Source of the DNA: Caldibacillus debilis DSM 16016
GTDB lineage: Bacteria > Bacillota > Bacilli > Bacillales > Caldibacillaceae
Assembly: GCF_000383875.1 (NCBI RefSeq)
Contig: NZ_KB912902.1
Span: 61,644 to 125,643 of the forward strand
Reading direction: 5' to 3'
DNA: 64,000 nucleotides
Shown here: in pieces, positions 1 to 64,000 of the stretch
How positions within the stretch are numbered: position 1 is the stretch's first letter
How the letters are laid out: each line of letters begins with the position of its first letter
Notes under the pieces: generated by a model
The model's input: the letters and a program-made list of their open reading frames with translations, nothing else
Told to the model about the DNA's origin: nothing
The model's database searches: none
Position numbers and translations under genes: made by a program

Positions 1-640
1 TCCCCACATACGTCAAGTCATACGGTTTCATTTCCAGCAGCGTCCTTTTGTCCATGAAGCGGATGAACAGGAGTTTCCCGGTAAACTTGTCCAGGTACAG
101 CTGGGCGTAAATATCCCCGAGGGGAACCAGGGGACGGTAATTCAAATCCTCTTCGAGGATCTCAAAACGGTAGATCCCGCCTTCATAGCGGATCTCCACT
201 TCCGGTTCCATATCCACCTTCTGGTAGATGCTTTGCAGCTTTTCGCCGATCCGGAACGGTTCCGCCTTGATTTCCTTTCCGGCCAGGGCGATGGTGACAA
301 TCCGTCCGTCCTTCACCCCGACTTGCATATATTTATCGTCCTGGGGATGATAGATCCACCAGTCATACCCGTAAAAGGATGGTTCGATGCGGTCGGGGAT
401 GCCGTAGGTTTGCTGCAGTTTGTCCACGGATTGGCCGATATAAACGGAGATTCCGTCGGAGGGCCGTTCCGACTTTTTTTTCTCCTTCACATCTTCCCGG
501 TTCAAACTATGATCTTCCGTCGGATCCGTTCGCTTATCGATCAACACGTCTTCTTTGTCCCTGGAATAGATGATGTTGAAGGCGATGCTCAACACGAATA
601 TGACCGTCAGAGCGATGAGCAACTTCAATAAACTTTTCAG
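1..640 (-). CDS. ylbC: YlbC-like CAP-associated domain protein, partial (C-terminal part outside window)
   Basis: An open minus-strand frame runs off the left edge. It begins with a short hydrophobic segment (LKLLIALTVIFVLSIAFN, a signal anchor or signal peptide) followed by a charged linker. A CAP-associated N-terminal type domain follows, with SVYIGQSVDKLQQTYGIP and WWIYHPQDDKYMQVGV motifs. In B. subtilis YlbC this is followed by a secreted SCP/CAP domain, which would lie beyond base 1. The start is uncertain: an in-frame CTG at 640 sits 5 nt after a GGGGGGA tract, and an in-frame TTG lies at 628. The neighbour ylbA at 1236 supports the assignment, since ylbA-ylbB-ylbC follow ctaG in B. subtilis; ylbB is absent here. 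Function is unknown; a secreted or membrane-tethered protein is likely. Confidence 0.72.
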   Translation of the reverse strand, partial: MKSLLKLLIALTVIFVLSIAFNIIYSRDKEDVLIDKRTDPTEDHSLNREDVKEKKKSERPSDGISVYIGQSVDKLQQTYGIPDRIEPSFYGYDWWIYHPQDDKYMQVGVKDGRIVTIALAGKEIKAEPFRIGEKLQSIYQKVDMEPEVEIRYEGGIYRFEILEEDLNYRPLVPLGDIYAQLYLDKFTGKLLFIRFMDKRTLLEMKPYDLTYVG

Positions 641-1235
641 CGGAATCCCCCCACATTTCCGGTTGGTAAAGGTATATGCCGGTTTTTCGCAGAAATAGAA
701 CAGCGGGATGATGCAGGTTCCAGAAAAAAGTATTCTCTAATCATTATACAAAAATAACGGAACATCGTCTTCTTTTCCCGGCCTTCCCCTTGCTATCGCT
801 TTCTGGCCGCCCGCCGGCTCGTCCGGAGCATCCGCCAAAACCGCCGCATCAGCGGCAGCAAATTCTCTTTCCCTTCAACGGCTTCGCGGAACCCTTAGGA
901 TTTCATAGCAAAGAAGGCGCCTCCTTTGGAAGTGTTGCGGCGGACACTTTAACGGCAGGACGCCTTTTCTTTTTCCTGTCGGGTGATTCCGCACCGGGAA
1001 AATTTTACGCATACGGGACATTTTGTTGCAGGCTCCTTCTCTTTTTCGCCTGCGGGACGGATCCGGCGCCGGAAAAATTTTCCATATCCCGTTTCCGATG
1101 ACCCGGCGGAAAAAAATTCCCCGTTTTTTCAATCCTTTTTCATTTCCATACATTGCAACATCGCCCGCAATCCACTATTATAATATGGAAGGAAATTCTA
1201 TTATAACCGTTTCTATTGCCTGAGGAGGGAGAAAA
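641..1235. other. Intergenic spacer ylbC-ylbA, no credible gene
   Basis: No gene is supported here. A TATAAT-like -10 for leftward ylbC lies around 735-745 with no convincing -35. The segment 955-1095 is a degenerate tandem duplication listed separately. The remaining open frames are compositional: no ribosome binding sites, and rich in R, P and F. The end of the spacer carries the GGAGGG ribosome binding site for ylbA. Confidence 0.6.
955..1095. repeat. Degenerate tandem repeat, two units of about 70 nt
   Basis: Two adjacent units start with GCAGG at 955 and 1028. Both run through a CCTT..TCTTTTTC block, a CGGG, a TCCG..CCGG block, an AAAAnTTT block and an ATA about 60 nt later. The units are clearly related by eye but diverged. 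No reading frame is maintained across them. Its meaning is unknown. Confidence 0.45.
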
Positions 1236-1598
1236 TTGCGCTTTGAAAACACCGGTCTGGAAAAATTCCGGGTCGACCTGAACAAACTGGACGAAATCTT
1301 GCCGAAACACGGGCTGATCCGCGCCGGGCAATGGGATTATGAAAGGGTTACATACGACCGGAAGTTCGATATCAAGGAAGGCATCTATTATTTGCGCGTG
1401 CAAGGCTATGCGACCGAAGGGGACGTGGGCGCCCACGACGCCTATATCCAGCTGTTGAAGCCGATTTTAGGGAAATATTACTATCCCCACGGTGTGGAAT
1501 ATGGCGATGATGAATATTTCCCGGAACGCCTGGTGGAAAAATGCAACCAGATCCTTGAAGAGGTAAAAAAGGATTTGGAGCCGTTCAATGAAGCATAA
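1236..1598 (+). CDS. ylbA: YugN-like family protein YlbA
   Basis: Cytosolic protein of 120 residues in the YugN-like family; its molecular function is unknown. Recognisable stretches are MRFENTGLEKFRVDLNKLDE at the start, a mid segment with RVQGYATEGDVG, and an acidic tail EEVKKDLEP. There is no signal peptide or membrane segment. The start is a TTG preceded by GGAGGGAGAAAA, a good ribosome binding site at normal spacing. It stands alone on the plus strand between ylbC and the cta genes, as in B. subtilis, and ends directly in a rho-independent terminator. Confidence 0.82.
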   Translation: MRFENTGLEKFRVDLNKLDEILPKHGLIRAGQWDYERVTYDRKFDIKEGIYYLRVQGYATEGDVGAHDAYIQLLKPILGKYYYPHGVEYGDDEYFPERLVEKCNQILEEVKKDLEPFNEA

Positions 1599-1629
1599 AA
1601 AAGCAAGCGTCAGCCGCGCTTGCTTTTTT
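1597..1629. terminator. Rho-independent terminator, bidirectional, ylbA / cta end
   Basis: GCAAGCG at 1603-1609 pairs with CGCTTGC at 1617-1623. A-run before and T-run after allow use from both strands, ending ylbA on plus and the DUF420 gene on minus. The ylbA stop codon overlaps the A-tract. Confidence 0.85.
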
Positions 1630-1647
1630 CTTATGCTTTTTCCGATC

Positions 1648-2118
1648 CTAAAAGCCGAAGATGGCTTTGATTAAAGATGTGGTTTGTCCGCCCGGATAAA
1701 GGACATAAAGCAGGATGTAAACAACGACTCCGGTGCCGGCGGAAAAAAACCAAAGGATGCTGGTGACGGGGCCGATCTTCTTATGGCTGTCAAACCGTTC
1801 CCTGCTCGCCAGCCACAACGTCCGGATGCCGAGGACCGCGCCGAGAATGGCCAATACAATGTGAAAGATTAAAAACAGGAAGTAATAAGGCTTCAGATGG
1901 TCCGGCCCGCCGAAGGACGTATTGCCGACAAAGACGGTCCGGCCCAAATAAATGAGGAAGAAAAGGACGGCGAAAAGGGCGCCGAGCTTCATCATCCGTT
2001 CATGGGTCTGCCTGTCCTTCCGCTTGATGGCCCACACGCCGATGGCCACAAAGATGGCGCTCAGCACGATGCACGACGTGCTGATCGTCGGCAAGAGCGC
2101 AAGTTCCATGCCGTTCAC
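1648..2118 (-). CDS. DUF420 membrane protein, YozB / CtaM-like oxidase assembly factor
   Basis: Integral membrane protein of 156 residues with four or five hydrophobic helices. Family landmarks are the N-terminal LPTISTSCIVLSAIFVAIG, RKDRQTHERMMKLGA between helices, and histidines in FLIFHIVLAILGAVLG. It belongs to DUF420, the family of B. subtilis YozB and of Staphylococcus aureus CtaM, which is needed for aa3-type oxidase maturation. Here it lies 46 nt downstream of ctaG in the same direction, at the end of the ctaB-G series. That placement supports a role in cytochrome oxidase assembly (inference). The ATG start follows GAGGGGG. Confidence 0.8.
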   Translation of the reverse strand: MNGMELALLPTISTSCIVLSAIFVAIGVWAIKRKDRQTHERMMKLGALFAVLFFLIYLGRTVFVGNTSFGGPDHLKPYYFLFLIFHIVLAILGAVLGIRTLWLASRERFDSHKKIGPVTSILWFFSAGTGVVVYILLYVLYPGGQTTSLIKAIFGF

Positions 2119-2164
2119 CCCCTCTTCGTTTTCTCTCTATTTTTGAAAAGCCTTTCCCGAACCG

Positions 2165-3037
2165 TCACAAGCCCGGGTCAGGCTCCTCCGTTTCCTTCCG
2201 GTACCATTCTCTGAACACGTAAATCAAAACCGATCCGTAGATGATCTCCTGCAAGAGCTTCATGATGACGCCGCCCAGCTGCTGGTCATACAAAGGAGGC
2301 ATGATTTGGAAAACTTCCGGGTCGATCGGCCCGAGGGAAGCCAGCATATCCGCGGGTACGCACAAATGGAGGGATTTAACCCATAATTCCCCGCTTAAGT
2401 ACGTTTGATACAAAGGCTTTCCCGAAAAAATGATCAGGGCGCAGGCGGGAGTGAGCAGGATCGAATCCGCAATCAGGTAGGCAATCTTTTTCAGGCCCGA
2501 CAATTCGCTTTCCTCTTCCACCCGGTTTACGAGGGGCCACCACATGATGATGGCGAAGAAAAACAACACCGCCGTGTACAATTCGTGATAGAACACGTTC
2601 GTCTTGACGAAGTCAAAAATAAACGGCACATGGTAAAAGGAGAACAGGCCGTTAAACAAAACGAGGGCCAAAATCGGTTTGGTGAAAAGCCGGAACGCCG
2701 GTTTGACAAAGGGAAGGCCGATGATCCTTTTCCACAGCCAATCGGGAACGGCGGCAATGAACAAGGGCGGCAGCAGCAGATACAATAAGGCCATTTGCAC
2801 CATATGGAACGTGAACATGAGATGCCCGAGCAAATCGAGGGGCGATCCCTTAATGAGATACAACAATAAGACGGAAAAGACGAACAAAACCCCTTGTCTT
2901 TTGCTCAAGCCCTCCTCTTCCACACGCTTTTGATGCCTGAAAAGGAACGCAAAGTATAAAAGGGTCAAGAGGAGCAAAATGATGAAAAAATACGGGCTCC
3001 ACAACGCCCGGAATCCAAATTGATCAAGTCTAAACAA
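2165..3037 (-). CDS. ctaG: Cytochrome caa3 oxidase assembly factor CtaG
   Basis: Polytopic membrane protein of 290 residues, typical length for the caa3_CtaG family. In Bacillus it is required for formation of active caa3 oxidase and is thought to act in copper delivery to subunit I. Visible features are FHMVQMALLYLLLPPLF, the FSFYHVPFIFDFV segment and PLYDQQLGGVIMKLLQE near the C terminus. About seven hydrophobic segments are present. The start is TTG with GAGGTG upstream at good spacing. It follows ctaF in the oxidase operon order. Confidence 0.93.
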   Translation of the reverse strand: MFRLDQFGFRALWSPYFFIILLLLTLLYFAFLFRHQKRVEEEGLSKRQGVLFVFSVLLLYLIKGSPLDLLGHLMFTFHMVQMALLYLLLPPLFIAAVPDWLWKRIIGLPFVKPAFRLFTKPILALVLFNGLFSFYHVPFIFDFVKTNVFYHELYTAVLFFFAIIMWWPLVNRVEEESELSGLKKIAYLIADSILLTPACALIIFSGKPLYQTYLSGELWVKSLHLCVPADMLASLGPIDPEVFQIMPPLYDQQLGGVIMKLLQEIIYGSVLIYVFREWYRKETEEPDPGL

Positions 3038-3165
3038 TGTATGTCACCTCGTCCCCGCCTCCCATTTCATTATACAAAGGAAATGCAGAACAAGCAAAGA
3101 ACCGGAACCGGCAGCTTCCATGCGCCCGATATGAAAAACCCGGCGGATTCCCGCCGGGCAATCTA

Positions 3166-3501
3166 TTACCACCAGACGATCGTGACCATGGCAAGCACGG
3201 TTAAAAATCCGGCAAATACGCCCCCGTAAAGGAAAAACTTCGGCAATTCATGCCCCTTATGGCTCATGTGCATGAAATAAAAGAGCTGAAAAAGAACTTG
3301 GATGACGGCCAAAAGGAGAATGAAGGGAACGACAAAATCCGGATGAAATTTGCCGGAACCGACGGCGACAAAAGCAAGGATGGTCAGAAAGATCATCAGC
3401 GTGAAGGAAACGACCTGATACCGCATTTCCTCCGCATTCTTTTTGCGCCGGTATTCATAGCTGATCCTCGCGTTCGATTTCTTGACGCCTTCCTGTGCCA
3501 T
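3166..3501 (-). CDS. ctaF: Cytochrome c oxidase subunit IV (CtaF)
   Basis: Small membrane subunit of 111 residues with three hydrophobic helices (SFTLMIFLTILAFVAVG, FVVPFILLLAVIQVLFQLFYF, FLYGGVFAGFLTVLAMVTIV). This matches the caa3-type subunit IVB of Bacillus. The FMHMSHKGHELP loop between helices 2 and 3 is typical. It begins 3 nt after the ctaE stop, so translation is likely coupled. Confidence 0.93.
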   Translation of the reverse strand: MAQEGVKKSNARISYEYRRKKNAEEMRYQVVSFTLMIFLTILAFVAVGSGKFHPDFVVPFILLLAVIQVLFQLFYFMHMSHKGHELPKFFLYGGVFAGFLTVLAMVTIVWW

Positions 3502-3504
3502 TTT

Positions 3505-4134
3505 TCATCCCACCTTACCCATGAGATAGACGACGGTAAAGATAAACACCCAAACGACGTCGATGAAATGCCAATACAGGCTGGCCACGTAAAATTTGGG
3601 AGCGTTGTAAAGGTTCAGGCCGCGTTTCGCATTTCTTAAAAGCAGGGTGATGATCCACAAGAGCCCGAACAGCACGTGGGCGCCGTGGGTGCCGACCAGC
3701 GTGTAATAGGCTGAGCCGAAGGCGCTGCTCCGGAACGTATGATGAAATTCATGAACGTAATGGTTAAATTCGTAAATCTCTAAGGCAAGGAAGCCCGCGC
3801 CCAAAAGGACGGTGATGAAAAACCATGCCTGCATCTTTTTAAAATGGAAATTGCGCATATGGTAAATCGCATAGACGCTGGTCAAAGAACTGGTCAAGAG
3901 AAGCATCGTCATCACGAAAACGAGCGGCAGGCTGAACAGGTCCTTGGCCAAATAATGGGAATCATCGGGTACCTTGTCCTTTAAGGCCAAATAGGTGGCG
4001 AAGAGGGAAGCGAACAGGACCGTTTCGCCTCCCAGGAAGAGCCAGAACCCGATGAATTTATTTTTCCCGTCCAGGGTTTGTCTTTCGGGCAATTCCGGCC
4101 AGGTTTGCGGGGTAAATTTTTCCTCGACATTCAT
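3505..4134 (-). CDS. ctaE: Cytochrome c oxidase subunit III (CtaE)
   Basis: Five-helix subunit III of the caa3 oxidase, 209 residues. Family landmarks are KFIGFWLFLGGETVLFASL at about residues 27-45, EFHHTFRSSAFGSAYYTLVG, the conserved THGAHVLFG, and ASLYWHFIDVVWVFIF near the end. It starts one base after the ctaD stop and is followed by ctaF with 3 nt spacing, a tightly packed operon. Confidence 0.96.
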   Translation of the reverse strand: MNVEEKFTPQTWPELPERQTLDGKNKFIGFWLFLGGETVLFASLFATYLALKDKVPDDSHYLAKDLFSLPLVFVMTMLLLTSSLTSVYAIYHMRNFHFKKMQAWFFITVLLGAGFLALEIYEFNHYVHEFHHTFRSSAFGSAYYTLVGTHGAHVLFGLLWIITLLLRNAKRGLNLYNAPKFYVASLYWHFIDVVWVFIFTVVYLMGKVG

Positions 4135-4135
4135 T

Positions 4136-6022
4136 TTACGCCTTGGCCCCCTTTTCCGTATCGTCGATCAAATCTTCTTTATGGATATGGTATCCGTAAT
4201 CATCCTTGACGGAACGCAAGAACATTGTCCCGAAGGTGATGGCGAGGCCGATGATCAAGACCGGCAAGGCCCAAGGCTTCCCGTCTCCGACCTGGTTCAA
4301 CGGGTTGTACATGGCCCCGAAGGCCGCGATGAAAAGCCCCAAGGAGATGATAAACGGCATGATGGAGTTGTTGGGCATATGGATGTCGCCCAAAGGTTCC
4401 GCGGGAGTCAGCTCTTTTCTCCCTTCCATTTTTTCCAGCCAATAGGCATCCAGCCCCCTGACGAGGGGAATCTGCTTAAAGTTGTAGAACGGCGGCGGCG
4501 AAGGCAACGCCCATTCGATCGTTCTGCCGTCTCCCCACGGGTCGTTCGGGGCCTTTTCTTTGCGCAGGGAAGAAACGACCACGTTGATCAGCAGCACGAT
4601 GACCCCGATCGCCATCATAATCGCCCCGACGGAGCTGATGAAATTGTAAAGATCCCATCCTTGTCCGCCCAAGTAGCTGGCAACCCGCCGCGGCATGCCC
4701 AGCAGGCCGAGGAAATGCTGGACGAAGAAGGTCAGATGGAAACCGGTGAAAAAGAAGACGAAAGTAATGTAGCCCAATTTTTCGCTCAACATCTTGCCGA
4801 ACATTTTCGGCCAATAGAAATGGGCTGCCGCGAAGATGGCAAAGACGACCCCGCCGAGAATGACGTAGTGGAAGTGGGCCACGATGAAATAGGAATCGTG
4901 CAATTGATAGTCCAGGGGAGCAGCGGCTTGCATGACCCCTGTGACCCCGCCGATGACGAAAGAGGGGATGAATCCGAGCGCCCAAAGCATCGGAACGGAT
5001 ATCCGGATGCTTCCGCCCCACATCGTCAGCAGCCAGTTGAAGATCTTAATGCCCGTCGGAACGGCGATGGCCATCGTCGCCACGGCAAAGATGGCGTTGG
5101 GGACGGGGCCCATCCCGGTCGTGAACATATGGTGCGCCCACACCATAAAGCCCAAAAACCCGATCAGCACCGTGGCGAACACCATGGATGAATATCCGAA
5201 CAGCCGTTTCCGGGCAAAGGTCGGAATGATTTCAGAGAAAATGCCGAATGCCGGCAGGACCAGGATGTACACTTCCGGGTGGCCGAAAATCCAGAACAGG
5301 TGCTCCCAGATGATCGTGTTTCCGCCCATCGCCACATCGAAGAAGTGGCTGCCGAACAGCCGGTCGAACATCAGGAAAAAGATGCCGACGGTCAGCGGGG
5401 GAAACGCGAACAGGATCAGGGCGGAGGCCACGAAAGTCGTCCACGTAAAGAGCGGCATCCGCATAAAGGTCATGCCCGGCGCCCGCATGTTGATGATCGT
5501 AACCAAAAAGTTGATCCCGGAAATCAATGTTCCGAAACCGGAAATCTGCAAACCGAGCGTGTAAAAATCGATCCCGTGGCCCGGCGAGTGCAGCGACAGC
5601 GAAGCGTAGGAAGTCCATCCCGCATCGGGGGCTCCCCCCAAGAACCAGGACAGATTCAAGAACAAACCGCCGAACATGAACAGCCAGAAGCCCAGCGCGT
5701 TCAAGAAGGGAAAAGCCACGTCCCTCGCGCCGATTTGCAGCGGGACAACGGCGTTCATGAAGGCGAACAGGAGCGGCATGGCCGCCAGGAAGATCATCGT
5801 CGTCCCGTGCATCGTCATGATTTGGTTATACAGTTCTTCATTCAGGAGATCGTTCTCCGGTTTCATCAATTGCAAACGGATGAGCAGGGCCTCAACGCCG
5901 CCGAGCAGGAAGAAAAAACTTCCGCCGGCCAAATAAAGATGGGCGATTTTTTTATGGTCTACCGTGGTCAGGTACTCCCATAGACCCGCTCGAAACCCTT
6001 TTTTCACTGCGGCAGTCGCCAA
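4136..6022 (-). CDS. ctaD: Cytochrome c oxidase subunit I (CtaD)
   Basis: Catalytic subunit of the proton-pumping caa3 oxidase, 628 residues, with the extra C-terminal helices of Bacillus caa3 enzymes. The heme a and heme a3/CuB histidines are in MTMHGTTMIFLAAMPLLF, WEHLFWIFGHPEVYILVLP, WAHHMFTTG and HDSYFIVAHFHYV. The C terminus ends DDYGYHIHKEDL as in B. subtilis. The start is TTG after AAAGGAGGG. It follows ctaC after a 109-nt gap. Confidence 0.97.
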   Translation of the reverse strand: MATAAVKKGFRAGLWEYLTTVDHKKIAHLYLAGGSFFFLLGGVEALLIRLQLMKPENDLLNEELYNQIMTMHGTTMIFLAAMPLLFAFMNAVVPLQIGARDVAFPFLNALGFWLFMFGGLFLNLSWFLGGAPDAGWTSYASLSLHSPGHGIDFYTLGLQISGFGTLISGINFLVTIINMRAPGMTFMRMPLFTWTTFVASALILFAFPPLTVGIFFLMFDRLFGSHFFDVAMGGNTIIWEHLFWIFGHPEVYILVLPAFGIFSEIIPTFARKRLFGYSSMVFATVLIGFLGFMVWAHHMFTTGMGPVPNAIFAVATMAIAVPTGIKIFNWLLTMWGGSIRISVPMLWALGFIPSFVIGGVTGVMQAAAPLDYQLHDSYFIVAHFHYVILGGVVFAIFAAAHFYWPKMFGKMLSEKLGYITFVFFFTGFHLTFFVQHFLGLLGMPRRVASYLGGQGWDLYNFISSVGAIMMAIGVIVLLINVVVSSLRKEKAPNDPWGDGRTIEWALPSPPPFYNFKQIPLVRGLDAYWLEKMEGRKELTPAEPLGDIHMPNNSIMPFIISLGLFIAAFGAMYNPLNQVGDGKPWALPVLIIGLAITFGTMFLRSVKDDYGYHIHKEDLIDDTEKGAKA

Positions 6023-6131
6023 AGTGAACCCTCCTTTGTGAAATGTTCCGTCGACGCATCAGGCAGTCCGAAAAGGTCCTGTCGGACGCCGATGTGCGAA
6101 ACCGGGCCGGAGCCGGCCGCACACCGCGTCA

Positions 6132-7202
6132 TCATTGAACCTTAAAGCTCATCAAATATTCGGCCAAGGCATCCAGTTCTTCCTCCGTGTACGGATCATG
6201 CGGGTAAACCATCAGGTTGCCCGGTTTGACCGCTTCCGGATCCTTCAGCCATTTCTTTATATTTTCCTTGTTGAATTCCAGAATGCCGGCCACCCTTGAA
6301 CGGTTTCCGAAGTCGGCCAGGTTCGGTGCGGTCCTCGCCTTTTCCGGACGGGTATCCTTCGGAGTGACCGCATGGCAGGCCAGGCAGTTGTTTTCTTTGA
6401 ACAGCCTTTCCCCTTCCTTGGCCAGCGGGGTTTCAGCCACCGGGGCTTTCGCGTTCTGCATCGCTTTTACCCAGCGGTCGAAATCCTCCCGGGGAATCGC
6501 TTTCACCTTGAAATCCATGTACGCGTGGGAAGGACCGCACAGTTCCGCACATTTTCCGTAGAACAGGTTGCCTGCCTCATCGGCTTTTTTCGAGTCGAAG
6601 ACAAGGTAAAATTTGTTGACATTATCGGTATTTGCATCCATTTTTCCGCCCGCGGCGGGGATCCAGAAGGAGTGTTTCACATCGGAAGCCTTCAAGACGA
6701 AATAGACCTTTTCATCCGTGGGAACGACCAAATCCTGGGAGGTGACGATGCCCAAATCCGGGTACTCGAATTCCCACCAGTACAGGTTGGCGCGCACATT
6801 GACCACCAAGGCATCCCGGTTTCCCTCTTTATCCGTTTTTTCCATCCCTTTGACATCGGCCAATTTAAAGGTTTCCGCAATCGTAGGCCCGGCCAGGATC
6901 AGGAGGAGGAGGATCGGGATGATCGTCCACACGATTTCCAAAACATGGCTTCCTTCCACCTGTTTCGGGATCCGGTCTTCATTCCCTTTTTTCCTTCTGA
7001 AACGCAAAAGAACGATCAAATAGATGATGACGACAACCGAAACGACGAACACCATAATCGACGTAGCCAACAGCAGCAGGTTGAACTGCTTTTCCGCCAC
7101 TTCGCCGGCGGGGCGCAATGCCGATAAATAGGGCTCGCCGCAGCCGGAAAGAAAGAGCGCCGCACAGGCGGATAAAAAGATCAGACGCCATTTTTTCATC
7201 AT
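6132..7202 (-). CDS. ctaC: Cytochrome c oxidase subunit II with fused cytochrome c domain (CtaC)
   Basis: Lipoprotein subunit II, 356 residues when started at the first ATG of the ATGATG pair at 7202. This matches B. subtilis CtaC length. The signal peptide ends in a lipobox, ALFLSGCGEP. Two membrane helices follow, then the CuA centre YGKCAELCGPSHAYMDF and a C-terminal cytochrome c domain with NNCLACHAV (CXXCH heme site) and a distal methionine in PGNLMVYPHDPY. GAGGGGATTGGTGAC precedes the start; the open frame extends 25 codons further upstream but that part looks non-coding. Confidence 0.95.
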   Translation of the reverse strand: MMKKWRLIFLSACAALFLSGCGEPYLSALRPAGEVAEKQFNLLLLATSIMVFVVSVVVIIYLIVLLRFRRKKGNEDRIPKQVEGSHVLEIVWTIIPILLLLILAGPTIAETFKLADVKGMEKTDKEGNRDALVVNVRANLYWWEFEYPDLGIVTSQDLVVPTDEKVYFVLKASDVKHSFWIPAAGGKMDANTDNVNKFYLVFDSKKADEAGNLFYGKCAELCGPSHAYMDFKVKAIPREDFDRWVKAMQNAKAPVAETPLAKEGERLFKENNCLACHAVTPKDTRPEKARTAPNLADFGNRSRVAGILEFNKENIKKWLKDPEAVKPGNLMVYPHDPYTEEELDALAEYLMSFKVQ

Positions 7203-7334
7203 GTCACCAATCCCCTCTTTCGACAATGTTTCTGTAGCAAAGGGCCGCTCCAAAACCCCGTTTTCACCCTTTTTCACCGTGTCAATAGTGTTAATTCCCG
7301 ATATGTAAAGGGGCTTGCCGGATGCAAACCCGCA

Positions 7335-8261
7335 TTATAACAGAGGTGCGATCACCATGGAAACAAAGAGAATCGTCAAATAGTTCAGGGAGTACACAAA
7401 CATCTTGGACGCCCACTGATTTTCGTTTCCCTTTTTGTATCCGACGAGTCCGAGAACAAACCATCCGATATTTAATATCGTTGCCAAAATCAGAAAGGGG
7501 ATTCCCAAAGAATGCAAATAAAAGGGCAACGGCAGCAGGCAGAGGATCCAGACCATGATCTGCCTTTTCGTCATCGCCGTCCCGTAAACGACGGGGAGCA
7601 TCGGGATGCCGGCTTTCCGGTATTCCTCCGACTTCCGCATCGCCAGGGCCAAAAAATGGGGCGGCTGCCAAATGAACATGATCAAAAACAAGACCCAGGC
7701 AGCGAAATGCAAATCGCTGTCGACCGCCGCCCAGCCGATCAGCGGAGGCATCGCGCCGGAAAAACTGCCGATGACCGTATTCAAAGTGTATTTCCGCTTC
7801 GTCCACATCGTATAGAGAAAGATGTAAATGAACGAACCGATCAAACCGAGGACGGCGGAAGTGACGGACGCCATCAGGAGAAAAAGGGTGCCAATGGCCA
7901 AAAAACTTAGTCCGAGACCGATGATGAACCTTGGGGAAAAGGATCCCGTCACCGTGGGGCGCCGTTTCGTCCTTGACATGAAGCGGTCGATGTCCCGGTC
8001 GAGATAATTGTTGATGATGCAGGAACCGGCGATCACGAGCCATACCCCGATCATGGCGAACACGATCTTGTCGAGATACTGCAATACATGGAAATCGGGA
8101 TCGTTGTAAAAAACGGCAAGCCACAGCCCGGCGAAAGCGGTGATCGAATTGGAATGGACGATGCCGATCTTGATCAGCGCCAAAAAATCTTTCACGAATG
8201 TATTTTCCCTGCCTTTCTCTTCGGCCGGAGCCGTCCCGTAAAGGGTTTTCGGATGGCCCAT
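7335..8261 (-). CDS. ctaB: Protoheme IX farnesyltransferase (heme O synthase) CtaB
   Basis: UbiA-family membrane prenyltransferase of 308 residues that converts heme B to heme O, the substrate of CtaA. The first aspartate-rich motif is in [19 protein letters not shown], and the second region in [21 protein letters not shown]. About eight or nine hydrophobic helices are visible. ATG follows GGGGGGGACAGGACAG. It is the first gene of the leftward cta series and is divergent from ctaA. Confidence 0.95.
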
Positions 8262-8607
8262 CTGTCCTGTCCCCCCCTTCCTCCTGCAAATCTATGCCGA
8301 AAACGGACCTTTCGCGTCCCGGATCAAGTCCTTTTACCCTTCTCTTTATACATTAAACAAAAAAAAAGAAAATGCAAAAAGTTTTACAACAATATTTTTT
8401 GTCTAATTTGTGACAAAGGGGTTGAAAGACAAAAACCGCACATGTTTTCAATAAACCTTTTCCTCATCTATATTACTACCAGAGTTTCCATAAACTTTCA
8501 ATACTTTTTTTAATATAATAATGCTGTTTTTAGGTTTATTACTTGTATAAAGGCGAATTGTTTTGTACGATAGTTCAAGATAATATTTTGCTAAGTGGGT
8601 GAATGCT
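8262..8607. other. Divergent ctaB/ctaA control region
   Basis: AT-rich 340-nt region between divergent ctaB and ctaA. It must carry promoters in both directions, but I cannot place them with confidence. A TTGTAT..17..TACGAT pair near 8548-8576 is possible for ctaA. An inverted repeat at 8398-8417 is listed separately. In B. subtilis this region is controlled by ResD. Confidence 0.55.
8398..8417. promoter_or_regulatory. Inverted repeat TTTGTC-N8-GACAAA in ctaA/ctaB control region
   Basis: A perfect 6-bp inverted repeat with an 8-nt spacer, the only clear dyad in the divergent control region. It contains ATTTGTGAC, which partly resembles ResD-type TTTGTGAAT sequences. Candidate operator only. 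Confidence 0.35.
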
Positions 8608-9546
8608 TTGCAACCAAGGCTGAAATGGCTGGCGAACATCACGACCATCGGGATGCTGCTTGTCCTCCTCGGAGGGGCGTTGGTAACGAAGACCGAATCC
8701 GGCGACGGCTGCGGGGCGTCTTGGCCCCTCTGCAAAGGGAAATGGATCCCGGACGAAATAACGCCGCAACTGGTCATCGAGTTCTCCCACCGGGCCGTTT
8801 CCGGCATCGTGGGAATCCTCGTCCTTCTTTTGGCCTATTGGAGCTGGAAGCAAATCGGCCACATCCGGGAAACCAAATTTTTGGCCGTCGTTTCCGTCTT
8901 ATTCCTTGTCCTGCAAAGCCTGATCGGCGCCGCGAGGGTGATCTGGGGGCAGTCGGATTACATATTGGCCGCCCATTTCGGCATTTCGCTCATCTCCTTT
9001 TCCGCCGTCCTCTTGCTCGCCATTTTAATCCATGAAATTGACAAAAAATTTGCGGCGGACCGGCTCATCCTTGACGGATTCATGAAAAAAAATACCGTCG
9101 CCGTTTCGGTTTACGCTTTTTTCGTCGTCTATACCGGCGCCCTCGTCCGCCACACCGGAGCGAGCATGATCTGTTCCGGCTGGCCGCTCTGCCGCGGCCG
9201 CCTGGAGTTTCCGGGCAACCTTTTTGAATGGGTGCAAATGGGGCACCGTTTCGCGGCGGGGCTGCTCTACCTTTGGATCTTCGCCATCATGCTTTACGGC
9301 ATCCGCCGCTACAAGGACAAGCCGGTTATCTATTACGGCTGGATCATCGCCTTCCTCCTGGCCAGCCTGCAAGTTTTATCCGGCGCGCTGATCATCTTTA
9401 CCAAGCTGAACCTGTTCATCGCATTGATGCACGCCCTGTTCATTTCCTGCCTTTTCGGGCTGATCACCTATTTCTTGCTGCTCGTCTACCGGAGCCGGTT
9501 GAACGAGATGAAAAACGCCGGCCCTCCGGTCAACCTTTCCCGCTGA
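8608..9546 (+). CDS. ctaA: Heme A synthase CtaA
   Basis: Membrane enzyme that oxidises heme O to heme A. Landmarks are GGALVTKTESGDGCG with WPLC (first cysteine pair), EFSHRAVSGI, HFGISLISFSAVLL, GASMICSGWPLC (second cysteine pair) and MGHRFAAGLLY. Eight hydrophobic segments match the family. I place the start at TTG 8608 (312 residues) because AAGTGGGTG at 8593-8601 is a near-consensus ribosome binding site 6 nt before it; the in-frame GTG at 8599 would lie within that site. The gene ends in a strong terminator and is monocistronic. Confidence 0.94.
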   Translation: MQPRLKWLANITTIGMLLVLLGGALVTKTESGDGCGASWPLCKGKWIPDEITPQLVIEFSHRAVSGIVGILVLLLAYWSWKQIGHIRETKFLAVVSVLFLVLQSLIGAARVIWGQSDYILAAHFGISLISFSAVLLLAILIHEIDKKFAADRLILDGFMKKNTVAVSVYAFFVVYTGALVRHTGASMICSGWPLCRGRLEFPGNLFEWVQMGHRFAAGLLYLWIFAIMLYGIRRYKDKPVIYYGWIIAFLLASLQVLSGALIIFTKLNLFIALMHALFISCLFGLITYFLLLVYRSRLNEMKNAGPPVNLSR

Positions 9547-9557
9547 ACGCGCCGAAA

Positions 9558-9593
9558 GGGCTGCAGGAAGTTTCCCTGCAGCCCCTTTTGTTT
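9558..9593 (+). terminator. Rho-independent terminator of ctaA
   Basis: GGGCTGCAGG pairs with CCTGCAGCCC around AAGTTTC and is followed by CTTTTGTTT on the plus strand. No T-run exists for the opposite strand. Confidence 0.88.
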
Positions 9594-9691
9594 GCGCCAA
9601 GAAAGGCGAACCGCGCGAGTCCGCCTTTCCGGCCTTTCTTTCCCGGCGGCAAACCGATCCCGCACCCGGCGCAGATCCATGAAACGGCCCC

Positions 9692-12600
9692 TCATTTTTC
9701 CTTTTCCAATTCGATCAGCAAATCCCCCTGTTTTACCGAATCCCCGTTTCCGGCGTGGATTTCTTTCACCGTCCCCGTAAACGGCGCCTGGACGGTGGTT
9801 TCCATTTTCATCGATTCGATGATCAGCAGATGATCCCCTTTGAACACTTTATCGTTTTTGTCGACGAGAACCTTCAAGACGACCCCGGGCATCATGGCGG
9901 CGATATGGCTTTCATTGGCCGGATCGGCTTTGATCCGCTCTTTTACGTCCGTTTGCACGCTTTCGTCTTTCACGACGATTTCCCGGGGCTGGCCGTTCAG
10001 TTCAAAGTAGACGATCCGCGTCCCGTCCTTCTGGGGCTGGCCGATCGATACAAGCTTGACGATCAACGTTTTCCCCTTCTCGATCACCACCTCGATCTCT
10101 TCGCCGATCTTCATCCCGCAGAAGAAGGTCTGGGTGTCCAAAACGGACAAATTGCCGAATTTCTTCAAGCTTTCGGCGTAGTCGAGGAACACCTTCGGAT
10201 ACATGGCATAGGACAGCAAATCCCGCTTTTCCGGCTCCCTGTCGAGGACGGGCCGGAGGGTTTTCTTCACTTCTTCAAAATCGACCGGCTCCAACAGCTC
10301 GCCCGCCCTTTTCGGAAGCGGTTTTTTATCCTTCAATATCGCCTTCTGCAGCTCCTTGGGGAAGCCTCCGGGGGGAATGCCGATATACCCTTGGAAAAAC
10401 TCGACGACCGAATTCGGGAAGTCGAGGGAATCGGCCTTTTCGATGATGTCCTCCTCGTTCAAATCGTTTTGCACCATGAACAGGGCCATATCCCCCACGA
10501 CCTTCGAGGAAGGGGTCACCTTGACGATGTCGCCGAAAAGGAAATTGACCCGTTTATACATATCGAGGATTTCTTCCCAACGGTCGAGGAGCCCGACCGC
10601 CTTGGCCTGCTGCTGCAGATTGCTGTATTGGCCCCCGGGCATCTCGTGATCGTACACTTCCGGATGGGGGGCGAGCATCCCGCTTTCGAAATGGCGGTAA
10701 TATTTCCGCACATCTTCCCAATAATGGGAGATCTGATTCAGGGCTGCCATGGACAGTTTCGGCCTTCGATCCGACCCTTCCAAAGCATACATCAAGGTGT
10801 TGATGCTCGGCTGGGAAGTCAGCCCGGACATGGCATTGATCGCCGTGTCGATGATGTCGACGCCCGCTTCGCAGGCACGGACATACATGTAAATGCCGTT
10901 TCCGCTCGTATCGTGGGTATGGAGATGGATCGGGATGTCCACCGTTTCCTTCAGCTCTGAAATGAGCCGGTAGGCGGCCTCCGGTTTCAACAGCCCGGCC
11001 ATATCTTTGATGGCCAAAATATGGGCGCCCAGGTTCTCCAATTCCTTGGCGAGATCCTTGTAATACCGGATATCGTATTTCGGCCTCGCCGGATCGAGGA
11101 TGTCCCCGGTGTAACAGATGGCCGCTTCGGCAACCTTGCCCGCATCCCGCACCGCTTGAATGGCCACTTCCATTCCCTTTACCCAGTTCAGGCTGTCGAA
11201 GATGCGGAAAATGTCCATGCCCGCTTCCGCGGCATAGGCGATGAATTCCTTGATGACGTTGTCGGGATAATTGGTGTACCCGACCGCGTTGGAACCGCGG
11301 AACAGCATCTGGAAAAGGATGTTGGGGATCTTTTTCCTCAACAGCTGCAGCCGTTCCCACGGATCTTCTTTCAAGAAGCGCAAGGCCACGTCGAAGGTGG
11401 CGCCCCCCCACATCTCCAGCGAAAACAGCTCGGGGAGAAGGACGGCGGTCGGTTCCGCCGCCCGGAGGAGGTCTATCGTCCGGACCCTTGTCGCCAACAG
11501 GGACTGATGGGCATCCCTGAAGGTGGTGTCGGTGATCAGCACTTCCTTTTGCTCTTTTATCCAGCGGACAAGGCCTTCCGGCCCTTCCCGGTCCAGAATT
11601 TGTTTCGTACCGGAAAGCCTGGAGAGGTCCTTTTTCCCGACCTCGGGCACCCGGGGAGGCGGATAGTCCCCCTTCTCCACCTTCCCGATCCCCGGAAACC
11701 CGTTGACCGTCACGTTGGCGATATAGCTGAGCATTTTGTTGCCGCGGTCAAGCCTCTTGGCAAATTCGAACAGCTCCGGCGTCGTGTCCACGAAGGTGGT
11801 GTCGATTTCCCCGGCGAGGAATTTCGGATGCTGGACCACGTTTTCCAAAAAAGGAATGTTCGTCTTGATCCCCCTTATCCGGAATTCTTGTAAATTTCTG
11901 ACCATTTTCGCTACTGCGCTTTCAAAGGTCAATCCCCATGTGGAAAGTTTCAATAAAAGGGAGTCGTAATAAGGGGTGATCACCGCCCCCTGATAGGCGT
12001 TCCCCGTGTCGATCCGCACCCCGAACCCGCCGCCGGTCCGGTACGCGTTGATCCGCCCCGTGTCGGGCAAAAACCCGTTCAGGGGATCTTCCGTCGTGAT
12101 CCGGCACTGGATGGCATAGCCGTTCAGCTTCACGTCCTCTTGGCTGCGGATGCCGATTTTTTCGTTTTTCAACGTGTACCCTTCGGCGATCAGGATCTGC
12201 GCCTGGACGATGTCGATGCCGGTGATGAGCTCAGTGATGGTGTGTTCCACCTGGATGCGCGGATTCACTTCAATGAAGTAAAAATCATTGCCGGAAACGA
12301 GAAATTCCACCGTGCCCGCGTTGGTATAGCCCGTTGAACGCATCAGCCTGACGGCGCTGTCGCAGATCCGCCGGCGGAGCTCCGGGGACAGCTTGACGGC
12401 GGGCGCGATCTCCACGATTTTTTGATGGCGGCGCTGGACGGAACAATCCCTTTCGTACAAATGGACGATGTTGCCGTGCCGGTCGGCCAGAATTTGCACT
12501 TCAATATGCTTCGGTTTCTCCAAATATTTTTCCACATAGACCTCGCCGCTCCCGAAGGCCGACTTGGCTTCGGACTTGGCCCTTTCAAAGGCGTCCTTCA

Positions 12601-13132
12601 ACTCCGATTCGTCCCTGACGATCCGCATCCCCCGGCCGCCGCCGCCCAATGCCGCCTTGATGATGATCGGGTATCCGCAGTCCCGGGCAAAATCCCGGAT
12701 CTCCTCCAACGTCTGCACTTCTTTGCCGGGAACGACGGGAATATTGGCCTTTTCCGCATACTTCCGGGCCTTGACCTTGTCCCCGAAGATTTCGAGCTGC
12801 TCCGGTTCCGGGCCGATAAATAAAATCCCCTCTTCCCGGCAGCGCCTGGCGAATTGGATATTTTCCGACAGGAAGCCGTAGCCGGGATGAATGGCGTCGA
12901 TCTCATTTTCCTTGGCGATTTTGATGATCCCCTCGATATCCAGATAGGCCTCGATCGGTTTTTTCCCTTCGCCGACCAAATAGGCTTCATCCGCCTTGTA
13001 CCGATGGTAGGAACGGGAATCCTCCTTCGAATAGATGGCGACGGTGCGGATGTTCAATTCCGTGCATGCCCGGAAGACCCGGATGGCGATTTCCCCACGG
13101 TTGGCAACCAGGCATTTGTTGATCTTTCTCAT
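9692..13132 (-). CDS. pycA: Pyruvate carboxylase PycA
   Basis: Anaplerotic biotin enzyme converting pyruvate, ATP and bicarbonate to oxaloacetate; 1146 residues, full length. The biotin carboxylase domain covers about residues 1-450 (ALGGGGRGMRIV, EVNPRIQVEHTITE). The carboxyltransferase domain begins near 530 (DTTFRDAHQSLLATR, metal-binding HLHTHDTSGN). The C-terminal carrier domain has IESMKMETT, with the biotinylated lysine near residue 1109. The ATG overlaps the ftsW stop by four bases, so the two genes are likely translationally coupled. No clear terminator follows. Confidence 0.97.
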   Translation of the reverse strand: MRKINKCLVANRGEIAIRVFRACTELNIRTVAIYSKEDSRSYHRYKADEAYLVGEGKKPIEAYLDIEGIIKIAKENEIDAIHPGYGFLSENIQFARRCREEGILFIGPEPEQLEIFGDKVKARKYAEKANIPVVPGKEVQTLEEIRDFARDCGYPIIIKAALGGGGRGMRIVRDESELKDAFERAKSEAKSAFGSGEVYVEKYLEKPKHIEVQILADRHGNIVHLYERDCSVQRRHQKIVEIAPAVKLSPELRRRICDSAVRLMRSTGYTNAGTVEFLVSGNDFYFIEVNPRIQVEHTITELITGIDIVQAQILIAEGYTLKNEKIGIRSQEDVKLNGYAIQCRITTEDPLNGFLPDTGRINAYRTGGGFGVRIDTGNAYQGAVITPYYDSLLLKLSTWGLTFESAVAKMVRNLQEFRIRGIKTNIPFLENVVQHPKFLAGEIDTTFVDTTPELFEFAKRLDRGNKMLSYIANVTVNGFPGIGKVEKGDYPPPRVPEVGKKDLSRLSGTKQILDREGPEGLVRWIKEQKEVLITDTTFRDAHQSLLATRVRTIDLLRAAEPTAVLLPELFSLEMWGGATFDVALRFLKEDPWERLQLLRKKIPNILFQMLFRGSNAVGYTNYPDNVIKEFIAYAAEAGMDIFRIFDSLNWVKGMEVAIQAVRDAGKVAEAAICYTGDILDPARPKYDIRYYKDLAKELENLGAHILAIKDMAGLLKPEAAYRLISELKETVDIPIHLHTHDTSGNGIYMYVRACEAGVDIIDTAINAMSGLTSQPSINTLMYALEGSDRRPKLSMAALNQISHYWEDVRKYYRHFESGMLAPHPEVYDHEMPGGQYSNLQQQAKAVGLLDRWEEILDMYKRVNFLFGDIVKVTPSSKVVGDMALFMVQNDLNEEDIIEKADSLDFPNSVVEFFQGYIGIPPGGFPKELQKAILKDKKPLPKRAGELLEPVDFEEVKKTLRPVLDREPEKRDLLSYAMYPKVFLDYAESLKKFGNLSVLDTQTFFCGMKIGEEIEVVIEKGKTLIVKLVSIGQPQKDGTRIVYFELNGQPREIVVKDESVQTDVKERIKADPANESHIAAMMPGVVLKVLVDKNDKVFKGDHLLIIESMKMETTVQAPFTGTVKEIHAGNGDSVKQGDLLIELEKEK

Positions 13133-14334
13133 CTCCCATACACCCTTTCCCTGAACTTGAAAAGCGATCCCTGTTCTTTCCGCTTTTTGGCATGTTTTCT
13201 TTCATAATTGGTAAACATGGCAACGTTCATCAATATGCCCATGGCCATGCCCAGCATGAGCAGGGATGAACCGCCGTAGCTGACGAAGGGGAGGGTGACC
13301 CCGGTAATCGGGATCAGCCCGGATACCCCGCCCAGGTTGATGAAGGCCTGAATGCCGATCATCCCCGATATCCCGAAGGCAAGCAGGCTGCCGAAAGGAT
13401 CCCGGCAGCGGAGCCCGATGAATATCCCCCGCAAAACGATGTAAGCCAAAGAGCCGATGACAAAAAGGACGCCGAAAACCCCCAATTCTTCCGCGATGAT
13501 CGCCATGATGAAGTCCGTATGGGCTTCCGGCAAATAGCCCAGTTTTTGGATGCTTCTCCCGAGCCCGAGCCCTTTCCATCCGCCGGAGCCGATGGCCAAA
13601 TAGGAGTTGACCAGCTGATGGCCTTCACCCTGTTCATAGGCGAAGGGATCGAGGTATCCGTAAATCCTTCCGAGTCGCTCCTCGGAAAAGATGACATCCC
13701 GTTTCGCCAAAATGATCGGGGAAAAAACGACGGCCAATACCGCAAAAATCATGACGAGCCGGAAAATATTTTTCCATCCCATCCCGGAACAAAAAATGAT
13801 GACGGCGCCGGTAAAGAAGATGATGATGGCCGTTCCGATGTCCGGCTGCACGGCCGTCAAGAAACAGGACAGGATCAAAAAGACGAGCGGCGGAGCCACC
13901 GCCTTGTTAAAATCATGGATATACGACTGTTTTTTCGCATAGACGGCGGCCAAATAGATGATTACCGCCAGCTTGACGAATTCCGAAGGCTGGATGCTTC
14001 TCGTGCCGAGCATGAACCAGCTCTGGGCGTTGTTGACCACATTCCCGAAAAAAAAGAGGCTCAACAAGGCAAACAAAGACAGGAGGACCATCGGGACCAA
14101 AAATTTGTTGCTTTTATACAGCTTGTATGGAACCGCGGCAAAAAGCAAAAACACGAAAAAGGAAAGAAGAAAATTCACTGTTTGTTTGTGAAAAAAATAA
14201 TCGCTTTCTTCCCCGTAAATTTGGACGGCGATGACCATGCTCGAGCTGTAGACCATGACCAGCCCGAAAACCGAAAGGATCAGGTAAACGAACAGGAGCG
14301 AATAATCATAGGATCTGAGGATTTTTTTGACCAT
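13129..14334 (-). CDS. ftsW: SEDS peptidoglycan polymerase FtsW
   Basis: SEDS-family membrane glycosyltransferase of 401 residues with about ten helices, acting in septal cell wall synthesis. Typical motifs are FGLVMVYSSSMV in helix 1, NNAQSWFMLGTRSIQPSEFVKL, MAIIAEELGVFGVL, NLGGVSGLIPITGVTLPFVSYGG and a basic C-terminal tail. It lies directly upstream of pycA, as B. subtilis ftsW (ylaO) does. The ATG start follows AAGGAAA. Confidence 0.94.
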   Translation of the reverse strand: MVKKILRSYDYSLLFVYLILSVFGLVMVYSSSMVIAVQIYGEESDYFFHKQTVNFLLSFFVFLLFAAVPYKLYKSNKFLVPMVLLSLFALLSLFFFGNVVNNAQSWFMLGTRSIQPSEFVKLAVIIYLAAVYAKKQSYIHDFNKAVAPPLVFLILSCFLTAVQPDIGTAIIIFFTGAVIIFCSGMGWKNIFRLVMIFAVLAVVFSPIILAKRDVIFSEERLGRIYGYLDPFAYEQGEGHQLVNSYLAIGSGGWKGLGLGRSIQKLGYLPEAHTDFIMAIIAEELGVFGVLFVIGSLAYIVLRGIFIGLRCRDPFGSLLAFGISGMIGIQAFINLGGVSGLIPITGVTLPFVSYGGSSLLMLGMAMGILMNVAMFTNYERKHAKKRKEQGSLFKFRERVYGR

Positions 14335-14444
14335 TTTCCTTCCTGCCTTTAATTATGTTATACATTTTATCAAAAAATATCAATATAGTATATAACAATT
14401 TAATAAAAAAATAAAAAAGTATGGCACTTTTAAGAAGCTTATAA

Positions 14445-14478
14445 TAAAAAACCCAAACAATTGTTAAACAACTGTTTG
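14445..14478 (-). terminator. Rho-independent terminator of ylaN
   Basis: On the minus strand CAAACAGTTG and CAATTGTTTG form a 10-bp stem with one mismatch and a TTTAA loop, followed by GGGTTTTTTATT. It separates ylaN from ftsW. Confidence 0.78.
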
Positions 14479-14493
14479 AGCTTTGGCTTTCCG

Positions 14494-14778
14494 TTATTTT
14501 TTCAGGGTTGCCTCCCGCAGTTCCGTAAGGCTCCTTTCCACCGACCCGAGGATTTCTTTCCCTTCCTTTTCGTCGATCAGTCCAAGCCGTACGGCGAAAT
14601 CTATTTCACGGGACAACCCGAACATTTGGGTATCCAAAACCTCTTCGTATAAGGGGCACTGGGGCATCGTTAAGTGATCCAACTGAACTTGTATCAATTT
14701 AAAAATTTTTTCCGCATCTTCTTTCAAAAGCGTATACGCCCTCTCCCGAAAATCCACTTTCAGCTGAGACGCCACCAT
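14494..14778 (-). CDS. ylaN: YlaN family protein (DUF1507)
   Basis: Small cytosolic helical protein of 94 residues; B. subtilis YlaN is 93. The core is almost invariant: [20 protein letters not shown] followed by [19 protein letters not shown]. YlaN is essential or iron-conditionally essential in Bacillus and Staphylococcus and has been linked to Fur and iron homeostasis. The start is the ATG at 14778 after GGGAGGGATA; the frame extends 23 codons further but without a ribosome binding site. It is monocistronic. Confidence 0.92.
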
Positions 14779-15394
14779 TATCCCTCCCTCACAGGAAAAC
14801 AAGACCATTCTTCTTAAAATTCTACAGTTTATATAAGAAAAATGCAAGGAAATTCACGACCGGCATTACCTTTCCCGTTCGCCGGCAAGGAACGGAAATG
14901 ATGGAAAAGGACCGGCCCCTCCGTCACGGACATCTGAAGAAACCGCCTGGAAATCTCCGCAAATCTCGGCAACCGGACCCTGCAGAGCGGCCGGCCGCCG
15001 AGGGCGGCAGTGCCGGGAGGATTGCCGGGTTTATTCCTGCAGGGGTGCGTTTTTTTCCGGATGGCGGCCTTTTTAGCTGACCCATTTTTTCCCTTCCGGA
15101 CAAAAATTTGCTCATGGGGCGCCGGTCATCGGAATGCCGGGCTTTTCCGGTGCCGGACATTTTTTCACGGCCGGACCAGCCGGCGGAATCAGCGGACGGT
15201 GCGCGGAAGAAAGCCAAAACCGCTGCGGGAGGTTTTACCCAAAAAGGGGGGACAAAGGGATCTCAAAGAACGACGGCCATCATCCCCCGGATCGCGGACG
15301 GTGCGCTCCCGGCGGAAAAGGCGGGGCGTTCCCGACCGCTTCCCGCCGCCCCGAAGGCAAGGGCCCGGCGGACGGCCGGACCGGTTTGCAGGAT
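14779..15394. other. Intergenic spacer ylaN-glsA, no credible gene
   Basis: About 600 nt, AT-rich near ylaN and strongly GC-rich from about 14900. Several overlapping open frames exist in all phases, but all are rich in R, G, P and A, lack ribosome binding sites and resemble nothing I recognise. Confidence 0.55.
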
Positions 15395-16324
15395 TCAATA
15401 GATGCCGATTCGGTATTCTTGGTTCAGCAACTCTAAAAATTTCCATCCGCCCAGGCTGTTCCCCTTTTCATCGAGCCCCGGGGAATAGACGCCGATGCCC
15501 AGCCTGCCGGGGATGACGGCCATGATGCAGCCGGACACCCCGCTTTTGGCGGGCACGCCGGCCTTGACGGCGAACTTCCCCGAGGCATTGTACATGCCGC
15601 AGGACGCCATCAGCGCCCGGCAAATACGGGCGGTTTTTTCCGAGATGAGCCCCTTCCCGGTTTCCGGATCGCGTCCGCCTCCCGCAAAAACGGCGCCGAT
15701 CCTCGCCAAAAGCAGACAATCCATTTCTAGGGCGCATTGCCGGGAATAGAGGGCGATCAATTCTTCCACATCCCCTTCGATGATCCCGTGCTGTTTCAGA
15801 AAATAACAGAAGGAACGGTTTAAAAAGGCGTGTTCATACTCCGATTCGGCCACTTCCCGGTTGAAGGCGATTTCCTTTCCCGCCAGCCTCCGGACGAAGG
15901 CCTGAAAAAGGGCCCATTTTTCCTCCAAATCTTTTCCCTCGGCAAGGCCCGTGACCGCAAGGGCCCCCGCGTTGACCAAAGGATTGGGGGGCATGGCGTA
16001 GGCGTCGAACTGGAGATTTTCCAGGGAATGAAAAGGTTCGCCCGTCGGTTCCATGCCCACCTTGGAAAACAGCCTTTCCTCCCCCTTCTGCTCCAGCACA
16101 TAGGCGAGCATGAAAACCTTCGAAACGCTCTGCAGGGTGAATGCCGCCGGCCGGTCCCCGGCGGTCCGGCTTAACCCGTCCACGGTGAACAAGGCCGCGG
16201 AAAAAACTTCCGGATCCGCCCCGCTTAAGGCCGGAATGTAAGCGGCCGTCTTCCCTTGTTTTGCCCATGGTCTGGCCCTTTCCGCAAGTCCCTCCAGCAC
16301 GCCGGGGGCCAAAAGTCTGTCCAT
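15395..16324 (-). CDS. glsA: Glutaminase (YlaM / GlsA family)
   Basis: Serine-dependent beta-lactamase-like glutaminase converting glutamine to glutamate and ammonia; 309 residues, the usual length. The SxxK nucleophile motif is in TLQSVSKVFMLAYV, and NPLVNAGALAVTGL is the conserved substrate-binding loop. The C-terminal region has AGVPAKSGVSGCIMAVIP. The ATG at 16324 follows GGAGGTGATCCG, a consensus site, so the 96 upstream in-frame codons are not used. It corresponds to YlaM by position next to ylaL. It is divergent from ylaL. Confidence 0.92.
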   Translation of the reverse strand: MDRLLAPGVLEGLAERARPWAKQGKTAAYIPALSGADPEVFSAALFTVDGLSRTAGDRPAAFTLQSVSKVFMLAYVLEQKGEERLFSKVGMEPTGEPFHSLENLQFDAYAMPPNPLVNAGALAVTGLAEGKDLEEKWALFQAFVRRLAGKEIAFNREVAESEYEHAFLNRSFCYFLKQHGIIEGDVEELIALYSRQCALEMDCLLLARIGAVFAGGGRDPETGKGLISEKTARICRALMASCGMYNASGKFAVKAGVPAKSGVSGCIMAVIPGRLGIGVYSPGLDEKGNSLGGWKFLELLNQEYRIGIY

Positions 16325-16571
16325 CGGATCACCTCCGAGAAAGAGTTCTCCGCTTTGACGGAAGCGGGACAAAAGCGGCGGAGACAGGATGCGGACATCT
16401 TTGTATCCGGCGGGATGCCCGTCCCTTTTATCATTCCCATTTATGTTTTCCGTGCATTCGTCCCCTTTTCCATGTATACTTCTCTTAGGCGCCCATGCCG
16501 TTGCCGCGGCGCGCCTCAGCAAAGGGAAGCCGCGGCCGGCATTTGGGGCAGACGGAAAAGGGGTGTTGTCC

Positions 16572-17063
16572 ATGATTTTGCAGATCAAGGGAAAAGTGAA
16601 GTTTACGATCACGCTGGATCCTGGGGTATGGATCTTTGACGATCGCCGGGTCGATCTATTGACCTATTTCGACAAAAACGAACCGATCTTTTCCAAGGAA
16701 GAGGAGGAAGAGAAAAAGACGGCCAAATATTGGGAACGGGAGATCCAGGAAGGGTCCGTCTCTCCGCCGACGTTGAAGACGGAGCGGAAATTTGAGAAGA
16801 TGAAGGTCTTGACGGGAACCTTCGGCATCCCCTTCCGGCCTTTTCTGAATAACGCCGAACCGCTGCCCGAGGCAAAAGCCGTAACCGTCCAATCCAAAGA
16901 CGGAGACGTGACCGTCTCCCTGGACCAAGCGATGGAATTCATCCTCGGTTTTTCCAAAGAAGGAAAGCCTTTAAGGGAAGACGGCCCGGTCCACGTCTAT
17001 TTCGGCGACGGTTCCAACCGGGACCGTCCGATAAAAAACGTGACCGGCTTCATCGTCGAATAG
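16572..17063 (+). CDS. ylaL: YlaL family protein
   Basis: Protein of 163 residues corresponding to B. subtilis YlaL, function unknown. Landmarks are ILQIKGKVKFTITLDPGVWI at the N terminus and an acidic stretch EEEEEKKTAKYWEREI. The C-terminal half has FGIPFRPFLNNAEP and GPVHVYFGDGSNRDRPI. No signal peptide is seen. The start is the ATG at 16572 after AAAAGGGGTGTTGTCC; the frame is open 61 codons upstream but that region is the glsA control region. A terminator follows at 17073. Confidence 0.82.
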   Translation: MILQIKGKVKFTITLDPGVWIFDDRRVDLLTYFDKNEPIFSKEEEEEKKTAKYWEREIQEGSVSPPTLKTERKFEKMKVLTGTFGIPFRPFLNNAEPLPEAKAVTVQSKDGDVTVSLDQAMEFILGFSKEGKPLREDGPVHVYFGDGSNRDRPIKNVTGFIVE

Positions 17064-17072
17064 CGCGTCCCT

Positions 17073-17098
17073 CGCCCCGCGACCCGGGGCGCTTTTTT
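17073..17098 (+). terminator. Rho-independent terminator of ylaL
   Basis: CGCCCCG pairs with CGGGGCG around CGACC and is followed by CTTTTTT. Confidence 0.8.
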
Positions 17099-17162
17099 AT
17101 GCATAAATCCGGGCATCTTCCGCAAAATAAAAGAAACAAGGCGGAAGGCGAGGGAACAACCG

Positions 17163-17756
17163 GTGAAAAATCGCATCCTTTTCTTGTCATTTCTTTTTCT
17201 GCTCCTTTCCTCCGGCTGCATGGGAGGAAATAACGCCCCGGAGAAACAAGGCTATTTCCCTGTGAAAAACCGGACGGAAAACACGGGGGAAACCGTGAAC
17301 GAAAACAGGGAGGAAAATGTAAAAACCGCGGATCATTTGGCGGAATTGGCAGAGGCAGTCAATGGCGTCAAAAATGCCAGGGCCGTCGTCTTGGGCCGTT
17401 TTGCCGTCGTCGGGATTGATGTGGACAAGGATTTGGAAAGATCCGAAGTCGGCACGATCAAATACGCGGTCGCAAAAGTCCTGAGAAACGATCCCCGGGG
17501 AGCCAATGCCGTTATCGTCGCCGACCCGGACCTGAACGCGAGGCTGGATGAAATGCGGAAGGATATTATCGACGGCAGGCCGGTCAATGGGATCATGGAG
17601 GAATTGGCGGACATCGTCGGCCGGGTGATGCCGGAGGTGCCCGGCGATCTGGATAAGCCGGTGCCGAAGGACCCGGCGAAACGGGAAAAGGAAACACCGA
17701 ACGACGGGGATAGGCAAAATCCGGGCAACGGTCAGGAACGAAGCCGACAGGAATAA
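17163..17756 (+). CDS. ylaJ: YhcN/YlaJ family sporulation lipoprotein
   Basis: Lipoprotein of 197 residues. The signal peptide ends in a lipobox, LLLSSGCMGG. The middle matches the YhcN/YlaJ spore-lipoprotein domain (AVNGVKNARAVVLGRFAVVG, then GTIKYAVAKVLRNDPRGANAV). The last 40 residues are a low-complexity P, K, E, D, N tail. Members are found in the spore membrane and affect germination in B. subtilis. The GTG start is preceded by a GGCGAGGGAA site. No clear terminator follows. Confidence 0.88.
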   Translation: MKNRILFLSFLFLLLSSGCMGGNNAPEKQGYFPVKNRTENTGETVNENREENVKTADHLAELAEAVNGVKNARAVVLGRFAVVGIDVDKDLERSEVGTIKYAVAKVLRNDPRGANAVIVADPDLNARLDEMRKDIIDGRPVNGIMEELADIVGRVMPEVPGDLDKPVPKDPAKREKETPNDGDRQNPGNGQERSRQE

Positions 17757-17929
17757 ATGAAAAGGACGGACCGGCGGCCTCGCCGGAGGACCGGGAGGGC
17801 GCAAGAAGGGCACTTGATCCGCATCTGCTAAAGGCGGAGGACGGCGGCTTTTGTTTCCGGCTTTTTTTCTCTGCATCCGGCTTCTTTATGCTATACTATT
17901 TCCATGGATGAGCATACGGAGGTCAAAGG

Positions 17930-18133
17930 ATGATCGTAAAATGCATTTTGTGCGATAAAATGGAAACGATTGATGACGAGTCGCCGCTGGCGAAAAAATT
18001 GAGAAACCGTCCGATTCATACGTATATGTGCCAAGAATGCCACGACAGAATCAGCAAAAAAACGAAGGAAAGATTGGCCACGGGAAAATTTCGCACCTAT
18101 CCGATGAAGAAAAAGGATGATGACTGGTTTTAA
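17930..18133 (+). CDS. ylaI: YlaI family zinc-ribbon-like small protein (DUF2197)
   Basis: Small protein of 67 residues with two cysteine pairs, CILC near the N terminus and CQEC in the middle, consistent with a zinc ribbon. A basic C-terminal half follows. It matches B. subtilis YlaI; function is unknown. The ATG follows GGAGGTCAAAGG. An extended -10-like TGCTATACT lies about 35 nt upstream. Confidence 0.87.
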   Translation: MIVKCILCDKMETIDDESPLAKKLRNRPIHTYMCQECHDRISKKTKERLATGKFRTYPMKKKDDDWF

Positions 18134-18183
18134 ATGACCTAAATGCGGTACGGCGCGGAAGATTTCCCTCTTGTTTTAAACGG

Positions 18184-18231
18184 AAAAAACGCAACCGTCT
18201 CCATGGAACAGGAGACGGTTGCGTTTTGTTT
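18184..18231. terminator. Bidirectional terminator between ylaI and ylaH
   Basis: A perfect 15-bp stem: AACGCAACCGTCTCC at 18188-18202 pairs with its complement at 18211-18225. It is flanked by A and T runs, so it works for both convergent genes. Confidence 0.92.
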
Positions 18232-18241
18232 GGAAAGCCGG

Positions 18242-18559
18242 CTATTCGCCCGGATTTTCCCGGGCCCCTTCCCGCCATCTTCTGAACCGGTAGACCGCAA
18301 GGACGAGGGCGATGACGATCAGCCCCTCCGCCACCGGAAGGAAAATCGCCAGAAAGGTAAGGATCGTGCTCCCGAGGATAAGAAACAGGTAAACGATCAC
18401 CGATTTCAACAGCGGCAATTTCCGGGCAAAGCCCAATTTATAAGCGATGATGCATAAAAAAACGATGAGGATATATAAAATCCACATCCCCGAATCCGGG
18501 TTCTCGTCCACCCGCAGCAGTCTGGGAATCGGCGACAGACGGCTTTGAATATCCTCCAA
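18242..18559 (-). CDS. ylaH: YlaH-like membrane protein
   Basis: Small membrane protein with a short N-terminal segment and two or three helices (MWILYILIVFLCIIAYKLG, SVIVYLFLILGSTILTFLAIF, GLIVIALVLAVYRFRRW). It matches YlaH by sequence type and position opposite ylaI; function is unknown. I place the start at TTG 18559 (105 residues) because AAAGGGGG lies 7 nt upstream. The in-frame ATG at 18580 has no ribosome binding site and would place AAAGGGGG inside the gene. Confidence 0.82.
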   Translation of the reverse strand: MEDIQSRLSPIPRLLRVDENPDSGMWILYILIVFLCIIAYKLGFARKLPLLKSVIVYLFLILGSTILTFLAIFLPVAEGLIVIALVLAVYRFRRWREGARENPGE

Positions 18560-18810
18560 CGGAATGCCCCCTTTGATCATTGCCTAGCCAAATCCATTGT
18601 ACATGATGCGGAAGGATTTGTAAAAATCTTTTCCGGCCGGTTCGGGCTTGGATCCGACGTTTTCATCCGTAAGAAGAATGAGGCCTCCTTATCCCGGCTT
18701 CCCTACCGGATTTTTCCGGCGCGCGGGGAACTGAACCTCTTCCCGGCCTAGGGGAAACGCCGAGGCGGGCCCGTTTCCCGCACGGCCTTTCGGCCGCCCT
18801 CTTCCGGCAT

Positions 18811-20637
18811 TTACATCTTCCGCTTTTTCGTCAGTTTTTCCCGCTCGCTTTTATTCAATATTTTTTTCCTCAGCCGGATGGATTTGGGGGTCACTTCGCA
18901 ATATTCATCGTCATCCAGATATTGAAGGGCCTCTTCCAGGGTAAAAATCCGGGGTTTTTTCATGATCTGCGTCTGTTCCTTCGTCGCCGAACGGATGTTG
19001 GTCGCATGTTTCGTTTTGCAAATGTTGACGGTCAGATCGTTTTCCCGGTTATGCTCCCCGACGATCATCCCTTCATATACTTCCGTCCCCGGTTCGACAA
19101 AAATCGTACCCCGGTCTTCCAACTGCAGGATCCCGTACGTCGACGCGGTTCCCGTCTCCAAGGCGACAAGGACCCCCCGCTCCCTCCGGCCGATTTCGAA
19201 GGGAAGTTTCGGCCGGTATTCCTCGAAGGAGTGGTTGTAGATCGCATAGCCCCTCGTCAACGACATCAGCTCGCTCTGATACCCGATCAGTCCCCGGGAA
19301 GGGACGGAATAGACGAGCCGGACCTGGCCGTTTCCGGCATGGCGCATATCCAGCAGATTTCCTTTCCGCCTGCCGAGGGACTCGATGACCTGGCCGGAAT
19401 ATTCTTCCGGCACGTCAATGACCACCCTTTCGAAGGGTTCGCAAATCTTGCCGTCGATTTCCTTTTCGATGACTTCCGGTTTGGAGACCTGCAATTCAAA
19501 CCCTTCCCGGCGCATCGTCTCGATCAGGATGGCCAGATGCAGCTCCCCGCGGCCGGAAACGATCCAGGCGTCGGGGGAATCGGTGGGCTCCACCCGCAAA
19601 CTGACGTCCGTCTGCAGCTCCAATTTCAGCCTTTCCTCAATCTTCCGGGCGGTGACAAATTTTCCTTCCCTTCCGGCAAAGGGACTGTTGTTCACGAGAA
19701 AGGTCATTTTTAACGTCGGTTCATCGATCCTTAGGGGCGGAAGGGGATCGGGGGCCTCCACAGGGCAGATCGTCTCCCCGACCAAAATGTCCCCCATCCC
19801 GGAAACGGCCACGAGATCGCCGGCATAAGCCTCTTCGATCTCCACCCGCTTCAGTCCCATAAAGCCGAACATCTTCGTCACCCGGAAATGTTTCACCGAC
19901 CCGTCCAACTTCATCAGGGCGACCTGCTCCCCGGTCCGCATCGTGCCCCGGAAGATCCTTCCGATCCCGATCCGGCCGATGTAATCGTTATAATCCAGTA
20001 GCGCCACTTGCATTTGCAGCGGTTCGTCCCGGTTGTCGACGGGCGCCGGCACCGTCCGGACGATCGTTTCGAACAAAACCTCCAGCGAAGAATCCTGTTC
20101 CCGCGGATCCAAGCCGGCCGTTCCTTTGACGGCCGACGTGTAAACGACGGGAAAATCGAGCTGATCTTCGTCGGCGCCCAGCTCGATAAACAGATCGAGC
20201 ACCTCGTCGACAACCTCTTCCGGGCGGGCATTTTCCCGGTCGATTTTATTGATGACGACGATCGGGGTGACCTTTTGTTCCAGCGCCTTTTTAAGGACGA
20301 AGCGGGTCTGCGGCATGCACCCTTCAAAGGCGTCCACGACGAGCAAAACGCCGTCGACGAGCCGCATGATCCGCTCCACTTCGCCCCCGAAATCCGCATG
20401 GCCCGGGGTGTCCAGGATGTTAATTTTTACGTTTTTATATTGAACGGCGGTATTTTTCGCCAATATGGTTATGCCCCGTTCCCGTTCGAGGTCGTTGGAA
20501 TCGAGGATCCGTTCCCGGACCTGCTCGTTGGCCCGGAACATCCCCGCCTGTTTCAACATTTGATCCACCAAAGTCGTCTTTCCATGATCGACATGGGCGA
20601 TGATGGCAATATTCCGGATGTCTTCACGCAGTTTCAT
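18811..20637 (-). CDS. typA: Translational GTPase TypA/BipA
   Basis: Ribosome-associated GTPase of the elongation factor class, 608 residues, linked to ribosome assembly and stress adaptation. The GTP-binding motifs are [27 protein letters not shown] and [15 protein letters not shown]-like domains III and V and a BipA-specific C-terminal domain ([19 protein letters not shown]) follow. It corresponds to B. subtilis YlaG/BipA. The ATG is preceded by AGGAGGAAACGGAGAAA. Confidence 0.96.
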
Positions 20638-20672
20638 TTTCTCCGTTTCCTCCTGAAAAAATCAGCGAGAAT

Positions 20673-20678
20673 ATTATA
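20673..20678 (-). promoter_or_regulatory. Probable typA promoter, extended -10
   Basis: TGCTATAAT on the minus strand is an extended -10 about 36 nt before the typA start. The -35 region (TTCTAC at 18 nt) is weak. Confidence 0.5.
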
Positions 20679-20770
20679 GCACAACAAAAAAGGAGAGTAG
20701 AAAAAAAGCCGTTCCTTTTGTAAAATAAAATGGAACGGAAATGCCGATCTTACGGAAAGAAGGAATGGCC

Positions 20771-20956
20771 GTGAAAGATATGAAATGGATCTTCCTTTTC
20801 TACGCCGTATTGGCGGTTCTCGCCATGGCGGGCATCGGGTTTTCCATCAGCCTGCGGAACGCGGCTTTGGGCTTCTTCTTTCTAGTTTTCCTTTTCTTCA
20901 TCATGGGAATCGGCTTTCAAACGAAGAAAAAATGGAGAGAAGAAGGGAAATTGTAA
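20771..20956 (+). CDS. ylaF: YlaF family small membrane protein (DUF5325)
   Basis: Two-helix membrane protein of 61 residues (IFLFYAVLAVLAMAGIGFSI and ALGFFFLVFLFFIMGIGF) with a basic cytoplasmic tail. It matches YlaF by type and position beside typA. I choose the GTG at 20771 because GAAAGAAGG lies 7 nt upstream; the ATG at 20765 directly abuts that site. Function is unknown. Confidence 0.78.
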   Translation: MKDMKWIFLFYAVLAVLAMAGIGFSISLRNAALGFFFLVFLFFIMGIGFQTKKKWREEGKL

Positions 20957-20959
20957 AAC

Positions 20960-21000
20960 GAGAGGAAGGCCGGCGCGCGGCCCATCCTCTTGTTTTTTTA
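20960..21000 (+). terminator. Rho-independent terminator of ylaF
   Basis: GAGAGGA..GGCCG pairs with CGGCC..TCCTCTT and is followed by GTTTTTTTA. Confidence 0.82.
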
Positions 21001-21014
21001 TTGCTTTTTATCCG

Positions 21015-21818
21015 TTAAATACCCTGATACGTGGCCAGAAAAGTTTCCAGAAGCTTTTCATGCAGACCGGGTTTCGCAAGAAAGACGGAGCTTTTTTCCA
21101 AGATCGACAGCGGTTCCCCCGTCAATTTCGTGGCTTTTCCGCCCAATTCTTCCACGATGATCATGCCCGCCGCGAAATCCCACGGGGAAAGCTTCAGACT
21201 GATATAGGCGTCAAGCCATCCGGCCGCCACATAACCGATCTCGATGGCGGCGGATCCGATCGAACGGGTTCCCCTCATCTTCTTTACCATCGGAATGATG
21301 CATTCCTTGACGCCGGGGGAATCTTTGACCAGCCAAGTCGGGTTGATGCCCAAGATGGCTTCCTCCACCGGCCTTTCGGTCAGCTTCGGCAGCGGCCGGT
21401 GATTGAAATAGGCCCCCTCCCCTTTCACCGCATGGTACAATTCATCCCGGACCACATCATAAATATAGGCCAGCCTTCCCGCGCCGTTTTCGAAAACGGC
21501 GACGGATATGGCGAAATTCCGTTTTTGATGGACAAAATTCATCGTGCCGTCGATCGGATCGACGACCCAGATCACCCCGCCGAGTTCCGCCGGATCATCG
21601 CCGAATCCTTCCTCGCCCACGATTTGATGGCCGGGATAGGTTTGGCGGATTTTATTGACGAAAAACCGTTCCGTTTCCCGGTCGATATTGGTCACCAAAT
21701 CGTTTTTATTGGATTTGGTAAAAATATCGAAATCTTGGCTTAACGCCCGGCGGATCCGTTCACCCGCCTCCCGTATCCAATCCTGAGCGTTGCGGTCAAC
21801 CTGTTTCCAATCGATCAT
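21015..21818 (-). CDS. suhB: Inositol-1-monophosphatase family phosphatase (SuhB/YktC)
   Basis: Mg2+-dependent phosphatase of 267 residues acting on inositol phosphates and related substrates. The metal site motifs are VGEEGFG (first glutamate), WVVDPIDGTMNFVHQ (DPIDGT) and the C-terminal SPWDFAAGMIIVEELGG. It corresponds to B. subtilis YktC and sits opposite yktB. The ATG is preceded by GGAGGGTAGCTG. Confidence 0.93.
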   Translation of the reverse strand: MIDWKQVDRNAQDWIREAGERIRRALSQDFDIFTKSNKNDLVTNIDRETERFFVNKIRQTYPGHQIVGEEGFGDDPAELGGVIWVVDPIDGTMNFVHQKRNFAISVAVFENGAGRLAYIYDVVRDELYHAVKGEGAYFNHRPLPKLTERPVEEAILGINPTWLVKDSPGVKECIIPMVKKMRGTRSIGSAAIEIGYVAAGWLDAYISLKLSPWDFAAGMIIVEELGGKATKLTGEPLSILEKSSVFLAKPGLHEKLLETFLATYQGI

Positions 21819-22121
21819 CAGCTACCCTCCATCAGATGAAATCCTTACCCTCCACCTATTTTACCACAGAACGGAAGGCTTCCGGCAAAAAACCCGGAGA
21901 CGGCCTTACGATTTTTCGCCGGAAATAGGGCTTAAAGAAGGCTTTATCGGAGACGGGAAAGGATGAAACGGCAAGAGGCACCGGATCAGCCCGCCCTTCC
22001 GCCGGAAAACAGGAACAACCCATTGGCATTTTGCCGCACCAATTGTTATTTTTAAAGTAAGTCCTTATCGCCTTCCCGGCTTTGCCGGAAGGCTCATTCG
22101 AAAAACGAAGGAGGATGACCA
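21819..22121. other. Divergent spacer suhB-yktB
   Basis: No gene seen. TGGTAAAAT on the minus strand near 21860 is a possible extended -10 for suhB. AT-rich sequence around 22040-22060 could carry the yktB promoter. Confidence 0.45.
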
Positions 22122-22739
22122 GTGGAATTTCAGGGATTTGTCGATGAGGACTTCGAGGTTTTTCATATCGGCGGTTTGGAGAAGCGGATGGAGGGGATCA
22201 GGGCCAGGATCCAGCCGAAATTCCGGGCGTTGGGGGAAAAATTGGCGCCCCGGCTTTCGCACATGACCGGAGAAGAAATGTTTTTGCATATCGCCAAACA
22301 TGCCAGGAGGAAAGTGAATCCTCCCGCGGATACATGGCTGGCCCTTTCCGTCGACAAGCGCGGCTATAAAAAAATGCCCCATTTCCAAGTGGGATTGTTT
22401 GATGACCGGGTATTCATCTGGCTGGCCTACATCAATGAACTGGAAAACAAGCGGCGGTTCGGCGAAAAATTGCTGGAAAACCTGAAAATGATCAAGGAAA
22501 CCGTCCCCGGAGATTTCGTCGTGTCCGCCGACCATACGAAAAAAGAGGGAACGTTTTTGCGGGAAGCGGATCTGCAAAAGATGCTGGAACGGTTTGTTGG
22601 CGTGAAGAAGGAAGAGTTTTTGCTGGGGAAATATATCCATCGGGGAGACCCGGTTTTGCACAAGGGGAAGGAATTGGAAAAAATCATCGTAGAAACCTTT
22701 GAAACCCTCGTTCCGGTTTATCGGGCATCCTTTTCTTAA
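22122..22739 (+). CDS. yktB: UPF0637 / DUF1054 family protein YktB
   Basis: Cytosolic protein of 205 residues of unknown function, matching B. subtilis YktB in length and neighbourhood (next to suhB/yktC). Landmarks are FQGFVDEDFEVFHIGGLEKR at the start, ADTWLALSVDKRGYKKMPHF, and WLAYINELENKRRFGEKL. No membrane segment. The GTG start follows GGAGGATGACCA. Confidence 0.92.
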   Translation: MEFQGFVDEDFEVFHIGGLEKRMEGIRARIQPKFRALGEKLAPRLSHMTGEEMFLHIAKHARRKVNPPADTWLALSVDKRGYKKMPHFQVGLFDDRVFIWLAYINELENKRRFGEKLLENLKMIKETVPGDFVVSADHTKKEGTFLREADLQKMLERFVGVKKEEFLLGKYIHRGDPVLHKGKELEKIIVETFETLVPVYRASFS

Positions 22740-23141
22740 TTGTTAATGCGGGGCCCCTTCACCGGGCGGCAAAGGAAGGCGGAGGCGGGCGGCCTCTCCG
22801 CCGATTGCCGGCACAGCCTCTTCCCCGCGAAATTCCATACCGTCAGCGCGGCCGGGGACGCCGGCAAAAGGCATCCCGTGCCCCGCTTCATGTACCTTTC
22901 CGCGGCCGGCGGGATGCCGGCGCATTCCTGCTTCTGGATACGTCCCCGATCCCGAAAGGGACCCCGAAAAGCCCCGGCGGACGATTTTACGCCGCCGCCC
23001 TCGCACGGGCTTTTCGGCTGCCGAAAACCGGCGGGCGCCCGGGCCCGCCGGCCGGCCGGTTAATGGGGATCGCGCTCCCCGATGATGGGACGGTTCCGGA
23101 TTCCTTTCTGCTGTTCCGGAAGGAGCCGGCATCCGAAGGCT
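22740..23141. other. Intergenic spacer, GC-rich, no credible gene
   Basis: Convergent ends of yktB and the flavin oxidoreductase gene are separated by 400 nt of GC-rich sequence. Open frames in several phases are rich in R, G, P and A and lack start signals. I see no hairpin terminator with a T-run. Confidence 0.5.
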
Positions 23142-24116
23142 TCAAACGCCCGGTTCCCGCATCCATTTTTTCCGGATTTCCTCCGCTTCCCTGATCATTC
23201 GGGCAAAAAGCTCCGCTACGGAAGGGACATCCTTGATCAGGCCGACGACCTGCCCCGCCCAGACGAAACCTTCTTCCGTTTTTCCTTCCCAGGCGAACCG
23301 TTTGTTCGCTTCCCCGGATATATAGTCCTTTAATTGCTCATAGGTGGCGTTTTCCCGTTCCAATTCAAGGATCCGCTCCGCCCAGCTGTTATGCAGGACC
23401 CTGGCCGGCGCTCCCAGCGAACGCTTGATGATGACGGTGCTCGTTTCATCCCCGTTCACAAGGGCTTCCTTATATTTTTCGTGAGCATGGACGCATTCCT
23501 TCGTGGCCACGAAGCGGGTGCCCATTTCAATCCCTTCCGCCCCCAAACAAAGGGCAGCCATCAGTCCGCGTCCGTCGCCGATCCCGCCCGAGGCGATCAC
23601 GGGAATGGAGACGGCATCGACCACTTGGGGAACCAATACGAAGGTGGACAAATCATGCTTGCCGATGTGGCCCCCTCCTTCTTGGCCGACCACCATGACC
23701 GCATCCGCGCCGAGCTCTTCCGCCTTCTGCGCCTGCCGCTTGGCGGCCACCAGCACCAGCTTCTTCACCTTCACTCCCTCGAGCGCCTGGAAAAAGGGCG
23801 TCGGGTTGCCGCCGGTTACGGAAACGACGGGAACCTTTTCGTCGACCGCCACCTGCAAATAATCCAAGAAAGGACGGCCGTGCTGCCCGATGGCAAAATT
23901 CACCCCGAAAGGTTTATCGGTCAGCTGCCTCACTTTCCGGATCTCTTCCCGCAATTTCTCCGGGCTTTCAAGGGACATGGCGGTAATCTGGCCAAGCCCC
24001 CCCGCGTTCGATACGGCGGCGGCCAGTTCGCTGTATGCCAAATGGGCAAGCCCTCCCTGGATGATCGGATAGCGGATGTTTAACAGTTCCGTTACTCGGG
24101 TAGTCCAGTTCATCAT
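23142..24116 (-). CDS. NAD(P)H-dependent flavin oxidoreductase, nitronate monooxygenase / FabK family
   Basis: FMN-binding TIM-barrel protein of 324 residues. It starts with TELLNIRYPIIQGGLAHLAY, has GVNFAIGQHG, DAVMVVGQEGGGHIG and the phosphate-binding PVIASGGIGDGRG, then AEGIEMGTRFVATKE. This fits the 2-nitropropane dioxygenase-like family, which includes nitronate monooxygenase and FabK-type enoyl-ACP reductase. The FabK assignment is possible but not decided by sequence alone. ATG at 24116 follows GGGAGGAAAAA. It appears monocistronic. Confidence 0.85.
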   Translation of the reverse strand: MMNWTTRVTELLNIRYPIIQGGLAHLAYSELAAAVSNAGGLGQITAMSLESPEKLREEIRKVRQLTDKPFGVNFAIGQHGRPFLDYLQVAVDEKVPVVSVTGGNPTPFFQALEGVKVKKLVLVAAKRQAQKAEELGADAVMVVGQEGGGHIGKHDLSTFVLVPQVVDAVSIPVIASGGIGDGRGLMAALCLGAEGIEMGTRFVATKECVHAHEKYKEALVNGDETSTVIIKRSLGAPARVLHNSWAERILELERENATYEQLKDYISGEANKRFAWEGKTEEGFVWAGQVVGLIKDVPSVAELFARMIREAEEIRKKWMREPGV

Positions 24117-24404
24117 TTTTTCCTCCCGTCTCTTTGGCATTTTCTCTCCCCTCCTTTGAGTATATCAGGTCAAGGAATAAATGGTAAGTTGATCCCCGGA
24201 ATGGGGACGGATGTTCAAAAAACGGTAAAAATTTGCCGGGACAAAGGCCAAGGTTGCGGGGAAGACGTCCGCTCCCAAGGCGGAAATGGAGCAGGGGACG
24301 GGCCGGCAAACGCGGGCGGGCATTTCGGCCGAGGGAAAAGCGGACATCGCCGGCCGGTTTTCATGAAAAACAGGGAACGGTCCGATGAAGGGGAATTTCC
24401 CTTA
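24117..24404. other. Intergenic spacer upstream of flavin oxidoreductase gene
   Basis: A TATACT -10-like element around 24160, with TTACCA 17 nt before it on the minus strand, could drive the oxidoreductase gene. Nothing else recognisable is present. Confidence 0.35.
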
Positions 24405-25049
24405 TCACAAATATCCGATGAATCTCTTTTCGATTTCAGGCCTGTCATAATCTAAAATCCAGCCGTTGTATCTTTTATCAACGCCGCTTATCGTTTCGGG
24501 GGGAGCCGCCGATAAGTCGCAGCCCCGGTCATCGCAGATGTGAAAAATCGTTCCCTTGCCGATATTGATAAAATAGACGCGGTTTGAAATGCCCGGTTTC
24601 ACGCCCAAATCTTGATCGCAAACCGCTTTTCCCATCGGCGCGGATTTGACATCCGATGTTTTGCATCTCCACGTGAAACCGAGCGTCTTGCACCTCCCTT
24701 CCTCGTCATCTTCCGGGAAAATATAGGGCATTTCCTGATGGGCGATTTTATCCGGAAACGATTTCTGAACAAAGGGAGAAAAATTCCTTAATTTGCGTTT
24801 TATGGTTCTCCCTTTGCCGTCATCATTCACATCGATCGCGAAAAATATATTGTCCGCCGGCGGATGCAGGGACGCAAATAAGGCGGCCCTTTGCTGACAT
24901 CATTGCAAATGGGCGCGGTTGCGGGCTTCATATTCCCTTTTCCCCTCGACCCCCGATTCGGACCGGATGCCCATCGGCCATTAATAGAACAAAGGCGGGT
25001 TCAGTTCCAAATCCGGAAATTTTTCTCGCATAAATTCGTTTAACCGCAT
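24405..25049 (-). pseudogene. DUF3885 family gene with two in-frame stop codons
   Basis: A single minus-strand frame of 214 codons from ATG 25049 (after GGGGTGTAAAG) to TGA 24405 resembles DUF3885 proteins throughout. The N terminus has MRLNEFMREKFPDLELNPPL. The frame is broken by TAA at 24983-24981 between PPLFY and WPMGIR, and by TGA at 24902-24900 between RAHLQ and CQQRA. Both flanks of each stop keep the family pattern in the same phase, so these look like point nonsense mutations and not frameshifts. The intact C-terminal part has MPYIFPEDDEEGR, RVYFINIGKGTIFHICDDRG and NGWILDYDR. Function of the family is unknown. The C-terminal 141 codons could still be translated from GTG 24830, but no ribosome binding site is seen there. 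Confidence 0.72.
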
Positions 25050-25345
25050 CTTTACACCCCACACCCCACCGTTCAACTCCTATGGATTTCATCGGGACGA
25101 AGCGAAAAATGGAAACTTGGACCGGCGCAAACGAAAACGTTTTTGTCGTTCCCGATAATGCCCGGTGCCTGTTTCCCCTGCACCAACCGCCGGCGAACGA
25201 GGACCGGGCGCGACAATGGCCGGGATTTTGCGGCGGCCCTTATCCATTTTTTATGACTGGAAAAAGAAAGGACGAATTGGTATAATTCATTTTGTTTTAC
25301 TTTCAGAGTCCCATTTTATCCCCAGACACCGAGGTGAACATCCCG
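25050..25345. other. Intergenic region upstream of speA
   Basis: Divergent from the DUF3885 pseudogene. It contains the speA promoter listed separately and no other feature that I recognise. Confidence 0.4.
25258..25286 (+). promoter_or_regulatory. Probable speA promoter
   Basis: TGGAAA at 25258 and TATAAT at 25281 are separated by 17 nt. The -10 is extended (TGG just before it). The start codon lies about 60 nt downstream. Confidence 0.55.
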
Positions 25346-26800
25346 TTGAAACAGGAACTCACGCCATTGTTTACAGGGCTCGTTGAGCACATAAAAAGAA
25401 ATCCCGTCCAGTTCCATATTCCCGGCCATAAAAAAGGGTTCGGAATCGAACCGGAATTCCGCAATTTTATCGGAGAGAACGCGTTGTCCATGGACTTGAT
25501 CAATATCGCGCCGTTGGACGATTTGCACCATCCGGAAGGGATCATCAAAGAAGCCCAGGAGCTCGCCGCGGAGGCCTTCGGTGCCGATCACACCTTCTTT
25601 TCCGTGCAGGGGACTTCCGGCGCCATCATGGCGATGATCATGGCGGTTGTCGGTCCGCATGACAAGATCATCGTCCCCCGGAATGTGCATAAATCGGTGA
25701 TGGCGGCCATCGTTTTCTCGGGAGCGACCCCGGTGTTTGTCCATCCCGAAGTCGATCATGAATTCGGCATTTCCCACGGCATTTCCCCCGGCGCCGTGAA
25801 ACGGGCGCTGGAAGAACATCCCGACGCCAAGGCCGTGTTGGTCATCAATCCGACCTATTTCGGGGTTTGCTGCCATTTGCGGCAAATTGTCGACATCGCC
25901 CATTCTTACGGGGTGCCCGTCCTGGTGGACGAGGCCCACGGCGCCCACATCCATTTTCACGAAAGGCTGCCTCTTTCCTCCATGCAGGCGGGTGCGGATA
26001 TGGCCGCAACAAGCGTCCATAAATTGGGCGGATCGATGACGCAAAGTTCGATTTTAAACGTCAAGGAAGGGCTCGTCAATGTCGACCGGGTCCGCGCCGT
26101 CCTAAGCATGCTGACGACCACCTCCACCTCCTACCTGCTCATGGCCTCCTTGGATGCGGCCCGGAAACAGCTGGCCACCCGGGGAAGGGAACTGCTGGAA
26201 AAAACCATCGGCCTGGCCGATTATTTGCGGGAAGAAATCAATAAAATCCCTCCCCTGCGTTGCATGGGCAAGGAAATCTTGGGGAGCGGAGCGGTCCATG
26301 ACTTGGATCCGACCAAGCTGACCATCTGCGTCAAAGACTTGGGAATTTCCGGCCACGATGCGGAAAAATATTTGCGGGAAGCCCATAACATCGAAGTGGA
26401 GCTTTCCGATTTGTACAACGTGCTGTGCATCATCACGTTCGGGGATACAAAAAGGGAAGCGGACCTTTTGATCGAAGCTTTGAAGGACATGGTAAAAACC
26501 TTCCTTCCCCAGGCGGCGAAAAAGGACGTCCAGGTCCTGCTCCCGGAAATACCGAAACTCGCCCTTTCCCCGAGGGAAGCCTTTTACGCGGAAACGGAAG
26601 CCGTCCCCTTTGAAAAATCCGCGGGGCGCATCAGCGCCGAATTCGTCATGGTTTATCCCCCGGGCATCCCGATCTTCATCCCCGGTGAAATGATCACCGA
26701 AGAAAACCTGTACTATATTCAAAAAAATATGGAAGCGGGTCTTCCGGTGCAGGGACCGGAAGACCGGGAACTGAAATGGCTGCGCGTCATAAAAGAATAG
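25346..26800 (+). CDS. speA: Arginine decarboxylase SpeA (Orn/Lys/Arg decarboxylase family)
   Basis: PLP-dependent aspartate-aminotransferase-fold decarboxylase, 484 residues, making agmatine for polyamine synthesis. It tracks B. subtilis SpeA: QFHIPGHKKGFGIEPEF, HTFFSVQGTSGAIMAMIMAV, VDEAHGAHIHFH, and the PLP lysine in AATSVHKLGGSMTQSS. The C terminus has FVMVYPPGIPIFIPGE. I choose TTG 25346 because GAGGTG lies 9 nt upstream and the product then aligns with the B. subtilis start. In B. subtilis speA also lies next to the SR1 RNA gene and pdhD. Confidence 0.94.
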   Translation: MKQELTPLFTGLVEHIKRNPVQFHIPGHKKGFGIEPEFRNFIGENALSMDLINIAPLDDLHHPEGIIKEAQELAAEAFGADHTFFSVQGTSGAIMAMIMAVVGPHDKIIVPRNVHKSVMAAIVFSGATPVFVHPEVDHEFGISHGISPGAVKRALEEHPDAKAVLVINPTYFGVCCHLRQIVDIAHSYGVPVLVDEAHGAHIHFHERLPLSSMQAGADMAATSVHKLGGSMTQSSILNVKEGLVNVDRVRAVLSMLTTTSTSYLLMASLDAARKQLATRGRELLEKTIGLADYLREEINKIPPLRCMGKEILGSGAVHDLDPTKLTICVKDLGISGHDAEKYLREAHNIEVELSDLYNVLCIITFGDTKREADLLIEALKDMVKTFLPQAAKKDVQVLLPEIPKLALSPREAFYAETEAVPFEKSAGRISAEFVMVYPPGIPIFIPGEMITEENLYYIQKNMEAGLPVQGPEDRELKWLRVIKE

Positions 26801-26865
26801 GGTTTGCGTCCGTTGGATAAGCTGGAAGCCCGGCGCCCGGGCGAATTTCCATTCGAAAACAAGAA

Positions 26866-26888
26866 GGGAGCGAACGCTCCCTTTTTTT
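26866..26888. terminator. Terminator shared by speA and SR1
   Basis: GGGAGCG pairs with CGCTCCC around a short loop. The plus strand has a TTTTTTT tail for speA. On the minus strand the tail is TTCTTGTTTTC, weaker but plausible for SR1. Confidence 0.78.
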
Positions 26889-26964
26889 CATCATGCCGCC
26901 TGTTCGGCGTCGTCAGGCGGGCCAAGGAAAGCGGGGCGCTCCCTTGCGGGTCGGCCCTGCCTCC

Positions 26965-27090
26965 TTATTCATCCCCGTCTTCCTCCCCTCGGCAATGGGG
27001 ATGAGGACATTTCCCGTACAGTACGGAAACTTTTTCGTCTTCAAAATACTCGATGGTTGCGTTGCATTCCTGGCAGACAAGAATGCCCAA
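26965..27090 (-). CDS. GapA-binding peptide SR1P
   Basis: Peptide of 41 residues of the SR1P family: it starts MGILVCQECNATIEYFEDEK and continues VSVLYGKC, with two cysteine pairs (CQEC, and C-x4-C in YGKCPHPHC). In B. subtilis SR1P binds glyceraldehyde-3-phosphate dehydrogenase GapA and promotes its interaction with RNase J1. The start is TTG 27090, 6 nt after GGGGTG; it aligns with the family start, whereas the upstream in-frame GTG at 27099 does not. RNase J1 itself (rnjA) is encoded 8.6 kb away in this window. Confidence 0.85.
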   Translation of the reverse strand: MGILVCQECNATIEYFEDEKVSVLYGKCPHPHCRGEEDGDE

Positions 27091-27109
27091 TCCGCTCACC
27101 CCGCAACTA

Positions 27110-27120
27110 AATATGTCATA
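27110..27120 (-). promoter_or_regulatory. CcpN-type operator box A
   Basis: TATGACATATT matches the published CcpN consensus TRTGHYATAYW at every position as I recall it. It lies just downstream of the predicted SR1 start point. Confidence 0.65.
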
Positions 27121-27132
27121 CTAATTGATCTT

Positions 27133-27161
27133 ATAATATAACTAATTGGAAACGTTGTCAA
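27133..27161 (-). promoter_or_regulatory. SR1 promoter
   Basis: TTGACA at 27161-27156 and TATTAT at 27138-27133 on the minus strand, spacer exactly 17 nt. The predicted start is near 27126. Confidence 0.85.
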
Positions 27162-27166
27162 TATAA

Positions 27167-27177
27167 AAAATGTCATA
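27167..27177 (-). promoter_or_regulatory. CcpN-type operator box B
   Basis: TATGACATTTT differs from the CcpN consensus at one position. It sits immediately upstream of the -35 box of SR1. Confidence 0.55.
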
Positions 27178-27186
27178 TTGGTGAAT

Positions 27187-27197
27187 TATGACATATG
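27187..27197 (+). promoter_or_regulatory. CcpN-like box C, opposite orientation
   Basis: TATGACATATG on the plus strand matches the CcpN consensus except the last base. Its start lies 20 nt from the start of box B, about two helical turns. Confidence 0.4.
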
Positions 27198-27289
27198 TAA
27201 CAGGAATTGCGGGGAAACCGGATCACAGCCCACGGCGAAAGGTCCGGCCGGACCGGCGGCCGCCGCCGAGGCGGTGCGGAAACCGGGGA

Positions 27290-27333
27290 AAAATAAAAAC
27301 CGCTTCGAGCCTCGAAAGGCTTGAAGCGGTTTT
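27290..27333 (-). terminator. Rho-independent terminator of the pdhABCD operon
   Basis: On the minus strand AAAACCGCTTCAAGCC pairs with GGCTCGAAGCGGTTTT with one mismatch, followed by a T-rich tail. It lies just after the pdhD stop. Confidence 0.88.
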
Positions 27334-27343
27334 CTTGTCCGCT

Positions 27344-28753
27344 TTATTTCAAGATATGGATCGGCGATCCTAAAGCGGCTTCCGCGGCTTCCATCGTGAT
27401 TTCGCCGAGGGTCGGATGGGCGTGAATGGTCATGGCGATATCTTCGGCCGTTACCCCCGCTTCGATGGCCAAACCGATTTCGGCGATCATATCGGAAGCG
27501 CCGGGGCCGGCGATTTGCCCGCCGATGACCAAACCGTCTTCCTTCCGGGTGACGAGCTTCAGGAAACCGTCGGAATTGTTCAAGGCAAGGGAACGGCCGT
27601 TGGCCGCAAAGGGGAACTTCCCGACGGTCACTTCAATTCCTTCCGCCTTCGCCTGCTCTTCCGTATAGCCGACGGTGGCCAATTCCGGATCGGAGAAGCA
27701 CACCGCAGGGATAGCCAGGTAGTCGACGGCGGACGGGTGCCCGCTGATCGCTTCCGCGGCCACTTTCCCTTCATAGGATGCCTTATGGGCGAGGGCGGGG
27801 CCGGGGACGATATCGCCGATGGCGTAAATGTTCGGGATGTTTGTGCGGCATTGTTCGTCCACTTTGATCAGGCCTTTGCCGACAAATTCGACGCCGATTT
27901 GTTCCAATCCGATGTCATCCGTGTTCGGGCGTCTGCCGACGGTCACCAGGACGTAATCGGCTTCCACTCTTTCTTCCTTTCCGTCCGCTTCATAGGTGAC
28001 GACGACCCCGTCTTCCTTTTCTTCCACGCCCTTCGCCAAAGCCTTCGTAATGATGGTCGCGCCTTTTTTCTTTAAGTTCTTTTTCACGAGGGCGGACATT
28101 TGTTTTTCAAAGCCGGGCAAAATTTCGTCCGCCCCTTCAATGATGACGATTTCCGTGCCAAAATTGGCGTAGGCGGAGCCGAGTTCCGTGCCGATGTAGC
28201 CCCCGCCGATGATGACCATCTTCTTCGGGATCTCGGGGAGATTCAAGGCGCCGGTCGAATCGAGCACCCGTTTCGAAAACTTGAAGGCGGGCAATTCGAT
28301 CGGCCGTGAACCGGTTGCGATGATGACATTTTTAAAGGTGAAGGTTTGGGCGGAATCGCCGTTGATGACCCGCAGCGTGTTGGCATCGACAAAATAGGCT
28401 TCCCCTTTGACCACTTCCACCTTATTTCCCTTTAACAAGGTGCCTACGCCGCTGGTCAGCCTTTTGACGACACCGGCCTTCCATTCTTGAACCTTGGAAA
28501 AGTCCACCTTCACGTTTTCCGCAAAGATGCCGATGTCACCCGATTCTTTCGCGTCCGCATACTTATGGGCGGCATTGATCAAGGCTTTGGAAGGGATGCA
28601 GCCGACGTTCAAGCAGACGCCGCCGAGTTCCCCCTTTTCGATGACGGTTACCTTTTGGCCGAGCTGGGCCGCGCGGATCGCCGCCACATACCCGCCGGGA
28701 CCGGCCCCGATGACTATGGTGTCCTTTTCAATCGGAAAATCTCCAACTACCAT
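27344..28753 (-). CDS. pdhD: Dihydrolipoamide dehydrogenase PdhD (E3)
   Basis: FAD flavoprotein of 469 residues that reoxidises lipoyl groups of PDH E2. The FAD fold is [20 protein letters not shown]; the redox disulfide is [16 protein letters not shown]; the NAD site is [17 protein letters not shown]. The dimer-interface histidine motif is [26 protein letters not shown] matches the B. subtilis start. It begins 3 nt after the pdhC stop. Confidence 0.97.
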
Positions 28754-28756
28754 TTT

Positions 28757-30034
28757 TTACGCCTCCATTAACAAAAGTTCGGGATCGCTTAACAACCGTT
28801 TGATATGGTTGAGGGCATATTGCGCCGTTGCGCCGTCGATGATCCGGTGGTCGAAACTCAAGGACAGCGCCAAGACGGGGGCCGCCACGATTTCACCGTC
28901 GCGCACGACCGGCTTCTCTGCAATACGTCCTATTCCCAGTATAGCAACTTCCGGATGATTAATCACGGGAGTAAACCATTGTCCGCCTGCCGAACCGATG
29001 TTGGTAATCGTGCAGGAGGATCCCTTCATTTCGTTCGGGGCCAGCTTCCCTTCCCTGGCTTTTTGGGCCAGCTCGTTGATTTCTTTCGCGATGGCGAACA
29101 TGGATTTGCGGTCGGCATCCTTGACGACCGGGACGAGCAAGCCGCGTTCGGTATCCGCCGCGATTCCGATATTGTAATAATGCTTGTGGATGATTTCCTC
29201 GGCTTCATCGTCGATGGACGCATTCAATATCGGGTATTCCCGGAGGGCGCTGACCAAAGCCTTGACGACATAAGGCAGGAACGTCAGTTTGATGCCCTTT
29301 TCCGCGGCCACTTCTTTGAATTTCTTCCGGTGGGCGACGAGTTTCGTGACATCCACTTCATCCATGAGCGTAACATGGGGGGCGGTATGTTTGGATTGGA
29401 CCATCGCCTTGGCGATCGCCCGGCGGATTCCGCTCATCTTTTCCCGGGTTTCCAGCAGCACTTCGCCGGTCGCAGCCGCCGTTTCGGGCGCCGGTTTTTC
29501 CGCCGTTTCCTTCGCCTCGGTTTCCGCGGGGGCCGCTTTTGCTGTTCCGGCCAAATAGTTGTCGATATCTTCCTTCAAAATCCGCCCGTTCGGACCCGAG
29601 CCGGTGACAAGCTGAATGTCGACGCCTTTTTCCCTGGCGTATTTCCGGACGCTGGGCATGGCGATGACCCGGCGTTTCGGCTCGGCCTTCTCTTCCGTTT
29701 GCGGAGCCGCCGCTTCTTCCTTCACTTCCGCTTGGGAACCGGCTTCTTTCGCGGGTTCTTCCCCATGATCCCCTTTAAATTGCATGTCTTCGTATCCCGG
29801 CGCATCAATGGTGACAAGCACATCGCCGACGACGGCCGTTTGCCCTTCCGGCACGAGAATTTCCAAAACCTTCCCTTCCACGGGAGAGGGGATTTCCACG
29901 ACCGCTTTATCGTTTTGAACTTCACAAAGCACATCGTCTTCTTTGACTTCGTCACCGGGCTTGACGAACCATTTGACGATTTCACCTTCATGTATTCCTT
30001 CTCCGATGTCCGGCAATCTGAATTGGAATGCCAC
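28757..30034 (-). CDS. pdhC: Pyruvate dehydrogenase E2, dihydrolipoamide acetyltransferase PdhC
   Basis: Core acetyltransferase of the PDH complex, 425 residues. It has one N-terminal lipoyl domain with the lipoyl lysine in [13 protein letters not shown], a linker rich in A, E and K, a peripheral-subunit-binding domain ([20 protein letters not shown]), another linker, and the catalytic domain ending in [14 protein letters not shown] (catalytic HxxxD). The GTG start follows GGAGGGATAATT. Confidence 0.97.
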
Positions 30035-30106
30035 AATTATCCCTCCTGTAATATTCGGAATGGGAGGAAGCCGGCGCCTCGCCGTTTTCCTCCGCAGACA
30101 GCGCGA

Positions 30107-31084
30107 TCAGAACGTGAGCACTTTTTTCGCGGTTTCATAAATATCCTTCGCATTCGGCAGCCAAACGTTTTCCGCCTGGGAGAAAGGATAAACCGTATCC
30201 GGTGCCGTCACGCGCAAAACCGGCGCCTCCAGGCTCAAGATCGCCCGTTCGTTGATTTCGCTGACGACGTTGGCGGCGATTCCGGCTTGCCGTTGGGCTT
30301 CTTGGACAACGATGGCCCGGTTCGTTTTTTCCACGGAAGCGACGATCGTTTCCACATCGAGGGGGCTTACCGTGCGCAAGTCGACCACTTCTGCGGAATA
30401 GCCTTCTTTCTCCAATTCCGCTGCGGCCTTCAGCGATTCATGCACCATCGCACCGTAGGCGAAGATGGACAGATCCTTACCCTCCCGTTTGACATCCGCT
30501 TTGCCGAGGGGGATCGTATATTCTCCTTCCGGCACTTCGCCGCGGATGGAACGGTAAAGCTTCAAATGCTCCAGGAAGACGACCGGATCGTTGTCGCGGA
30601 TGGAGGAGATCAACAACCCCTTGGCGTCGTAAGGGGTAGACGGAATGACGACCTTCAGACCCGGCACTTGGGCGACCAACCCCTCCAGGCTGTCCGAATG
30701 CAATTCGGGCGTGTGAACGCCGCCGCCGAAGGGCGAACGGACCGTGATCGGCATTTGGTAGGTGCCGCCGGTGCGGTAACGGTAGCGAGACATTTGGCCG
30801 GCGATGGAATCCATCACTTCAAAAAGGAAACCGAAAAATTGGATCTCGGGAACGGGGCGAAAACCTTGAAGGGCAAGGCCGATGGCCAGACCGCCGATCC
30901 CCGATTCCGCCAAGGGGGTGTCGAAAACGCGGTCGGCGCCGAATTCCTTTTGCAGCCCGTCCGTGGCGCGGAAAACCCCGCCGTTAACCCCCACGTCTTC
31001 ACCGAAGACGAGGACGTTCGGGTCCCTTTTCAATTCCGTGCGCAAGGCATCCGTAATCGCTTGAACCATTGTCATTTGAGCCAT
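30107..31084 (-). CDS. pdhB: Pyruvate dehydrogenase E1 beta PdhB
   Basis: Beta subunit of the thiamine-dependent E1, 325 residues. Landmarks are [55 protein letters not shown], and the typical [16 protein letters not shown]. It starts 3 nt after the pdhA stop and is followed by a 72-nt gap before pdhC. Confidence 0.97.
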
Positions 31085-31087
31085 CTT

Positions 31088-32263
<1,176 letters not shown>

Positions 32264-32369
32264 TCATCCGCAAACCGAAAAACTGTTCCCGCGAAAAAAG
32301 GAGGCGGTGGGAGGCGAAACTGTATTAATCGTTCGCGCAAAAATATTATTACAATCTCACCACAATTTT

Positions 32370-32398
32370 AGTTTACACTTTGTCGAATTCTTCGTCAA
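32370..32398 (-). promoter_or_regulatory. Probable pdhA promoter
   Basis: TTGACG at 32398-32393 and TAAACT at 32375-32370 on the minus strand, spacer 17 nt. The predicted start is near 32363. Confidence 0.6.
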
Positions 32399-32458
32399 TC
32401 ATCATGAATTCAACTGGAACAATATTCACAAAAACGTTTCATTTTTTCAAAAAAATAA

Positions 32459-32495
32459 ATCTGTTATATATTAATCCATGTATCTGTTATATATT
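32459..32495. repeat. Two direct copies of ATCTGTTATATATT upstream of pdhA
   Basis: Exact 14-nt copies start at 32459 and 32482, 23 nt apart (about two helical turns). They lie 60-100 nt upstream of the predicted pdhA -35. Candidate regulator or UP-element-like region; nothing identifies the binder. Confidence 0.5.
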
Positions 32496-32662
32496 TTTTT
32501 CACTTAGCCGCCCGCCTGCGGGCCGATTCGGGAATCAAACGTTATTTTAGTAAAAACGAAAATCCCCTTCGGCCCCTTCATTTTCCAACCCCTCACGCCC
32601 CGGAAAACTATTTCAGAATAAAAAGGATTTTTCCTGTTTAACACAGTATTAATACAGGTTTC

Positions 32663-32693
32663 GCAAAAAAAAATAAGCCTTGGTCGGCTTATT
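32663..32693 (-). terminator. Rho-independent terminator of ykyA overlapping its stop codon
   Basis: On the minus strand AATAAGCC (32693-32686) pairs with GGCTTATT (32679-32672) and runs into a nine-T tail. The ykyA TAA lies inside the 5' half of the stem. Confidence 0.88.
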
Positions 32694-33348
32694 CGGTTTT
32701 CACATCCAAACCGGCATCTTTGTAAAATTGAACCTTTGCCTCATTGTACGCTTCCGTTTGTTTGTTGAATTGCCCGTTCAGTTCGATCACCTCATGATAG
32801 ATCCCGTTGATCTTGTTGATTTGATCCTCCAGGTCCTCCAGCTTCACGTTTTCCTCCTTAAACATGGCATAGAGCTCCCGGTCATAGGCGATGCCCTGCT
32901 TATATTTTCGATAAAGTTCCTCGTGCAATTCGTAGCGTTTCATCATCGTGTCGTACATTTTTTCCGCATTTTTCTTCAATTTCTCGTCGTCGAGTTTTTC
33001 GATGTCCTTGGTCAGCTTTTTAAACTCTTCTTCGGCCCGGATCATGCTCTCTCTTTCTTTTTCCAGGCATTCTTCCCTCTGCTTGGCGATCCCGGCCGCC
33101 TCATCGGACAATCGGGCGATCTTGTCACGGTCTTTCATTCCGAGGGACAAGATCTCATCGTAAATTTCCTTCTCTTTCTTCTCCAGTTCGATCAGGCGCT
33201 CCTGCTCGTTTTTAAACCCATCCTCGATGGAGACGACCTTTTCCATCCGTTCATACATCTTTTCCGCCGTCGATTGGAAAAGGCCGCACCCGGCGATCAG
33301 CGGGATGATGACGAAAAACAAGGGCCAAGTTCTGCGGATGTTCACCAC
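32689..33348 (-). CDS. ykyA: YkyA family lipoprotein
   Basis: Lipoprotein of 219 residues with a short signal peptide ending in PLIAGCGLF. The mature part is almost entirely charged and predicted coiled coil (ERLIELEKKEKEIYDEIL, EEEFKKLTKDIEKLDDEKLK). It matches YkyA, whose gene lies between def and pdhA in B. subtilis. Function is not established. The GTG start follows GGAGGCATT. Confidence 0.88.
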   Translation of the reverse strand: MVNIRRTWPLFFVIIPLIAGCGLFQSTAEKMYERMEKVVSIEDGFKNEQERLIELEKKEKEIYDEILSLGMKDRDKIARLSDEAAGIAKQREECLEKERESMIRAEEEFKKLTKDIEKLDDEKLKKNAEKMYDTMMKRYELHEELYRKYKQGIAYDRELYAMFKEENVKLEDLEDQINKINGIYHEVIELNGQFNKQTEAYNEAKVQFYKDAGLDVKTE

Positions 33349-33542
33349 AATGCCTCCGTTTCCTGTCGGATACCGCCGGTTTGTTCGCGATAGAGCGGTG
33401 ATTTCCCTTCCGGGCGGTTCCTTTCTGATTCGTTATCGGATATTATATTATGTATTCGAAAGCGATCCGTCTTCATTCACAGACGGGGAAAACTTTGCTA
33501 GACTATATTACGTTGAAAATGCGTTTGACGGGAGTGAAGCCG

Positions 33543-34097
33543 ATGATCACGATGAAAGATATCATCCGCGACGGGCACCCTACTTTAAGGAAGGTGGCCA
33601 AGGAAGTCCCTCTTCCCCCGTCGAAGGAAGACATTGAAACGGGAAAACTGCTTATGGAATATGTGCAAAACAGCCAAAACGAGGAAATCGCAGCCCGTTA
33701 CGGACTGCGTCCGGGCGTGGGGCTGGCCGCGCCGCAAATCAACGTTTCCAAAAGGATCATCGCCGTCCATTTTGAAGATTACAGCGGGAAAACATACAGC
33801 CACATCCTTTTTAACCCGAAGATCATCAGCCATTCCGTGGAAAAAGCCTACCTGGTTTCCGGGGAAGGTTGTCTGTCCGTCGACGAGGATATTCCGGGAT
33901 ATGTGCCCCGCTATGCGCGAATTACGGTGGAAGCCTATGACGAAGAAGGAAAAAAATTGCGGCTCCGCCTGAAAGAATATGCGGCAATCGTATTCCAGCA
34001 CGAGATCGACCATTTGAACGGCATCCTGTTTTACGATCATATCGACAAGGAAAACCCGTTCAAACCGATTGATAATGCCATCCCTGTCGGACAATAG
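33543..34097 (+). CDS. def: Peptide deformylase (DefB type)
   Basis: Metalloenzyme removing the formyl group from new proteins, 184 residues. The three catalytic motifs are present: [16 protein letters not shown] and QHEIDHLNG. The length and the insertion before motif 1 fit the B. subtilis YkrB type. ATG 33543 follows GGGAGTG at 7 nt; 31 further codons are open upstream but lack a site. Convergent with ykrA. Confidence 0.95.
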
Positions 34098-34186
34098 GCG
34101 CCGCGGAAAGGCCTGCCGCCGAATCGTCCCGGGAACATCGGAAATCCCGCCGGAACCGGCAGCGAGCGGGGTTCGGTTCGGGGCGG

Positions 34187-34957
34187 CTACAGCAGACCGG
34201 CGGCTATCAGACCGTGATAGACGCCGTCCTCGTCCACATGTTTCGTGACGTAATCGGCGTATCTTTTGACGATGTCCGGCGCGTTGCCCATCGCAATCCC
34301 TTTTCCGGCAAAATGGAGCATTTCGATGTCGTTCATTCCGTCTCCGAAGGCGAAAATATCCGACTTGGAAATCCGGCAATATTCGCTGATCCGGCGGATG
34401 CCTTCGGCCTTCGAGCCGCCCTTCGGCATCACGTCCAGGGCGTACCGGTGCCAGCGGAGAAACCGGAACATCGGAAATTCCGCTTCGTATTCTTTCTCTT
34501 CGCCGGGTTCGCAGAAAAGGAGCATCTGGTAAACCGGTCCCTTTTTATAGAACTCCGGATCATAGCCGGGTTCGGGCACGTTGATGCTTCTCATGCTCTC
34601 TTTGATGTAGCTGTGGCCGTTCATGGTGGCGCACATCCGGTCATGGGACATAAAGACGAAGGGATGGCCCTTTTCCTTCCCTTTTTCCAGCAATCTTTCA
34701 ATATGGCGGGGATCCATTTTGAATTGGAAGATCGGCCGGCCGTCGACGACGACGTATTGGCCGTTCAGGCTGACGAAGGTGTCAATGCCCAATGGCTCCC
34801 GGATGAATTCGAACATGAAAGGGGCGCGTCCGGTGGCGATGGCAACTTTGACGTCCTTTTCCTTCAGGCGAAGGATGGCGTCGACCGTCGCCGGGGGCAC
34901 TTCGTTCCGGCTGTTCAAAAGCGTCCCGTCCACGTCGAAAAAGACCATTTTCCCCAA
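34187..34957 (-). CDS. ykrA: HAD-superfamily Cof-type phosphatase YkrA
   Basis: Cytosolic phosphatase of 256 residues with HAD motif I FFDVDGTLLNSRN, motif II VAIATGRAP, and the motif III/IV region KSDIFAFGDGMNDIEMLHFA. The large C2 cap is typical of Cof-type enzymes, which hydrolyse sugar phosphates or nucleotides; the substrate here is unknown. The TTG start follows AGGAGGT at about 7 nt. Corresponds to B. subtilis ykrA by position beside def. Confidence 0.9.
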   Translation of the reverse strand: MGKMVFFDVDGTLLNSRNEVPPATVDAILRLKEKDVKVAIATGRAPFMFEFIREPLGIDTFVSLNGQYVVVDGRPIFQFKMDPRHIERLLEKGKEKGHPFVFMSHDRMCATMNGHSYIKESMRSINVPEPGYDPEFYKKGPVYQMLLFCEPGEEKEYEAEFPMFRFLRWHRYALDVMPKGGSKAEGIRRISEYCRISKSDIFAFGDGMNDIEMLHFAGKGIAMGNAPDIVKRYADYVTKHVDEDGVYHGLIAAGLL

Positions 34958-35198
34958 TATCCATACCTCCTGTTCTACGCTGCTATAATTTTACGCTATA
35001 ACAGATGCTATTTTCTTGTCAATCATTCCGTCGAAAATTCCAGTTTCAGGCATGAAAATCCGCAGGGAAAAGTCATATAATATAATTAAAAACATCATTA
35101 ATAACATCGGGTTCCCGAGCCGCCGGATAAAACTTTTGCTAGAACCCTTTATCTTTGATACCGGTTGGGCTAAAATAAAAGACAGGGAGTGATCCGCG

Positions 35199-35270
35199 AT
35201 GTTAAAAAAGCTGAAGAAAAAGCTTTTGGAACGGTGGAGAGATTTGCTTCGGAAAAAATTGATCGCGTAA
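35199..35270 (+). CDS. Unannotated 23-residue cationic amphipathic peptide
   Basis: ATG at 35199 follows GGGAGTGATCCGCG, a good ribosome binding site, and the frame stops at TAA 35268. The peptide begins MLKKLKKKLLERWRDLL and ends RKKLIA. By my count it has seven K, three R, one E and one D (net charge about +8). Leu/Trp/Ile fall at positions 2, 5, 9, 13, 16-17 and 21, an amphipathic helix pattern. A two-tier hairpin terminator follows 4 nt after the stop, so the gene looks like a short separate transcript before rpoY. I do not recognise a family. Its function could be membrane association, RNA or protein binding, or a toxin; none is shown. Confidence 0.6.
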   Translation: MLKKLKKKLLERWRDLLRKKLIA

Positions 35271-35273
35271 ACG

Positions 35274-35342
35274 AAGGGCTGTTTAAAAGAGAAAACCTTC
35301 CTTCCGAAGGTTTCACCTCCCTTAAATCAGCCCTTGTTTTTT
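35274..35342 (+). terminator. Two-tier hairpin terminator after the 23-codon gene
   Basis: Outer stem AAGGGCTG with CAGCCCTT, extended by TTTAA/TTAAA. Inner stem AAACCTTC (35293-35300) with GAAGGTTT (35306-35313). A GTTTTTT tail follows. The nested structure is larger than the usual terminators in this window. Confidence 0.85.
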
Positions 35343-35482
35343 ACATACAGGTTGTCTTTTCCTTGTCTTTTTTTTCTTTGGCAGCTTCCCTTTCCGACCG
35401 GCAAATGACGGTTCTTCGTGTAAGAAATGCGTTTTTCCGCTATAATGAATAAAGCTGCAAGGCTGCAAAAGGAGTGATCGAA

Positions 35483-35692
35483 TTGATATTTAAAGTTTTC
35501 GTACAGGAAAACGCCGACCAGATTCCGGTCCGCGAAAAGACAAAGGCTGTGTATATCGAAGCGGAATCGGAGCGAGAAGTCCGGAAAAAAATGGAAGGAA
35601 CCCCGTATAACATCGAATACATCCAGGCCCTGAGCGAAGCGCACCTGGAGTACGAAAAGAAAAGCCCGAATTTTAAATTATTGGAGCTATGA
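35483..35692 (+). CDS. rpoY: RNA polymerase epsilon subunit RpoY
   Basis: Small accessory subunit of Firmicute RNA polymerase, 69 residues, the standard length. It starts [20 protein letters not shown] and has [19 protein letters not shown]. The start is TTG 35483 after AAAAGGAGTGATCGAA. TATAAT at 35441 is a likely -10, without a clear -35. Its stop overlaps an ATG for rnjA, a conserved pairing (ykzG-rnjA). Confidence 0.93.
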
Positions 35693-35694
35693 AC

Positions 35695-37362
35695 ATGAAA
35701 TTTGTGAAAAATGACCAGACGGCCGTTTTTGCCCTCGGGGGTTTGGGCGAAATCGGCAAAAATACCTACGTGGTTCAATACCAGGACGAGATCATCGTCA
35801 TCGATGCCGGAATCAAGTTTCCGGAAGATGAATTGCTAGGTATTGACTATGTCATTCCGGACTACACATACTTGGTGAAAAACGCGGAAAAAATCAAAGG
35901 GTTGTTCATCACCCACGGCCACGAAGATCATATCGGAGGCATCCCGTACCTGCTGCGGGAAGTCAACATCCCGATTTACGGGGGAAAGCTGGCGCTCGGG
36001 CTCATCCGGAACAAATTGGAAGAACACGGATTGCTGCGCCGGGCCAGGCTCCATGAAATCAAGGAAGACGACGTGATCAAATTCCGAAAAACTTCCGTCA
36101 CCTTTTTCCGCACCACACACAGCATCCCCGATTCCTACGGAATCGTCATCAAGACGCCGCCAGGCAATATCGTCCACACCGGTGATTTCAAATTCGATTT
36201 CACCCCGGTTGGAGAAACGGCCAATTTGACAAAGATGGCCGAAATCGGCAAAGAAGGGGTGCTTTGTTTATTATCCGACAGCACGAACAGTGAAATACCC
36301 GAATTTACGATGTCGGAACGGAAGGTCGGAGAAAGCATCAAGGAAATTTTCCGCAAGGTGGAAGGGCGGATCATATTCGCCACCTTCGCTTCCAACATCC
36401 ACCGTCTGCAGCAAGTGACGGAAGCCGCCGTACAAAACGGGAGAAAGATTGCCGTTTTCGGAAGAAGCATGGAAGCTGCCATTGAAATCGGCCGGGAACT
36501 CGGCTACATCCGCTGCCCGAAAAACACCTTCGTGGACGCCCAGCAAATCAACCGGCTTCCGGCGAACCAAATCACCATCCTGTGCACCGGAAGCCAGGGG
36601 GAACCGATGGCGGCCTTATCCCGGATCGCCAACGGCACCCACCGGCAAATCCAGATCATGCAAGGGGACACGGTCGTCTTTTCATCGTCGCCGATCCCCG
36701 GCAATACGACGAGCATCAACCGCACGATCAACATGCTCTATCGCGCCGGCGCGGATGTGATCTACGGTTCCTTGAACAACATCCACACCTCCGGCCACGG
36801 GGGCCAGGAAGAACAAAAGCTGATGCTCCGCCTGATGAAACCGAAATTTTTTATGCCCGTCCACGGGGAATACCGGATGCTGATCACGCACAAAAAACTG
36901 GCGGAGGACTGCGGGATCCCCGGAGAAAATTGCTTCGTCATGGATAACGGCGAGGTCCTCGCCCTCAGCAAGGATTCCGCCTACGTCGCCGGCAAAGTCC
37001 AGTCCGGTTCCATCTACATCGACGGAAGCGGCGTCGGCGACATCGGCAACATCGTCCTTCGCGACCGGCGAATCCTGTCGGAAGAAGGGCTCGTGATCGT
37101 CGTCGTCAGCATCAACATGAAGGAATTCAAAATCGCCGCCGGGCCGGACATCATCTCCCGCGGATTCGTTTACATGCGGGAGTCGGGCGATTTAATCAGC
37201 GAAGCGCAATCGCTGATCAAAAAGCATCTGGAAAAAATCATGGGGAAAAAGACAACCATGTGGTCAGAAATCAAAAATGAAATCACGGAAATTTTAGGGC
37301 CGTTCCTGTATGAAAAAACGAAACGGCGGCCGATGATCCTGCCGATCATCATGGAAATATAA
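35695..37362 (+). CDS. rnjA: Ribonuclease J1 (RnjA)
   Basis: Metallo-beta-lactamase/beta-CASP 5'-3' exo- and endoribonuclease of 555 residues, central to mRNA decay and rRNA maturation. Metal-binding motif [12 protein letters not shown], further motifs HTGDFKFD and DSTNSE, the beta-CASP region [13 protein letters not shown], and PVHGEYRM are seen. The C-terminal end is [13 protein letters not shown] use the second ATG (35695), which aligns with B. subtilis; the first at 35689 lies only 2 nt after GGAG. No terminator is obvious after the stop. Confidence 0.96.
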
Positions 37363-37876
37363 GCGGCCGCAAAAAAAGCGGGCATGGCGGGGCGGAAAAC
37401 TCCGCACCCGCCCCCGCTGCAAAAGGCGGCCGCCGGCCGGGCCGGGTCTCCCCTTTCGGCCCGGCCTCTTCCTTTCCATCCGAAGGGCCGCTAAGGAAAA
37501 ACCGGTTCATCCCGCAAGCACCGGCGGCTTGCCTTACCGGTCTCCCCCTTAGCGTTATCCCTGTTGATAAAAACAATGAACGAAACGGCAACTCCCCCGT
37601 TCCCGTCTCCCCTTGCCTTCATCTCCTCCAATGGAAACCGGATTCGTCATCGAATCCTTTCCGAAGCCCCTGAAGCCTTCTTGATGCGCGTTACGCGATT
37701 TCGCCGTCATGCATAACATTTCCGAAGCCGATCCACCCGCATCGTCCGGTTCCGGAAAACGGGGAAATAGGGGAAAAAGCGATGTCCGTCGTCCGGAAAA
37801 CATGCCCCTTTCCACGGTTTTCGCCCATGGGAAGCTGTCCGGGAACGCCGGCGAGGAAATCGGGAAAAAGGCGGCC
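37363..37876. other. Intergenic spacer rnjA-ABC exporter, no credible gene
   Basis: Convergent genes separated by more than 600 nt. The sequence is GC-rich with several overlapping R/P-rich open frames in every phase, no ribosome binding sites, and no recognisable motif. Confidence 0.5.
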
Positions 37877-37930
37877 AAATAAAAAAGCCGGCGAAAAAGG
37901 TGCGGCCTGTCGCACCCCTTCCGCCGGCGA
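37877..37930 (-). terminator. Two-tier hairpin terminator of the ABC exporter operon
   Basis: On the minus strand GCCGGCG (37928-37922) pairs with CGCCGGC (37893-37887), enclosing GGTGCG/CGCACC, with a TTTTTT tail at 37886-37881. Confidence 0.82.
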
Positions 37931-38020
37931 AAAGCCCGGCCCGCCCCCCCTGGAAGGCGGCCGGGATCCCCGCCGAACCGATGGCGGGGAAAATTCCGCC
38001 AATATCCGTTCTCCTGCCCT

Positions 38021-39844
38021 CTAGGCCTGCAGCATTTTATACTGGGCCTGAATCAGCTTGTAATATTCCCCTTTCTGTGCCATCAGCTGGTCGTGGTTAC
38101 CTTCTTCGATAATATTCCCGTGGTTCAGCACGAAGATCTTATCCGCATCCCGGATCGTTGAAAGGCGGTGGGCGATGATCACCGATGTCCTCCCTTTCAA
38201 CAGGGTTTTCAGCGCCTCTTGGATCCGGACTTCCGATTCGGTGTCAATGCTTGCCGTCGCTTCATCCAAAATCAGGATTTTCGGATCCGAAAGCAATGCC
38301 CGGGCGAAGGACAGGAGCTGCCTTTCGCCGACGGACAGCACATTCCCCCGCTCTTCCACTTCCGTTTCGTAACCTTTGGGAAGTTTGTTGATGAAGAGAT
38401 CGGCCCCGACCGCCTTCGCCGCCGCCTTCACTTCCTCATCGGTGGCATCGGGCCTGCCGAACCGGATGTTTTCAAGAATGGTGCCGGAAAAGATGAAGGT
38501 TTCCTGCAGGACGATGCCGATATTCCGCCGCAAACTTTTTAAGGCGATGTCCCGGATATCGTATCCGTCAATCCGGACGACGCCCCCCGTGGCATCGTAA
38601 AAGCGGCTGATCAAATTGGCGATCGTCGTTTTTCCCGAGCCGGTATGCCCGACGAGGGCGACGGTTTGCCCGGGCAAAATTTCCAGATTGATCCCGTTCA
38701 AGGCCGGCCGTTTCTGGTCGTAGGAAAATGTAACATTCTCGAAGCGGATATGGCCGTTCATCTTCTTCAGCTCGACGGAATCCTTTTTGTCCGAGACGAT
38801 CGGTTTTTCATCCAAATATTCGAAAATCCTTTCCGAAGAAGCCATCCCGATGAGCAATTGGTTGTACACCTGGCCGAGCCGGGAGATCGGCTCCCAGAAC
38901 ATGCCCAAATAAAAGGCGAAGGAAACGAAAACCCCGATCGTCACTTCCCCCGTTTTTAACAGATGGGCGCCGTACCAAAGCAGCACGGCCGTTCCCAAGG
39001 CGTTCGTCATTTCCACAAGCGGGCGGAACATGGCGTTTTTCTTCGTCGCCTGCCGCCAGCTTTCAAAATTTTCCGTATTGATGCCGTCGAAGAAGGCGAT
39101 GTTTTCCACTTCCTGGGTGAAAGCCTGGGTGATGCGGATCCCCTGCAGGCTTTCATTCAGATGGGAATTGAGCTTCGATTGCTTCAGCCGCACGATCTGC
39201 CAGGAACGGCGGATATTTCGCCGCAATTTCGTGGAAATGAAAAACATCAGCGGGACGACGATCATCACGGCAAGGGTAAGCTCAGGGCTTAAAGAGAACA
39301 GGATGGCGATGATGCCCAAGAGCATGAGAAAATCCATCAACGAATTGATGACCCCGTTCGTAAACAGTTCCTGCAAGGAGTTGGTGTCATTCATGATCCG
39401 GACCAGGATCGACCCGGCCGAACGGGAATCGAAAAACCGGTGGGACAGACTTTGGACGTGGGTGAACAGATGCGTCCGCAAATCGTAGATGATGTTTTGC
39501 CCGAGCCGGTTCATCCAGCGGATCCGGAACACGTTGGCCGCGTAAGAAAGCAAATACAGGACGAAGATCACGGCGACGAGAAGGATGAGCATTTCCCTGT
39601 TCTTTTCGACGATGGCCTTTTCGATGGTGTAAACGCCGATCAAGATCGGGATGACGAGGCGGACGGCCATCGTCAAAAATACCGCGGCGACGGCAAGGGG
39701 CAGCAAATTTTTGGCATAGGGCTTCATATATCCCAGGAGGCGGACCATCTGTTTCCAGTTGAACGGCTTTTCGATCACCTGGTCCTGGGAATAATGGAAT
39801 CGGTGCAAGACGTTCGGATTGATTTTTCTCCGTTCGGCTTCCAT
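38021..39844 (-). CDS. ABC exporter half-transporter, second subunit (YknV-like)
   Basis: ABC transporter with fused membrane and ATPase domains, 607 residues. Six helices occupy about residues 40-320. The ATPase has Walker A GHTGSGKTTIANL, signature NVLSVGERQLLSFARALL, Walker B KILILDEATASID and H-loop IIAHRLSTI. The signature reads LSVGER where LSGGQ is usual, the degenerate form often seen in heterodimeric exporters. ATG 39844 follows GGAGTGATGCGAAA, overlapping the stop of the upstream partner gene. Substrate unknown; lipid or drug export is possible. Confidence 0.88.
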   Translation of the reverse strand: MEAERRKINPNVLHRFHYSQDQVIEKPFNWKQMVRLLGYMKPYAKNLLPLAVAAVFLTMAVRLVIPILIGVYTIEKAIVEKNREMLILLVAVIFVLYLLSYAANVFRIRWMNRLGQNIIYDLRTHLFTHVQSLSHRFFDSRSAGSILVRIMNDTNSLQELFTNGVINSLMDFLMLLGIIAILFSLSPELTLAVMIVVPLMFFISTKLRRNIRRSWQIVRLKQSKLNSHLNESLQGIRITQAFTQEVENIAFFDGINTENFESWRQATKKNAMFRPLVEMTNALGTAVLLWYGAHLLKTGEVTIGVFVSFAFYLGMFWEPISRLGQVYNQLLIGMASSERIFEYLDEKPIVSDKKDSVELKKMNGHIRFENVTFSYDQKRPALNGINLEILPGQTVALVGHTGSGKTTIANLISRFYDATGGVVRIDGYDIRDIALKSLRRNIGIVLQETFIFSGTILENIRFGRPDATDEEVKAAAKAVGADLFINKLPKGYETEVEERGNVLSVGERQLLSFARALLSDPKILILDEATASIDTESEVRIQEALKTLLKGRTSVIIAHRLSTIRDADKIFVLNHGNIIEEGNHDQLMAQKGEYYKLIQAQYKMLQA

Positions 39845-39851
39845 TTTCGCA

Positions 39852-41606
39852 TCACTCCGTTTGCGTTTGCAACACCGCGGCTTGATCGCGGTATTGGATA
39901 TCGTAAATCCGCCGGTAAAGGCCCCCGTTTTGCAGCAAAAATTCGTGGGTGCCCCTTTCGACGATCCTCCCGTTTTCCAAGACGAGAATCTCATCGGCAT
40001 GCTTCAGCGAGGAGATCCGGTGGGCGATGATGAAGGTCGTCCGGCCTTTCATCACTTCCCGCAGCGCCTTTTGGATGGCGAATTCCGTTTCCATGTCCAC
40101 GGCGCTGGTCGCGTCATCCAAGATTAAAATGCTCGGATTCATGCAGATGGCCCGGGCGATGGCGATCCGCTGTTTCTGTCCCCCCGACAGGCCCAATCCC
40201 CGCTCGCCGAGAACCGTGTCATAACCGTCGGGCAATTCCATAATAAAGTCATGGGCCTGGGCCCGTTTCGCCGCTTCGATGATTTCTTCCATCGTCGCAT
40301 CCGGCCTGCCGTAGGCGATGTTGGCCTTGATCGTGGAAGAAAAGAGGAAGGATTCCTGCGGCACATACCCGATTTGGGAGCGGAGAGTGTACAAGGAATA
40401 GTCCTTGATATTCCTCCCGTCGATGAGCACTTCCCCCTTCTGCGGTTCATAGAAGCGGGCGAGCAATTGGGTGATGGTCGTCTTTCCCGAACCGGTCGGG
40501 CCGATCAGCCCGATAATCTGGCCAGGGCGGACGTGGAAGGAGATGTCTTCGACAGCCTCCTGGTTGTCGCCGGTGTACTTCATCGTTACCCCGCGAAACT
40601 CCACTTCTCCCCGGAAACGGACGTTACGGACCGCATCCGGCTTTTCCCGGATATCCTCCGGTTCCTCAAGAATTTCCAAAAGCCGCTCGCCGGAAGCTTT
40701 TGCCTGGGAAAACATGTTGATGATGAATCCCAGGTTCATGATCGGGAAGATCAAAAATCCGACCAGGCTGTAAAAGGCGACGAGCTCCCCGGGCTGCAGC
40801 CGGCCGTTGATGACCATGAGGCCCCCGTAGGAAAGCAAAAGCACGACGGAAAGATTGCCGATAAATTCCATCAAGGGAAAATATTTTGCCCAAATATTGG
40901 CGTTAAAAATGTTTTTTTCCCGGAAATCCGTATTGAATTCATCGAATCTTTCAATTTCAAAATCTTCTTTGGAAAGGGCCTTCACCGTATGAATCCCGCT
41001 GATGTTTTCCTGGACCTTCGTATTCAGCCGGCCGAATGATTTCCGGACGGCCCGGAAAGCGGGATGGACCGCCCGATCGAATTTGCGGACGGCCACGAGC
41101 AAAAAGGGAAGGGACAGGACGGTGACGGCCGTCAACGGCACGGAATAATAAAGCATGATGGCGATGCTCGTTCCGACAAGCAAAAGAAACCGGATCAGTT
41201 CGGCGATCCCGTAGGACAGGAAAAAGCGGATCCCTTCCACATCGGCCGTCAGGCGGGACATCAGGTCGCCGGTTTTTGCGTTGTCGTAAAAACGGAAGGG
41301 CAAATATTGCAGTTTCTTATACAGGGCGTTTCTTAAACGATAAACGGCCGAGATGCCGAACAAGTCCCCGCAATATTGCTGAATGTAGGTCATGATTCCT
41401 TTGACCGCCATGATGAGGACGAAACCGATTGACAGGTAAGGAATATACTGATATTTCCCTTTCCGGACGACCTCATCGATCGTGATTTGCAAGATGACGG
41501 GGTAAATGAGCGTGATGGCGGTGACGAAAATCAAAAAGACCGTGGAAAGGTAAAAATATTTTTTGTAGGGCAAATAATAGCTTTTCAGCTTTCGAAAGGT
41601 GTCCAT
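39852..41606 (-). CDS. ABC exporter half-transporter, first subunit (YknU-like)
   Basis: Partner half-transporter of 584 residues. Six helices lie in the first 310 residues. The ATPase has Walker A GPTGSGKTTITQLL, canonical signature GLGLSGGQKQRIAIARAIC, Walker B SILILDDATSAVD and H-loop IIAHRIS. The residue after Walker B is D where catalytic E is usual, so the pair probably has one degenerate site. ATG 41606 follows GAGGGGGTTGGTCAGC. Adjacent to the second subunit with 7 nt between coding regions: one heterodimer operon. The YknU/YknV match is tentative. Confidence 0.88.
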   Translation of the reverse strand: MDTFRKLKSYYLPYKKYFYLSTVFLIFVTAITLIYPVILQITIDEVVRKGKYQYIPYLSIGFVLIMAVKGIMTYIQQYCGDLFGISAVYRLRNALYKKLQYLPFRFYDNAKTGDLMSRLTADVEGIRFFLSYGIAELIRFLLLVGTSIAIMLYYSVPLTAVTVLSLPFLLVAVRKFDRAVHPAFRAVRKSFGRLNTKVQENISGIHTVKALSKEDFEIERFDEFNTDFREKNIFNANIWAKYFPLMEFIGNLSVVLLLSYGGLMVINGRLQPGELVAFYSLVGFLIFPIMNLGFIINMFSQAKASGERLLEILEEPEDIREKPDAVRNVRFRGEVEFRGVTMKYTGDNQEAVEDISFHVRPGQIIGLIGPTGSGKTTITQLLARFYEPQKGEVLIDGRNIKDYSLYTLRSQIGYVPQESFLFSSTIKANIAYGRPDATMEEIIEAAKRAQAHDFIMELPDGYDTVLGERGLGLSGGQKQRIAIARAICMNPSILILDDATSAVDMETEFAIQKALREVMKGRTTFIIAHRISSLKHADEILVLENGRIVERGTHEFLLQNGGLYRRIYDIQYRDQAAVLQTQTE

Positions 41607-41731
41607 GCTGACCAACCCCCTCAAGAAAAACAAGACGTATACATAAATATAACGGGTTTCGAAATTTTTTTCCACTCTTTTTTATTATTTTTTTATTTCA
41701 ACTTCTCCGCGCCGAGCGGCCCCAGGAAACG

Positions 41732-41757
41732 AAAAAAGACCGGTTTTCGCCGGTCTT
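41732..41757 (-). terminator. Rho-independent terminator of dapL
   Basis: On the minus strand AAGACCGG pairs with CCGGTCTT around a GAAA-type loop, with a T tail at 41737-41732. Confidence 0.85.
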
Positions 41758-41764
41758 GCGGAAT

Positions 41765-42886
41765 TCATTCCCTTCCGATTTTTTCGATGAACGCGGTCAT
41801 CGTCTTCACGGCCACCTCGATGCACGCTTCCTTCGGATCCAGACGGGAATGATGCAGCCCGAAGGCGGATTCGGCGCCGAGCCAAAACATGAAGCCCGGG
41901 ATCTCCTTCAGCATGAATCCGAAATCCTCCCCGGTCATCGCCGCCCTGCACTCCTCCAAGCGGACGAAGGGGAGCTCTTGGACGACCCGGATAAACGCTT
42001 CCGTCCATCTTTCGTCATTGACCACTTGATAATAGGCCGCCCCGAAATCGATTTTCGCCTCGCAGCGGAAGGATTCGCCGATTCCCCGGACCAACTGCCG
42101 GATCCGGTCCTTCGTCCTTTCCATCGTTTCCGGGCTCAGCGTCCGGATCGTCCCTTCCAGTCTCGCCGATTCCGCGATAACGTTTTGGGCGGTGCCCGCC
42201 GTCAATTTCCCGATCGTGACGACGGCGCTTTCCAAAGGATCCGTATTCCGGGAAACGATCGTCTGGATCTGCCCGACGAGATGCGCCGCGGCGACGACCA
42301 TGTCGTTGGCGAGATGGGGATAGGCGGCGTGCCCTCCCTTCCCGATGAGATCGATAAAAACTTCCGAGGTGTTGGCAAAAAGCAAGCCTTTTTTCACGGC
42401 GACCGTTCCAACCGGATATTCGGGGGCGATATGGAGGGCGAAGATACAATCCGGCCTCCATTTTCGAAAGGGCTCCGATTTCAGCATCGGTTCCGCGCCC
42501 CCCGGCCCCTCTTCCGCCGGCTGGAAGACGAAAAGGAGATGGTCGGGGATCGGGCTGCGGACGAAATGATCGATGAGCCCCAAGGCGACCGTCATGTGGA
42601 TGTCGTGCCCGCAGGCATGCATCCTCCCTTCATGGACGGAGGCGAAGGGCAGCCCGGTTTCTTCCCGGATCGGAAGCCCGTCCATGTCCGCCCGGTAACC
42701 GATCGTCCTGTTCCCCGCCGTTCCGGGGATCCGGACGAGGATCCCCGTCCGCCATGTCTTCCACTCGATCCGGTCCTTCGGATAGCGGCTGAGGTGGCGG
42801 AGCAAATATTCCTGGGTTTTATATTCCTGGAAACCCAGTTCCGGGATCCGGTGCAGATTCCGGCGGATGGAAACAAGGTCAATCAT
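41765..42886 (-). CDS. N-acetyldiaminopimelate deacetylase DapL (YkuR)
   Basis: M20 metallopeptidase-family enzyme of 373 residues that removes the acetyl group in the acetyl branch of lysine/diaminopimelate synthesis. It has the N-terminal [20 protein letters not shown], metal ligands in [36 protein letters not shown] and [16 protein letters not shown]. It follows dapH by 109 nt, and the pair gives consecutive pathway steps. The ATG start follows GTAGATCCG. Confidence 0.93.
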
Positions 42887-42995
42887 CGGATCTACTTCCT
42901 TCCCGCGGCTGTATTCGGCAGCCGAAAAACCGCCCGGAAACCGGGGCGGCGAAAGCTGTCCCTTTGCCTCCGCCGTCCCGCCGGACTTTTCGCCT

Positions 42996-43706
42996 TTACA
43001 GCTGCCGGAGTTCCTGCTTGATCTCCGTCTTCGCCCTCGTTTTTTCGTCGATCGTCTTCAAGACCTTGGCCGGGACCCCGGCAACGACGGTATAAGGCGG
43101 GACATCGTCCGTGACGACGGCCCCCGCGGCGACGACGGCCCCTTTCCCGACGGTGACCCCTTCGAGGATCACGGCATTGGCCCCGATCAACACATCGTCT
43201 TCCACGATGACCGGTTTTGCGGAGGGGGGTTCAATGACGCCGGCCAAAACGGCTCCGGCACCGATATGGCAATTTTTGCCGACCGTCGCCCTCCCCCCGA
43301 GCACGGCATTCATATCGATCATCGTCCCTTCTCCGACCACGGCGCCGATATTGAGCACCGCCCCCATCATGATGACCGCGTTGTCGCCGATGGTGACGTG
43401 CTCGCGGATGATGGCCCCCGGCTCGATCCGGGCGTTGACCGATTTCAGGTCAAGCAGGGGGATGGCGGAATTGCGCCGGTCATTTTCGATCACGTAGTCC
43501 TCAATGAGGGAGGCGTTATCCTTCAGCAGCTGGTCCACTTCGCGCCATTCGCCGAACAGGACGCCGCTCCTTCCGGAAAGGAAGGTTTTCACCGAAGCGG
43601 GGAAATCGATTTTTTCCAGGTCCCCTTTTATGTACACCTTAACCGGCGTCGTTTTTTTGCTGTTTTGGATAAAGGAAATGATTTCGTTGGCATCTGCCAT
43701 TTTCAT
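42996..43706 (-). CDS. dapH: Tetrahydrodipicolinate N-acetyltransferase DapH
   Basis: Left-handed beta-helix acyltransferase of 236 residues that acetylates tetrahydrodipicolinate, an intermediate of lysine and peptidoglycan synthesis. The hexapeptide repeats run from about residue 90 ([40 protein letters not shown]) to 210. The N-terminal [20 protein letters not shown] and C-terminal [11 protein letters not shown] match B. subtilis DapH. In B. subtilis ykuNOP (flavodoxins) lie between ccpC and dapH; they are missing here. Confidence 0.96.
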
Positions 43707-43713
43707 CGTTTCT

Positions 43714-44595
43714 TCATTCCTTTCCCGTTTGTATCGATTCTTGGACGATTTTCACAAAGGCATCTACCTGTTTTAATTGGAAATAGTTGCTGTATCCGAT
43801 CAGCCAAGTATCGCGGCCGAGCCGGGTGTTGTCCTCGTTGACGAGGGGGATCTTGTACAGTCGGTCGGATAGCCCGTCCAGGGTGATTTCCGGCAAAATG
43901 GCGTACCCGATCCCATTGACGACCATCTGTTTGCACGTTTCGATCTGGTCGACGATGATCGTGCTTTTCGGCGGCGTCTGGAACCGCCGGTGCCACCAGT
44001 CCTGGATTTCCTGAAAATAATTGGAATCGCTCTTGAATTGGACAAAGGGACGGTCCGTCACCAATACGTCTTCGATCCGCTTTATTTCGCAGTCGACGAG
44101 ATAAAGATGGTCTTTAAACAGGTGCATCTTGACCCCTTTCCAGTCGGGGGTTCCGCGGATGATGCCGACATGCACCTGGTCCTCGTACATCGCCTTTAAA
44201 ATCTCGCTGCTCCATCCGGTGATCAGGGAGATTTTGACATAGGGATACCTTTCGACGAATTTTTTTAACACCTTGGGCAGCCAATGCTGCCCGACGATGG
44301 AAGCGCAGGCGATTTTCAGCTTTCCGTAAACTTCCGATTCCATCGCCTGAATGTCTTCCTTGACCTTCTCCTCCAATTCCAAAACCTTCCGGGCGTATTC
44401 GACGACCAACTCCCCCGCAGGCGTCAAAGCAAGGCCCTTATGGGAACGCAAAAACAACGGCCTGCCCCATTCCTTTTCGATCGTCTGCAGCCTTTGCGAC
44501 AGGGCGGGCTGGGACACAAACAGCCGTTCCGCGGCTTTCCGCATATTCCGTTCCTTGGCCAAGACGGTCAGCAGTTGGAAATCGGAAAAATTCAT
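43714..44595 (-). CDS. ccpC: LysR-family regulator CcpC
   Basis: Transcription regulator of 293 residues. The N-terminal helix-turn-helix is in [20 protein letters not shown]; the effector domain has [40 protein letters not shown] and [20 protein letters not shown], all close to B. subtilis CcpC. CcpC responds to citrate and represses citB and citZ in that organism. It is followed by dapH after 7 nt, so the two are probably cotranscribed here. Confidence 0.93.
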
Positions 44596-44728
44596 AGTTT
44601 CACCTTAATAAGTTTTTCTTATCATCAGTATACCAAGAAATGCTTTCCCGGCAAAGAAAAAATGGATAAAAACGACCTCCCCCGCCTGGGGGCGAAAGGC
44701 CGGGGACGGTTTACGGAAATCCCGTTTC
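44596..44728. other. Short spacer between cbpB and ccpC
   Basis: AT-rich part near 44600-44645 is a likely place for the ccpC promoter. No distinct motif. Confidence 0.3.
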
Positions 44729-45178
44729 TCATTCTTTTTGGTGATTCTCGTACAGGAAAGCGGTCCATTTTTTCAACAGGGCCCTCCTGGTCAATATCCC
44801 TTCAAAAAAGCGCCGGTCATCAACGACGCAGACAAAGGGGTGATTGATCAAAAGCTTCATCCCCTTGCTGACCGGGTCATCGGCCCTTAACGTGGGGATG
44901 TCCTTGTTCATGACGTCTTCCACCTTTTTTTCTTCCAACTTTTCAAATTCGATCCGTTCAAGCCCCATGATCGCTTCGAGGATCAGCGGCGTGCTGATCA
45001 GCCCGTGCAGCTTAAATTTTGTATCCAAGACGGGAATGGCCGTATAACCGCTTTTTGTCAACACCAATAAGGCATGTTCCAGATTGTTCCCCAGCTGGAC
45101 ATGGGCCACCCGTTCGGAAGGAATGATCAGGTTCCGGACTTCGCTTTCAAAAAAAAATTCCGTCTGCACATTGATCAT
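44729..45178 (-). CDS. cbpB: Paired CBS-domain protein CbpB (YkuL)
   Basis: Cytosolic protein of 149 residues made of two CBS motifs: HVQLGNNLEHALLVLTKSGY followed by TAIPVLDTKFKLHGLIST, and DIPTLRADDPVSKGMKLLIN followed by HPFVCVVDDRRFFEGILTRR. The B. subtilis and Listeria homologues bind c-di-AMP and, when free, activate the stringent-response enzyme Rel. Gene order cbpB-ccpC agrees with B. subtilis ykuL-ykuM. ATG follows GGGGAGTTATCGAA. Confidence 0.9.
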   Translation of the reverse strand: MINVQTEFFFESEVRNLIIPSERVAHVQLGNNLEHALLVLTKSGYTAIPVLDTKFKLHGLISTPLILEAIMGLERIEFEKLEEKKVEDVMNKDIPTLRADDPVSKGMKLLINHPFVCVVDDRRFFEGILTRRALLKKWTAFLYENHQKE

Positions 45179-45409
45179 TTCGATAACTCCCCGATTGATT
45201 TTTTCACCCCAATTTTATCATAGTTGAAAAATATTTACCTAAAGAATTCTATGACAGATTTTTTCCCCGTTCGACGGGAAAAACGAAGCAGGGGAAGCTT
45301 CCCGTCAGGAAGGCATGGGAATGACGGCGGAACAGCCGGTTTGCGGATGAAGGGGCGGCCTCCGCCGAAGCCCATGTCCGCGCCCTTCCGCGGCTTCCCC
45401 GCTCCTTTT

Positions 45410-45652
45410 TCAATAGGAGCCGAAACGGAACAGCAGGAAAAAGATGAGGAGAAGGGTGGCCGAGGCAAACAGCACATAGGAAAGGAAAACCGGGTTTTTC
45501 AAATAGGGGCGTTCCCGGACGATTTTCGGGATCTCGCTGTCCCTTTCATCCTTCGCCAAGGCCTGGGCCCTTGCCGCCCTTATGGTGTAGATCAGGGCGA
45601 AGAGGTTGAAAAGGAAGGCGAGGAAAACCATATAGGCATAATTTCCGTCCAC
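45410..45652 (-). CDS. Small two-helix membrane protein, unknown
   Basis: Protein of 80 residues with a first helix YMVFLAFLFNLFALIYTI, a charged cytoplasmic loop with RAARAQALAKDERDSEIPKI, then YLKNPVFLSYVLFASATLLL ending the second helix. The GTG start follows AAGGAGGACGTCACG. I do not recognise the family. It is isolated between cbpB and the next small gene and has no clear terminator. Confidence 0.65.
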   Translation of the reverse strand: MDGNYAYMVFLAFLFNLFALIYTIRAARAQALAKDERDSEIPKIVRERPYLKNPVFLSYVLFASATLLLIFFLLFRFGSY

Positions 45653-45872
45653 CGTGACGTCCTCCTTCGCTGTAAGGTTTTGCGGCGAAATTCAGGGAGT
45701 CTTCATCCTTACGATGCCTAATTTCCTCCGCCGCTATACATGGATCCGCAAGGAGGACGCGAATAAGAATATGGCGGGGACAGGAGAAAACGGACGGGCC
45801 CGGGAAACCGCGGCAAATAAACGGACGCCCTTTGCGCGGCGTCCGCCGGAAATGGGCGTCCTTTCAAACGGT

Positions 45873-46076
45873 TCATTTTTGATTGGATAAAATCTCGTTC
45901 AATTTCGACAGGGCCCTGATGATCGTCTTTTTTTTGCAAGTCCCCTTGCAGGAAACGACGGTGTCGTCCAAGGATGCATAGACCTTTCCCATCCCTTTGG
46001 GCGGATAAAAACCGTAAATATAGACTTTGATCATTCCGTAATTGGAAGGGATCAACATCATTTCAAAACTGTTCAT
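45873..46076 (-). CDS. Small conserved-looking protein, unknown
   Basis: Protein of 67 residues, started at ATG 46076 after AAAGGAGATCGCCG. It contains KVYIYGFYPPKGMGKVYASL, SLDDTVVSCKGTCKKKTIIR and a C-terminal helix LSKLNEILSNQK. The CKGTCKKK pair could bind a metal or form a disulfide. A good promoter lies about 50-75 nt upstream. Position near cbpB suggests a ykzF-like gene, but I cannot confirm that from memory, so no symbol is given. Confidence 0.7.
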   Translation of the reverse strand: MNSFEMMLIPSNYGMIKVYIYGFYPPKGMGKVYASLDDTVVSCKGTCKKKTIIRALSKLNEILSNQK

Positions 46077-46123
46077 CGGCGATCTCCTTTGGCAAAACTT
46101 TTCTCCTTTCACCTTGGATATTA

Positions 46124-46152
46124 ATTTTAATATATTTTTTCTTTGCGGTAAA
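46124..46152 (-). promoter_or_regulatory. Promoter for the 67-residue protein gene
   Basis: TTTACC at 46152-46147 and TAAAAT at 46129-46124 on the minus strand, spacer 17 nt. Confidence 0.6.
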
Positions 46153-46988
46153 ATGATACGACCCGCGGACGGAACGGAGAAGAAATTTGCCCTGTTCCGG
46201 GAAACCCCGCCCGGCCCAGCCGCCGGAGAAGATGACGGCCATTTTTCCGGCGGAGGCCTTAACCGGGATGGCGGTTATTTTTCATGTCGCGTTGATGTCA
46301 CGGAATGTTAAAATGATGGACCGGTCGCTGAAATTGCCGGACGTTCGATGCGGAGTCGGACGATTTTTATTTATCGGATCAAAGGTTCCGGACGGGATGC
46401 CGGTCCATCGAATTTGCGGAACCGAGGCGAAGGAAGAAGCGCTTTCCCGTTTCCGCCGGACGGGCGGCAAAGGGACGGCCTTTTCCTTGGACGTTTCGGC
46501 GAAAAGACGGAACCTTCTCCCGATGCGGAACGATCCGAAAACCCATGCCGGACATTCCGGCCGAGGGAAAGGGCATTTCCAAGAAGCCGCCCAAGCCGGG
46601 CAATGAAAGACGGACGGCAAAGGCCGGCCGGTCGGCCCAAAACCGCCCAGTCCGGCAACATGCGCCCCGGCCCCGCCTTGGCGCGAAACAGACTGGACGG
46701 ACGGGGAAAGAGCGTAAATCGGCGGCGGCATTCATCCCTGGCCGGAGGCAATTCCGGCCCCAGCGTGGGAAAAACCCAAGGCGGCCGGCGGCCCTTCCCT
46801 ATCCTGAAAATGCCTTTTCCGAGATTAGAAGGTTCCGGAACCGACGGCCGGGAAGCGGCCCCGTCGGCGGCGGGGGTCTTGCCCACGGCAGATTTTTCCT
46901 CGTAAAACCCGCGGAACACGCCCTTCCTTTCCCCAATTTCTTTTGCTAGGATAGAATTATCGATAAATTGTTGGAACGGGACAGAAAA
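46153..46988. other. Long GC-rich spacer upstream of ykuE, no credible gene
   Basis: More than 800 nt. Overlapping open frames are present in all phases (R-, G-, P-rich), but none has a ribosome binding site or known motif. The last 40 nt are AT-richer and carry the ykuE start region. Confidence 0.5.
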
Positions 46989-47846
46989 ATGCCAAAAAAA
47001 ATGACGAGGAGAACCTTTTTGAAAACTTTGGGGAAAACCGGAGCTTTTACCCTGCTTGCGGGGTTGAGCGGATATTATTATTCGAAACATATTGAGCCCT
47101 ATTGGACGGAAATCACCCGCTTCACCATCAGGCACAAACTCATCCCGGCCGATTTCTGGCGTTTTAAAATCGCCCTGTTCAGCGACACCCATCTCGGCTA
47201 CCACTACCAGCTTTCCCACCTCCGGAAAGCCGTCTCCCTCATCATGGAAGAAAATCCGGATATGATCATTTTTTCCGGGGACTTGATGGACAATCCATCC
47301 GCCTATCATCAAATCCGGGAAACGGTGGAACTGCTCCGACTCCTGGACGCCCCCTTCGGCAAGTTCGCCGTTTTCGGAAACCATGACCACGGGGGATACG
47401 GTACGGAAAAATACCGGTACATCATGGAAGAAAGCCGCTTCAAAGTTTTGCAAAATACCGCCGTTCCCGTGGCAAAAGGCCGGTCTTTTATTTTTTTGGC
47501 GGGTGTCGACGACTGCATGCTGGGAAGGCCGGATCTGAAAGCGGCGCTGGCCCAGCAGCCGGGAGAAGTGTACACGATCCTGATTTCCCACGCCCCCGAT
47601 TACGCGGATGTCGCCAAGGGCTATCCGGTCCATTTGCAGATCAGCGGCCACAGCCACGGAGGGCAAATCCAAATCCCCTTCGTCGGGCCCGTCATTACCC
47701 CCCGGTACGGAAGAAAATACGTGGAAGGCTTATATGCATTGGACGGGCTCACCTTGTACGTCAACCGGGGATTGGGCACGACGAGGCTCCCCTTCCGTTT
47801 CCTTTCCCGGCCGGAAATCACGTTTTTTACCTTGGAACCGGAATAA
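46989..47846 (+). CDS. ykuE: Tat-exported metallophosphoesterase YkuE
   Basis: Calcineurin-like phosphoesterase of 285 residues. The N terminus carries a twin-arginine signal (TRRTFLK) followed by a hydrophobic stretch; B. subtilis YkuE is a known TatAyCy substrate. Metal-site motifs are FSDTHLGY, FSGDLMDN, FGNHDHGGYG, LISHAPD and SGHSHGGQIQ. The C-terminal NRGLGTTRLPFRFLSRPEIT is typical. The ATG at 46989 follows GGAACGGGACAGAAAA. A terminator follows. Confidence 0.93.
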   Translation: MPKKMTRRTFLKTLGKTGAFTLLAGLSGYYYSKHIEPYWTEITRFTIRHKLIPADFWRFKIALFSDTHLGYHYQLSHLRKAVSLIMEENPDMIIFSGDLMDNPSAYHQIRETVELLRLLDAPFGKFAVFGNHDHGGYGTEKYRYIMEESRFKVLQNTAVPVAKGRSFIFLAGVDDCMLGRPDLKAALAQQPGEVYTILISHAPDYADVAKGYPVHLQISGHSHGGQIQIPFVGPVITPRYGRKYVEGLYALDGLTLYVNRGLGTTRLPFRFLSRPEITFFTLEPE

Positions 47847-47970
47847 GGCGGCGGAAAATGCCGGACGAACTCGGAACACCTTCCCCGGGGCGATTAAAAA
47901 TTCCAGGGAAGTGGCTGGCGCAAGCGGAGAGGGACGCTGAGCCGCCGCTCATCCTTTTCCCAAAAGGATA

Positions 47971-48003
47971 GGGGGTCCGATTTTTCGGAACCCCCTTTTC
48001 TTC
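47971..48003 (+). terminator. Terminator between ykuE and the CheW-domain gene
   Basis: GGGGGTCCGA and TCGGAACCCCC form a stem (with one mismatch) followed by TTTTCTT on the plus strand. The minus strand has a weaker tail. Confidence 0.72.
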
Positions 48004-48007
48004 ATCT

Positions 48008-48469
48008 TTATCCCTGCTGTTTGATTTGCCCGACCAGTTTTTCCAAATCAAGCAGCAAAATGATCCCCTCATCCCGCTTCAGCGTGCCCGTTACCAAGCC
48101 TTCCAGGGAGGCCGTCAATTCATCCGTCCCCGCCGTTTCCTCCTCCGGGCAGGGGAGGATGGAGAGAACCCGGTCGACATGAAAAATGACCTTTTGTCCG
48201 AGGACGTTGGCGATCATAAAACGGTCCTCGCCGCCGGAACCGCTTCCTTCGCCGAACCCCAAGGCTTTGGCCGCGTCGATCACCGGCAAAACCTCTCCCC
48301 GGATTTCGGCCACCCCTTCCAAATACGGGTGGGATTTGGGGATCGGAACCACCTTCACCGGAAGGATGATCTCCTGAACATGCCAAATATCGGCGCCGAA
48401 GGTTTCCCCGCCGACTTCAAAGACGACGATGTTTTTTTCCATTTCTACCTTTCGTTCTTCCATCCTCAT
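48008..48469 (-). CDS. CheW-domain chemotaxis coupling protein (CheV-like, no receiver)
   Basis: Protein of 153 residues consisting of a single CheW domain: IVVFEVGGETFGADIWHVQE, VVPIPKSHPYLEGVAEIRGE, VLPVIDAAKALG and QKVIFHVDRVLSILP. It sits between ykuE and patA, where B. subtilis has cheV, whose CheW half is followed by a response-regulator receiver domain. That domain is missing here; the frame ends cleanly after LLDLEKLVGQIKQQG. Sequence around SHPYLEG is closer to the CheV pattern. No other chemotaxis gene is in the window. Confidence 0.8.
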   Translation of the reverse strand: MRMEERKVEMEKNIVVFEVGGETFGADIWHVQEIILPVKVVPIPKSHPYLEGVAEIRGEVLPVIDAAKALGFGEGSGSGGEDRFMIANVLGQKVIFHVDRVLSILPCPEEETAGTDELTASLEGLVTGTLKRDEGIILLLDLEKLVGQIKQQG

Positions 48470-48752
48470 CGCAATTTCCTTTCATTTCGTTACTTTGCTC
48501 GCGCACCTACCTCTTATATCGGCCGAATTCCTTCCCTTTTCATCGTCTTGGGGTATTTTCCGCGCCCCAGGCCGTCTCCCCGCCGCGAAAAACGGTAAAC
48601 TTGGATCAAGGATCGGAAGAGATCAGATGGCGATTTCCGCAGCAGCTTAAATCCCGGCCCTTTTAGCCCGAAAAGCCGATTCCGGTATTCAAAAAAGAAG
48701 GTTTTTTGGCTATGATGAAAGGGACAATATTTTATCGATAAGAGGCGATCGT

Positions 48753-49889
48753 ATGGAACATTTGGTCAATCCGCAAGTAAAAAGCATAGCGATTTCCGGC
48801 ATCCGCCGTTTTTTTCAGCTCGCCTCCCAAGTGGAGGACATCGTTTCTTTAACGATCGGCCAGCCGGATTTTCCGACCCCGGAGCATGTGAAGGAGGCGG
48901 CGAAAAGGGCCATCGACGACAACTTTACCGTCTATACGGCCAACGCGGGCATGCCGGAATTGAGAAAGGCGGCGGCGGACTTTGTAAAGGAAAAATACCA
49001 TCTGTCCTACGACCCGGAAAAGGAAGTGATCGTCACCGTCGGCGCCACGGAGGCCATCGACATCGCCTTCCGCACCCTGCTCTCCCCCGGGGATGAAGTG
49101 CTCCTGTCCGCACCGGTTTATCCCGGCTACGAGCCGCTGATCCGGCTCTGCGGCGCCAGACCTGTCTTTATCGACACCCGTCCTTTCCGCTTCAAACTGA
49201 CGGCGGAAGCATTGGAAAGGCATTTGACCGGCCGGACCAAATGCCTCGTCCTCTCCTATCCCGCCAATCCGACCGGAGTCAGTTACAGCCGGGAAGAATT
49301 GGCGGCGATCGCCCGGGTCATCCGCGGGAAAAACATGTTCATTTTGGCGGATGAAATTTACAGCGAAATCGTTTATGGCGGGCCGCATGTTTCCATCGGG
49401 GAAATCTTGCGGGAGCAGACGGTCGTCATCAACGGCTTGTCCAAATCCCATTCGATGACGGGGTTCCGCATCGGTTTTCTCTTTGCGCCGGAAGATTTGG
49501 CCAAGCAGATGTTAAAAGTGCACCAGTACAACGTCTCCTGCGCCAGCTCCGTCTCCCAGCGGGCGGCCGTCGAAGCCTTGACGAAGGGGAAGGATGACCC
49601 GGCCAGGATGCGGGAAGAATATAAAAAAAGAAGGGATTATGTCTACAAACGGCTCAAGGAAGCGGGCTTTGAAACGGTCCTTCCCGACGGCGCCTTCTAT
49701 TTTTTCGTCAAGATACCGGGTAATGCCAATTCCTTCGATTTCTGTTTGAACCTGGTGCGGGAGCATAAAGTCGCCGTCGTCCCCGGGAGCGCCTTTTCCC
49801 CCTTCGGCGAAGGATATTTCCGCCTCTCCTACGCCAGTTCCATGGACGTGCTGAAAGAGGGGCTCGACCGCCTGGCCGGAGCAAGATAA
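48753..49889 (+). CDS. patA: Aminotransferase PatA
   Basis: Class I PLP aminotransferase of 378 residues, taken as PatA from its neighbours (next to cheV, near ykwC). It uses IRRFFQLASQVEDIVSLTIG, GQPDFPTPEHVKEAA, YPANPTGVSYSREEL, the PLP-binding SKSHSMTGFRIGF (K in NGLSKSHS) and FRLSYASSMD. B. subtilis PatA acts on N-acetyl-L,L-diaminopimelate, the step between DapH and DapL products, so it joins these genes in lysine synthesis. The ATG is after AAGAGGCGATCGT. Confidence 0.9.
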   Translation: MEHLVNPQVKSIAISGIRRFFQLASQVEDIVSLTIGQPDFPTPEHVKEAAKRAIDDNFTVYTANAGMPELRKAAADFVKEKYHLSYDPEKEVIVTVGATEAIDIAFRTLLSPGDEVLLSAPVYPGYEPLIRLCGARPVFIDTRPFRFKLTAEALERHLTGRTKCLVLSYPANPTGVSYSREELAAIARVIRGKNMFILADEIYSEIVYGGPHVSIGEILREQTVVINGLSKSHSMTGFRIGFLFAPEDLAKQMLKVHQYNVSCASSVSQRAAVEALTKGKDDPARMREEYKKRRDYVYKRLKEAGFETVLPDGAFYFFVKIPGNANSFDFCLNLVREHKVAVVPGSAFSPFGEGYFRLSYASSMDVLKEGLDRLAGAR

Positions 49890-50299
49890 ACCATGGGAGA
49901 AAACTTGCATTTCTCCGGTCCGCATGACCTGTGCCGGGAGCGGGGAACCCAGCCTTCCGCTTTCGCCGCGGCAGGGAATCCACGCAAGACGGCTTCCCTT
50001 TCCGTCTTCTTCGTCCCGGCCCGAACGGGCGGCAAAAAGGGTCCGGAAGGCGGGCAGGAAAATCCTTCCCCGCGCCCGTTCCTTGAAACGTTCTTCTATT
50101 CTTCAGGCCGACGGCACGACAAGGGGATCGGCGAAAAATGGAAAAAGGAGGAAAACGAAAAGGGCAGACCCCCGGCCCGAAAGGGGCCTTTTTCCGCAAG
50201 GGACGGAAAAGTCGAATCCTCCATCCCGCCAAATATGGGGGATGCCCCGAAGCCGTCCCCCGCTTGCGGAGCCGCCCCGCCGCTCTTGTCCGGAAGGTT
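49890..50299. other. GC-rich spacer patA-ykwC, no credible gene
   Basis: Convergent genes separated by about 410 nt. A short GGAGAAA..TTTCTCC hairpin at 49897 lacks a T tail. The open frames here are compositional. Confidence 0.45.
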
Positions 50300-51181
50300 T
50301 TATTCTCTCCCGCTGCCGTCCCAATATTTGATCAAAGCCTGCGTGCCGCTGTTTTCTTCCCCCCGTTCGGCCAAAGCCTCGTACAATCTTTTGGCCAGGG
50401 CAAGCCCCGGCAAGGCAAGCCCCATTTTTTCCGCTTCTTCCAGTGCGATTTTCATATCTTTGATGAAATGTTTAATAAAAAATCCCGGGGAATAATCCCC
50501 CGCCAAGATCCGCGGGGCCAAATTCGCAAGGCTCCAGCTTCCGGCGGCACCGGCGGAAATCACGGAAAGGGCCTTTTCCATCGGCAGCCCCGCATGTTTG
50601 GCATAGACGAGGGTTTCGCAAAGGCCGACCATGTTCGAGGCGATGGCAATTTGGTTGGCCAGTTTGGCATGCTGCCCGGAACCCGCGCCGCCCATGTGTT
50701 CGATCCTTTTCCCCAGCGTCTCGAAAACCGGGAGCATCTCCCGGAACGCCTCCTCTTCACCCCCGACCATGATCGCCAGCGTTCCGTTCTTCGCCCCGAT
50801 ATCCCCGCCGGATACCGGCGCATCCAGAAGATGAATTCCCCTCTTTTTCCCTTCCGCAAACAGCCTTTGGGCCAACGCGGGGGATGAGGTGGTCATGTCG
50901 ATGAAAAACTGTCCCGGTCTTCCGTTCGGGATCAGCCCCTCCCCGCCCAAATACACCGTTCGCACATCCTCCGGATAGCCGACCATGGTGATCACGATGT
51001 CCGCCGCTTCCGCCACTTCCTTCGGCGAGTCCTTCCAGACGGCCCCCTCCTGCAAAAGGTCGGAAGCCTTCTCTTTCGTCCGCGTGTACACGAACAACGG
51101 ATATCCGGCCTTCAAAAGCCGGCGGGCCATGCTTTTTCCCATCACGCCCAATCCGATGAACCCGATGATTCGTTCCGGCAT
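50300..51181 (-). CDS. ykwC: Beta-hydroxyacid dehydrogenase family protein YkwC
   Basis: NAD(P)-dependent oxidoreductase of 293 residues of the 3-hydroxyisobutyrate dehydrogenase family. The Rossmann motif is GFIGLGVMGKSMARRLL; the substrate motif is LLDAPVSGGDIGAKNGTLA and the catalytic lysine is in GSGQHAKLANQIAIAS. Substrate is unknown; related enzymes use 3-hydroxyisobutyrate, tartronate semialdehyde or succinic semialdehyde. ATG 51181 follows GGAGGGTTGCGA. It is 35 nt downstream of the SDR gene and may share its transcript. Confidence 0.9.
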   Translation of the reverse strand: MPERIIGFIGLGVMGKSMARRLLKAGYPLFVYTRTKEKASDLLQEGAVWKDSPKEVAEAADIVITMVGYPEDVRTVYLGGEGLIPNGRPGQFFIDMTTSSPALAQRLFAEGKKRGIHLLDAPVSGGDIGAKNGTLAIMVGGEEEAFREMLPVFETLGKRIEHMGGAGSGQHAKLANQIAIASNMVGLCETLVYAKHAGLPMEKALSVISAGAAGSWSLANLAPRILAGDYSPGFFIKHFIKDMKIALEEAEKMGLALPGLALAKRLYEALAERGEENSGTQALIKYWDGSGRE

Positions 51182-51216
51182 TCGCAACCCTCCTCTGATT
51201 CGTTCCGGAATCCCGG

Positions 51217-51996
51217 TCAGATCGACTTCACCGCTCCCCCGTCGACGAACAGGGTGGAGCCGGTCATGTAGGTGTTTTCGTCGGAGGCCAAAAAGGCCAC
51301 CACTTTTGCGAACTCTTCCGGCGTTCCGTACCTTTTCAACGGAATGCCGCTTTCCTGCTGTTTCCTGACTTCATTCTCGGAAACGCCCGCCTTTTCCGCA
51401 TGGATCCGGTCCAGCTGCCGGATCCGGTCCGTCAGGATCCTCCCGGGGCAGACCGTGTTGACCAAAATGCCGTAAGGCGCCATTTCGAAGGACAATGTTT
51501 TCGCAAGGCCGATAATCCCGGTCCGGAAGGTGTTGGACAAAATCAGTCCGGGAATCGGTTCCTTTACGGACGAGGAGGCGATGTTGATGATTTTGCCTCC
51601 CCTTTTTTTCAAGTAGGGCAAGGCTGCGCGGATCAGCCGGATGTAGGAAAGCAAATTTAATTCGAAGGCGTGCTGCCAATCTTCATCGCCGAATTCCTCA
51701 AAGGAACCGGCCTTCGGTCCCCCCGAATTGTTGACCAGGATGTCGACGGTGCCGTATTTTTCGACGGTCCGTTTCACCAGCCTTTCAATATCTTCCCCTT
51801 TCGTCAGATCGGCGGCGCAATAGGAAACGTCCCCCGGGGCGTCTTTTCCGATTTCCTCCTTCACCTTCCGCAGCTTTTCTTCATGTCTTCCGGAAATCAT
51901 CACGTTGGCCCCCCCTTGGGCCAGCGCTTCGGCAATCGCTTTTCCCAAACCTTGGCTCGATGCGGCGACGATCGCGGTTTTTCCCGAAAAATCCAT
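51217..51996 (-). CDS. Short-chain dehydrogenase/reductase
   Basis: SDR enzyme of 259 residues. The cofactor motif is AIVAASSQGLGKAIAEALAQ (a variant of TGxxxGIG), NNSGG is the NNAG-like segment. The catalytic region has IINIASSSVKEPIPG (Ser); the position expected for YxxxK carries SNTFRTG, so the canonical tyrosine and lysine are replaced. The C-terminal FLASDENTYMTGSTLFVDGG is typical. It may therefore have altered or lost SDR chemistry. ATG 51996 follows GGAGGAATCGGGAAA. Confidence 0.85.
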   Translation of the reverse strand: MDFSGKTAIVAASSQGLGKAIAEALAQGGANVMISGRHEEKLRKVKEEIGKDAPGDVSYCAADLTKGEDIERLVKRTVEKYGTVDILVNNSGGPKAGSFEEFGDEDWQHAFELNLLSYIRLIRAALPYLKKRGGKIINIASSSVKEPIPGLILSNTFRTGIIGLAKTLSFEMAPYGILVNTVCPGRILTDRIRQLDRIHAEKAGVSENEVRKQQESGIPLKRYGTPEEFAKVVAFLASDENTYMTGSTLFVDGGAVKSI

Positions 51997-52064
51997 TTTC
52001 CCGATTCCTCCTTCCGCTTTTCTTCCATTATAAGGGAAAATATCACCGCAAGAAACGCCCGCAA

Positions 52065-52099
52065 ATAAAAAAACCGACGGAAATGCTTCCATCGGTTTT
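52065..52099 (-). terminator. Rho-independent terminator of ptsHI overlapping the ptsI stop
   Basis: On the minus strand AAAACCGATGGAA pairs with TTCCGTCGGTTTT (one G-T pair) with a T tail. The ptsI TAA is at the base of the stem. Confidence 0.88.
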
Positions 52100-53813
52100 A
52101 ATTCAAAGATTCGCGAACGAGCTGCAGGACCTCATCCGTCGTAGCCGCATTCAAGGCCTTTTCCGCCAATTGTTCCATGTCCGCCTTGGAAAGCTTCTTG
52201 ATTAACGCGCGGGCTTTCAAGATGGACGTAGCGCTCATGGAAAATTCGTCGAGGCCAAGGCCGACTAGCAGGGGAATCGCCTTTTCGTCCCCGGCCATTT
52301 CTCCGCACATGCCCGCCCATTTTCCTTCGTTGTGGGCCGCATCGATCACTCTTTTCACCAGGCGCAAGATGGACGGATGATAGGGCTGGTACAGGTAGGA
52401 AACCCGTTCGTTCATCCGGTCTGCGGCCATCGTGTATTGGATCAAATCGTTGGTGCCGATGCTGAAAAAGTCCACTTCCTTGGCGAACAGGTCGGCGAGA
52501 ACGGCCGTCGACGGGATTTCCACCATGATGCCGAGTTGGATCGAGTCGGAAACGGGGACGCCTTCCGCCTGCAATTTTTCCTTTTCTTCCAAAAAGATGG
52601 CTTTCGCCTTCCGGAATTCATCCAAAGTGGCGACCATCGGGAACATGATCCGCAGCTTGCCGTATGTGCTCGCCCGGAGAAGGGCCCGCAATTGGGTGCG
52701 GAAAATGTCCGTCCGGTCGAGGCAAAGGCGGATGGCGCGGAATCCCAAAAAGGGATTCAGTTCCTTCGGCAAGGACAAATAGGGAAGCTCTTTGTCCCCG
52801 CCGATGTCCAGGGTGCGGATGATGACGGGCTTGTCCTTCATTCCTTCCAACACCGCTTTATAGGCTTCGAATTGTTCTTCTTCGGAAGGCAGTTCGGTTT
52901 TATCCATGTACAAGAATTCGGTCCGGAACAGGCCGACGCCCTCCGCCCCGTTTGCCAGCGCGGCTTTGACGTCTTTGGGCGAGCCGATGTTGGCCGCCAG
53001 CTCCACCCGGTGGCCGTCGCTGGAGACGGTCGGCTCGCCGACCAGCTTTCGCCATTCGGCCAACTGTTTTTCGTATTGCTTTTGTTTTTCTTTATAGGCC
53101 GCCAAAAGCTCTTCCGTCGGATTGACGTAAACTTCTCCCGAAAGCCCGTCCAAAATGAGCAGATCCCCGTCTTGAATCGTCTCGGTCGCCGTCTTCGTCC
53201 CGACAACCGCAGGGATTTCCAGCGAGCGGGCCATGATGGCGGAATGGGAAGTCCTGCCCCCGATATCCGTTGTGAATCCCTTAACAAATTTCCTGTCAAG
53301 CTGGGCCGTGTCGGAGGGAGTCAAGTCTTTGGCAACGATGATCACTTCCTCCGAGATCAGGCCCGGATTCGGGACGGACACATCCAGCAGATAGGCCATA
53401 AGCCTCTTCGTCACGTCACGGATATCGGCGGTCCTTTCCCGCATATATTCATTGTCCAATTTTTCTAAAATATGAATGAATCCTTTGGCGGTTTCGTCGA
53501 GAACCGCCTCGGCATTTTTTCTTTCGCTTTTGATTTTTTCTTCTACCGCACCTACGAATTCCGGATCCGACAGGACGAGCAAATGGGCTTCGAAAATGGC
53601 CCCCTGCTCTTTCCCGAGCCGTTTTTCCGTCTGGGATTTCAAGATATTCAGTTCATTCTTCGCCTTTTCAACGGCTTGCCGGAACCGTTCGATTTCCGCG
53701 TCCGGGTTTTCCACCGTCTTTTCTTCAAAAGAGAGCACCGGTTCTACGAGCCGGAATGCTTTCCCGATGGATATGCCGCTCGATGCTGCGATGCCTTTGA
53801 TCAAAGTTGTCAT
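52098..53813 (-). CDS. ptsI: Phosphotransferase system enzyme I (PtsI)
   Basis: General PTS enzyme I, 571 residues, passing phosphate from PEP to HPr. Phosphohistidine motif [18 protein letters not shown] lies near residue 190. PEP-binding motifs include [56 protein letters not shown] and GMCGEMAGD. It starts 3 nt after the ptsH stop. B. subtilis has ptsG upstream of ptsH; here it is absent. Confidence 0.97.
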
Positions 53814-53815
53814 TA

Positions 53816-54079
53816 TTATACGATTCCCTCTTTTTTCATGGTTTCTTCGATCGTTTGCATGGCATTGACTTCGTCGCTGCCTTCGGCGGTGATTTTAATG
53901 TCCGCACCTTTGCCGATGCCGAGGGACATCACGCCCATGATCGATTTCAGATTCACCTTTTTCCCTTTGTATTCCAACGTGATTTCCGAATCAAATTTCC
54001 CTGCCGTCTGCACCAGGACCGTTGCAGGCCGTGCATGGATGCCCGTGTCAGCCACGACTTTATATTCTTTCTCGATCAA
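53816..54079 (-). CDS. ptsH: Phosphocarrier protein HPr (PtsH)
   Basis: HPr of 87 residues, the carrier between enzyme I and sugar-specific EII, and the CcpA corepressor when Ser-phosphorylated. Starting at TTG 54079 places the active histidine exactly at residue 15 ([17 protein letters not shown]) and the regulatory serine at 46 ([13 protein letters not shown]), as in B. subtilis. AAAGGGG lies 9 nt upstream. A longer in-frame start at 54088 would shift both and abuts the site. Confidence 0.96.
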
Positions 54080-54437
54080 AAAAATCAACCCCTTTTACAT
54101 GTTATTCTGTGTGCCGTCGTATCTTTTTATAAAACAAAGAGAAGCTAACATAAAGATAACATGAGTTTTCAAAACAGACAACGCCCATGTTCGGAATTTC
54201 TCTATTTTTTCATAAAAGGGCGAATGCCGCGGAAAAAAAAGGGCGGCGCCCTTTTCCGCGATCTTTCCTTCCGTTCCGGAATTTGGCAAAGAAAGAACCG
54301 GACAGATCCGGAGAAAACCTTTCCTCCTAACCTCCGGCACGGGGCCAGGGCTTTGCCGGTCAAGAAACAGTTTCCCCCCTTCCTCCGCTTTTATGACCAT
54401 TTCCCGGCGGCGGAAGGGAAAAACCGGTTCGCCCTCC
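54080..54437. other. ptsH upstream region
   Basis: Contains a leader and probable promoter for ptsHI (AT-rich 54120-54200) without a clear -35/-10 pair that I can fix. No RAT-like terminator is seen. The GC-rich remainder up to the ykvT terminator has no gene. Confidence 0.4.
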
Positions 54438-54467
54438 CAAAAAAGAAGAATGGAACATCCATTCTTC
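54438..54467 (-). terminator. Rho-independent terminator of ykvT
   Basis: On the minus strand GAAGAATGGA pairs with TCCATTCTTC (10 bp, loop TGT), followed by TTTTTTGG. Confidence 0.9.
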
Positions 54468-54571
54468 CATAGTTGGAGAATTTCATCAAGCGGGAAAGAA
54501 CCCGGACGCTTTCCCTCCCCCCAGGAGGAAAGGGCGGCCGGGTCCTTTCCCGTCTGCATGCTGCCAATCTG

Positions 54572-55159
54572 TCATTTCGCGAAACGGTGATTGCCGATCG
54601 TAATCGTGGCCGTCCGCGAGAATATCCATTTGCTTGTGGACGTTTTCGGATTGTAAAAATACAAGGATCCTTGTCCCATCCCCCGGAAAGCGATGGCCTC
54701 TTTCACCGCCCGTTTGGACGATTCGTCGGCGGGCTCGTTGATCGTGCCGTTGGCCACCGGGGTGAAGGCGTAATGGCCGCCCGTTTTGGCGTAAATGATC
54801 CCTTTCACCGTCTTCGGAAAATCGGGATGGTCAAGGCGGTTTAAGACGACGGTCGCCACCGCGACTTTGCCGGCATAGGGTTCACCCTTCGCCTCCGCAT
54901 GGACGAGCCTTGCCAGCAAATCCATTTCTTCGGCGGTCAAGGAAGGCGGAAGCACCAGCCTCTGCCCCGGATAAATGGTGTCCGACGGCATACGGTTAGC
55001 CTTTTTTATGCTGAGAACGGAAACCCCGTGCGCCTTTCCGATCGTATACAGGGTATCCCCCTTTTTCACCGTATAGATCGCTGCCGCATCGGCATTCCCG
55101 CCGGATCCCGCTGCCAGCGCGAAGGCGATGGCCAAGATCCATGCCAATCTCTTAAACAC
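54572..55159 (-). CDS. LysM and cell-wall-hydrolase (SleB/CwlJ-type) protein YkvT
   Basis: Secreted protein of 195 residues: signal peptide (KRLAWILAIAFALAAGSG...ADAAA), one LysM domain (IYTVKKGDTLYTIGKAHGVS), and a hydrolase_2 domain (LLARLVHAEAKGEPYAGK, TVVLNRLDHPDFPKTVKGII, GQGSLYFYNPKTSTSKWIFS). It resembles SleB/CwlJ spore-cortex enzymes and B. subtilis YkvT, which lies near ptsHI. GTG 55159 follows GGGAGGTGTTGCAA at 8 nt. The acidic catalytic residue is probably in VHAEAKGE. Confidence 0.9.
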   Translation of the reverse strand: MFKRLAWILAIAFALAAGSGGNADAAAIYTVKKGDTLYTIGKAHGVSVLSIKKANRMPSDTIYPGQRLVLPPSLTAEEMDLLARLVHAEAKGEPYAGKVAVATVVLNRLDHPDFPKTVKGIIYAKTGGHYAFTPVANGTINEPADESSKRAVKEAIAFRGMGQGSLYFYNPKTSTSKWIFSRTATITIGNHRFAK

Positions 55160-55455
55160 TTGCAACACCTCCCGTTTTCTTCCCCATCAGGCTAACAAGA
55201 AACCGGACGGGATTCACTAGTGGACTGCTGGCGAAATTGGCAGAATCCGTAAATCCAATTTCCGAAGCTGCAAAAATCGCAAAATTCCTTTAGAAAATTT
55301 CGCTTTTTCGCGAAAGAAATCGCAGGGAAAAGAACGGGACTTTGTTTTTTTGATCGAAATCAGATTTTACAAAATAGACAAAATTTTGTCCGGCCTGTAC
55401 GTTGAAATTACCCGGGAATTTGCGGGAGGCGCGCCTTTCCAGGATCGGTGGGAAA
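55160..55455. other. Divergent spacer ykvT-sigma factor gene
   Basis: AT-rich from 55260 to 55400 with a TTTCGC..GCGAAA dyad near 55302-55316. No gene seen. The dyad is a candidate operator for the sigma gene. Confidence 0.35.
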
Positions 55456-55935
55456 ATGGAGGATTTTGACCGTTTGGCCGAACAATACAGGCCGCTCATT
55501 CTTTCCGTTCTCCGGAATTTGAACATCTATCAGAACCGCGAAGATTTTTTTCAGATCGGCCTGATCCATCTTTGGCAGGCGTACTTGAACTACAAGCCGG
55601 AAAAGGGCAATTTTTCCGCCTACGCCTACATCACCGTGCGGCGGGGGATCGTCCGCGAGTTGAAAAAATGGAAGCGAAAGGAGGGCATCGAGCATGATGT
55701 GGACGAAAATTATTGGAACTCCGTCAAGGAAGAGCCGAAAGCCGCGGAAATGGCCTTCATCAAGGATGCGGTTTGCCGGCTGCCGGAATCCGAGCGGGAA
55801 TTTGTGATCCGCCATTTCATCTGGGGATATTCATTGCGGGAGATCGCGGAAATGGAGAATTCCGCCTACGCCACCGTGAAGCTGAAAAAGAAGCGGGCCT
55901 TGGAAAAACTGCGGAAGGCCCTCACCGACAAATAA
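55456..55935 (+). CDS. Orphan sigma-70 family (ECF-like) sigma factor
   Basis: Protein of 159 residues with region 2 (LILSVLRNLNIYQNREDFFQ and FSAYAYITVRRGIVRELKKW) and region 4 (LPESEREFVIRHFIWGYSLR; helix-turn-helix with REIAEMENSAYATVKLKKKR). It has no region 1 or 3. No anti-sigma factor gene is next to it. This gene has no counterpart at this position in B. subtilis, so it looks accessory. The start is uncertain: ATG 55456 has GGTGGGAAA at short spacing; an in-frame TTG lies at 55402 without a site. Confidence 0.82.
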   Translation: MEDFDRLAEQYRPLILSVLRNLNIYQNREDFFQIGLIHLWQAYLNYKPEKGNFSAYAYITVRRGIVRELKKWKRKEGIEHDVDENYWNSVKEEPKAAEMAFIKDAVCRLPESEREFVIRHFIWGYSLREIAEMENSAYATVKLKKKRALEKLRKALTDK

Positions 55936-56086
55936 CGAACAAGTCCGGGCGCCTCAGCCCGGACGCCTCCCGAACGATCCGCCGCCCGAAAACCCCGGCC
56001 GGCGCATCTGCTTTCCGGCACGCAAAAACAGGGCGGAAAACCTTTCGGCAGGGGATCCCTCCATCCGGAATCCCCTTCCTTACCAT

Positions 56087-56275
56087 TCATGTCTTGGGCA
56101 AATAATGAAAAATGACGCCGCCCCCCTTTTGGGCGATGCCGCGGAAATTGCCGAAGTCCTCCCTTTGGACGAGGACTTGGCGGAAGACGGGAAAATCCTC
56201 CTTTTTTACGTAAATTTCGCGGATTTGTCCCCTTTTTAATTGTTCCAATAATTCCTTCGCCATTTCCTCCGTCAT
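56087..56275 (-). CDS. Small protein of 62 residues, unknown
   Basis: MTEEMAKELLEQLKRGQIRE is followed by YVKKEDFPVFRQVLVQREDF and an HYLPKT end. It is rich in charged residues, with no membrane segment. ATG 56275 follows GAGGGTGGAAGTG; an in-frame GTG is 6 nt earlier. Convergent with the sigma factor gene. I do not recognise the family. Confidence 0.6.
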   Translation of the reverse strand: MTEEMAKELLEQLKRGQIREIYVKKEDFPVFRQVLVQREDFGNFRGIAQKGGGVIFHYLPKT

Positions 56276-56455
56276 CACTTCCACCCTCTTTCCATTTTCG
56301 GAATCGCGAAAACGATAGGAAAAACCTGATCGTCCGGGCCGGACAAAGGAAGAAAAGTCCGGATCGAATATAAACAATTTACAAAAATCTTTACAATTTT
56401 TCCGGTTTCATGCAAACTATTGATAAAAGTGATCATTGATAAGGAGAGATCGCCG

Positions 56456-56635
56456 ATGAAAAAAGCTTCCGTCGGGAATATCATCGAATTTAAGAACGGG
56501 TTGAGGGGCATCGTGGAGAAGGTCAATGAAAATTCGGTCATCGTCGACTTGACTTACATGGAAAATTACCGGGAACTGGATTTGGAAGAACGGACCGTCG
56601 TCAACCATAAACATTACAAAATCGTTGAAGAATAA
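56456..56635 (+). CDS. ykvS: YkvS family small protein (DUF2187)
   Basis: Cytosolic protein of 59 residues with a single KOW/SH3-like barrel fold pattern: SVGNIIEFKNGLRGIVEKVN and SVIVDLTYMENYRELDLEER followed by VVNHKHYKIVEE. This is the DUF2187 pattern of YkvS. ATG 56456 follows AAGGAGAGATCGCCG. Function unknown. Gene order ykvS-ykvT agrees with B. subtilis. Confidence 0.86.
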   Translation: MKKASVGNIIEFKNGLRGIVEKVNENSVIVDLTYMENYRELDLEERTVVNHKHYKIVEE

Positions 56636-56942
56636 CGGACCGTCTGCAAACGTTGCCGTCCCCGTATAAACATTATAATAACGGCCGCCTGCCCGGCGCG
56701 AGGGCAAACAGGGATGAATTTTCATCCCTTTTCAAGTTTTTGGGATCCGAACCCCCGTTCCCCCATCCGGTTTCCTTCCCCTGTCTGCGAATCCCCTCTT
56801 GGCGGAAGCCCTCATTGTTCGGCGGGGAAAATCGGGAAACCCCCCTTCGGAATTTGTCAAGAAACGTTCGTAAGATCCTTTTCCATTTTAAAAAGAGGTA
56901 TGGTACAATAATTTTGTTTTTTCGAAGGGAGTCGTTTCAAAA
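56636..56942. other. Spacer ykvS-CPBP gene
   Basis: No gene. Extended -10 TGGTACAAT at about 56900-56908 (plus) is a likely promoter for the CPBP gene. Confidence 0.4.
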
Positions 56943-57557
56943 ATGGAACAAGTCCTGAGAGACCGGAAATGGATGTTTGCCATCATCCTTTCCCATCTTT
57001 TGATCGGATTTACCTTCACCAGACCGGCGGTCTTTTGGTATTTGCTCACCGGCGCGATGCTATGCCTCATTTCCTACGCGATGATCATCGAAAAATTCGA
57101 CGACCGGCTGCCTTTACATAAGTATTTCTATTACGGCCTCGCATCGGGCATATTCTTTTACGCCTTGGCCTTGCTCGCCTACGGGATCATCGATTGGCTG
57201 TCCCTGTCCTTCTTAAAAAATGAAATCATCGGCATTTACGACCGGTTTTCCCCCGATTCTTTCTGGCATTACATCGTGCTGGCTTTAATCATCGTTCCCG
57301 GGGAAGAAATATTTTTCAGGGGCTTCCTTTTCAAACGCCTGCTGAATTACCTGCCTTTTTGGCAGAGCGCCCTCCTTTCCGGCTTCCTCTACGCGATGAC
57401 GTATATTTACTCCCAGTATATCATTTTAATCGCCGCGGCGTTTTTTTTCGGGATCCTGTGGTCGGCCCTTTACGCCTGGAAAAAAAGTCTGCCCCTTGTC
57501 ATCCTGTCCCATCTGACCTTCGATCTCCTTCTTTTTTTGATCTTTCCTTTGCATTGA
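56943..57557 (+). CDS. CPBP family intramembrane metalloprotease
   Basis: Membrane protein of 204 residues with about six helices. The family motif 1 is VPGEEIFFRGFLFKRLLNYL (EExxxR); later helices carry FFFGILWSALYAWKKSLPLV and a histidine in LSHLTFDLLLF, giving the active-site glutamate/histidine set. CPBP proteases include Rce1-like prenyl proteases and bacteriocin-immunity proteins; the substrate here is unknown. ATG follows GAAGGGAGTCGTTTCAAAA. Monocistronic with terminator. Confidence 0.88.
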   Translation: MEQVLRDRKWMFAIILSHLLIGFTFTRPAVFWYLLTGAMLCLISYAMIIEKFDDRLPLHKYFYYGLASGIFFYALALLAYGIIDWLSLSFLKNEIIGIYDRFSPDSFWHYIVLALIIVPGEEIFFRGFLFKRLLNYLPFWQSALLSGFLYAMTYIYSQYIILIAAAFFFGILWSALYAWKKSLPLVILSHLTFDLLLFLIFPLH

Positions 57558-57562
57558 ACAAG

Positions 57563-57590
57563 GTGCGGAAGGTTTCCGCATCTTTTTTAT
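57563..57590 (+). terminator. Rho-independent terminator of the CPBP gene
   Basis: TGCGGAA pairs with TTCCGCA around GGT and is followed by TCTTTTTTATT. Confidence 0.82.
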
Positions 57591-58618
57591 TCCCCCTGTC
57601 TTTTCCCCCGCAGCAGAAGGAAGAGAAAGTAGATCAGGCTCACATAGCCGAACAGCGGATACAAAAATCCGAGCAGCGTCCCGTAAGGGATGAGGCTGAG
57701 CAGCAAACAGGAGAAAAAAATAAAAAGGCCCAGCCGCCGTTTGCCCCCCGGGAAGTGGGTCTGCAAAAACCGCTCCAATCCGTAAACATTTCCGATAATC
57801 GTCGTAAATATCTCCCCGTAAATCACAAGAATATAAAGAAAATAGAAGGAGCCGGCCAAGCGCCCGATTACGGCCCCCATCGGGATCTGGAAGGAAGCGG
57901 GATCCGGGAGCTGGACGAGCACGAAATGGCTGGCCAGCATCACGGCGGTCAAGATCGCCCCGCCCAACAACCCGCCCAGTTTGACGGTGCGGACATCGCC
58001 GATTTCCGCGGCGGCGGGAACCAAAACCCCCTGTGCCAAAGCGATGTTGAAGGCCGCGTAGGCGACTGCGGAATTCAGGGCGGAAATACGGAAACCGTCG
58101 AAGGAAAAGACCTTGCCGGGGAAATCCCCGAACTCCGCGCTCTTCCATAACAAGGAGAAGGAAAAAAGGACGAGCAGCGGAACGACCATCCCGTTCACGA
58201 AGACCACCCCCCTTTTCCCCATCGTGATCACCGCCCCCGCCAACAGCACGGTCAGCAAAAGTCCGGCGGCCCCGGGTAGCCGGAGCTGCTCTTCGAAAAC
58301 GGCGGCCGTTCCGGAAAGCATGACGGAAGTAACGCCGATGAGCATGAGGAATTGGATGAAGGTGACCAGGGGAGCCAATGCGGGTCCGAACAGAAATCGG
58401 TTGAACTCATCGAAATTTTTCGCGCGAATGCGGATGGAAAGGATCATGATCTTTCTCCCGAAATACATGAACAAACATCCGGAAAAGAAAATCCCGATCA
58501 TTCCGCTGAATCCGTATTTGGAAAAAAACTCGACGATCTCCCTCCCGGAGGCAAATCCCGCACCCACAACCGTTCCGACGTAAACCAAGGCAATGGACAG
58601 CGAACGTCTCCAATCCAT
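57587..58618 (-). CDS. ykvI: YkvI family membrane protein (amino-acid-transporter-like)
   Basis: Polytopic membrane protein of 343 residues with about ten helices, resembling the uncharacterised YkvI family, which has an APC/LeuT-like fold. The first helix has SIALVYVGTVVGAGFASGRE (the unwound-helix glycines). Further marks: NSAVAYAAFNIALAQGVLVP and SHFVLVQLPDPASFQIPMG. Transport substrate is unknown. It is followed upstream by clpE in divergent orientation, as in B. subtilis (clpE-ykvI). ATG follows GGGAGGAGAAAC. Confidence 0.88.
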   Translation of the reverse strand: MDWRRSLSIALVYVGTVVGAGFASGREIVEFFSKYGFSGMIGIFFSGCLFMYFGRKIMILSIRIRAKNFDEFNRFLFGPALAPLVTFIQFLMLIGVTSVMLSGTAAVFEEQLRLPGAAGLLLTVLLAGAVITMGKRGVVFVNGMVVPLLVLFSFSLLWKSAEFGDFPGKVFSFDGFRISALNSAVAYAAFNIALAQGVLVPAAAEIGDVRTVKLGGLLGGAILTAVMLASHFVLVQLPDPASFQIPMGAVIGRLAGSFYFLYILVIYGEIFTTIIGNVYGLERFLQTHFPGGKRRLGLFIFFSCLLLSLIPYGTLLGFLYPLFGYVSLIYFLFLLLRGKRQGE

Positions 58619-58755
58619 GTTTCTCCTCCCTTACCATACCATATGCGCCTTCGGACAAGGGAAGAACAGGACCGGCGGGCTGGCGGCCCGAACCGGTGCG
58701 GGGATCTTCATTCAGGGGAAAGAAAAATTTTTTTAAAAAAATTGATCAAAAACAC

Positions 58756-58784
58756 TTGAAAGTCAAAAAAGGTCAAAGTATAAT
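58756..58784 (+). promoter_or_regulatory. clpE sigma-A promoter
   Basis: TTGAAA at 58756 and TATAAT at 58779 with a 17-nt spacer. Confidence 0.88.
58761..58777 (+). promoter_or_regulatory. CtsR operator 1, overlapping the clpE promoter
   Basis: AGTCAAA-AAA-GGTCAAA, a full match to the CtsR direct-repeat consensus (A/G)GTCAAA-N3-(A/G)GTCAAA. It lies in the promoter spacer and overlaps the -35 end. Confidence 0.92.
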
Positions 58785-58793
58785 AAAGGTGAA

Positions 58794-58810
58794 AGTCAAA
58801 GATAGTCAAA
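58794..58810 (+). promoter_or_regulatory. CtsR operator 2, downstream of the clpE promoter
   Basis: AGTCAAA-GAT-AGTCAAA, a second full match, 33 nt after the first (three helical turns) and just after the predicted start point. Confidence 0.88.
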
Positions 58811-58856
58811 GTCAATAAACCTGGCGCTTCATTTCCTTCGGGGGAGGTTGAATGCG

Positions 58857-61031
58857 ATGCAATGCCAAATTTGCCATAAACGTCCGGCCAACGTCCAGTT
58901 CCACCTCATGATCAACGGCCATCATAAACATCTGCAGTTATGTTCCGAATGCTACCAAAGGGAAAAAGATAAAGTCGCTTCCAATTTCGGGGGGATGTCG
59001 ATGAATTTCAATCCGTTCCAAGGATTTTCCTTTGACGAATTCTTCAACGGCTTCGGCAGCGCATCCGGCCCCTTCTCCTTCATGAGCGCCGACGGAGTCG
59101 CCACCGAACAAAGGAATACGGACCGGGGCGGCGGCTTTTTGGACAAATTCGGCCGCAACTTGACGAACATGGCCCGAACCGGCTTGATCGATCCGGTTAT
59201 CGGACGGGATAAGGAGATCCGGAAAGTCATTGAAATTTTAAACCGCCGGAACAAAAACAACCCGGTGTTGATCGGGGAGCCCGGCGTCGGCAAAACGGCC
59301 ATCGTCGAAGGATTGGCCTTAAAAATCGCGGAAGGCGACGTTCCGGAGAAATTGAAAAACAAGGAAGTCTATTTGCTGGATGTCGCTTCCCTTGTCGCCA
59401 ACACCGGCATCCGCGGCCAATTTGAAGACCGGATGAAAAGGATTATTGCCGAATTGCAAAAACGGAAAAACATCATCCTTTTCATCGATGAAATCCATCT
59501 GCTCGTCGGGGCGGGTTCGGCGGAAGGCTCGCAAATGGACGCGGGCAATATCCTGAAACCGGCCTTGGCCCGCGGGGAATTGCAGCTGGTCGGCGCCACC
59601 ACGTTAAAAGAATACCGGAAAATCGAAAAGGACGGCGCCCTGGAACGCCGTTTCCAACCGGTCATCGTCCATGAACCGACCGTCGACGAAGCGATCCAAA
59701 TCTTGAAAGGCCTGAAGGAAAACTATGAAAAATTCCATCATGTCCGCTACACCGACAAAGCGATCGAAGCCTGCGTCAAACTGAGCCACCGGTACATCCA
59801 GGACCGCTTCCTTCCCGACAAGGCGATCGATTTGATGGATGAAGCCGGTTCAAAGGCGAACTTGACCATCAATTATGCCGACGAACAAACGCTCCAAGAA
59901 CGGCTGGCGAAGATCTCGAAGGAAAAGGAAAAGGCCGCTGAAGAAGAAAATTACGAATTGGCGGCAAAACTCCGTTATGAAGAAATTCAGCTGGAAAAAC
60001 AGCTGAAGAATGCGGCCAGCCAAGAAAAACCCGTCATCGATGAAGCCGACATCCAACAAATCATCGCAGAAAAGACGGGAATCCCTGTCGGCAAATTGCA
60101 AAGCGATGAAAAAATAATGATCAAACATCTGGAAGAAGAACTGGCGGCCAAGGTCATCGGCCAGGAGGAAGCCGTCAAAAAAGTGGCCAAGGCCATTCGC
60201 CGCAGCCGCGCCGGATTGAAGGCCAAACACCGCCCGATCGGTTCCTTCCTGTTCGTCGGACCTACGGGCGTGGGTAAAACCGAATTGGCCAAGCGGCTGG
60301 CGGAAAGCCTGTTCGGCTCCAAAGACGCGATGATCCGCCTCGACATGAGCGAATATATGGAAAAACACAGCGTCTCCAAATTGATCGGCTCGCCTCCGGG
60401 TTATGTCGGTTTCGAAGAAGCGGGGCAATTGACGGAAAAGGTGCGCAGGAATCCCTATTGCATCATTCTGCTTGACGAGATCGAAAAGGCCCACCCGGAT
60501 GTGCAGCACATCTTCCTGCAAATCCTGGAAGACGGGCGTCTCACCGACAGCCAAGGCCGCACCGTCAGCTTCAAAGACACGGTCATCATCGCCACGAGCA
60601 ACGCCGGATCCTTGGAAAAGAAAATTGCAGTCGGGTTCGGCAATACCGCCCAGCGTTTAAGCGCCCTTGAAATATTGAACAACTACTTTAAACCCGAATT
60701 CTTGAACCGCTGGGACGCGATCATCGAGTTCAAACCGCTGGAAAAAGAACATCTGTTGACAATCGTGGACATCATGCTGCAGGAAGTGAAGAACAATCTC
60801 CTCGAACAGGATATTCAACTGGAGGTCACGCCCAGAGCCAAAGAACGACTGGCGGAAATCGGCTACCACCCCGATTTCGGTGCGCGCCCGCTCCGCCGTG
60901 CCATCCAGGAACATGTGGAAGACCCGATTGCCGACAGGCTGCTCGACGAAAAAGGCCCCGTCGGCTCGATCACGATCGATGTCGACGGGAACAACAACAT
61001 TACCGTTGCCGCAAATGCAAAAACCGCTTAA
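58857..61031 (+). CDS. clpE: ATP-dependent Clp protease ATP-binding subunit ClpE
   Basis: HSP100 unfoldase of 724 residues for ClpP-mediated proteolysis, used in heat shock. The N-terminal zinc finger has [16 protein letters not shown] and [11 protein letters not shown]-1 has [17 protein letters not shown]; a coiled UVR domain ([20 protein letters not shown]) follows; AAA-2 has [20 protein letters not shown] and the usual [22 protein letters not shown] 58857 follows GGGGGAGG at 9 nt; the in-frame TTG at 58848 abuts that site. CtsR boxes upstream indicate heat-shock control. Confidence 0.97.
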
Positions 61032-61060
61032 ACGGCCGAAGCCGTTTAAGCGGTTTTTTC
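61018..61060 (+). terminator. Rho-independent terminator of clpE overlapping the stop codon
   Basis: AAACCGCTTAAACGGC pairs with GCCGTTTAAGCGGTTT around CGAA, 16 bp, then TTTTC. The stop codon lies within the stem. Confidence 0.95.
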
Positions 61061-61266
61061 TTTTTTTCTTTCCTATTGGTTTTTCTTTCCGCCATCCCCG
61101 GGCGAAAAATTTCCCCCTTATCTAATCCAAACGACCTGCGGAACCGGGAATCCCTTTCCCTGCCGATCCGGTCTGCTCTCTATAGAATGGTCTGGTTCCG
61201 TTCATGCCGGGAGCGCGAAAACTTTTGGTTATTCCTGTTCAGCCTGCCAGGGACTGAGCCGAACGT
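61061..61266. other. Spacer clpE-spo0E-like gene
   Basis: No gene. In B. subtilis motA, motB and eag occupy this site between clpE and spo0E; none is present. Confidence 0.6.
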
Positions 61267-61506
61267 TCAAATAGTATAGGCCATTTTTTCCTCCCTCTCT
61301 CGTTCGTACCAGGGGAAAACATCATCGTTCACTTTTTGTTCATGAAAAAGCCGTTGATATACCAGCATGAGCCGATCCAATTCCTGGCTGCAACGGATCG
61401 TTTTCTCATCGGTCAAGCCGTAATGTTTCGCGCAATCGATCATCCGCTCCCGCATCAATTTAATTTCCGTTTCCAATTCTGACTTGTTCTTCGAGTACGG
61501 CTCCAC
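61267..61506 (-). CDS. Spo0E-like aspartyl-phosphate phosphatase
   Basis: Small helical protein of 79 residues of the Spo0E family, which dephosphorylates Spo0A~P and delays sporulation. The signature SQELDRLMLVYQR is present after a first helix (ELETEIKLMRERMIDCAKHY). Position between clpE and ogt-kinE equals spo0E of B. subtilis. GTG 61506 lies 9 nt after GGGAGG; an in-frame TTG two codons earlier is only 3 nt away. Confidence 0.85.
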   Translation of the reverse strand: MEPYSKNKSELETEIKLMRERMIDCAKHYGLTDEKTIRCSQELDRLMLVYQRLFHEQKVNDDVFPWYEREREEKMAYTI

Positions 61507-61651
61507 GATCAAAATCCTCCCATTGGTACGTTTCTGGAAAAATCTTTAACAGTGCCCATTATGGCAAAGATCCCTTTTAAAGTAAATAGGTTCGCAATAA
61601 AAGACAAAAGATGTTTTCTTTTCCGGAAATTCTCCAAAAATCGCCCCGATT

Positions 61652-62176
61652 TTACATGATTTCCGCCCGGGGCGGCTGATCTTCCGCCTTTTGCGGAGAA
61701 AATCCTTCCAACTTTAATAAGTAAGCTTTCCAATCGGTTTTGGAGCCGAAATATCCCTTTAAACTTCCGTCCTTGCCGATGACCCGGTGACAGGGGACGA
61801 TGATGGGGAGGGGATTGTTTCGGTTGGCTTGCCCGACCGCGCGAACGGCCTTTCGGTTTCCGATCCGTTCCGCCACATCCTGATAGGATCTCGTCTCGCC
61901 GTAAGGAATTTCCAGCAGGCATCGCCAAACTTTCCGCTGGAAGACGGAACCTTCCATTTGCAACGGCAGGCGGAAAACCTTCCGCTTCCCTGAAAAATAC
62001 TCCTTCAGCTGCCTTTCCGCCTCCTTGAGCAGCGGATTTTCCGGGTTGAAAACCAGCTCCCGGGAATTCGGCGGCTGAAACCCGTCCCCGTCAATCGACA
62101 GGCGGATCAAGTTCCCGTTTTTCGCAAAAACCGTCAAGGATCCGACCGGCGAAGGGATGCGCACGTATTCGATCAT
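61652..62176 (-). CDS. ogt: Methylated-DNA--protein-cysteine methyltransferase
   Basis: Suicide DNA-repair methyltransferase of 174 residues that removes O6-alkyl groups from guanine. Active-site IIVPCHRVIGKDGSLKGYFG with the acceptor cysteine in PCHRV, and the helix-turn-helix FQRKVWRCLLEIPYGETRSY. The ATG overlaps the stop of the kinase gene by four bases, as ogt follows kinE in B. subtilis. The C terminus after LLKLEGF is short and normal. Confidence 0.95.
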   Translation of the reverse strand: MIEYVRIPSPVGSLTVFAKNGNLIRLSIDGDGFQPPNSRELVFNPENPLLKEAERQLKEYFSGKRKVFRLPLQMEGSVFQRKVWRCLLEIPYGETRSYQDVAERIGNRKAVRAVGQANRNNPLPIIVPCHRVIGKDGSLKGYFGSKTDWKAYLLKLEGFSPQKAEDQPPRAEIM

Positions 62177-64000
62177 TCTTCCAGCTCCTCTTTCTGTAAA
62201 ATCGGCAAATAAATAAAGAAAGTCGTCCCTTTTCCGAGATCGCTTTCCACCATGATCTTTCCCTTATGTTCGCTGATGATGTTATAACTGACCATGAGTC
62301 CAAGTCCCGTTCCCCGTTCTTTCGTGGTGTAAAAAGGTTCGCCCAATCTTTTCAAATCTTCCTTCCCGATTCCTCCGCCTTCGTCGCTGATGGCCACCAC
62401 CAGGGTGTTCCTTTTCTCTTTTTTTATTTCAATCGTCACAAACCCGCCTTCTTTCATGACTTCGATGGCATTTTTGATAATATTGATGAATACCTGTTTA
62501 ATCCGGTTCGGATCGCAATAGATTTTCGGGATATTTTTGGCAAAATGGGTGCGGAATTGAACGTTGTTGAGCACCGCCTGCCCGTACAAGAGGTCGATCG
62601 TTTCCCGCATGATCCGGGTGATGTCGCACTTGTAAAACTGCAAAACCTGCGGCCTGCCCAAGACCAAAAATTCGTTCACGATCGATTCGATCCGGTTCAA
62701 TTCCGCCGTGATGATGTCGAAGTACATCGCATAACCGGAAATGCTGTTTTGCAGCAGCTGGATAAACCCTTTCAGCGAGGTCATCGGATTGCGGATCTCA
62801 TGGGCGATCCCTGCGGCCAATTCGCCGATCACATTCAACGTTTCCGTTTTCCGCAATTGTTCCTCCATCTTCATCCTCTCCGTAATATCGCGGAAGACGG
62901 TCAAATGGATACCGTCGACGATGTCCCGCTTCGAGGTCATCTCGAGGGTGCGGACCTTGCCGTCTGCGGTTTCGATATCCATCGTAAACCGTTTTTCCCC
63001 TTTTTGATGCAATTCCAAAAAAACATTGCGGAAGAAATCCTTTTTGTTTCCTTTCCTGCAAAACAGCCAGTCCAACTGTTTGTGAATATCGTCCTGATCC
63101 GTCAAACCCAATATTTTTTTCCCGGCCGAATTCATGTCGTAAATCTTTAAACCGTTCTTCCACAAGATCATCCCGTCCAGGGCGCCGTGGAAGACGTTCC
63201 GGAATTTTAAAGCGATGTTGTACAATTCGTTTTCCATCTCGTATTTTTCCGTTTTGTCCCGCAAAATCGACATATACAACCCGTTATAAACATTCGGGCT
63301 GGTGGAAATTTCAAAAACCTTCCTTTCCTCGCCGCTTTTCAGCTGGATCTCGCCGATGAAGGGCGCTTTCGACAATATCCTGCCGATTTCCTCCCGCCGG
63401 GAGGAATCGTCCCCGGCCAGAACGGCTTGAATGGGGAAGCCGATCAATTCGTTCTTGTCTTTTTTCAAATATTGGCAGAAGGCGGGATTGGCGTTGACGA
63501 TGATCCCTTTCTCATCAAACATGACGATCCCGTCGATGACCTGATTGAAAATATTATTAAAAAGCTGGAGATGGAAAAACCGTTCGAATTCCAGCCGTTT
63601 TCGCGCGGTCACGTCCTTTAGAATGTACAAGTCGATGTTCGGCAAAATATTGCCCAAAGAAAAAAATTCGATATGTTTCACCAACCCGTTTTTTGAACGG
63701 ATCAACCATTCGTCTTCCAACATCCCGTTTTCACGGATGAGCATTCTCTGATCCTCGAAGACTTCCGGCGGGGTTAGTGAAAGAAATTCGGTGATCGAGC
63801 TGTTCATCAACGTCTCGAAATTCGTTTCAAACAAGGTGCAAGCCGCAGGATTGGCGTCGACAATTTTTTTGTTTTCATCCAATAAAATGTACGGTTCGGG
63901 CAAATTGTCGTATATTTTCTTGTATATGTTCAATTGTTCTCTCAGCCTTTGATTATCTTCCTCCAGCAGCCGCATCCGTTTCTGCAGCTCGTCCGTAAAC
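62173..64000 (-). CDS. PAS-domain sensor histidine kinase, KinE-like, partial (5' end outside window)
   Basis: Soluble kinase; the frame is open through the right edge, so the N terminus is missing (an internal ATG lies at 63975). Counting from that ATG, three PAS-like domains lie near residues 20-130 (LPEPYILLDENKKIVDANPA), 145-245 (IDGIVMFDEKGIIVNANPAF) and 260-370. The HisKA phospho-histidine is H392 (AAGIAHEIRNPMTSLKGFIQ), then N box NIIKNAIEVMKEGG, G1 DEGGGIG and G2 GTGLGLMVSYN. Position next to ogt and a spo0E-like gene suggests a sporulation kinase of the Spo0A phosphorelay, like KinE. Confidence 0.9.
   Translation of the reverse strand, partial: FTDELQKRMRLLEEDNQRLREQLNIYKKIYDNLPEPYILLDENKKIVDANPAACTLFETNFETLMNSSITEFLSLTPPEVFEDQRMLIRENGMLEDEWLIRSKNGLVKHIEFFSLGNILPNIDLYILKDVTARKRLEFERFFHLQLFNNIFNQVIDGIVMFDEKGIIVNANPAFCQYLKKDKNELIGFPIQAVLAGDDSSRREEIGRILSKAPFIGEIQLKSGEERKVFEISTSPNVYNGLYMSILRDKTEKYEMENELYNIALKFRNVFHGALDGMILWKNGLKIYDMNSAGKKILGLTDQDDIHKQLDWLFCRKGNKKDFFRNVFLELHQKGEKRFTMDIETADGKVRTLEMTSKRDIVDGIHLTVFRDITERMKMEEQLRKTETLNVIGELAAGIAHEIRNPMTSLKGFIQLLQNSISGYAMYFDIITAELNRIESIVNEFLVLGRPQVLQFYKCDITRIMRETIDLLYGQAVLNNVQFRTHFAKNIPKIYCDPNRIKQVFINIIKNAIEVMKEGGFVTIEIKKEKRNTLVVAISDEGGGIGKEDLKRLGEPFYTTKERGTGLGLMVSYNIISEHKGKIMVESDLGKGTTFFIYLPILQKEELEE

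Follow-up and report, generated by a model that had tools for sequence, protein, structure and literature searches.

A Caldibacillus debilis SR1/SR1P homologue with a family-specific arrangement of candidate CcpN operators

Introduction

Does the minus-strand intergenic stretch flanked by pdhD and a speA-type gene in Caldibacillus debilis DSM 16016 hold a homologue of SR1, and do its candidate CcpN and CcpA sites lie where those of B. subtilis lie? Among the dual-function RNAs of Bacillus, SR1 has been studied best; cells produce it during growth without sugar. Both CcpN and CcpA act as repressors of sr1 in B. subtilis, where the encoded peptide SR1P binds GapA (PMC8464778, PMC8152036), promoting the binding of GapA to RNase J1 (PMC8152036). 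CcpN acts there from sites directly upstream of the -35 and within the spacer, where it contacts the alpha subunit of RNA polymerase and prevents promoter escape (PMC8464778), and the reported cre lies about 260 bp upstream of psr1 (PMC8464778, PMC7430163).

A first-pass annotation, made from the letters alone, had proposed an SR1/SR1P locus at this place, kept with CcpN-type operators. Here we present a computational analysis of that proposal in a window of 64,000 nucleotides (the whole stretch of DNA that was analysed, from whose first letter positions are counted), in the C. debilis genome (3.06 Mb in 40 contigs, 95% complete), and in related genomes of the order.

Materials and methods

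We collected 175 SR1P loci, 159 of them with distinct upstream sequence, and 156 were anchored on the promoter. The comparison within the C. debilis family covers seven loci, namely that of the window and six in relatives (L006 and L008-L012). The CcpN weight matrix was built from 277 boxes of species outside this family, and its consensus, AATGTGACATACTAT, fits the CcpN consensus TRTGHYATAYW.

Results

The 41-codon frame opening at TTG, which the first-pass annotation had assigned to the SR1P family, matches Pfam PF13790 from the first to the last position of the profile (1-37 of 37; E=4.3e-19, 68.9 bits against a cut-off of 26) and carries a CxxC near its N-terminus, and the neighbours pdhD and speA are those expected of an SR1/SR1P locus (Table 1). 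Its residues C6, C9, E19, K20 and Y25 are as in all 147 distinct relatives; a search of NCBIfam gave the peptide no match. With the SR1P profile, the promoter and the neighbours in agreement, the locus is a real SR1/SR1P homologue and had been read correctly at first pass. As a gene it is ordinary, because SR1P occurs in 325 of 397 genomes and in 118 of the 135 genera of the order, including 7 of 8 genomes of the C. debilis family. Homologues had been reported in 139 species, only of Bacillus and Geobacillus (PMC8501984), and the genus names behind that count are probably older and broader. Its TTG start, the only one among the 175 SR1P loci compared, could lower the output of SR1P. A tandem-repeat search found none.

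The strong minus-strand promoter proposed at first pass, with TTGACA at 27161-27156, a spacer of 17 nt and TATTAT at 27138-27133, agrees with the sigma-A consensus at 11 of 12 positions. Together with the terminator it predicts an RNA of about 265 nt, close to the earlier estimate of about 260 nt and, as had been said, longer than the 205 nt of B. subtilis SR1. The Rfam search gave zero matches at the gathering threshold; in a relaxed search the SR1 model (RF02376) matched over its full length with 38.6 bits (E=5.8e-6), below its gathering score of 45; B. paralicheniformis, by comparison, scores 182.2 bits and B. glycinifermentans 153. The hairpin terminator had been described as shared with speA, and it does lie between the two genes, but its T-tract is clean only in the speA direction and is broken in the SR1 direction (CTTGTTTT).

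Table 1. Position, strand and supporting evidence of the features at and around the C. debilis sr1 locus, in window coordinates.
Feature	Position	Strand	Evidence or remark
speA-type Orn/Lys/Arg decarboxylase	25292..26800	+	PF01276, E=1.5e-112; convergent with sr1
Predicted SR1 transcript, about 265 nt	26860..27126	-	Promoter and terminator; Rfam RF02376 match at 26923-27135
Terminator hairpin common to sr1 and speA	26864..26883		Clean T run solely in the speA direction
SR1P coding sequence, 41 codons, TTG start	26968..27090	-	PF13790; stop codon at 26965-26967
Box I, strong predicted CcpN operator AATATGTCATACTAA	27110..27124	+	19.3 bits; inverted to sr1
Spacer CcpN-like match AATTAGTTATATTAT	27133..27147	-	5.6 bits; close to the conserved register of the spacer box
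Sigma-A-type promoter TTGACA-17-TATTAT	27133..27161	-	Consensus scan; aligned with 155 other SR1 promoters
cre-like site TTGGAAACGTTGTCAA over the -35 and spacer	27146..27161	+	Exact match to WTGNAANCGNWNNCWW
Box II, weak CcpN-like box upstream of the -35	27165..27179	-	5.2 bits; near the usual place of the upstream box
Box III, weak inverted CcpN-like box	27185..27199	+	6.3 bits
pdhD, dihydrolipoyl dehydrogenase	27344..28753	-	TIGR01350, E=5.7e-176, over cut-off; upstream of sr1

Three CcpN-type boxes had been placed around this promoter, and all three were found again: an exact TATGACATA on the minus strand at 27112-27120 (TATGACATATT, a full match to the CcpN consensus), one with a single mismatch at 27169-27177 on the same strand, and an inverted one at 27187-27195 on the plus strand, with the centres of the last two about 20 nt apart. 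When up to one mismatch is allowed, a search of the window for TATGACATA returns 9 rows where 2.6 are expected; none of 100 shuffles reaches 9, and five of the nine, at three places, fall at the sr1 locus; the TATGACAT boxes at sr1 are more than chance. Under the weight matrix only box I, which reads best on the plus strand, is strong; it has the best score in the 64 kb, and none of 2000 dinucleotide shuffles attains its 19.3 bits. If the start point is placed 6-7 nt after the -10, box I spans about +3 to +17. The usual layout, with strong boxes upstream of the -35 and in the spacer, is not that of C. debilis, where these two places score 5.2 and 5.6 bits; to judge from its register, the spacer match AATTAGTTATATTAT is a possible relic of the usual box. 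The claim that the locus was kept with CcpN-type operators holds for the regulator and fails for the layout, which is unlike the usual arrangement.

How usual that arrangement is can be seen in the 149 loci outside the C. debilis family, of which 140 have a CcpN box of at least 10 bits just upstream of the -35, 136 have one in the spacer and 129 have both. These counts show what the layout is but do not test it independently, since the matrix was trained on these same places. The layout agrees with the CcpN site data of B. subtilis (PMC8464778), and it does not strictly define an SR1 locus. Within the family, six of the seven loci have, past the start point, an inverted box of 19.3-23.3 bits, against two weak cases among the 149 others, and in each of the six a box of this kind is reached by only 0-1 of 1000 shuffles; five other members share the place and orientation of box I. 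Because the family is one lineage, these downstream boxes are one or a few events and not six independent ones. In two relatives, L010 and L011, a spacer box, a downstream box and a distal box occur side by side, which looks, on sequence, like an intermediate state; C. debilis differs from them in having no strong spacer box.

The third box had been thought a possible local feature. Inverted distal boxes, stronger than that of C. debilis at 14-23 bits, are present in four relatives (L008, L010, L011 and L012), so box III is at least not purely local, and it may be a weak counterpart of theirs; counted in this way, five of the seven family loci have a distal inverted box. The idea that the distal boxes stand in helical phase with the downstream ones was considered and rejected: the spacings of 75, 85, 94, 92 and 94 nt (7.1-9.0 turns of 10.5) are suggestive, and the Rayleigh p of about 0.09, worked by hand on five related loci, is not significant. 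Box II lies close to where the upstream box is usually found, and box III resembles the distal boxes of relatives, which could be taken to mean that these weak boxes carry most of the control, as in B. subtilis, with the downstream box auxiliary and the layout a matter of minor drift. We hold this to be unlikely, as box I scores 19 bits and boxes II and III only 5-6, and box I is moreover the feature common to the family. Box I is our preferred candidate for the main operator, and the operator layout is specific to the family and apparently new in comparison with published descriptions.

For CcpA, the cre match at 27146-27161 was absent from the first-pass annotation. It is the only exact match to WTGNAANCGNWNNCWW in the 64 kb, on both strands, and it covers the -35, in contrast to the B. 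subtilis cre about 260 bp upstream (PMC8464778). Most relatives have a cre-like element, TWAARCGYTTWCA, at yet another place, in the 5'UTR, starting 6-21 nt after the -10 with a sharp peak in position (for example L044, L054, L076 and L022). A loose pattern finds it in 122 of the 156 anchored loci, and 77 of 146 distinct 5'UTRs match WTGNAANCGNWNNCWW with at most one mismatch, where shuffles lead one to expect 2.9. The reviews consulted (PMC8464778, PMC7430163) mention only the upstream cre, and the 5'UTR site is apparently undescribed in the literature consulted. It is absent from all seven family loci, C. debilis included. Since the other family members also lack a cre over the -35, the C. 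debilis match may be due to chance or may be species-specific. That it is chance, arising partly from the TTGACA hexamer, which supplies part of the match, deserves real weight, for a cre match with at most one mismatch turns up in 0.3-4.5% of local shuffles, depending on the consensus used. We lean slightly against chance on the grounds that the match is exact and unique in the window, that CcpA control of B. subtilis sr1 is known (PMC8464778), and that the 5'UTR site is so strongly conserved in most relatives; a functional cre over the -35 is the reading carried forward below.

An SR1 locus under CcpN control calls for the regulator. The first-pass annotation had named the lack of a CcpN gene, like the lack of an SR1P profile match, as refuting, and had asked for a comparison with the promoters of gapB and pckA; both of these conditions came out in its favour. 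A CcpN-like gene of 211 aa (L001:749-1384) lies directly upstream of a PPPase/YqfL gene, its name being based on this adjacency and on the appearance of the sequence (HTH plus CBS-like) rather than on a profile search. Also encoded are CcpA, with a profile score over the cut-off, two GAPDHs (gapB, and a gapA that stands behind a CggR-like gene), ATP-dependent PckA, AhrC, CsrA and arginase. The gapB promoter has a CcpN-type box, AATATGATATACTAA, over its -10 with 19.2 bits, much the same score as that of box I, and in the pckA promoter one box lies at the -10 and another after it, with 12.7 and 11.4 bits. The genome therefore has both the regulator and the other known members of its regulon. 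The strict CcpN pattern has four exact matches in the genome, two of them being sr1 and gapB. All three promoters have their boxes at the core promoter, but that of sr1 is inverted to its gene and lies wholly past the predicted start point.

Two further candidates for the regulon were rejected. A far-upstream box at pckA (15.8 bits, L004:3086-3100) consists of AAAATGTCATACTAA, which recurs 7 times in the genome, here and at six other places, and stands here beside a transposase-like ORF; it is probably an insertion-sequence end, and the box upstream of pckA a false CcpN match. The minus-strand promoter of ftsW-pycA (9692-14334, minus strand, encoding pyruvate carboxylase) has three CcpN-like boxes at 14352-14430 (13.9, 11.4 and 10.2 bits), spaced 31-33 nt from centre to centre, and none of 2000 shuffles holds three so good. 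As a conserved member of the regulon the cluster was set aside, the relatives examined being without it except that L207 has one box and L232 has two.

Discussion

C. debilis sr1 resembles its B. subtilis counterpart in its neighbours, its sigma-A promoter, its peptide, the presence of both CcpN and CcpA, and its CcpN-type boxes, and it differs in the longer RNA, the TTG start, the strong CcpN box past the start point in place of those upstream of the -35 and in the spacer, and the position of the cre. We consider it likely that the locus works as an SR1/SR1P homologue repressed by CcpN at box I and by CcpA at the cre over the -35, with SR1P acting on GapA; site binding, repression, transcription and GapA binding are read from the gene, its candidate sites, the regulators encoded and the family layout. 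On glycolytic carbon, CcpN at box I, just past the start point, would block promoter escape or early elongation, while CcpA over the -35 would hinder the entry of RNA polymerase. On gluconeogenic carbon both repressors would leave and the RNA of about 265 nt would be made and translated into SR1P, which would bind GapA and shift it to its RNA-degradation role. Rather doubtful, and offered tentatively, is the wider idea that the glucose switch has been rewired to the same output, CcpN having moved from the promoter core to past the start in the family, and CcpA from the 5'UTR to the -35 in C. debilis, so that the two repressors would have traded places. The comparison separates the elements of control that hardly vary within the order, namely a pair of CcpN boxes and, in the 5'UTR, a cre-like site, from the shift in one family. 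With its moved sites, that family offers a natural experiment on how repressor action depends on position at a single promoter.

A base-pairing role of the RNA on ahrC mRNA is possible but found no support. The first-pass annotation had proposed predicting this pairing, and the signal was no better than that of random pieces of the window in tests that are crude and GC-biased: the hybrid energy was -39.5 against a background median of -43.1, with 94 of 119 pieces as good or better, and the best accessible 8-nt seed reached -6.3 against -7.0, with 98 of 147. These energies, and a peptide conserved where the match to the RNA model is below threshold, make a serious contender, if the less favoured one, of the view that SR1P is kept only as a small protein gene, its message a small CcpN-regulated mRNA without ahrC pairing and not a dual-function RNA. 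Against it stand the crudeness and GC bias of those tests, the presence of AhrC, CsrA and arginase, and the pairing that Gimpel et al. reportedly found in 2012 to be kept in several species despite diverged sequence. We continue to favour the SR1/SR1P homologue described above.

As for the peptide, C6 and C9 are invariant in all 147 distinct sequences, C28 is present in 134, and a fourth cysteine about three residues later in 129; C. debilis has C6, C9, C28 and C33. The AlphaFold2 model is a small three-stranded sheet (pLDDT 78). Foldseek and structure searches with it gave no significant match; the weak top Foldseek matches were Fur/PerR proteins, with ribosomal proteins further down the list, and some of these proteins are known to bind zinc through cysteines. 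The invariant CxxC with its usual second pair suggests, as a guess, a zinc-binding knuckle. Two genomes stand out for their copy number: in Peribacillus huizhouensis, three near-identical SR1P genes lie within about 1.6 kb of each other on the same strand (L045:1623, 2501 and 3132), and genome G321 has seven SR1P matches.
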